A stretch of 32,729 bases of DNA from Candidatus Pacearchaeota archaeon. Its GTDB lineage: Archaea > Nanobdellota > Nanobdellia > Pacearchaeales > GW2011-AR1. The translations under genes and the position numbers were made by a program. This document shows positions 1-32,729 of this stretch, in pieces (the stretch's first letter is position 1; each line of letters begins with the position of its first letter). The stretch lies in contig VGKO01000006.1 in NCBI GenBank assembly GCA_016867035.1, positions 1-32,729 of the forward strand, given 5' to 3'. The notes beneath the pieces were generated by a model that worked only from the letters and a program-made list of their open reading frames with translations, ran no database searches and was not told the origin of the DNA.

Positions 1-1
1 C

Positions 2-136
2 TTTTTTTGGGATTTTTACAAAGATAAAGCTCATCGCGAGCTTTTGCAGAGAATTTATAGAAGTGTTAGGGCGGTAGATGATCATGTTTTCCTTTTATCT
101 CCAGACTTGCGAGTTTTGGAAACTAGCGTTGTTTAG
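2..136 (+). CDS. C-terminal fragment of a CDS entering from outside the window (…FFWDFYKDKAHRELLQRIYRSVRAVDDHVFLLSPDLRVLETSVV*), unknown function
   Basis: Open frame from base 2 to TAG at 134-136; no start in the window. Confidence 0.6.
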   Translation, partial: FFWDFYKDKAHRELLQRIYRSVRAVDDHVFLLSPDLRVLETSVV

Positions 137-204
137 TCTATTTTTTATTCTTTTAAATAGAGCAATCTTTAAATACAACTTTTACTTGTTATTTTTAGAA
201 AAAG

Positions 205-573
205 ATGGTAAACTGGGTATTAATTGGGATAGGGCTTTTAGCAATAATTATAGTTAGCAAACTTATCCATTTTAGACATATTAAGCATAGAATAACTGCA
301 ATCTTGATTATCCTTTTATTACTCTTTACTTATGTTACTTTTACTACTATTGTTAATTCAAATTCTATTGATATTAAAAGTGCATCAGGGATATATCAGG
401 CAGCAAAAGCTTATGGGACTTGGTTTGTACTTGCTTGGGATAATGTTAAAGCTCTTACAGGACAAGTTGTTAATATGGACTGGTTTCCTAAAAACTATAA
501 TTTTAATAGCACCACTAATGATTTTTCTGAATCTAACCCCCGGCAATATCGTTCGGATGTAGAATACGCTTAA
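205..573 (+). CDS. Small membrane protein (two hydrophobic segments at the N-terminus)
   Basis: ORF 122 aa; hydrophobic stretches WVLIGIGLLAIIIV and ITAILIILLLLFTYV; TATA-like ctttaaatac upstream. Confidence 0.7.
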   Translation: MVNWVLIGIGLLAIIIVSKLIHFRHIKHRITAILIILLLLFTYVTFTTIVNSNSIDIKSASGIYQAAKAYGTWFVLAWDNVKALTGQVVNMDWFPKNYNFNSTTNDFSESNPRQYRSDVEYA

Positions 574-592
574 TTTTTCTTCTATTTTAGAT

Positions 593-634
593 TAATGTAT
601 TAAGTATAATTTAACTTATTTGAGTGATACATTA
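593..634. terminator. AT-rich nested inverted repeat (TAATGTAT/ATACATTA and TAAGT/ACTTA), possible 3'-end hairpin
   Basis: Perfect 8-bp arms 593-600/627-634 enclosing 5-bp arms 601-605/614-618, just after the CDS ending at 573. Confidence 0.35.
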
Positions 635-669
635 GTTTTATATATGCTAATTTTCTTTTATTTTTATAA

Positions 670-742
670 GCCTGCGTAGCTCAGTTGGTAGAGTGCGGCC
701 ATGGTAAGGCTGAGGTCGGGAGTTCAAATCTCCCCACAGGCT
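670..742 (+). tRNA. tRNA-Thr (anticodon GGU)
   Basis: Cloverleaf: acceptor GCCTGCG/CACAGGC (one C-A mismatch), anticodon stem CGGCC/GGCTG with loop ATGGTAA, T-arm GGGAG-TTCAAAT-CTCCC. Confidence 0.9.
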
Positions 743-767
743 TTGCTTTAACAAAAAGGGAAATAAA

Positions 768-923
768 ATGACAAAAATGATAGAACTTAGATGTTTAGAA
801 TGTTTGGAAGAACTTGATCATAAGGTGGCTTGTGTTAAACATAATATGGAGACTGGCCATAGTAGATTTAATATAATCGGAAGCGATATTAATATGGATA
901 TTAAACATATTGGCAAGGCTTAA
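768..923 (+). CDS. 51-aa protein with CxxC…CxxH putative zinc-finger spacing
   Basis: ATG at 768, TAA at 921-923; translation MTKMIELRCLECLEELDHKVACVKHNMETGHSRFNIIGSDINMDIKHIGKA; below the ORF-track length cut-off. Confidence 0.5.
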   Translation: MTKMIELRCLECLEELDHKVACVKHNMETGHSRFNIIGSDINMDIKHIGKA

Positions 924-1023
924 TTGTAGTTAATTCTTAGTTAATTTATAGGGGGCTTAAGAAAAAGGCAAGATTATTTTTATAGAAGCAAACCTTTTTA
1001 ATATGTAAAAGAACAATACTAGA

Positions 1024-1518
1024 ATGGAAAAACAAGATAAAGAAGAACAAGAGAAAATATTATTGGAATATGAAAAAATTGCTAAAGAGAATAAACTACC
1101 AGATTTTAATTTCTTAGAAGAAAATTTTGAAGTAGAGCTTAAAGAGATGGAAGAAGATGAATTGATTGTAAGAAGGATAAGAAAGCAGATTGTTGAGAAA
1201 ATTTCTTATCACATAAGAACTCTTGAAGCTTTCTTGAATCCAAGTAATGCTCCTTTATTTGTTATGAATATGCTTAAGGGTTTTGGAAACGAAGAGCAAG
1301 AGATTGTAAAAAATATTTATGATAAACTTGGAGATTTTGAAATTGATTCATTTGGTTTAGAAATTGAGTATAACGAGAAAAAGGAAATAGAGTTTATTAA
1401 AAATGTTTGCGATGATTGGAAAAGTATTGTTTTTGATTTGCATAGAATTCATGCTTCTATGAAGAAGAGTTTTAATAAAGAAGCTCCTAAAAAGGCGCAT
1501 AAGAGCTATTTCGGATAA
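1024..1518 (+). CDS. Hypothetical acidic alpha-helical protein
   Basis: ORF 164 aa with conserved-looking tail KKAHKSYFG. Confidence 0.75.
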   Translation: MEKQDKEEQEKILLEYEKIAKENKLPDFNFLEENFEVELKEMEEDELIVRRIRKQIVEKISYHIRTLEAFLNPSNAPLFVMNMLKGFGNEEQEIVKNIYDKLGDFEIDSFGLEIEYNEKKEIEFIKNVCDDWKSIVFDLHRIHASMKKSFNKEAPKKAHKSYFG

Positions 1519-1529
1519 AAGACACCTAC

Positions 1530-1685
1530 GGTTTCTTTTATGAAACTTCCCTAATAAAAACCTCCAGCTGGTTTTTATGAATCCAGCAACCCAGAAACCT
1601 TGCAGGTTTCTCTTACTTCTGCTAAAACCTCCGGCGGGTTTTTATGAATCCAGCAACCCAAGGTTTTCTTTTATTAAACTTTCCT
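1530..1685. repeat. Cluster of imperfect repeated hairpins between convergent genes
   Basis: 38-bp direct repeat (35/38 identical) at 1556-1593 and 1623-1660; hairpin AGAAACC-TTGCA-GGTTTCT at 1593-1611; related flanking units CGGTTTCTTTTATGAAACTTCCCTA and AGGTTTTCTTTTATTAAACTTTCCTTA. Confidence 0.7.
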
Positions 1686-1691
1686 TAGAAA

Positions 1692-3323
1692 TTACAAAAG
1701 CTGCTCAATATCGAGCTCGAGAATTACAATCGGCATCTTTACCTTGATTTGATTGATTAACTCGGGCTTTAGCTCGCCGAAATAACCCACTTCTTTTCCT
1801 TGGAATACTATTTTGCCTGCCCGGCCTTCAATTAGATACTGATTGGTTGTTGTTTGAATCTCATAGGATTTGTTAAGCATTCGCATCAAGTAATCTAAGG
1901 TTTGTTTGATTTCTGTAAATCCTGCATCTTTATTTGCTATAGCTATTGATAAAAGATGTTTTTCTTTTATTCCTGTTTCTTCGGTATCATTGCGAGTGAA
2001 AGCCTCACCTAATTCAAATGTTCTTTGAGGATATTCTTTATCTACATTATCTCCTAGGGTTTTTAGAGCCATGGTGATTAAATCGCGTCTTAGATATTTA
2101 TATTCGCTTTTACTATCTTCGACTTCTATTTCGGGTTTTTGTCCTAATTTTTTTAAATCGTCTTGGGTTAGAAGATGATAACTTGAGACTTCGGTTATAT
2201 TTAATCCAGCAAGTACTTCTGCTATTTTGGATTTTAAAATATTTATTGGGCTTATTTCGCCTATTGTTGAGATTTGTGGTATCTCTGGAATAAAATTATT
2301 GTAACCATAGGCAATTGCTATATCCTCAATTATATCTACTTCATGCATTATATCGGTGCGCCAAGCAGGAACTTCGACTATTTTTGTTTTTGGATTATAG
2401 TTATAGCCTGCTTTTTCTAGAAGTTTTTTTTTTTCCTGTTCCTTTAGCTCTAATCCTAAAAGTTTGTTTACACTTTCTGTAGTTAATTTTATTTTCTCTG
2501 GCTCAAGATTGGGGGTTACCTGTTTACTCTTATCATATAATAAATTCATTTGATAAATTTCTCCGCCTAAGTCTGCGAACATTGTAACCAGGATATTTAG
2601 TGTTTTATTTAATATAGAAAAATCAAAACCAGAGCATTCAATAAAAATATCTTTAGTTGTCTCAGAAACCTTGCCTGTTTTATGGCTATTAATTATTGGG
2701 GGCATGCTTAAAACATTGTCTTTAGCGTCGATAAAAATGGGGAATTTATCTTTTCCTTCTAATAGGTGTGCGAATTCTCTACCTGTGGGATGTTGTTGAA
2801 GTATTTGTAAACCATTTACTTCTCTATCGAATTCTAGGGGCTGGAATTTTATTTCTTGTGGCTTTAGGGCTTTGAAAGTTATTGGAAGGGTTATTTTTTC
2901 CAAAGGATAGATTCCAATTGCTATCTTTTTTCTGTTTCTTCCAAGAGTGTTATGTATCTTTTCCTGAATATCTATCATTTCCTTTATACTAGAATCATTG
3001 AACTTGAGATTTTTTATGATTGCACAGGCAGTATAGGGTCTAATTGTTTTTACACTTGAGTCTATTTTTACTTGAAAATCTTTCTGCGGTTTATTTATTT
3101 TATATTGTCTTAAGCCTGTTTCCTTGCCTAGGAAAGCTAGGAAATTACGCATAAAACCATGTAAAGAGTATAAATCTGGGCGATTGGCTGTTACCTCTAG
3201 CTCTATTTCATTTTCATTTAAGGACTCGAGATGAGTTCCAAATAAACTTATTTTTTCTTCTATTTCCGGAGTTATTTTTACATATTTCTCGAAATCTTTT
3301 CTTGAAAATTTTACGCCTGCCAT
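1692..3323 (-). CDS. pheT: Phenylalanine--tRNA ligase beta subunit
   Basis: 543 aa; KFSRKDFEKYVKI start, ELEVTANRPDLYSLHGFMRNFLAFLG, EVPAWRTDIMHEVDIIEDIAIAYGYNNF motifs. Confidence 0.95.
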   Translation of the reverse strand: MAGVKFSRKDFEKYVKITPEIEEKISLFGTHLESLNENEIELEVTANRPDLYSLHGFMRNFLAFLGKETGLRQYKINKPQKDFQVKIDSSVKTIRPYTACAIIKNLKFNDSSIKEMIDIQEKIHNTLGRNRKKIAIGIYPLEKITLPITFKALKPQEIKFQPLEFDREVNGLQILQQHPTGREFAHLLEGKDKFPIFIDAKDNVLSMPPIINSHKTGKVSETTKDIFIECSGFDFSILNKTLNILVTMFADLGGEIYQMNLLYDKSKQVTPNLEPEKIKLTTESVNKLLGLELKEQEKKKLLEKAGYNYNPKTKIVEVPAWRTDIMHEVDIIEDIAIAYGYNNFIPEIPQISTIGEISPINILKSKIAEVLAGLNITEVSSYHLLTQDDLKKLGQKPEIEVEDSKSEYKYLRRDLITMALKTLGDNVDKEYPQRTFELGEAFTRNDTEETGIKEKHLLSIAIANKDAGFTEIKQTLDYLMRMLNKSYEIQTTTNQYLIEGRAGKIVFQGKEVGYFGELKPELINQIKVKMPIVILELDIEQLL

Positions 3324-3326
3324 TTT

Positions 3327-3704
3327 TTATTCAACTAGAGATTTAATTTTATTTATTTTTATTAATATTGCTCCTTTACAAGGTTCGCCTTGATTTATTG
3401 GTAACTTTTTTATAAAATCAACCCATTTTCCTTCTGTAAAGTATTGTGCTTGTCCTTTAAGCTCGTAACCAATACAAGTTTTTTTCCAATTAGTATGCCA
3501 AACTACTAAAGAAACATTTTTATTTTGTTTTATATTTTCAATTGTTTCATTAATGTAGTTGTTGCTTATAATAATTTCATCTTTTGAAACTACTTTTACA
3601 TAACCAACCGCAATATTATGGGGGTTACCTTTTTTATCTGTTGTTGCCAAGCCCATGGCATTTTCTTCTATCATATTTTTTATTCCATCATTTATTTCTA
3701 TCAT
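3327..3704 (-). CDS. Pyridoxamine 5'-phosphate oxidase-like FMN-binding (split-barrel) family protein
   Basis: ORF 125 aa; MGLATTDKKGNPHNIAVGYVKVV…IIISNNYINETIENIKQNKNVSLVVW fold signature. Confidence 0.75.
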   Translation of the reverse strand: MIEINDGIKNMIEENAMGLATTDKKGNPHNIAVGYVKVVSKDEIIISNNYINETIENIKQNKNVSLVVWHTNWKKTCIGYELKGQAQYFTEGKWVDFIKKLPINQGEPCKGAILIKINKIKSLVE

Positions 3705-3705
3705 T

Positions 3706-5229
3706 TTATTTCATCCAGAATTTCATTTTATTTAGTTGCTCGAGATTATTCTGATATAATTCTCGAAGATCTTTTATGTTGTAATATTCCATTAAAGTTC
3801 TATCAAAACCAGGGCCCCAAGCTAAAACAGGAATATACTCCCCTAATAAAGGAACAACTACTTCTGGCCTGAATATTCCTGCACCGCCTACTTCAACCCA
3901 TACTCCCCTAATTTTATTATAAGTATAGATTTCTACACTTGGCTCAGTATAGGGGAAATAAGAAGGTATGAATTTAATATCATCAAAACCCATCTTTTTA
4001 TAGAATTGTTTCAAATATCCTAGCAGATTTCGGAAATTTGCATTTTTATCAACAACTATGCCTTCGGTTTGATTAAATTCAAAACCATGACTCCAATCAA
4101 CTGTTTCGTTTCTAAAACATTTGCCAATCGCAAAGAACTTCTGAGGTAATTCGGATTTTTTTATTTGATTAAGTGTTTTGGCAGATACGCAAGTTGTATG
4201 GGTTCTTAATAAAACTCTTTGAGCATCTTGTTCTTTCCAATTATATCTCCAGCCTTTGCTTCCTGCTACTCCTTTTTCATGGGATTCTTTTATTTTATTT
4301 ACTATTTCTTTTTGAGGTAGTTTGCCTTTTACATCTTTTATATAGAATGTATCTTGAATTTCTCTTACCGGATGGTCTTGAGCAGTGTAGAGCGCATCAA
4401 AATTCCAAAAACCAACCTGAGTATGACTTGAAATCATTTCTTTAAAACCCATTTCTGTCCATATTTTTCTTGCATAGTCTATAGATTGATTAACAAAGTG
4501 TCTTTTTCCTCCCGAAATTTGAGGTACAGGACTCGTGATATCGTAGCGTCGGAATTTTTTGTTTTTCCAAGCATTACTCGAGATTATTTCAGGAGTTATT
4601 GCTTCAATCATTTCTTCTTGCTTAAGGTTTTTTGCTTCTGAAACTATTTCTCTTCCCAGTTCAGTTAATTCAAAATTAACTTGAGTTTCGCTCACTAGTT
4701 CAATTATATTTTTTCTATTCTTTAAACTTTCATAAGCATATTTTTGTTCAGGTTCTAATTCTTCTGGAGCTTTTGGTAAGATTTCTAAGAATTTTTCTTC
4801 TAAAGATTTGTGGGTTATTTCTTCTTTTTTTCCTTCAAAAATGAGATTTCCTTCCCCTAAGGTCAATAGGGCTTTTTTCTTAAGAGCACCAAGTGCTGCT
4901 TGAAATTCATTATCGCTAAGTCCTGATTCTTTTTTGGCATTTTCTAAATTTACTGTCTTTTTTTCTGCTATTAAATTAATAAGCCTTCTTTCAGGTAATC
5001 CTTTTTGTTTATATAAAACTCCATTAACACCTAAGTCTATTATTTTTAGGTTTTTTATCTCTAGTTTTACTATTCCTTTGTTGCTTAAGTACTCTAAAGC
5101 TCTTAAAACAGCAACCTCATCTAGACTTGTTTTTTTAGAAATTGACTTTACGTCATTTTCTTTTAAGTAATTGAGTATTTTTCTTTCATTTGCACTTAAA
5201 GACTCGTGGATTTCCTGGTTTTTGTTCAT
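3706..5229 (-). CDS. pheS: Phenylalanine--tRNA ligase alpha subunit
   Basis: 507 aa; HPVREIQDTFYIK, LLRTHTTCVSAKTL, KCFRNETVDWSHGFEFNQTEG, GAGIFRPEVVVPLL, AWGPGFDRTLM motifs. Confidence 0.95.
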   Translation of the reverse strand: MNKNQEIHESLSANERKILNYLKENDVKSISKKTSLDEVAVLRALEYLSNKGIVKLEIKNLKIIDLGVNGVLYKQKGLPERRLINLIAEKKTVNLENAKKESGLSDNEFQAALGALKKKALLTLGEGNLIFEGKKEEITHKSLEEKFLEILPKAPEELEPEQKYAYESLKNRKNIIELVSETQVNFELTELGREIVSEAKNLKQEEMIEAITPEIISSNAWKNKKFRRYDITSPVPQISGGKRHFVNQSIDYARKIWTEMGFKEMISSHTQVGFWNFDALYTAQDHPVREIQDTFYIKDVKGKLPQKEIVNKIKESHEKGVAGSKGWRYNWKEQDAQRVLLRTHTTCVSAKTLNQIKKSELPQKFFAIGKCFRNETVDWSHGFEFNQTEGIVVDKNANFRNLLGYLKQFYKKMGFDDIKFIPSYFPYTEPSVEIYTYNKIRGVWVEVGGAGIFRPEVVVPLLGEYIPVLAWGPGFDRTLMEYYNIKDLRELYQNNLEQLNKMKFWMK

Positions 5230-5282
5230 GTTTTATTTAAAGGTTTGATGTTTAAAAATGTTGTTTAGTGTAAATTAACTAA

Positions 5283-5762
5283 CTAGTTAAAACTAAAATT
5301 AATTATGTCTTTGGCTTGTTTTGTACTTGCGCCAAGAGCTAAGAGCGCAGAAAGATAGAGGTTATTACTCTTATTATTTTCTTGGTCTTCTCTGGCTAGG
5401 AAAAGTTTTGTTTGAGATTTTCTGGCTAGCATAAGATTTTGTTTTAGTCTTGCTAAAGCTCGGGCTTGCTCTATTTCTGACTTGGATTTTATTTTTTCTA
5501 GTTGAACTCCTATTGCAATGTTATTTTTTGTAGCAATATTACATAAAACTTCATTTAAACCCGAGTTTCTTTGCTTGCTATAATCTTTAATCTGAAGATT
5601 CTCATTTATTATTAGGGCATCTAGCTTTTTTATTTCAAGAGCCTTGCGATTAAATTCATCATCCTGGCTGAGCAAGGCTATTTTTTGCTCTGGATTTTCT
5701 TTTTTAATCTTGAGGATTTGCTTGCGAGCTTCATCAAGGCTTGGGGTTTTTAGAATTTGCAT
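5283..5762 (-). CDS. rnp3: RNase P protein component 3 (Rpp30 family), short form
   Basis: 159 aa; NSGLNEVLCNIATKNNIAIGVQLEKI…ARLKQNLMLARKSQTKL matches the Rpp30 core. Confidence 0.75.
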   Translation of the reverse strand: MQILKTPSLDEARKQILKIKKENPEQKIALLSQDDEFNRKALEIKKLDALIINENLQIKDYSKQRNSGLNEVLCNIATKNNIAIGVQLEKIKSKSEIEQARALARLKQNLMLARKSQTKLFLAREDQENNKSNNLYLSALLALGASTKQAKDIINFSFN

Positions 5763-5786
5763 ATTATTTTATTATTTTTTATTAAA

Positions 5787-6467
5787 TTACTCAATAATCG
5801 TGCCTATAAAATCTTTGTTGTTTAGGAGATTTTGGAATTGCGAGAGGTCTGGGCCGAGAATATAGGTTTTTATTTTATTTGTTTTAATTACTTTCATGGC
5901 AACATGATCTACAGGAGCATGCATGCCTGGTTTGTTTGGGATAGACATAACTATTTTATTGAACTCGGCTATTGTAGCTTTTGGAATAAACTTTGCTCCT
6001 GGCTCTTTTGGATTTTTATCATAAAGTCCTTTTACATTAGTTAAATTAACAAAATCTGAATGAAGATATGCTGCAATTTTGCAGGCTGTTGCATCGCTTG
6101 TTTGATCGGGTGAGTATCTTAAAGCACCGCAAAAAACAATATCATTCCTTTCTAAAAGATTTTTGATGTCCTTCATGCTTTGAGGAATTCCTTTTTCTGG
6201 ATCTTTATTGAAGAAATAAGACATAAATCTAGCATTTAATCTTGTTACAGAAATTCCTATAAGATTTTGAAGATATTCTGATTTGTTATCTTTTGCTAGG
6301 GCTTGGATATATTTTCTGGATACACTTCCGCCACCACAGACAATAACAAATTTATATTTTTTTTTATTTTTGTTGATTAGCTCTCTAAAATTTTTTAAAA
6401 AATCCAGATTTATTTCACTAGGGATAATAAGGCTTCCCCCTAAACTAAGAACTAGAATATTCTTCAT
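5787..6467 (-). CDS. pyrH: UMP kinase, archaeal type
   Basis: 226 aa; LSLGGSLI, VIVCGGGSVSRKYI, IGISVTRLNA, FVNLTNVKGLYDKNPKEPGAKFIP, PGMHAPVDHVAMKVI. Confidence 0.9.
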   Translation of the reverse strand: MKNILVLSLGGSLIIPSEINLDFLKNFRELINKNKKKYKFVIVCGGGSVSRKYIQALAKDNKSEYLQNLIGISVTRLNARFMSYFFNKDPEKGIPQSMKDIKNLLERNDIVFCGALRYSPDQTSDATACKIAAYLHSDFVNLTNVKGLYDKNPKEPGAKFIPKATIAEFNKIVMSIPNKPGMHAPVDHVAMKVIKTNKIKTYILGPDLSQFQNLLNNKDFIGTIIE

Positions 6468-6473
6468 TTTATT

Positions 6474-6758
6474 CTAGATTAACTTATTTTTTCTTTTAAG
6501 AATAAAGAATGCAATTAAAGTAGGTATTAAACTTATAATAACAAAAAAGATTGCAGATAAAAGAGCAGCCTCTAAATAAGAACAGTTTTGACAGCCTATT
6601 TTTGAACTACACTCACAGCGAATACTTGCAAATCCATATATAAAGCCAACAACAAACATAGCAAGAAGAGTATACCAAAAAGGTAAAAACGATTTCTTTT
6701 TTTTATCAGCAAAACTAATAGGCTTTCTGTAGCCCTTCCCCCTCTTTTCCATAAACAT
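6474..6758 (-). CDS. Small two-TM membrane protein with Cys cluster
   Basis: 94 aa; two hydrophobic helices separated by SIRCECSSKIGCQNCSYLEA; start may be the internal Met (MEKRGKGYRK). Confidence 0.65.
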   Translation of the reverse strand: MFMEKRGKGYRKPISFADKKKKSFLPFWYTLLAMFVVGFIYGFASIRCECSSKIGCQNCSYLEAALLSAIFFVIISLIPTLIAFFILKRKNKLI

Positions 6759-6789
6759 AATAGAAATTTTGTATATTTAAAGCCTTCGA

Positions 6790-7077
6790 TTATACTGTGA
6801 AAAGGCTGGTGTCGGTAACCTCAAATACTTTTAGCCTTGCCCCGCAATCCAACCAACCATGGGCGTAATAAATTGCTCCAAAAGCATTTACCAAATCTCC
6901 TTTTTTCTCGAAATGATTACTGTCGCTTAAATAGCATTCTACCATTTCTACAATCTCTCGAGCCCGATTTTCTTTTCCTTTGGATATGCTTTTTTTTGCT
7001 ATTTCCAGGGCTTTTTTAGTAATATTGCGATAATGCTCTATTTCTTTTTTTTATATTTTTACTCTTTCTTCTTTCAT
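6790..7077 (-). pseudogene. DUF357-family gene interrupted by an in-frame TAA at codon 9 (pseudogene, recoded, or non-ATG start)
   Basis: Minus-strand reading MKEERVKI*KKEIEHYRNITKKALEIAKKSISKGKENRAREIVEMVECYLSDSNHFEKKGDLVNAFGAIYYAHGWLDCGARLKVFEVTDTSLFTV*; TATA-like CTTAAATA ~25 nt upstream of the ATG at 7077; both halves in the same frame. Confidence 0.75.
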
Positions 7078-7263
7078 ATTAATATAAAATAGCTAGCGTA
7101 TTTAAGGGTTTTGAATACTCATTTTGCTTTTGTTTCTTTCAAATATAGATTTTATTTAAGTAGGTTTGCAAAATAGGGTTTGCGAAAATTCTTTTCTTGA
7201 TATAATGGTTAGATTACAGAAATGGTTTAAAAACAGAGTATTTTAGTTAAACAAAAGAGGTTG

Positions 7264-7283
7264 GGGGGTTTGGTGATACCCCC
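7264..7283 (-). terminator. GC-rich hairpin GGGGGT-N8-ACCCCC just 3' of the CDS at 7299-8012
   Basis: Perfect 6-bp arms 7264-7269/7278-7283, immediately downstream of the minus-strand stop codon. Confidence 0.5.
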
Positions 7284-7298
7284 TTTCCTTTTTTGCTA

Positions 7299-8012
7299 TT
7301 ATTTAATATTAATTTTCTGAATTTTTGTATTATTGGGTATTTGTGGTCTTGGCATTGGCATTTGATTAAGGGTATTTGGTATTTCCCTATATTTTTTAAG
7401 CACAAAACTTGAGCCGGCTAGAGTAACAACAGCCGCCATCTCTAAATTCATTACTCTTGCCTTTAACATTCCTTCTACTAGAGGAATTCTCGCTCTTTCA
7501 GAAAAAGACTTTATTATTGCTTCGATTTCTTCTTTGCTAAGAGTAATATCTGCTTTGAAAATTCTATTTGTTTTTACTGTTATATCCTTATTTGGTCCAG
7601 CACAATCAATATAAGAGACTTGTGGATTAAGAACAATGCTTGTAAGTCTCCCAAATTCAATTCCATATTGGTTTGGTTTATTTTCTGTAACCACTTGTAC
7701 TTTTATTACCTCGGGGCTCATTATTTTTTTTGGCTGTTCTATATTTTTCTGTATAACTCGAATTTGGGTTTTGGAAGGTTTGCTTAATATTCTTGGAGCC
7801 ATTGGAATGATAATTGGCCTTTCGACTTGTTTTTGTTCGGGTTTTACAAATTTCAATCTTAATTTTTCCGCTTGAATTTCTCTTGCTGCTCTTTCTTGTT
7901 CTTGGATAAATAATTCGCGTTGTTTTTGTCTAGCTTTAATTATAAAAAGAATTTCTTCTGTAAACTTTATAAGAAAATCTCCGTAAATATCGGTTTTATC
8001 TTGATAAGCCAT
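7299..8012 (-). CDS. Hypothetical protein with basic coiled-coil N-terminal half and compact C-terminal domain
   Basis: 237 aa ORF; coupled to the ORF ending at 8014. Confidence 0.75.
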   Translation of the reverse strand: MAYQDKTDIYGDFLIKFTEEILFIIKARQKQRELFIQEQERAAREIQAEKLRLKFVKPEQKQVERPIIIPMAPRILSKPSKTQIRVIQKNIEQPKKIMSPEVIKVQVVTENKPNQYGIEFGRLTSIVLNPQVSYIDCAGPNKDITVKTNRIFKADITLSKEEIEAIIKSFSERARIPLVEGMLKARVMNLEMAAVVTLAGSSFVLKKYREIPNTLNQMPMPRPQIPNNTKIQKINIK

Positions 8013-8013
8013 T

Positions 8014-8436
8014 TTAAATTCTAGGCAATGGTCTTGGTCTTGTTTTTTCTTGGACAGGCATTCTATTAGTCTGTTCTTGTTTTTCCAGATTTAGTCTTGG
8101 TTTTAATAAAGACTCTTCTGGGTATATTTTGTGTCGTATTTTTTCTTCGACTAATGTCAAGCCCTTGGCTATTGTTTTATTTTGGTCAAGTAAAACATCT
8201 AGCTTTTCAACTAGGGCCCTGTCTTCTTTTGAAAAACCATTTTCTTCTTGTTTTTTAACAAAGCTTTTCGCAGCTATTTCGAATAATTGCAACAGTCTTG
8301 AAATGTTGTCAGAAAGAACATCGAATTTTACTGATAGGTTGGTAAGAACCTTTTGCATATTTACAAAATTATCAATTAAAGCTAGTTGAATCTCTCTAGA
8401 AGTCATCTGTTTCTTTTTTCCCTCTTTTTCTACCAT
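8014..8436 (-). CDS. Hypothetical coiled-coil protein
   Basis: 140 aa ORF; heptad-like MQKVLTNLSVKFDVLSDNISRLLQLFEIA; 1-nt spacing to the next gene. Confidence 0.75.
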   Translation of the reverse strand: MVEKEGKKKQMTSREIQLALIDNFVNMQKVLTNLSVKFDVLSDNISRLLQLFEIAAKSFVKKQEENGFSKEDRALVEKLDVLLDQNKTIAKGLTLVEEKIRHKIYPEESLLKPRLNLEKQEQTNRMPVQEKTRPRPLPRI

Positions 8437-8487
8437 GGGTAATTTAGGTTTAGTTAATTTATAAAGTTTGCTTATGCCTCTTTTTAC

Positions 8488-8820
8488 TTATTTAAACCCG
8501 TCTATTCTCAATCTTCTTAAAAAAACAGAGGCATATTGGATTAATTGTCTCTTAAGATCTTCAGCTTCTTCAAAATTTTCCCTTTCAATAGCAATATGCT
8601 GGTCTCTTCTTAAATCGTTATAAAATTCAAGTCTTTGATTATAGCTTCTTCTAAGAATTTCTTTTCCTACTGGAATCAAATCTTCTAAATCTTCCTTAAC
8701 TTTTTCAGAATCATCTAGCCCCAAACTCCAGTCTAGGTTTTGTAATTCTGCTTGATATATGTCCCAAAGAAAACTTAAATCTGCTGACTTTAAGTCTCCT
8801 AGATTTTTTTCCAAGCTCAT
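8488..8820 (-). CDS. Hypothetical protein with UVR-like helical hairpin motif
   Basis: 110 aa from MSLEKNLGDLK; HIAIERENFEEAEDLKRQLIQ resembles the UvrB/UvrC UVR motif. The longer ORF (to 8895) runs into a tRNA, so the start is set at 8820. Confidence 0.7.
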   Translation of the reverse strand: MSLEKNLGDLKSADLSFLWDIYQAELQNLDWSLGLDDSEKVKEDLEDLIPVGKEILRRSYNQRLEFYNDLRRDQHIAIERENFEEAEDLKRQLIQYASVFLRRLRIDGFK

Positions 8821-8826
8821 GTTAAA

Positions 8827-8897
8827 TGGGCGCAGAGGGAATCGAACCCCCATCTGCCGCTCTGGAGGCGGCCATTCTACCATTGGACTATGCACCC
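8827..8897 (-). tRNA. tRNA-Trp (anticodon CCA)
   Basis: Reverse complement GGGTGCATAGTCCAATGGTAGAATGGCCGCCTCCAGAGCGGCAGATGGGGGTTCGATTCCCTCTGCGCCCA; anticodon stem GCCGC/GCGGC, loop CTCCAGA; one C-A mismatch in the D stem. Confidence 0.88.
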
Positions 8898-8958
8898 GAT
8901 ATAATTTGAATAGAATTAGATATTAAAAATCTATCCTTTTATTGATTTTTATATGATC

Positions 8959-9348
8959 TCATCGAACCCTGAATGTTTTGAGATAAGAAGGTTGATTAAT
9001 CTTTTTTTTAATATTACCTATTATTGCTCCAACTAAAAGCCCAAGCATAAACCAAATTATTACTATTGTAATTATCCCCCCCAAATTCATGACACATCCG
9101 GTTATTTTACAACTCAAGATTGTTATTTGTTTTGTTCCAGGCAAAATTGCAAGTACCCATTCCAAAGGACTTGAAAAAATAGATAGTAAAATAAGGGAAA
9201 TTAAAAGAAGAGCTTCGAGGATTCCAGAACCCCCCATTTTCTCTACAGCAAATCTTAAAATAGAAAAGGCTATTAAAGTGATTATAACTGCAATAGCCCA
9301 GCGGATTCCCCACCGTACACACTCGGGTTTTGTTTTTTTATTTAACAT
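8959..9348 (-). CDS. Membrane protein, hypothetical
   Basis: 129 aa, several hydrophobic helices; the alternative ORF on the opposite strand is not hydrophobically coherent. Confidence 0.7.
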   Translation of the reverse strand: MLNKKTKPECVRWGIRWAIAVIITLIAFSILRFAVEKMGGSGILEALLLISLILLSIFSSPLEWVLAILPGTKQITILSCKITGCVMNLGGIITIVIIWFMLGLLVGAIIGNIKKKINQPSYLKTFRVR

Positions 9349-9413
9349 GCCTCTTTTTCTTGAATATACTTGGAAAAGCCAATATTTAAAAGTTTGTAAT
9401 ACCTCTTTTTTTT

Positions 9414-9794
9414 ATGAATAAGGAAATTCAAAGAATAATATTAGATACTAATTTTTTAGTATACTGTGCCGAAAAGAAAGTTGATTACGTTGAATCTATA
9501 AATAACTTAATGTCGTCGGGTTATGAACTTGTTGTTCCAAATCAAGTAGTAGAAGAGCTTATGATGCTGGCTTCCAAAGCTAAAAAACTATCAGATAGAA
9601 GCGCTGCACTATTGGCTTTGCATTTGCTCAAACATAACAAGATAAAACAAATCGAAACAACAGGAAAAAACGCAGACCAGGGTATTGTAAAAATTAGTAA
9701 GGGAAATATTGTGGCTACTCTAGATAGGGTTCTAAAGAAAAAAGTTGAAAAAAGCATTGTTTTGAACTATAAAGGGAAACTTAGTTTTGGCTAG
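9414..9794 (+). CDS. PIN-domain protein, archaeal Fcf1/VapC9-like endonuclease
   Basis: 126 aa; ILDTNFLVYCAE, VPNQVVEELMMLA, NADQGIVKISKGNIVATLDRVLKKK acidic-residue pattern. Confidence 0.85.
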   Translation: MNKEIQRIILDTNFLVYCAEKKVDYVESINNLMSSGYELVVPNQVVEELMMLASKAKKLSDRSAALLALHLLKHNKIKQIETTGKNADQGIVKISKGNIVATLDRVLKKKVEKSIVLNYKGKLSFG

Positions 9795-9831
9795 GGGTAA
9801 GCTTTATAAATCCTGTTTTTGTGTTAATTTT

Positions 9832-10437
9832 ATGTTCTATGTTATTGATGTAGAGGATTATGTAAGAGTAGAGCCAAGGTTGTTCGGTTTAGATACTAAA
9901 ACAGCTGTAGAAGAACAATTACAAAGTCTTTATGAAGTTTATCACGACGAGGAAATAGGCGAAGTAATAGGAGTTATTAGCGTTTCTAAAGTTGGAGAGG
10001 GAATAATTATCCCTGGAGATGGAGCAGCTTATTATAATTCTGATTTTAAATTGTTAGTTTGGAAACCTGAAATTAATGAATTAGTTTACGGAACAATTGC
10101 AGAAATAACAAATTTCGGTGCATTCCTTAGTATGGGTGCAATGCAAGGAATGATCCATATAAGCCAGACAATGGAAGATTTTGTGAGTTTTTCTTCAAGT
10201 AATGTTCTTACTGGAAAATCTAGTAAAAGAGTATTAAAGAAAGGAGATAATTGCTTAGCAAGAATTGTTGCAATATCTTATAAAGCAGATAGTCCGAAGA
10301 TAGGATTAACCATGAGACAGCCAGGATTAGGAAAAATAGAATGGGTGGAAGAAGAGAAGAAAAAGGAAAAATCTGCAGCTAAAAAAGCTGGAAAGGAAGA
10401 TAAAGAATCTAAGGGAAAAAAAGGAGGAAAAAAATAA
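9832..10437 (+). CDS. rpoE1: DNA-directed RNA polymerase subunit E' (Rpo7) with Lys-rich C-terminal tail
   Basis: MFYVIDVEDYVRVEPRLFG…GEGIIIPGDGAAYYNSDFKLLVWKPEINELVYGTI plus S1 domain; TATA box gctttataaa ~20 nt upstream supports ATG 9832. Confidence 0.92.
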   Translation: MFYVIDVEDYVRVEPRLFGLDTKTAVEEQLQSLYEVYHDEEIGEVIGVISVSKVGEGIIIPGDGAAYYNSDFKLLVWKPEINELVYGTIAEITNFGAFLSMGAMQGMIHISQTMEDFVSFSSSNVLTGKSSKRVLKKGDNCLARIVAISYKADSPKIGLTMRQPGLGKIEWVEEEKKKEKSAAKKAGKEDKESKGKKGGKK

Positions 10438-10449
10438 TTTTAAATTCAT

Positions 10450-10644
10450 ATGGCAAAAAAAGCAAAAGCATGTAAAAAGTGCAGATTCATATATGAAGAA
10501 GGAGAAAAATGTCCTAAGTGCGGTAGTCAAAGTTTCACTGAAAATTGGAAAGGTAAAATTGAAATAGTAAATCCTGAAAATTCTGAAATAGCCAAGGAAT
10601 TAAAATTGGTAGAAAAAGGAATTTATACAATTAAAAGCGATTAA
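10450..10644 (+). CDS. spt4: Transcription elongation factor Spt4 / RNA polymerase subunit E''
   Basis: 64 aa zinc ribbon ACKKCRFIYEEGEKCPKCGSQSFTENWKGKIEIVNPENSEIAKEL. Confidence 0.92.
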   Translation: MAKKAKACKKCRFIYEEGEKCPKCGSQSFTENWKGKIEIVNPENSEIAKELKLVEKGIYTIKSD

Positions 10645-10651
10645 TTTTAAA

Positions 10652-10930
10652 ATGAAGATTAAAAAAGATTTTAACAATCAACTAGCTAAACGCAGAGAAG
10701 TAGAATTTATTTTGGAATCTGATAAAAACCCTAGTTTTGATGAAATGGTTAAAAAAGTAGCCGAACATTTTAAGGCTAACGAAGAGCAGGTTCTTGTCGA
10801 GAATATTAAAGGGGCTTTTGGTAGTAAGGAATTTTTGATTGTTGCTAGTATTTATGAATCAAAAGAATTAAAAGATAAAGCTCAAGCTAGAATGATAAAG
10901 GTTAAAAAGGTAGCAACACCTGCACAATAA
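10652..10930 (+). CDS. rps24e: 30S ribosomal protein S24e
   Basis: 92 aa; KDFNNQLAKRREVEFILESDKNPSFDEMVKKVAEHF…VLVENIKGAFGSKEFLIVASIYES. Confidence 0.93.
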   Translation: MKIKKDFNNQLAKRREVEFILESDKNPSFDEMVKKVAEHFKANEEQVLVENIKGAFGSKEFLIVASIYESKELKDKAQARMIKVKKVATPAQ

Positions 10931-10934
10931 TAAA

Positions 10935-11177
10935 ATGGTAAAAAATAAATCTAAACGAAAGAAAATAAACAAACCGACTAGTAAAAAGTATAAATTTTAT
11001 ACAATCTCGGGCGATAGTGTTAAAAGAGCAAGAAGCTGTCCGAGATGTGGGCCTGGTGTTTTTTTAATGGTAGCTAAAGATAGGGCTTATTGTGGAAAAT
11101 GTCATTATACTGAATTTTCAGGCAAACCTGCTCCTGTTCTAGAGAAAGCAAAGCCAGTAGTAAAGGGAAAAAAGTAA
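10935..11177 (+). CDS. rps27ae: 30S ribosomal protein S27ae
   Basis: 80 aa; KYKFYTISGDSVKRARSCPRCGPGVFLMVAKDRAYCGKCHYTEF. Confidence 0.93.
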   Translation: MVKNKSKRKKINKPTSKKYKFYTISGDSVKRARSCPRCGPGVFLMVAKDRAYCGKCHYTEFSGKPAPVLEKAKPVVKGKK

Positions 11178-11271
11178 TTTTTCTATTCTGATTCGTGATT
11201 TAGTTTACTTAGTTTTAGGTTATATTTTGATTCTCAATAAAGCTTAAAAGCAGAATTCTCTTTGTTTTTAT

Positions 11272-12498
11272 ATGCCTCCTAGCTCTAGTGATGTAGAAGA
11301 ATATGAGAAATTAAGAAAAGAACTTGATGGTATCTTTAACTCTGTTAGACCCCGAGATTCTAGAGAAGCTGCTCAAGAAGCTATTATTCGTTCGGTTTTA
11401 GAAGCGGCTAAACTTGATGAGGCTCTTAGAAGGCAACTTATTGATACAATTAATCACAAGATTTCAGATTTAACCTCAAGAGTAATTAGGCTCGAAAGAG
11501 CCCCAAAAGGACCAGGTTATAGCTCCAAACCAATTCAAATGCCTAATAGGGAGCTTGGAGAAACCATACTCAAGGGTATAATGGATACTGCTAGGGGTAT
11601 TGAATTAAGTGCAGAAGTAGTTGGTTCTTTGGCCGCTCTGGGTTTGAGGAGTCGGGGGGAGGTTACTCGATATTTTGATGAATTAAGAGAGGTAGTTGTT
11701 GAAAGATTTGAGGGTTATGTTACTGAAAGAATAAAAACTGAAGAAGAAAGAATTATGAAGAAAAGAGCAGTGAGAAGCACTCTTTTTACCCTTATTGGAA
11801 TTCCTGCAATAATAGTCGCAAGTATTTTTGGCAACCAAGTTTGGAATTATTTCAAAGCACAAAGAATGCGAACAGAAGGAATTTCTGGACAAGTGGTTGC
11901 TCTCGAAGCAAGAACAAAAGAAATTGCAGTTCTACAAGAAGCTTATCTAGATTTAAATTTAAAGTTTGGCGAACTTGCATCTAATCAATATGCTCAGGCT
12001 CAAACTATTTCTAATTTAACTGCGCAAGTAGATGCTTCTGAAAGAGATACTAAAAATTATGTTGATGAAACTGCTTGCGAATTGGAATCTGAAAACCATA
12101 CCCGAGATGTAGATTTGGAAAGGAGAGTTAATGAAAGAATCGATTTGAGTCATTCTAATTTAACTTCGAGAATTCAAGAATCCGTGGCTTCTTTGGTTGG
12201 AAGAATTGATAAACATGCAGAAGTACTTCAAAAAGATGGAAACTCTATCGCTTCTCTTAGCCATGAAATTTCCGTATTAACACAACTTATACAAGATAAC
12301 TCTTCAGAGGATAAAAGAGCTTATTCTAGTGTTGTAAATTTTATTAAACTGGTTGAAGATAGAGTTGAAGCTTATGGTGCTTCTGGAAAACTTACTCAAA
12401 AAGAACTTGATTTAATGAAAAAACAATTGGATGATCTAAGAAAAGCCAGCGATGATTATCTTCTAAAAATTCCCTCTTTGAGGTTTGGTTCTGATTAA
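11272..12498 (+). CDS. Large coiled-coil protein with single central TM helix
   Basis: 408 aa; TM STLFTLIGIPAIIVASIFGNQVW flanked by long Glu/Arg/Leu-rich coiled-coil regions. Confidence 0.8.
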   Translation: MPPSSSDVEEYEKLRKELDGIFNSVRPRDSREAAQEAIIRSVLEAAKLDEALRRQLIDTINHKISDLTSRVIRLERAPKGPGYSSKPIQMPNRELGETILKGIMDTARGIELSAEVVGSLAALGLRSRGEVTRYFDELREVVVERFEGYVTERIKTEEERIMKKRAVRSTLFTLIGIPAIIVASIFGNQVWNYFKAQRMRTEGISGQVVALEARTKEIAVLQEAYLDLNLKFGELASNQYAQAQTISNLTAQVDASERDTKNYVDETACELESENHTRDVDLERRVNERIDLSHSNLTSRIQESVASLVGRIDKHAEVLQKDGNSIASLSHEISVLTQLIQDNSSEDKRAYSSVVNFIKLVEDRVEAYGASGKLTQKELDLMKKQLDDLRKASDDYLLKIPSLRFGSD

Positions 12499-12523
12499 TT
12501 CTATTTATTGTGCTTGATAACAG

Positions 12524-12609
12524 CTCGCGCCGAGAAATATAAACCCTAAGAAGAGGCGCGAGATGTAAAAATTAGTACACCTGTTGCCTCTTCTCGGGAA
12601 AAAGAGGTG
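12524..12609. promoter_or_regulatory. Structured intergenic element: three mutually overlapping inverted repeats around a TATA-like box, upstream of scpA
   Basis: CTCGCGCC(12524-31)/GGCGCGAG(12555-62); AGAAGAGGC(12549-57)/GCCTCTTCT(12586-94); CCTCTT(12587-92)/AAGAGG(12602-07); TATA-like AAATATAAA at 12535-12543. Confidence 0.5.
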
Positions 12610-12742
12610 ATAATTACTATAGTCTTAATTAGTTTTTAAAGCTTTTGGTGTGTTGTAATTAGAAAGTGACAATAAAGATAAATATCTAACTTGTATCATA
12701 GATTTTATAAACAAGGAAATTAGTAATCTATAAGGGTTTAAT

Positions 12743-13810
12743 ATGGAAGAAGAGGTAAAAAAAGAAGCCAAGGTCGGGGAAAATAATTCTAGCAAAATGC
12801 CCGAAACTCTTGGAGAACATCCTCAACAAATTCAGGTTTATAGTATTATAAACAATGACGACCCTAGTTGGCAGACTATTATTTATGATTTGATTAATAG
12901 TGAACAACTTGACCCGTGGAATATTGATTTGAGTAACTTATGTAAGGGTTATCTTAGAAAAATCCACGAAATGCAAGAAGCAGATTTTTTTGTTTCTAGT
13001 AAGGTATTATTGGCAGCCGCACTTTTGCTAAGAATTAAGTCAGATTTATTGCTTACTAAATATATTCGTGAGATTGACAATATTTTATTTAAGAAAGAAG
13101 AAAAAATAGAAAAAATTCTTGAGAGGATTGAAATTGATGAGGATTTGATTCCTTATCTTTCGCCGAAAACTCCTATGCCCAGATTTAAGAAAGTTACATT
13201 ACAGGAGCTTATTACTGCTCTGGATGTTGCTATTAAAACAGAAGGAAGAAGAATTCAAAAAGAAATAGAAAAAAAGCAAGCCGAGAGATTAAGTTATGTT
13301 GATATTCCAAAGTTTAGAAGAATTAATATTAAAGATAGAATAAAGAACTTTTATGCTAAAGTTTTAACAACTTTTAAAAATAAAAAAGGGGAGACTAGGC
13401 TTGCTTATTCACATTTTACTCCAAGTAAAGAAGAGAAGATTGCTTGTTTCTTGCCCATGCTTCACTTGAGCAATACTAATAAATTATGGATAGAACAGGA
13501 AAACCATTATTCAGAAATTTATCTTTATTTGCTTGAGGTTTTTAAGAAAACTCACCCGGATTTTGATAAGGATTTAATTGAAGGAAATTTTGATAGTGGA
13601 ATAGGGGATATGCCCAATCCAGACTTAATTGAAGATGCTAAAAGTCAAGTAATAGAAGATATTGATAAGGAATTGGAAAGTCTACAAGAGAGCGAAAAAG
13701 AAGAACATGTTAAAAAGATTAACAAAGATTTTGAAAATCCTATTGATGACTTAATTGAAGGAACCGAGAATATTGGAGAAGAATTGAATGAGAATACTTC
13801 TGAAAAATAA
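12743..13810 (+). CDS. scpA: Segregation and condensation protein A (kleisin ScpA)
   Basis: 355 aa; WQTIIYDLINSEQLDPWNIDLSNLCKGYL…ADFFVSSKVLLAAALLLRIKSDLLL. Confidence 0.9.
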   Translation: MEEEVKKEAKVGENNSSKMPETLGEHPQQIQVYSIINNDDPSWQTIIYDLINSEQLDPWNIDLSNLCKGYLRKIHEMQEADFFVSSKVLLAAALLLRIKSDLLLTKYIREIDNILFKKEEKIEKILERIEIDEDLIPYLSPKTPMPRFKKVTLQELITALDVAIKTEGRRIQKEIEKKQAERLSYVDIPKFRRINIKDRIKNFYAKVLTTFKNKKGETRLAYSHFTPSKEEKIACFLPMLHLSNTNKLWIEQENHYSEIYLYLLEVFKKTHPDFDKDLIEGNFDSGIGDMPNPDLIEDAKSQVIEDIDKELESLQESEKEEHVKKINKDFENPIDDLIEGTENIGEELNENTSEK

Positions 13811-13900
13811 AACACCGTAATCTTTTTTTAGATTTACATACTAAAAAGAACTCGAGCATTTAATCACTAATTATTTAAGCTCTAATTCTCTATTAAATTT

Positions 13901-14542
13901 ATGGCTAAAAATCGATACTTTACATTTTGGATAGCACTTATACTTGTGGTTGTATTTGTATTGCAACTTGTTGTTCCTGGATTCACAGAGACTTTTTATT
14001 TAACCTCAAGCGCCCTAGAAAGTCCATGGCAATTTGTGAGTGCCATATTCTTGCATGGCGGGGTTGCACACTTGGTTTACAACCTTTTTGCCTTAATTTT
14101 ATTTGGATTTATGCTTGAAAGTTTGATTGGAAGCAAACGCTTTTTGATATTATATCTTGTTGTAGGAATTTTTGCTAATCTTGTTAGTTTTATGTTTTAC
14201 CCTAGCTCTTTAGGGGCTTCAGGAGCAATTATGGCTTTAATTGGTTGTATGGCTGTACTTAAACCAATGATGACTGTCTGGGCTTTTAATTTACCTATGC
14301 CTATGTTTGTTTTGGCTATTATCTGGGTTATTGGCTCGGTAATGGGTGTGTTTGGACTTGGAGATCCCACTACTGGGCATATAGCTCATTTATCGGGAAT
14401 TGTAATAGGGCTTTTGTATGGGATTTATTTAAGATTGAAAAAACAGAAGAGAGAAAGAAATAATTCTATAATTTTTGAAAGAAAACTTGAGCTACCCGAA
14501 GATTATATGCAAGAGTGGGAAAAAAGGAATTTGAGAAGATAA
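13901..14542 (+). CDS. Rhomboid-family intramembrane serine protease
   Basis: 213 aa; FLHGGVAHLVYNLFAL, SSLGASGAIMALIG (GxSG), TGHIAHLSGIVIGLLYG. Confidence 0.92.
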   Translation: MAKNRYFTFWIALILVVVFVLQLVVPGFTETFYLTSSALESPWQFVSAIFLHGGVAHLVYNLFALILFGFMLESLIGSKRFLILYLVVGIFANLVSFMFYPSSLGASGAIMALIGCMAVLKPMMTVWAFNLPMPMFVLAIIWVIGSVMGVFGLGDPTTGHIAHLSGIVIGLLYGIYLRLKKQKRERNNSIIFERKLELPEDYMQEWEKRNLRR

Positions 14543-14558
14543 AATTCTAAGTTATACT

Positions 14559-15764
14559 CTAAACTTCGCCTCGTTTCTTAGCAAAACTACTCGCAACCAA
14601 TAATGGAAACAAAAGAGTAGCATCACCGAAAACTTTGATGTTTTCAGAATTAGGTAGAATTTTACCCCAACTAATTGCTTCTTCAGGCAAAGCTCCTGCA
14701 TCGCTTCCATCAAATTCTTGAGCATTGTTAATGTAAACCGCATAATCTAACCCATTCCTTAGCATATTTGCATTTAGTATTGCATGTTTTATTATTCCAG
14801 AACCAAGAATAATTGCTCCTGATTTTTTTAATCCAATTGTTGTGTTATTAAACCATACGACATCCTCGGTTATGTCTATTTTAAAGTCCGGATGTTTAAA
14901 TTTAAAAAAATAAATATTATCGCCTAAAGCTCCATCTAGTATAGAAGGACAGTAAACGGGGATTTTGTTTTTCCAAGCCCAATAATATATTGATTTAGAA
15001 TTATTTATTTTTTCTCCTAGCTTCCAAATAATATCTAAAGGGGTTATAATTCTGCCTGTTCTTTTTTGTTCTTGATAAAAATATTCTAATATCGGTTGAA
15101 AGAACTCTTCAAATTCAATATATCTTTGATTTGGGGCAAAGATATTTCCTATTCTATTAATTCCTTTTTTTCTTAATTCTGCGCCATTAGCTCGGAAATC
15201 GCCTAATCTAAAATTACCTAAGCACTTTATTATATCTTCTTCAATTCCTCCTGTTGTTGTAACGCAGACATTAACTTTTTTATTTTGAACTAAAAATCTA
15301 ATTATATCTCGTAATCCAGAACTAATCATATTCGAAGTATAACCTAAGAAAATAAATGCCTGATTTTTTATCATATTGTTAGTTATCTCAATTGCTCGCG
15401 CAAAATGAGAAGCCTGAAAGCCTGTTGTAGCATAATTTTTTATTAATTGCTCGTAGTCTAGTGGTTTATCAAAATTATATCCTTCAATAATTTGTCCTTT
15501 TACTTCTTGAGATTTTCTTAAAATATTCTTCTTGGCTATTCTCTCATTATTTTTTAAGTTTTGATTTGATTTTTTTGATTTATTAATTTTATTTGTATGT
15601 AATAGCTGCGAATCTGCTTCAATTTCTTTGTCTTTTAAGTCTGAGTTTAGTAAATCTGTTCCTAAGTAGATTCTTTTTTTGTTGACTCTGTTTTTTTCTC
15701 TTATAGACAGGACTCGATAGTAATATTTTTTGTTATTCCTTTCTTTTATTTCTGTATATGCCAT
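14559..15764 (-). CDS. dys: Deoxyhypusine synthase-like protein with ~90-aa N-terminal extra domain
   Basis: 401 aa from MAYTEIKERN; TTGGIEEDIIKCLG, SGAIILGSGIIKHAILNANMLRNGLDYAVYINNAQEFDGSDAGALPEEAISWGK; leaderless TATA ~25 nt upstream supports start 15764. Confidence 0.9.
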   Translation of the reverse strand: MAYTEIKERNNKKYYYRVLSIREKNRVNKKRIYLGTDLLNSDLKDKEIEADSQLLHTNKINKSKKSNQNLKNNERIAKKNILRKSQEVKGQIIEGYNFDKPLDYEQLIKNYATTGFQASHFARAIEITNNMIKNQAFIFLGYTSNMISSGLRDIIRFLVQNKKVNVCVTTTGGIEEDIIKCLGNFRLGDFRANGAELRKKGINRIGNIFAPNQRYIEFEEFFQPILEYFYQEQKRTGRIITPLDIIWKLGEKINNSKSIYYWAWKNKIPVYCPSILDGALGDNIYFFKFKHPDFKIDITEDVVWFNNTTIGLKKSGAIILGSGIIKHAILNANMLRNGLDYAVYINNAQEFDGSDAGALPEEAISWGKILPNSENIKVFGDATLLFPLLVASSFAKKRGEV

Positions 15765-15771
15765 ATTTTTT

Positions 15772-15813
15772 GTACGTCCACATGGTTTAAAAATCTTTGG
15801 TTTGTGGACGTAC
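15772..15813. promoter_or_regulatory. Perfect 10-bp inverted repeat GTACGTCCAC-N22-GTGGACGTAC bracketing the dys TATA box
   Basis: Arms 15772-15781 and 15804-15813; TATA-like TTTTTAAACC (minus) lies in the spacer. Confidence 0.6.
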
Positions 15814-15855
15814 GAGCTTACATAAGTATAAATATCTTTTTTTCTTTTGTTAAAC

Positions 15856-16134
15856 ATGCAAATCCCAGGTAATCCTTTTTCAAGAGAAGATGCAGTGGTA
15901 AGATTCTCTAATAGTTTAAGATATACTGGCAGCAAGAGCAGATTACCCCCAAGACCTAATCCTGGGCAAAACCCGAGAGCCGGACAAAGAAAATATGTTC
16001 CTATGCCTCTTCTTCCGCTACCCCGAAAAAACTATATAAGTCCCCTAGAAGGTGCATTAATAGGAGTGATTGTAATCTTGGGCACTATTGGAGTTTATCT
16101 GGCTTATCAGGTATTCAAATCATATTCAGAATAA
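15856..16134 (+). CDS. Small Pro-rich protein with C-terminal TM helix
   Basis: MQIPGNPFSRED…SPLEGALIGVIVILGTIGVYLAYQVFKSYSE; TATA agtataaata ~25 nt upstream supports ATG 15856 rather than 15847. Confidence 0.7.
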   Translation: MQIPGNPFSREDAVVRFSNSLRYTGSKSRLPPRPNPGQNPRAGQRKYVPMPLLPLPRKNYISPLEGALIGVIVILGTIGVYLAYQVFKSYSE

Positions 16135-16139
16135 TTTTT

Positions 16140-17342
16140 CTATTTTACCTTAACATTTCTATCTGCTTTTTCGTAGGTTTTCTTTACTTTATCTAATAGT
16201 TGCTTAAATTTTCTTTGTTTTATTGCTTTTCTGGCTTGGAGCATTAAATCTTGAAGATAAAATAAATTATGATAGGTTGCTAAGTACATTCCTACTGCTT
16301 CTTGTTGTTTTAATTGATATCTTATATAAGCTCTAGAAAAGTTTTTACAAACTTTGCACTTACAGTTTTTATCTAAAGGGCTTGAGTCTTTTTCGTAAAT
16401 CTTGCGGTCTAACCTTAGTTTACCTTGGCTTGTTAGAATTGTTGCGTGCCTTGCATTTTGAGTTGGGAATCTTGAGTCAAACATGTCTACTCCTCTTGAA
16501 ATAGCTTGTAATAACTCGATGGGATTTCCTGCGCCCATTAAATAAACTGGCTTATTCTCCGGAATAATTTTTTTACAAGTCTCCACCATTTTCATTTCTT
16601 GTTCAATAGACTCGCCAAGCGCCAATCCGCCAATAGAGTAGCCATCAAAATTTAATTTTACTAAGTCATTAGAAGATTGCTTTCTTAAATCCTCGTGAAT
16701 TCCTCCTTGAATAATTCCCCACAATAATTGCTTTTTATTCTTGGTTTTAGATTTTTGTAATAAATCGTGTTCTTTTTTACATCTTTCTGCCCATTGGGTT
16801 GTTCTTTCTATTGCTAATTTAACTTGAGACTTTGAATGTTCCATTAAGGGCATGGTATCTAAGCACATGGCAATATCTGAATCCAAGTCAATTTGGATTT
16901 GCATATCTTTTTCAGGAGTTATAAAAATTGTTTTATTTTCAAAAGGGTCTTTGAAGTAAACTCCTCTTTCATCGCTTTTTATATATAGGCTTGGAGAATA
17001 CATTTGAAAACCTCCAGAATCAGTTACATTTATTCCTTTAAAGTTCATGAATTTTTTTATTCCCCCAAGTTGTTTAATAAAACTTTCTCCTGGACGAAGA
17101 TGAAGAATAAAAGTATTAGATATAACGGCATTGCAATTCATTTCCTTTAATTCTAAGCTTGAAATATGTTTTACTGCTGTTTTTGTTGCAACAGGCATAA
17201 AAAAAGGAGTTTCAATATTTCCGGACTTTGTTTTTATAATTCCTGTTCGGGCTTTTGTTTGCTTATCTTTTGCTAGAATTTTGAAACAGGAGTTATTCTG
17301 TTTATTATTTTTATTTTTGGTTGGTGATTTTTGTTTTTTCAT
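16140..17342 (-). CDS. tgt: tRNA-guanine transglycosylase, bacterial-type Tgt architecture
   Basis: 400 aa; FFMPVATKTAVKHIS, NTFILHLRPG, TDSGGFQMYS, GIIQGG, GYSIGGLALGE, DMFDSRFPTQNARHATILTSQG, CKCKVCKNFSRAYIRYQ…ATYHNLFYLQDLM; no C-terminal PUA-like extension. Confidence 0.88.
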   Translation of the reverse strand: MKKQKSPTKNKNNKQNNSCFKILAKDKQTKARTGIIKTKSGNIETPFFMPVATKTAVKHISSLELKEMNCNAVISNTFILHLRPGESFIKQLGGIKKFMNFKGINVTDSGGFQMYSPSLYIKSDERGVYFKDPFENKTIFITPEKDMQIQIDLDSDIAMCLDTMPLMEHSKSQVKLAIERTTQWAERCKKEHDLLQKSKTKNKKQLLWGIIQGGIHEDLRKQSSNDLVKLNFDGYSIGGLALGESIEQEMKMVETCKKIIPENKPVYLMGAGNPIELLQAISRGVDMFDSRFPTQNARHATILTSQGKLRLDRKIYEKDSSPLDKNCKCKVCKNFSRAYIRYQLKQQEAVGMYLATYHNLFYLQDLMLQARKAIKQRKFKQLLDKVKKTYEKADRNVKVK

Positions 17343-17662
17343 TTTATTTTTAATAGCTTGAATTCTTTTAATATTTCATATTTTTTTATGTAATGAGTTT
17401 CAATAAAGGGTTCACCCAGATTACAAAAATTTGCTTCCTCGCCTAAACCATCGCGAGATAAATATAGGGCTGTTCTATTTTCATTTGTGCCAAAGACCAG
17501 TCCGGTTTTTACTTCTAATCCAGTTAAAGGATAATTTACAGTAACAATTGCTACATGAATGGCTGGAAATCTTTTTGAACCTGCTCTTAATTCTTGCTCA
17601 GAGATTATGGGCAGGGCTTGCAAAATTTGTTTTAGGTTCGGTTTTTGATTTCTTTCGTCCAT
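17339..17662 (-). CDS. Hypothetical protein, 4-nt overlap with tgt
   Basis: 107 aa ORF; translational-coupling overlap. Confidence 0.7.
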   Translation of the reverse strand: MDERNQKPNLKQILQALPIISEQELRAGSKRFPAIHVAIVTVNYPLTGLEVKTGLVFGTNENRTALYLSRDGLGEEANFCNLGEPFIETHYIKKYEILKEFKLLKIK

Positions 17663-17714
17663 TTTGATAATTGAGTTATTACTCCCATTATTAAAGAAAA
17701 ATTGAGGTTATAAA

Positions 17715-18062
17715 CTAATCACTTGTGTCTCGTGAGCTTACAGCCCCTGCGGGTGCGTCTTTTGGGTAAGGGCATTGACAAGTCTCGGTTGTTCCCAGAT
17801 TAAGATAAATTCTTTTATAATGTGGACATTCTCTCTCCAAACACATCGGCACTACAGCACGAGGTAATAATCCCCTATGAAAGGGATAATCGCAGAAATC
17901 AATAAATCTTCCCAGTTGATCTTTACCGGGTTGATAAGGCATAATCCTTGGTCTTCTACCTTCGTCCTTTTCTGTCTTAGTGAATGCATGTCCTCCACAT
18001 TTTTTTCTTCTATGTTTCATTTTGGATTTTAACAGAACTCTTTCCCTTGGATGCTTTTTCAT
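17715..18062 (-). CDS. Hypothetical Cys-containing basic protein
   Basis: 115 aa; FCDYPFH…MCLERECPHYKRIYL…CQCPYP putative metal-binding residues. Confidence 0.65.
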   Translation of the reverse strand: MKKHPRERVLLKSKMKHRRKKCGGHAFTKTEKDEGRRPRIMPYQPGKDQLGRFIDFCDYPFHRGLLPRAVVPMCLERECPHYKRIYLNLGTTETCQCPYPKDAPAGAVSSRDTSD

Positions 18063-18160
18063 GTATCTTTGGGTTTAAAAATATATGGTTTTGTTGTAAC
18101 TTCTGTGTTATAATAAGAATTTAAATAATATCCTTGTATATTAATTTATAATACTCTAAA

Positions 18161-19450
18161 ATGGATAGACGAGATTTTATTAAGGCAAGTGCTTTAGCCG
18201 CGCTTGGGACTTCATTAGGCAGAGCAGATAATCCTCCTCCTGCTAAAGCTAAATCTATAATTCAAGTCTTTTTATGGGGTGGAATGTCTCATACAGATAC
18301 ATGGGATCCTAAAATTAAAGCAGGTTATGATTATACTGGTGAGTTTAGCCAAGAAATTCCCACAAATGTTCCTGAAATAAAACTCGGAGCTTTGTTCCCT
18401 AATCTTGCTAAGCAAGCAGATAAGTTTTCATTAATAAGAAGTATGACTCATAGAAATAATGGGCATGAAACCGCTGCTTATTTAATGCAAACAGGACATC
18501 AGCCAGGAGAAAGACTTGCTTATCCTTCTATTGGTGCAATTTTTGCTTTATTTAAAGGAAAGGACTACAAGGGTTTAATTCCACCTTATATTGTTTTAAC
18601 TCAACCTCAAGGAAGATTTTCAGAAGCAGGATTTTTAGGTCCAAAGTATAAACCTTTTGCAACAGGCGGAGATCCTAATGCAACCCGATTTGAAGTTGAG
18701 GGTGTTGTTGCTCGAGGAATTTCGGATGCTAGGCAATTATCTAGACGAGAATTATTAGGAAATATGAATACCATGCGTCATGCTTATGCTTCTAGTCCGG
18801 TTATTAAGGAAGCTTGGGCTTGCGAGAATGCAGCTTATGATTTAATTTTGGGAAAAGGTAAAGAAGTTTTTGATTTATCTCAAGAAAAACCAGAGTTGCG
18901 AGATAAATATGGTAGATTTACTTTTGGGCAAGATTGTTTGGCTGCTCGAAGACTTGTGGAAGCAGGAGTTCCTTTTGTTTGTATTAATTATCCTGGCGGG
19001 TGGGATACTCATAGTAGTCATTTCGCTACAATGAAGAGACAAGTGCCCCAATTAGATCAAGGACTTGCTACTCTTCTTGAAGATTTGAATAGTCGGGGTT
19101 TATTAGAGAGCACAATTGTTTGGTGCTGTGGGGAATTTGGAAGAACCCCTAAGGTGGATTGGCAACCGCCATGGAATGGTGGAAGAAATCATTATGGAAA
19201 TGTTTTTTCTGTTCTTCTTGCTGGTGGTGGATTTAAAGGAGGACAAATTGTTGGTGCTTCGAACGAAAGAGGAGAAGAAGTTTTAGAACGTCCTGTTTAT
19301 CCTGTTGATTTACTTGGTAGTATTTATCAACTTGCTGGAATAGATCCTCGGGCAAAATTACCTCATCCAGAAGGACTTGAAGCTTATGTTCTTCCTAAAC
19401 CCGATGAGAAGGGCGTTAAATCTGCTGGATTATTAACAGAGATAATGTAG
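18161..19450 (+). CDS. DUF1501-family (alkaline phosphatase/sulfatase-like fold) secreted protein with Tat signal
   Basis: 429 aa; MDRRDFIKASALAALG twin-arginine signal; FLWGGMSHTDTWDPK, SMTHRNNGHETAAYLMQTGH, YPGGWDTHSSHF, CCGEFGRTPKV, GRNHYGNVFSVLLAGGGFKGG. Confidence 0.93.
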   Translation: MDRRDFIKASALAALGTSLGRADNPPPAKAKSIIQVFLWGGMSHTDTWDPKIKAGYDYTGEFSQEIPTNVPEIKLGALFPNLAKQADKFSLIRSMTHRNNGHETAAYLMQTGHQPGERLAYPSIGAIFALFKGKDYKGLIPPYIVLTQPQGRFSEAGFLGPKYKPFATGGDPNATRFEVEGVVARGISDARQLSRRELLGNMNTMRHAYASSPVIKEAWACENAAYDLILGKGKEVFDLSQEKPELRDKYGRFTFGQDCLAARRLVEAGVPFVCINYPGGWDTHSSHFATMKRQVPQLDQGLATLLEDLNSRGLLESTIVWCCGEFGRTPKVDWQPPWNGGRNHYGNVFSVLLAGGGFKGGQIVGASNERGEEVLERPVYPVDLLGSIYQLAGIDPRAKLPHPEGLEAYVLPKPDEKGVKSAGLLTEIM

Positions 19451-19502
19451 ATTTTGAAAAGATAATTTTACAATCCCTGAAAAATCTGAAAATTTTTATA
19501 TA

Positions 19503-19826
19503 TTAATCTAATGCTTCAATTAAACCATCGTTTTTATCTCGATTTATTTTTGAAGATACCAAATCAATTACCAAGGCTAGTCCTGTTCCTATTGCGGCAG
19601 CAGCAAAATCTTTTGGATCATAAGTGCCCGGCAAGATGCCAAATTTTTGTGCTAATTCGCCAGCGCACATTAAACCTAAGCTTGTTAATGCAGAACTTGC
19701 TTTAGAAAAACCAAGCATTCGGTTTATGAAATATACTCCCCCTGTTAAGAGTACATCTGTAAGATTTCCATTTTTAGCAAGCATATAGCCGCCCATTGAT
19801 GCTGTTGTTTCTGGTAAGTATCTCAT
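19503..19826 (-). CDS. Small membrane protein (weak VanZ/DUF2809-like resemblance)
   Basis: 107 aa; AGELAQKFGILPGTYDPKDFAAAAIGTGLALVIDLV. Confidence 0.6.
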   Translation of the reverse strand: MRYLPETTASMGGYMLAKNGNLTDVLLTGGVYFINRMLGFSKASSALTSLGLMCAGELAQKFGILPGTYDPKDFAAAAIGTGLALVIDLVSSKINRDKNDGLIEALD

Positions 19827-19916
19827 TTTTTCCTCCTATTCTACTTATATATGTATTAAGAACTATTTAAACCTTTGTATTTGTAACTACTGTCTAATTA
19901 CAACATAATTGAATAG

Positions 19917-19957
19917 AATGCTCCTGCCGGGATTCTCACCCTCCGTGTTCGAATCCC
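19917..19957. repeat. tRNA-Glu 3'-end duplicate with adjoining inverted T-arm-like segment
   Basis: aatgctcctgccgggattc (19917-19935) is identical to 20012-20030 (3' end of tRNA-Glu), offset 95 bp; GGGATTC…GAATCCC inverted repeat 19929-19935/19951-19957. Confidence 0.75.
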
Positions 19958-20013
19958 GATTGTAAATTAGTTTATAGAGAATTGTAGCATATTTACCATC
20001 TACGATGGTAAAA

Positions 20014-20086
20014 TGCTCCTGCCGGGATTCGAACCCGGGTTCCAGCCTTGAAAGGGCTGTGTCCTTGGCCTCTGGACGACAGGAGC
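20014..20086 (-). tRNA. tRNA-Glu (anticodon UUC)
   Basis: Reverse complement GCTCCTGTCGTCCAGAGGCCAAGGACACAGCCCTTTCAAGGCTGGAACCCGGGTTCGAATCCCGGCAGGAGCA; anticodon stem CAGCC/GGCTG, loop CTTTCAA. Confidence 0.93.
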
Positions 20087-20237
20087 AGGTATCAAACTTT
20101 TTATTATTTGACTTAATTATTTGTGGTTTTTGGCTTTTAAAAGCTTTGGTTTTCGGTAAGTTTGCTATTGATTTCTTTACCCTAGAGTTAAACAAAAATT
20201 GGAAAAGACTTATAAAACCTCTTTTTATGTTATAAGT

Positions 20238-21215
20238 ATGGCTAAATCACCTATGAATAAAGCCGCTGGAAAAAACTTCAAGATAAATGATTTAATTTTC
20301 AAAGAACTTCTTAGAAGACCACACTCTCTTGAAGGCAAGAATAAAGTTTACAATATCGCAGATTCTAAGTTTTGGTATCTTACTCCAGAACAAGCACAAG
20401 CTTTTTTAGATTTAGAAAAAAAAGACAAATTTCAGCAATCTGTTGTAAAAAAAGAAAATGATTTGCTTCAATCTGGATTTAAGGAAATATTTCCAATGAT
20501 AGCCGGTAAAAAATTAAATATTATTGATTTGGGTTGTGGAGACGGAAAAAAAGCAAAAGTTTTAGTTGAGCAATTCAAAGACAAATCTAAATTAAGATAT
20601 TGTCCAATTGATATTAGTCATTATATGATTGAAAAAGCAATTAATACTTTTTCCGGTTCAAATTTAAAAAAAATTCCAGTTCATTGGAATGTTTCTTCTT
20701 TTGAAAATATAGAGAATATTTCAGAAATGTTGAGAAAAAGCAATTTCACAACAAATTTATTCCTACTTCTTGGAGGAACAATTGAGAATTCAGAATTGCA
20801 TGAACTTTTAGATGAAATAAGGGGGGCTATGAGGGATTCAGACTGCCTTGTTATAGGTAATAAGGTTACAGAAGTAAATCCTTCTGTTGTAGTTAAATAT
20901 TATAATGCTGCCAAGTATATTGACGATTTATTATTTAAAACGATTAACCAACTTGGATTTGATAAAAAAGAAGTAAGTTATAGCTCCAGATTCAGAGGGC
21001 AAAGAATAGAAATGTTTTACACTATTAAGAATGCAAGAACTATTGAATCTAGTGGAAGAAAGATTGAATTTAAGCAAGGCGATAAAATAATAGTAGCTTA
21101 TTCTTATAAGTATAGTCAAGATGCTCTTTTAGGGTGGCTTAATCTTTACTTTAGTTTTGTACAACCCCTCGTTTCGAAAGATAAAAGTTATATCCTTGTT
21201 TTATGTAAGAAGTAG
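20238..21215 (+). CDS. Histidine-specific SAM methyltransferase-like (EgtD/Methyltransf_33 family)
   Basis: IIDLGCGDGKKAKVLVEQF, YCPIDISHYMIEKA, LFLLLGGTIENSELHELLDEIRGAM, DCLVIGNKV, SSRFRGQRIEMFYTI; TATA cttataaaac ~25 nt upstream favours ATG 20238 over 20199. Confidence 0.75.
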   Translation: MAKSPMNKAAGKNFKINDLIFKELLRRPHSLEGKNKVYNIADSKFWYLTPEQAQAFLDLEKKDKFQQSVVKKENDLLQSGFKEIFPMIAGKKLNIIDLGCGDGKKAKVLVEQFKDKSKLRYCPIDISHYMIEKAINTFSGSNLKKIPVHWNVSSFENIENISEMLRKSNFTTNLFLLLGGTIENSELHELLDEIRGAMRDSDCLVIGNKVTEVNPSVVVKYYNAAKYIDDLLFKTINQLGFDKKEVSYSSRFRGQRIEMFYTIKNARTIESSGRKIEFKQGDKIIVAYSYKYSQDALLGWLNLYFSFVQPLVSKDKSYILVLCKK

Positions 21216-21278
21216 CTTTGCCCCTATCTTAGACATAGAAGAATATTTAAAAACTCTCTAACTCGTATTTTTATGTAT

Positions 21279-21434
21279 GAGCCCATAGCTCAGCCCGGTT
21301 AGAGCACCGCTCTTATAAGTGTAGACTTCGCTAGAAGTTTATTTTCAAGCATCCGGTTGCGGGAATTGCAAAAACCCGCTGGCGGTTGTTGCTAAGAAAG
21401 GCGGGGGTCCCAAGTTCAAATCTTGGTGGGCTCA
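21279..21434 (+). tRNA. tRNA-Ile (anticodon UAU) with intron 21318-21398
   Basis: Exons: 21279-21317 and 21399-21434; acceptor GAGCCCA/TGGGCTC, anticodon stem CCGCT/GGCGG, spliced loop CTTATAA, T-arm CCAAG-TTCAAAT-CTTGG; bulge-helix-bulge with CTTA/TAAG central helix and 3-nt bulges TAA and AAA. Confidence 0.9.
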
Positions 21435-21826
21435 TGCAAATAAAGATGGTTTACAAAGGAATTATTATTGAAGAAAGTTTAAGCGATAATAGTATTCTGA
21501 AAAAAATTAATATCGTTAAAACAGAGGTTGAAAAAGTTACTTTTGAACATAAAACTCCTTGGCTTGATAAATGGACTATGCATACAATATCTGTTCTTGA
21601 TAAAGATGCTCCAGAAGTCGCAAAATTAATTTCTAATGCTCTCGAAAGTAAGCATGAGTGGTATGCTGATTTTAAAAATTCTAAGTGGCATTTCATTATT
21701 TTTAGAAATAAGGTTTTTAAAATTAACAGGGTAAAAAAAGAAGAATACAAAAAAGTTCAGAAGTATGGTGTTGCTTTGGGAATTCCCGAATATCAATTAG
21801 ACTTTTCTCCAGAAATTAAAATTTAA
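21434..21826 (+). CDS. Conserved-looking hypothetical protein
   Basis: MQIKMVYKGIIIEESLSDNSILKKINIVKTEVEKVTFEHKTPWLDKWTMHTISV…WYADFKNSKWHFIIFRNKVFKINR; the listed upstream start lies inside the tRNA; alternative ATG 21446. Confidence 0.8.
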   Translation: MQIKMVYKGIIIEESLSDNSILKKINIVKTEVEKVTFEHKTPWLDKWTMHTISVLDKDAPEVAKLISNALESKHEWYADFKNSKWHFIIFRNKVFKINRVKKEEYKKVQKYGVALGIPEYQLDFSPEIKI

Positions 21827-21888
21827 TTTTTAATTTTTACGACTCGGAAAGGTTACATAGATTTTTAAAGAACTGAAATGGTTTTGAT

Positions 21889-22473
21889 ATGATTAAAATG
21901 ATAATTGGTGTGTGTGGTTCTGTTGCAGCTGGAAAAGAAACATTGACGAGTTTTTTTAGAGAAAAAGGGTTTATTTATTTTGAAACTCGACAGATAATTG
22001 TGGAAGAGCTTAAAAAACTAGGTTTGGAGTTATCGCGAAAAAACATGCAGGACTGGGCTGATGAACGGCGAGCAAAGTTTGGGGTTGGTGCGATTATGAA
22101 AATTATGCTTGAAAAAGCTTCTGAAGATTTGAGTAAGAACTATATGTTTGATAGTTTAAGAAATGATGGGGAGGCCTTGTTCTTGCGCGAAGAGCTTGGA
22201 GAAGATTTTATTTTAATTGGGGTTGATGCTCCTCTTGAGATTAGATTTAAGAGAGCTGTTGAAAGAGCAAAGCCTTCTGACCCTGTTATTTGGGAAGATT
22301 TTGTTAAAATGAATGAAAGGGATTTAAACGATAAAAGTAATCCCTTTGGCCAGCAAACACAAAAGCTTCTTGATATGGCTGATTTTGTGATTATAAATGA
22401 TAAGGATTTGGAAAGTGCCAAGAAACAAGTTGAAGATATTTGGGGCAAGATTGAAACAAGAAGGAGCAATTAA
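21889..22473 (+). CDS. P-loop kinase, dephospho-CoA kinase/adenylate-kinase-like
   Basis: 194 aa; GVCGSVAAGKETLTSFF Walker A, GVDAPLEIRFKRAVERAK lid region; start may be Met at 21898. Confidence 0.7.
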   Translation: MIKMIIGVCGSVAAGKETLTSFFREKGFIYFETRQIIVEELKKLGLELSRKNMQDWADERRAKFGVGAIMKIMLEKASEDLSKNYMFDSLRNDGEALFLREELGEDFILIGVDAPLEIRFKRAVERAKPSDPVIWEDFVKMNERDLNDKSNPFGQQTQKLLDMADFVIINDKDLESAKKQVEDIWGKIETRRSN

Positions 22474-22516
22474 CTTAATTGCATAAATTATTAAACCTTT
22501 ATTCTCTTGGATTTTT

Positions 22517-23713
22517 ATGTTAATAGGAATTATTGGAAAAGCTAATGTTGGTAAAAGCACCTTTTATAAGGCTGCAACTTTAGCTGAAGTTTTAATTGCT
22601 AATTATCCTTTTGCTACTATTAAGCCTAATCATGGAGTGGCTTATGTAAAAATTCCTTGTATTGATTCAGAGTTTAAAGTTCAATGCATGCCTCGAACAG
22701 GATTCTGCATAAATCATATTAGGTTTGTTCCTGTTGATTTGATGGATGTTGCTGGACTTGTTCCCGGAGCTAGTGAGGGAAAAGGTTTAGGAAATCAATT
22801 TTTAAGCGATTTAAGCCAAGCAGATTGCTTTATTCATGTTGTTGATGCAAGCGGAGGAACAACAATAGAAGGAAAGCCAGCAGAACCTGGAAGTCATGAT
22901 CCTATTGAAGACATTAAGTTTATTGAACGCGAACTTGATTTGTGGTATTTGGGTATATTAAAAAAAGTTTGGAGGGTTTTTGCCAGAACAATCTCGACAG
23001 TTAAAGATGCACAATTTGCAAAAGAAGTTGCTAAACAGTTTTCCGGATTAAAAATTGATGAAGATTTAGTTAAACGAGTTTTACTAAAAAATAAATTGAA
23101 TGCAGATAAGCCTGATGCTTGGACTGATAACGAGCTTGAGATTTTTGCAAGAGGTTTAAGAATAATGAGTAAGCCTATGATAATTGCAGCTAACAAATGT
23201 GATACTAGCTTTGGAAAAACTAATGCAGAAAGGCTTGCTAAAGAATTTCCAGAATATCTTGTGGTGCCTTGTTCTGCTGATTCTGAGCTTGCTCTTCGCC
23301 AGGCTGCTAAAGCAGGACTTATAGAGTATGTGCCTGGCGAGTGTGATTTTAAATTAAAAAAAGAACTCTTACCAAAGCAATTAGAAGCACTTGAAGCAAT
23401 TAAGAAAAATGTTCTCGCACAATTCAAAGAAGGAACAGGAGTTCAGGCAGTATTGAATCATGCTGTGTTTGATTTATTAAAATATATTGCTATTTTTCCT
23501 GCTGGTGCGCATAAACTTGCAGATTCAAAAGGAAATATACTTCCGGATTGTTTTTTACTTCCTTCTGGATCTACTGCACTTGACTTTGCTTTTAGTTTAC
23601 ATAGTGATATTGGAAAGAATTTTGTTAAGGCGATTGATGCTAGAACAGGTAAAGCCCTAGGAAAGGATCATGTTTTGCAACATCGCGATGCGCTTGAGAT
23701 AGCGACAAGATAA
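22517..23713 (+). CDS. YchF/Obg-type GTP-binding protein, archaeal
   Basis: 398 aa; IGIIGKANVGKSTFYKA, PFATIKPNHGVAYV, DVAGLVPGASEGKGLGNQFLSDLSQADCFIHVVDASG, ANKCD, C-terminal TGS-like LPSGSTALDFAFSLHSDIG. Confidence 0.93.
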   Translation: MLIGIIGKANVGKSTFYKAATLAEVLIANYPFATIKPNHGVAYVKIPCIDSEFKVQCMPRTGFCINHIRFVPVDLMDVAGLVPGASEGKGLGNQFLSDLSQADCFIHVVDASGGTTIEGKPAEPGSHDPIEDIKFIERELDLWYLGILKKVWRVFARTISTVKDAQFAKEVAKQFSGLKIDEDLVKRVLLKNKLNADKPDAWTDNELEIFARGLRIMSKPMIIAANKCDTSFGKTNAERLAKEFPEYLVVPCSADSELALRQAAKAGLIEYVPGECDFKLKKELLPKQLEALEAIKKNVLAQFKEGTGVQAVLNHAVFDLLKYIAIFPAGAHKLADSKGNILPDCFLLPSGSTALDFAFSLHSDIGKNFVKAIDARTGKALGKDHVLQHRDALEIATR

Positions 23714-23729
23714 AAATAAAAGGAGAAAA

Positions 23730-23951
23730 ATGAAATTTTTTATTAGAGTTAAAACATCAAGTATTGAACAATCAATAGAAGAGTTTGGAGATCATAGGTA
23801 TTTGATACATTTAAAATCCCGGCCAGAGAATAATGAAGCTAATATAGAACTGCTTAAATTATTTGCTAAGCATATTGGGGTTCCAAGCACAAAACTTAAA
23901 ATCACCTCTGGCTTAACTAGCAAAGATAAGATTATTGAAAGCGTTTATTAA
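23730..23951 (+). CDS. DUF167/YggU-family protein
   Basis: 73 aa; FIRVKTSSIEQSIE…YLIHLKSRPENNEANIELLKLFAKHIGVPSTKLKITSGLTSKDKIIES; Shine-Dalgarno aaaggagaaaa. Confidence 0.85.
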   Translation: MKFFIRVKTSSIEQSIEEFGDHRYLIHLKSRPENNEANIELLKLFAKHIGVPSTKLKITSGLTSKDKIIESVY

Positions 23952-23954
23952 AAA

Positions 23955-24413
23955 ATGGGTATAAAATATGAAATAGCGCATGATATTATTGAAAGACTTT
24001 TTGATATCTCGAGTACCTTGGGTATGGATCATATTAGACTTTCAGGAATACATGCTGTTAGGAGCATTGGCACTGGCTCTAGAGGCACAATTGCTCGATG
24101 TCACGCCCTCTCAAAGATATGGCAACTTGCTTTGGGAACAAAAGCTGTTTATATAATTGAAGTTATTAGTGAAAAATTCGATAGAATGAGTCGCGAAGAG
24201 CAAGATAAAGTTCTTATTCATGAACTCTTGCATATTCCTCTTAGTTTTGGAGGGGGATTTAAGCACCATGATTTTGTGCATGAAAGAAATGTAGAAAAAA
24301 TTTATCGCAAATATATAGAGTTAAAGAAAAACAATTCTCGCTCAGGAACTAATCATGTTCAGGAGGAAATAAAAAAACATGAACAAAAAAAGAAAAATAG
24401 CTTTTGGTTTTAA
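23955..24413 (+). CDS. Putative zinc metallopeptidase
   Basis: 152 aa; LIHELLHIPLSFGGGFKHHDFVH HExxH motif. Confidence 0.8.
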   Translation: MGIKYEIAHDIIERLFDISSTLGMDHIRLSGIHAVRSIGTGSRGTIARCHALSKIWQLALGTKAVYIIEVISEKFDRMSREEQDKVLIHELLHIPLSFGGGFKHHDFVHERNVEKIYRKYIELKKNNSRSGTNHVQEEIKKHEQKKKNSFWF

Positions 24414-24702
24414 TCGCAAGAAATATTCAATATCAGAATATAATGTATGCTCAAATGTATTTTCTAAAGCAAGAGGATTGATGTTTAGGCCTCGTGGGTA
24501 TAAAACTCCGCTTCTTTTTGTTTTTTCTAAGCCAGGATTTCATGCAATTCATAGCTTTTTTTGTAGAAAGTTTATTGCTGCTTGGTTTTTAGAAAAAAAT
24601 GGGAAACTCGAGTTTATCGAAGCTAAAATTGTCTCACCCTGGAAATCTGCTGTTAACTGTAGTAAGAAATTCAATTTTCTCCTCGAGATTCCGCTTGGTT
24701 AA
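24379..24702 (+). CDS. DUF192-family protein
   Basis: 107 aa; ARGLMFRPRGYKTPLLFVFSKPGFHAIHSFFCRKFIAAWFLEKNGKLEFIEAKIV; 35-nt overlap with upstream gene, SD caggagg. Confidence 0.85.
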   Translation: MNKKRKIAFGFNRKKYSISEYNVCSNVFSKARGLMFRPRGYKTPLLFVFSKPGFHAIHSFFCRKFIAAWFLEKNGKLEFIEAKIVSPWKSAVNCSKKFNFLLEIPLG

Positions 24703-24737
24703 GTTGTAATTTAAAGGTAGTCCCGTCGGGTAAGAAA

Positions 24738-24758
24738 CATTTAAATACTCTTTAAATG
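24738..24758. promoter_or_regulatory. Dyad CATTTAAA-TACTC-TTTAAATG overlapping a TATA-like box
   Basis: Perfect 8-bp arms with 5-nt spacer upstream of the small ORF at 24797. Confidence 0.4.
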
Positions 24759-24796
24759 GTATTATATTATAAAAATCATTAAAAGGAGGTAAAAAA

Positions 24797-24919
24797 ATGG
24801 GAAGTGTTATTGCTAGAAATGTTGTAAAACGCAAGCCAGGATACCTTTACTACGTTGACGGAAAAGGAAACGTTTGTGAAGCTAAGATGGCTAGAGGCGG
24901 AAAAAAGAAAAAAAGATAA
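24797..24919 (+). CDS. 40-aa basic protein MGSVIARNVVKRKPGYLYYVDGKGNVCEAKMARGGKKKKR
   Basis: ATG 24797, TAA 24917-24919; strong Shine-Dalgarno aaaggaggt; below the ORF-track length cut-off. Confidence 0.75.
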   Translation: MGSVIARNVVKRKPGYLYYVDGKGNVCEAKMARGGKKKKR

Positions 24920-25055
24920 AAATTCTTTTTTCCTTATTTTTTAATTTTATTTTATAAATTTTTCTAATTCTTTTTTTACTTTTTATGATTATTATGCTAT
25001 TTTTCTATTATTCTTGTTTAATTAAATTTTTATAGGCTGTTTTCTTGTAGTTTTT

Positions 25056-26060
25056 ATGGTAGTTGTTTTAGGAATTGAAAGTACAGCGCACACTTTTGGA
25101 ATTGCTATTGTTAAAGATGGCAGAGTTTTGAGTAATGTGCGAGACATGTATACCACAGAGAAGGGCGGAATTGTGCCACTTGACTCGGCTAAACATCATC
25201 GAGAAGTTGCTCCGCGGTTACTTGCTCAGGCGCTTGAGAAAGCTTGCATTCGCGAAAATGAGATTGAAGTAATTGCTTTTTCACAAGGTCCCGGAATTGC
25301 GCCTTGCTTGCTTTTTGGTTTAAATTTTACTAAAGAACTTTCCTCGAGGCTTGGGTTGCCTGTTGTTCCTGTGAATCATTGTGTTGCTCATCTAGAGATA
25401 GGAAGATTAACAGGAGCTAAGGATCCTGTACTTCTTTATGCTTCTGGAGCTAATACTCAAATAATTGCTTATGCTGCTGGCAAGTATAGAGTTTTCGGAG
25501 AAACTCTTGATTTAGGTGTTGGAAATTTTATTGATACTTTTGCTCGACATGCTGGAATAGGTTTTCCAGGCGGTCCGAAAATAGCTGCTCTTGCTGAACA
25601 AGCCTCAGAAGAAGTTAAAAAAAATTTAATCGAGTTACCTTATTCAATAAAAGGCATGGATGTTGCTTTTTCAGGAGCTCAAACAAAATTAAAACAGCTT
25701 TTAGATTCTGGAAAATATAAAATAGAAGACTTGAGCTATAGTATGCAAGAAACTATTTTTCCAATGCTTATAGAAGCATCGGAGAGGGCCCTAGCTCATA
25801 CTGGAAAAACAGAGTTATTAATTGGTGGGGGAGTTGGATGTAATAAAAGACTTCAAGAAATGGCTAGAATTATGTGCGAAGAGCGCGGTTGTGTATTTTT
25901 TGTTCCTGAAAATCAATTCCTTGTGGATAACGCGGGAATGATAGCTTTTCTTGGCGAGATTATGTTCAAGCGCAGAGTTTATACCAAACTTGAAGATGTT
26001 AAGAATTTAGATATTAAGCCTAGAGAAAGAACCGATGATATAGAAGTTAGTTGGAAATAG
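25056..26060 (+). CDS. kae1: tRNA threonylcarbamoyladenosine (KEOPS) subunit Kae1
   Basis: 334 aa; VVLGIESTAHTFGIAIV, HHREVAPRLLAQAL, FSQGPGIAPCL, NHCVAHLEIGR, GGVGCNKRLQEM, DNAGMIAFLG; no fused Bud32 kinase. Confidence 0.95.
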   Translation: MVVVLGIESTAHTFGIAIVKDGRVLSNVRDMYTTEKGGIVPLDSAKHHREVAPRLLAQALEKACIRENEIEVIAFSQGPGIAPCLLFGLNFTKELSSRLGLPVVPVNHCVAHLEIGRLTGAKDPVLLYASGANTQIIAYAAGKYRVFGETLDLGVGNFIDTFARHAGIGFPGGPKIAALAEQASEEVKKNLIELPYSIKGMDVAFSGAQTKLKQLLDSGKYKIEDLSYSMQETIFPMLIEASERALAHTGKTELLIGGGVGCNKRLQEMARIMCEERGCVFFVPENQFLVDNAGMIAFLGEIMFKRRVYTKLEDVKNLDIKPRERTDDIEVSWK

Positions 26061-26133
26061 GGAATAAAAGGTTTATAAACTGTTTTCTATTTGAATTTTT
26101 AACCTTCTGGGAGATTTTGGTGTTTTGTATGGT

Positions 26134-26682
26134 ATGGCGGAATTAGATATTGGTTGTGGAAAAGAAAAACACCCTGGAGCAGTAGGATTAGATATGAATC
26201 CTGGAATAAATCCAGACGTAGTCTTTGAAATAGCACTTGGTAAACTTTTACCTTTTCCGGATAATTATTTCGATAGAATTTGGATGCAAGATATACTTGA
26301 GCATGTGGATAATGTTTCTTGGTTATTAAGTGAAGCTCATAGGGTAGCAAAACCCAATGCTCTTATTCTTGTTAGATATCCTCATTTTAGTTCAACTAAT
26401 AATTTTAATGATGTAACCCATGTGAGGCGCCTGGGCATTAGGGCATTAGAACATTTTGATCCTACAAGAGAGTATGGTAAAAAATATTCTTATTATACTT
26501 TCTTTAATAGAAACTTTCCCCTAGTAATTCAGAATGTAAACTTGGATTTTACTTCAGGTAGAACAAGAGGACTAGCTAAAAGAGTTTATAGTCACTTTGG
26601 AAGCGATAGGTTTGAGAGATGGTTTGCGAGTTTTTTTCCAATAGGAAATGTTGATGTAGATTTGATGGCCCTTAAAGCATAA
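26134..26682 (+). CDS. SAM-dependent methyltransferase (type 11-like)
   Basis: MAELDIGCGKEKHPGAVGLDMNPGINPDVVFEIALGKLLPFPDNYFDRIWMQDILEHVDNVSWLLSEAHRVAKPNALI; start likely Met at 26134. Confidence 0.82.
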   Translation: MAELDIGCGKEKHPGAVGLDMNPGINPDVVFEIALGKLLPFPDNYFDRIWMQDILEHVDNVSWLLSEAHRVAKPNALILVRYPHFSSTNNFNDVTHVRRLGIRALEHFDPTREYGKKYSYYTFFNRNFPLVIQNVNLDFTSGRTRGLAKRVYSHFGSDRFERWFASFFPIGNVDVDLMALKA

Positions 26683-26687
26683 ATAAG

Positions 26688-27140
26688 ATGAAAATAAAAA
26701 AATATTTGCGAAATACTGGAATTTTATTGGGTGCAGTTTTGGGCTTGCATTTCTTAAATTATGCCTGGATGGTTGGAGCTCAAAATATTTGTTCACGATT
26801 CTCTCAAAGAATTGAAACAAGAGAACAGGCTCAAGAAGTTTTACAAAGAGAGTCCCTTAGACTTGGAATTCCTAGCGAAAAACAAATACATTTAGTTTTG
26901 GATAAAAGAGAAGGAAGTTTTTCAGGGGCTTCTAGGGTTTGGAAGAATATTTATAGAATTGATTTAACCCCTTCTTGTTTTAATGAGTCTGCTTTGGTTC
27001 ATGAGCTTTCTCATATTGCTAAGGGGGATGTGGATTCTTGGGCTGTTTCTAAAAATAAACATTTAAGAAATTTTAAGTATTTCTTTATTCAGGAACCGAG
27101 AGCAACTCTTTATCAAATTAAGAGGGCAATTTCCCAATAA
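26688..27140 (+). CDS. Membrane-anchored putative zinc protease (HELSH)
   Basis: 150 aa; N-terminal hydrophobic anchor ILLGAVLGLHFLNYAWMVGA; SALVHELSHIAKGDVDSW. Confidence 0.7.
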   Translation: MKIKKYLRNTGILLGAVLGLHFLNYAWMVGAQNICSRFSQRIETREQAQEVLQRESLRLGIPSEKQIHLVLDKREGSFSGASRVWKNIYRIDLTPSCFNESALVHELSHIAKGDVDSWAVSKNKHLRNFKYFFIQEPRATLYQIKRAISQ

Positions 27141-27202
27141 TTTTTATTTAATCTTTTATAAAAAGCTTTATAAACTCACTTTTCACAATAGTATTAGCAT
27201 TC

Positions 27203-27274
27203 GCAAGAGCACTTTGTCTTTAAAAACAAGATTGCAAAGTTCTCTCGCTCACCAATGACCTGTTTGCAGGGAGG
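27203..27274 (+). promoter_or_regulatory. Structured L7Ae mRNA leader: long hairpin followed by consensus kink-turn
   Basis: Hairpin GCaAGAGcACTTTG(27203-27216)/CAAAGTtCTCTcGC(27235-27248); k-turn CC(27252-53)-AAT-GA-CCTG-TTTG-CAGG-GA-GG(27273-74); TATA boxes cttttataaaaag and ctttataaac at ~27153-27175. Confidence 0.65.
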
Positions 27275-27347
27275 CAAGGCTTTCTGTGAACTTTAAATTG
27301 GTAAAAAATAAATAAAACGACTGAAAAATTAAATAAATACAAATAAA

Positions 27348-27662
27348 ATGGTTTCGGTATACGAAATAATTGAAATAGCTCGAAAGACTGGAAAAATAGA
27401 AAAGGGCGCAAATGAAACTACAAAAGCAGTTGAGCTTGGAACTGCCAAATTAGTTGCATATGGTGCAGATGTAGATCCGAAAGAAATTGTTCAACATTTA
27501 CCTATTATTGCAAAAGAGAAAGGTATTACTTGTGTTGAAGCAGACAGCAAAAAGAAATTAGGAATTGCTGTTGGAATTGGAGTAGGATGTTCGGCTGTAG
27601 CTATTGTTGATGCTGGTGAAGCTGAAAAAGATTTAGCTTCATTTAAGAAAAGCGCAAAATAA
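27348..27662 (+). CDS. rpl7ae: Ribosomal protein L7Ae
   Basis: 104 aa; KIEKGANETTKAVELGTAKLVAYGADVDPKEIVQHLPIIAKEKGITCVEADSKKKLGIAVGIGVGCSAVAIVD. Confidence 0.95.
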   Translation: MVSVYEIIEIARKTGKIEKGANETTKAVELGTAKLVAYGADVDPKEIVQHLPIIAKEKGITCVEADSKKKLGIAVGIGVGCSAVAIVDAGEAEKDLASFKKSAK

Positions 27663-27697
27663 ATAGCCTATAGTTACATAACTTTACTATTAATAAA

Positions 27698-27982
27698 ATG
27701 GCAAAACCACAACAACAGTCTCAAGAAAGCAAGAAAATGTCTTTAGTAGCTGAAGGCAACGAAGCTTTTCCTGCTATAGTTGAAGAAATGATTGGGAGAA
27801 CAGGTAAATTTGGAGAAGTTACTCAAGTTAAATGCAGAATTCTACAAGGTCCAGATAGAGGAAAAACAATGAGAAGAAATGTAAAAGGCCCAATAAGAAT
27901 AAAAGATGTTTTAATGTTAAGAGAAACTCAAATCGAAGCAAGAAGATTAAAAACTAAAATAGGAAGAGGAGGATTTGCTTAA
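27698..27982 (+). CDS. rps28e: 30S ribosomal protein S28e
   Basis: 94 aa; AIVEEMIGRTGKFGEVTQVKCRILQGPDRGKTMRRNVKGPIRIKDVLMLRETQIEARRL. Confidence 0.94.
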   Translation: MAKPQQQSQESKKMSLVAEGNEAFPAIVEEMIGRTGKFGEVTQVKCRILQGPDRGKTMRRNVKGPIRIKDVLMLRETQIEARRLKTKIGRGGFA

Positions 27983-27983
27983 C

Positions 27984-28226
27984 ATGAATCTTAGTAGTTT
28001 TGTATTAGCTTCTATTGCAGAGGAATTAAGAAAAGGAAGAGATGTGGTTCTTTTAGACGTACCTCAAGAGGGTGTTGATAGAATAGGGGATATTTATTCT
28101 AAAAATAGAGTAGTTCCTGCTGCTGAAATTTCTATTACCCCTGATGGACAAGATATAACTGCAAAAAAATATTCAGTAAGAATTTATGCTAGAGAAGCAA
28201 GACCAGAAGGAGGTCATTTAGCTTAA
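27984..28226 (+). CDS. 80-aa uncharacterised protein in the S28e-L24e operon
   Basis: MNLSSFVLASIAEELRKGRDVVLLDVPQEGVDRIGDIYSKNRVVPAAEISITPDGQDITAKKYSVRIYAREARPEGGHLA; SD gaggagg inside the S28e 3' end; starts 1 nt after the S28e stop. Confidence 0.8.
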   Translation: MNLSSFVLASIAEELRKGRDVVLLDVPQEGVDRIGDIYSKNRVVPAAEISITPDGQDITAKKYSVRIYAREARPEGGHLA

Positions 28227-28227
28227 C

Positions 28228-28431
28228 ATGCCAAGATGTTCATTTTGCAAGAAAAACTATGAATTCCCAAGAGGATTAACTCTAGTTTTAAATGATGGAA
28301 ACATAATGTATTTTTGCTCTTCTAAATGCAGAAAGAATCAACTTAAAATGAGAAGAGATAATAAGAAAGTTAATTGGATAAGAAAAGCAGACACTCAAGT
28401 TTCTGAAGAAGTAAAAGAAGAAAGCAAGTAA
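28228..28431 (+). CDS. rpl24e: 50S ribosomal protein L24e
   Basis: 67 aa; RCSFCKKNYEFPRGLTLVLNDGNIMYFCSSKCRKNQLKMRRDNKKVNWIRK. Confidence 0.94.
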   Translation: MPRCSFCKKNYEFPRGLTLVLNDGNIMYFCSSKCRKNQLKMRRDNKKVNWIRKADTQVSEEVKEESK

Positions 28432-28503
28432 TTCTTTTCATATTTTCTATTAGTTCTTTTACAGTTCTATAATCTTTATATACAATATTTATTCTATTTT
28501 TTT

Positions 28504-29634
28504 ATGGTGCCAGAAGTAAGTATTATTCTTCCTTGTAGAAACGAACAAAAAGCGATAGCTTTTTGTATAAGAAGAATAAAAGAAGTTCTTTTAGCAGGCA
28601 AAATTAATGCAGAAATAATTATCTCGGATTCTTCTTCGGATTTAAGTCGGGCAATTATTCGCAAAAATGGAGGCGTTGTTTTAGTAGAGCACGATAAAGA
28701 GGGTTATGGAAATGCTTATCTGGAGGGTTTTAAACATGCTCGCGGAAAATATATTTTTATGGCTGATGCAGATGGAACTTATGACTTTCAAGAAATACCT
28801 AGGTTTCTTTTTTATCTAAAAGAGGGATTTGATTTTGTTATAGGCAACAGATTTAGTAAAAAAATAGATAAGAAAGCCATGAATTTTACACATAGACATA
28901 TTGGCAACCCCTTGCTGTCTTCTACACTTAGATTATTTTTTAATGCAGATATCAGAGATAGTCATTGCGGAATGCGCGCGATAAGTCGCGGGGCTTTAGA
29001 TAAATTGAATTTGCACACTGCTGGAATGGAATTTGCTTCTGAAATGGTTGTTAAAGCTCTTAAGAACAAACTCAAGATAAAACAACTTGATATTAATTAT
29101 TATCCTAGAATTGGAGAATCTAAACTTCATTCTTTTAGTGATGGTTGGAGGCACCTTCGATTTTTGTTAATTTATAGCCCCAAATTTCTTTTTTTTTTTC
29201 CAGGGCTAGTGTTATTTTTGTTAGGCATTGCTAGTTTATTTTGGTTCTTTTTTACTAATCCCCAAATATTAGGAAGACAGTATTTTGTGCATCCTATGTT
29301 TTTGTCTTCTCTTTTTTCTATAATTGGATATCAGCTTATTTTATTTGCGGTTTTTGCTAAGAGTTATGCTATTAATCATTTAGGGGATAATAGCAGAGTT
29401 ATGCAAAGACTTTATAGAATCTTTACTATTGAAAAAGCAAGTATCTTTGGAATACTTTTAATTTTGTTAGGCGGGCTTGTTTTTATGCTTGTTTTGATGA
29501 GGTGGTTTGCTTCTGGACTTGGAGAATTAAATGAAATTAAGAGTTCAATTACGGCTCTTACACTTATAACTCTTGGAGTTCAAACAATATTCTCAAGTTT
29601 TATGCTTAGCATATTAGGTATAAGGGAGAAATAA
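28504..29634 (+). CDS. Membrane glycosyltransferase family 2 (dolichol-phosphate sugar synthase-like)
   Basis: 376 aa; VSIILPCRNEQKAIAFCI, IISDSSSD, FMADADGTYDFQEIPRFL, RDSHCGMRAISRGALDKL, C-terminal TM helices. Confidence 0.9.
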   Translation: MVPEVSIILPCRNEQKAIAFCIRRIKEVLLAGKINAEIIISDSSSDLSRAIIRKNGGVVLVEHDKEGYGNAYLEGFKHARGKYIFMADADGTYDFQEIPRFLFYLKEGFDFVIGNRFSKKIDKKAMNFTHRHIGNPLLSSTLRLFFNADIRDSHCGMRAISRGALDKLNLHTAGMEFASEMVVKALKNKLKIKQLDINYYPRIGESKLHSFSDGWRHLRFLLIYSPKFLFFFPGLVLFLLGIASLFWFFFTNPQILGRQYFVHPMFLSSLFSIIGYQLILFAVFAKSYAINHLGDNSRVMQRLYRIFTIEKASIFGILLILLGGLVFMLVLMRWFASGLGELNEIKSSITALTLITLGVQTIFSSFMLSILGIREK

Positions 29635-29643
29635 TTGGCGAAA

Positions 29644-30801
29644 ATGAAAAAACTTAAAATTGCTTTTGTTACAGATGTAATCTATCCATTTACCTTTGGT
29701 GGGAGTGAAATAAGAAACTATGAAGTTGCTAAAAGACTTGTTAAGCTTGGGCACGAAGTACATATTTTCGGAGCTAAGTTTTGGGCAGGACCCAAGGATA
29801 TACAGATTGAAGGAATAAAAATTCACGGCGTTTCAAAATATGAAAGACTTTACAATCCCGAGGGGAAAAGAAGAATACTTGATCCTATAAAACTTGCTTT
29901 TAATTTATTATTTGAGCTTAGCAAATATAAATTTGATATAATAGATTGTTTATCTTTTGTATATCTTAATTGTTTTTCTTGTAAACTTGCTTCTATGATT
30001 GGCGGGGCTGAACTTGTATTAACTTGGCAACAATATTTTGGGAATTATCTTCAAGGCTATTTTGGTTCGATTGTAGGAACTATTACTAGAGTATTAGAAA
30101 GATTGACTATTGGCTTAACTAAAAACCACATTGTTGTTTCCGAGAAGGTTGGCCGAGAATTGTCTTTAAGATTAGGATTTCCTAAAAGAAAAATAACCTT
30201 AATTCCCAATGGTGTAGACTATAATTTGGCTCGAATAGCTAAAAAATCTCACTTTAGTAGCGATATTGTTTTTGTTGGTAGACTTAATTACCAGAAAAAC
30301 CCGCAATTATTAATTGAAGCAATTAAAATATTGAAAAAGGATTTTCCAAAAATTAAAGCAATATTTTTAGGGGCGGGAAGCGAAATTAAAAATCTGCAAA
30401 GGCTTGTGAATAGTTATGCTCTTCAGAATAATGTATCTTTTTTAGGTCTAGTTAAAGATAAAATTAAATTATTTTCTATACTGAAATCTTCAAAAATATT
30501 TGTTTTGCCTTCTAGGCTTGAGGGATTTCCTCTTACTATCCTTGAGGCTAATGCTTGCGGTTTACCTGCAATAACTACTAAAACCCAATGGAATGATGTT
30601 CAAGATTATCTTTCAGGTAATGGCATTTCGGGTATGGTTGTTAAACCTCAAGAACATTCTTTAGCCAAAGCTATTGCTTTTTTGCTAGAAAATAGAAAAA
30701 CCCTTTCTGAAATGTCAAAAAATGCCGTAGCTAAGACCGGGGAGTATGATTGGGATATTATAACTAAAAATTTAAAAAACTTTTATTATAAGGTTTTTTA
30801 A
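29644..30801 (+). CDS. Glycosyltransferase family 4/1 (GT-B fold)
   Basis: KIAFVTDVIYPFTFGGSEIRNYEVAKRLVKLGHEVHIFG…VGRLNYQKNPQLLIEAI…VLPSRLEGFPLTILEANACGLP; ATG 29644 (TTG 29635 also possible). Confidence 0.9.
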   Translation: MKKLKIAFVTDVIYPFTFGGSEIRNYEVAKRLVKLGHEVHIFGAKFWAGPKDIQIEGIKIHGVSKYERLYNPEGKRRILDPIKLAFNLLFELSKYKFDIIDCLSFVYLNCFSCKLASMIGGAELVLTWQQYFGNYLQGYFGSIVGTITRVLERLTIGLTKNHIVVSEKVGRELSLRLGFPKRKITLIPNGVDYNLARIAKKSHFSSDIVFVGRLNYQKNPQLLIEAIKILKKDFPKIKAIFLGAGSEIKNLQRLVNSYALQNNVSFLGLVKDKIKLFSILKSSKIFVLPSRLEGFPLTILEANACGLPAITTKTQWNDVQDYLSGNGISGMVVKPQEHSLAKAIAFLLENRKTLSEMSKNAVAKTGEYDWDIITKNLKNFYYKVF

Positions 30802-30842
30802 AATTTGTATAAATATTTAAATTAAAATATATAGTTTTTTGT

Positions 30843-31808
30843 ATGTTACAAAGATTAAAGAATTTGCTAAGAAAAAAAGACAAGTATCTAATAGTAAAAG
30901 GACTTGCAGGTTTGGGTAATAGGCTAGAAGTAGTTATTCAAGCAATTTTATATTCAAAATTATCAGGTCGAAAGCTTTTGATAGATTGGGGGGATGGAGT
31001 TTACGCATCAGATGATAGAAATGCATTTTATGAGGTCTTTGAATGTCCGCTTGCTATAAAAACTATACCTAAGAGAGATGAACTGACAGTTTTTCCTACT
31101 TTTTGGAAAGGCAATCTAGATAAAAGTGTTAGGCAATTAGAATGTGGTTGGATAAATCCCGCCAAAATTAAAAAAGAATACTCTTTTGATTTGAAAAAAT
31201 TAGATTACAATGAAGATATTTTGGTTATGACAGATTATCATTTTCATTATGATCAATTTATAGATAATCTAAGTAAAGGAATTTCTTTTAAAGATAAAGA
31301 TGACAAATTATTGTTAATTCGAAGATTATTAAAAAAATATCTCTTTCTAAAGCCCCAATTATATTCAGGGGTTGTAGAATTTAAGAGAAATAATTTTTCT
31401 AAACCTATGATTGGAATACACATAAGATATACAGATAATTCTTTGGAAATTGGGAGAAACTATCCTGATTTAGAGAAATATAATAGGGTAGTTAAGAATT
31501 TGTTGGGCGGTAAACCCGGGCTATTTTTAGCTACAGACAATAAAAAAATTCTTGAAAATTATAAATCTGGGTATTCTTCTTTAACATATTTTGAAAAATC
31601 TTTTTCTAAACAAGAAGAACAATCTATTCATTATAGTAGGGAGCTTGATAAAAATAAAGTTTTAATAGAAGCAGTTATGGATTTATTCCTCTTAGCAAGT
31701 TGTGACTATTTGATTTACTCTGGAGATTCTTCCTTTTCAATAATCGCTTTAGCTTTATCCGATATTAATAGACCAAATTATTTTGATGTTAGATACGTTA
31801 TGCTTTAA
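30843..31808 (+). CDS. Fucosyltransferase-like (NodZ/GT23-type) glycosyltransferase
   Basis: 321 aa; GLAGLGNRLEVVIQAILYSKLSGRKLLIDWGDG, IGIHIRYTDN, FLATDNKKIL, DLFLLASCDYLIYSGDSSFSIIALAL. Confidence 0.65.
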   Translation: MLQRLKNLLRKKDKYLIVKGLAGLGNRLEVVIQAILYSKLSGRKLLIDWGDGVYASDDRNAFYEVFECPLAIKTIPKRDELTVFPTFWKGNLDKSVRQLECGWINPAKIKKEYSFDLKKLDYNEDILVMTDYHFHYDQFIDNLSKGISFKDKDDKLLLIRRLLKKYLFLKPQLYSGVVEFKRNNFSKPMIGIHIRYTDNSLEIGRNYPDLEKYNRVVKNLLGGKPGLFLATDNKKILENYKSGYSSLTYFEKSFSKQEEQSIHYSRELDKNKVLIEAVMDLFLLASCDYLIYSGDSSFSIIALALSDINRPNYFDVRYVML

Positions 31809-32728
31809 CCCTTATCTTTAAACACTACTTTTTTTAGATTTTCTTTTATATCTTTTAAAAAATTATATGCTCTGGGAGTTAGGATTTTCAAAGCTTTGCC
31901 CAATCTGCCCATCCTTTGATGATAACTCTGATTTGTTGTAAGAATTAATCTTGTTTTATTAAAAAAACTAGAAATTCCAATATCATTTTTGCCGATTTCG
32001 TTTCTTATCCAGAAATAATCTCCTACTTGCTTGTGAAATTCTGGTTTGTTACTTGCCCAAGCCCAAATTTTATTTTCATTTATTCTAATGTCTTTTTCTG
32101 GATTAAAATCATATTTTTTTAATAATAGGTGTCGAGAAGTATAATTCCTATGTTTTTTGTCCCCATGCCATAAATGTAATATTGTTGTATCTAAATAAAA
32201 AATACTTCCTCGAGTTTTTTTATAAATTTTTGAAATCCATTTTTTCAAGTGTTCTTTAAATGCTTTGGAATAGTGTTCTTGATAATAATTAGCTTTTGAA
32301 TTATAAATTCCATGAGCCATTATCATATCTCCGGAACCTGTTATAGAATGGTCATATAATCTTAAATTTTTGAAGATTTCTTTTCTAAATGCCCAAGCAA
32401 AACCCGTATCTCCGTGTTTTGAAAAAGAATCGAAGCAATCCCCTGTTGAATTTGCAACCCGATAAGCCATTCCATACATCTTTTCTCCCTCTGAATTGCC
32501 TTCCGGAAAATCTTCTTTTAGCGTATATCTTACTCCTTTTTTCATTCTTATAATATAAGAAAATAGCTGTATAACTTCGTATTCTTCTAAAAGTTGAGAG
32601 GCTTTTTTTATCCACTCTTTATCCTTAAATATTATATCGCAATCAAACCAAGCAAATTTATCGCATTCACTCGGAAGATTATCTATAGCTATATTGAGAA
32701 GCCTCTCTTTTTGCCAAAGAAGGCTAAG
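31805..32728 (-). CDS. GT-A-type glycosyltransferase, 5' end outside the window
   Basis: Frame of ORF 31805-32545 stays open to the window edge: …LLWQKERLLNIAIDNLPSECDKFAWFDCDIIFKDKEWIKKASQLLEEYEVIQLFSYIIRMKKG…; DxD motif WFDCDIIF. Confidence 0.8.
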   Translation of the reverse strand, partial: LSLLWQKERLLNIAIDNLPSECDKFAWFDCDIIFKDKEWIKKASQLLEEYEVIQLFSYIIRMKKGVRYTLKEDFPEGNSEGEKMYGMAYRVANSTGDCFDSFSKHGDTGFAWAFRKEIFKNLRLYDHSITGSGDMIMAHGIYNSKANYYQEHYSKAFKEHLKKWISKIYKKTRGSIFYLDTTILHLWHGDKKHRNYTSRHLLLKKYDFNPEKDIRINENKIWAWASNKPEFHKQVGDYFWIRNEIGKNDIGISSFFNKTRLILTTNQSYHQRMGRLGKALKILTPRAYNFLKDIKENLKKVVFKDKG

Positions 32729-32729
32729 G

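Follow-up and report, generated by a model that had tools for sequence, protein, structure and literature searches.

The l7ae gene at positions 27348-27662 of the forward (+) strand of the window, by which we mean the whole 32,729-nt stretch of Candidatus Pacearchaeota DNA analysed here, raises the question of whether its product, the presumed ligand, controls its own synthesis through the leader upstream. In other archaea, L7Ae binds kink-turns (k-turns) in leaders and represses expression (Daume et al. 2017, PMC5539422), and self-regulation of this kind, which the sequence-only reading of the locus had named as a proposal made for other archaea, is indeed already published (PMC5539422; PMC6298567). 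The gene had been correctly recognised as encoding L7Ae (eL8): the protein matched Pfam PF01248 (E 1.4e-21), its top NCBIfam model was eL8/L7Ae (3.8e-32, yet under that model's curated cut-off), L7Ae chains in the PDB were matched down to 6e-26, and public records hold close homologues at loci of Candidatus Pacearchaeota and other Nanoarchaeota. Ribosomal proteins S28e (27698-27982, +) and L24e (28228-28431, +), identified by Pfam and NCBIfam matches, are presumed operon members, and their order is the same in the sister L002, the sole other genome of the genus. The intervening orf80 (27984-28226), which had been counted within the same L7Ae-S28e-orf80-L24e unit, is missing from the L002 operon and is thus not a conserved member; it had no Pfam or NCBIfam match and was found in none of the 19 relatives searched.

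Direct reading of the leader revealed a k-turn at 27252-27274 (+) whose letters agree exactly with the layout claimed for it: a C-stem of CC (27252-53) and GG (27273-74), the bulge AAU (27254-56), tandem GA (27257-58) and GA (27271-72), an NC-stem of CCUG (27259-62) and CAGG (27267-70), and the loop UUUG (27263-66). With the C-stem, 3-nt bulge, tandem G.A/A.G pairs and NC-stem in register, this is the layout of a standard (simple) k-turn, which may adopt the kinked form alone or with L7Ae. The weak point already recognised, a C-stem of 2 bp, is genuine, the next opposed bases outside it being A and C. The pattern CCAATGA-N3..30-GGAGG had a single match in the 751 kb genome, which is the l7ae leader, and its reversed control had none there. 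The TATA element placed at about 27166-27175 corresponds to a TATA-like box, TTTATAAA, at 27167-27174 (+), which with the usual ~26-nt spacing predicts a transcript start at about 27196-27198, so that the k-turn would lie within the transcript and the leader would be ~150 nt long (start near 27197, ATG at 27348). An A-rich stretch leads to the start codon (27303-27347, +); no Shine-Dalgarno (SD)-like sequence was found near the ATG, the last 20 nt of the leader consisting of A, T and C only, and the GGAGG of the k-turn ends 73 nt 5' of the ATG. Because the window ATG lacks a nearby SD, the published mechanism of SD occlusion is not directly transferable to it.

Analysis of 110 l7ae upstream regions from the same family, Candidatus Pacearchaeota, revealed that the k-turn is conserved. 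A strict k-turn scan (score of at least 14) retrieved the motif from 39% of these leaders compared to 3.4% of dinucleotide shuffles, and once a mismatch beside the GA pairs was allowed and 15 anchors for variant forms were placed by hand, a k-turn was present in about 100 of the 110; four wrong automatic anchors were excluded from later tests. By eye, the motif was seemingly missing from only two untruncated leaders (L044 and L082). Rather than being lost in relatives, the [A/G/U]AU-GA ... GA core is near-invariant across the family (the bulge is GAU, AAU and UAU in 29, 17 and 3 of 49 genus representatives), and the covariation by which the sequence-only reading had proposed to check the element is present in both stems: among the same 49 representatives, NC pair 4 was paired in 86% (52% permuted), NC pair 5 in 72% (38% permuted) and C-stem pair -3 in 80% (55% permuted). 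The -1b:-1n pair was C:G in 88 of 91 leaders. The distance from the TATA centre to the C-stem has a median of 26 nt, mostly 24-28, which places the k-turn near the predicted +1 in most of the family; the window k-turn is displaced from this position because a hairpin at 27203-27248 precedes it. Given the predicted transcript start, the leader therefore carries a k-turn in the l7ae 5' UTR that is conserved in relatives, and its conservation, covariation and position, together with the match to the mechanism published elsewhere, support its candidacy as an autoregulatory element. We conclude that the window k-turn is very probably bound by the encoded L7Ae and thereby controls L7Ae production.

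The family leaders were of two types. In the short type (20 analysed leaders), 2-8 nt lie between the end of the k-turn and the ATG, and the SD is the GGAGG of the k-turn, which corresponds to the published mechanism; other families of the same order mostly show this arrangement. In the long type (about 80 leaders, including the window), 14-102 nt separate the k-turn from the ATG. An SD beside or inside the k-turn is thus found in the 20 short-leader relatives and is not found in the window. Six leaders (L019, L031, L056, L068, L090 and L102) contain mini k-turns whose NC-stem has shrunk to three nucleotides between the GA dinucleotides, for example CC-AAU-GA-UAG-GA-GG. Ten variant leaders (L015, L016, L028, L054, L058, L089, L094, L103, L106 and L108) contain a GAAC...GUUC hairpin followed by A(G/A)AUGAGG or AUGAAGA, outside the simple k-turn register.

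The minimum free energy (MFE) structure of the window leader was an extended anti-k-turn hairpin rather than the k-turn (z -3.68). In this alternative fold, GUUUGCAGGGAG (27262-27273, +), comprising the 3' strand of the NC-stem, the Kt-n GA and the first C-stem G, is paired with CUUUCUGUGAAC at 27280-27291 (duplex E -19.9, z -4.15), and, in both the MFE and duplex predictions, ACCAAU (27251-27256, +), comprising the 5' strand of the C-stem and the bulge, is paired with AUUGGU at 27297-27302. We refer to 27280-27302 (+), which includes a conserved UUCU, as the anti-k-turn arm. The anti-k-turn fold lay ~12 kcal/mol below a fold in which the NC-stem was enforced, a comparison that ignores the GA pairs, bound protein, magnesium and kinetics. 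The sister L002 retains both the k-turn and the arm (z -4.19).

Pairing of the arm with the k-turn was predicted for most of the family. Compared to dinucleotide-shuffled arms, the duplex of each leader with its own k-turn had a mean z of -2.35 across 82 leaders, with 51 below -2, and among 40 genus representatives the arm gave a z of -2.21 +/- 0.21, whereas reversing the arm yielded -0.32 and taking sequence upstream of the k-turn in its place +0.23. Permutation and shuffle tests were used rather than pair counts, for which a MAFFT alignment of the arms did not capture enough structure. Arms also fitted their own k-turn better than did arms of other genera (z -9.7, with none of 20000 permutations as good; z -4.4 for the part between the two GAs only). 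The reversed-arm control of this permutation gave a z of -3.5, indicating that base composition accounts for part of the cross-genus statistic; of the two tests, shuffling within each leader is the cleaner. At least one whole k-turn GA dinucleotide was paired in 76 of 79 duplexes, and all four bases in 37 of 79; since the duplex uses up the GA dinucleotides, the k-turn and the duplex are predicted to be mutually exclusive. By sequence and thermodynamics, the leaders have a conserved alternative pairing that excludes the ligand-binding fold, and conservation of this two-state, mutually exclusive pairing in the family is well supported as a prediction.

Within the 45 nt that follow the k-turn, 92.5% of genus representatives had a UUCU, compared to 46% of shuffled sequences; for leaders of other orders the figures were 94% and 48%, respectively. 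The window has UUUCU in the region of 27285; among the leaders UUCU sits in varied pairing contexts, and no one common pairing that would account for it was found among them. The 20 short-type leaders have a k-turn at the ATG that retains the same C:G pair and no arm, which shows that the arm is not needed in every member. That the arm offsets stronger k-turn hairpins was rejected as an explanation, as the NC hairpin energies of the short and long types are alike (-1.3 and -1.0 kcal/mol, respectively).

The hairpin at 27203-27248 (+), which the MFE fold places between the predicted start and the k-turn, is a lineage-specific add-on. The sequence-only reading had coupled the k-turn to this preceding hairpin, a proposal that found no support, as the hairpin is missing in L002 and the downstream competitor strand is conserved instead; we rejected it as the switch partner because of this absence and because no more than five leaders, the window's among them, carry it. 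The other four are L005, L009 (with two tandem copies), L024 and L029. In all five it is an imperfect GCAARAG...CUUUUGC with one pyrimidine mismatch just 5' of the k-turn, and its pairs look compensatory (AUUUUG/CAAAAU and ACUUUG/CAAAGU). Derivation from a genome repeat was also rejected, as its own genome gave only weak partial matches and the hairpin is single copy.

The conserved competitor strand suggests, from comparative sequence, a two-state RNA switch, and we favor as fairly likely a reading in which the l7ae leader is a co-transcriptional, L7Ae-sensing switch between a bound k-turn and a free anti-k-turn hairpin. The k-turn would be transcribed ahead of the arm, so that plentiful free L7Ae would bind the nascent k-turn and lock it, lowering l7ae expression and perhaps that of the operon. 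With little L7Ae available, the next strand to be transcribed would pair with the k-turn strand, use its GA dinucleotides and block the k-turn; the A-rich start region would then follow and expression would go ahead. The k-turn would thus probably be the OFF state and the anti-k-turn hairpin the ON state. We infer L7Ae binding, the order of events, the OFF-when-bound polarity and the readout at the level of translation or early transcription. We counted against this reading that R41 of Archaeoglobus fulgidus L7Ae corresponds to Leu30 in the window protein. C:G at -1b:-1n favors unaided k-turn folding (PMC6298567), which makes the competitor strand a reasonable source of a protein-free state, one that the published leader RNAs would owe to their instability.

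Of the outputs that such a switch could have, a translational one through masking of the ribosome site, on the model of the other orders in the class, is possible although doubtful. In those orders, a longer internal loop (GAUGAUUGAUGA...GAAUGAGG) is followed by a hairpin with the k-turn GAGG as its 5' arm, with UUCU in or near the loop and then the SD at the ATG, and the CCUC-like 3' arm could mask the SD. At the class level, predicted pairing of GAGG with the following sequence is supported by a family-matched z of -6.7, 25 of 27 leaders have two or more of the four Kt-n bases paired, and the 3' arm of L251 is able to pair with GGAGAUCAC or with the SD region GGAGGACAC. However, pairing of the arm to the SD was weakly above permuted across families (z -1.7), which makes SD masking by the freed arm in these orders suggestive only, the per-leader GAGG-arm z averages -1.4, and the window ATG has no SD to mask. 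For the long-type Pacearchaeota leaders, start-codon masking by the freed arm found no support: blocking the k-turn strand barely shifted predicted start-codon accessibility (-0.04 compared to -0.02 with a shuffled arm), and no specific pairing of the freed arm with the start region was found (z +0.5).

This small shift is consistent with an output other than start masking, such as early termination, in which L7Ae binding would free a U-rich arm that acts as a promoter-near termination signal and would control the whole operon. The mean U content of the arm is 49%, compared to 27% in the sequence that follows it, and S28e and L24e lie downstream. Nevertheless, the U-richness of the arm follows from its complementarity to a purine-rich strand and the window arm lacks an unbroken U-run, and we regard early termination as rather unlikely.

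Less probable still is that the published mechanism operates in its plain form, with L7Ae repressing through the bound leader k-turn and the downstream complementarity a by-product, for example a stabilising 5' hairpin, rather than a regulatory competitor. Repression through leader k-turns is established elsewhere (PMC5539422), and an arm-less k-turn beside the ATG is found in the 20 short-type leaders and in most other families of the order, but the arm tracks the k-turn sequence from genus to genus and, in nearly all duplexes, engages the GA dinucleotides, and at the GGAGG-ATG distance of the window SD occlusion is inapplicable. That the leader is an independent small RNA upstream of l7ae, such as a box C/D or H/ACA guide, is highly improbable despite its two stable hairpins and k-turn, which guide RNAs also have, because Rfam gave no meaningful match for it even at E 10, direct reading found no RUGAUGA/CUGA (C/D box) pair around the window k-turn, and the k-turn accompanies l7ae in every case and, in relatives, frequently overlaps the SD of that gene.

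Extending the switch reading of the l7ae leader to the Nanoarchaeota, we propose, with the chances for and against about evenly balanced, a distinct class of protein-sensing switch in which a promoter-proximal L7Ae k-turn competes during transcription with a dedicated anti-k-turn strand and the outputs are lineage specific, possibly SD masking in some orders and another output, perhaps early termination, in Pacearchaeota.

Comparison with published systems places the k-turn itself among known kinds. The leaders described by Daume et al. (Sulfolobus acidocaldarius and others; PMC5539422) share with those analysed here an l7ae leader k-turn, an [N]AU bulge, tandem GA pairs, a C-stem that is very short (one G-C pair in those leaders) and a TATA-defined leader. 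In those leaders, L7Ae binding masks an SD that flanks the k-turn, whereas the Pacearchaeota long type lacks an SD near the ATG and has, in most cases, the k-turn near +1 and a conserved downstream competitor strand. Apart from Thermoproteales and Nanoarchaeum equitans, every archaeon examined was reported to have an SD about 7-10 bp upstream (PMC5539422). The A. fulgidus l7ae leader also has a standard k-turn, which functions as an OFF switch whose RNA conformation changes upon L7Ae binding (Huang, Ashraf and Lilley 2019, PMC6298567). Without protein that RNA is unstructured and has C:A at -1b:-1n, whereas the Pacearchaeota leaders have C:G, a pair absent from all six leader k-turns of that analysis, and a defined alternative hairpin is predicted for them; the paper does not refer to mutually exclusive folding (PMC6298567). 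As in riboswitches with aptamer and anti-aptamer folds, a ligand that binds the structure transcribed first would select between two exclusive folds, but the presumed ligand here is a protein, the gene's own product, and the system is archaeal. No description of a conserved anti-k-turn strand was found in the open-licence literature and, as far as that literature tells, the strand is undescribed.

Two further features of the window lie upstream of this locus. Rfam identified a tRNA at 21279-21434 that ARAGORN missed; its anticodon loop is interrupted after CUUAUA by an insertion of ~82 nt, and it is probably an intron-containing tRNA. The small protein encoded at 26688-27140 carries a hydrophobic N-terminal segment and a HELSH motif and lacks a Pfam or NCBIfam match; it is possibly a membrane-anchored metalloprotease.

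In sum, these results would extend L7Ae self-regulation to uncultured archaea with reduced genomes. The conserved competitor strand gives the k-turn a defined alternative, a feature missing from the published cases, and the switch reading suggests a route by which a k-turn that should fold unaided could still switch. The l7ae leader would be among the few archaeal leaders in which two exclusive folds are backed by comparative sequence alone.
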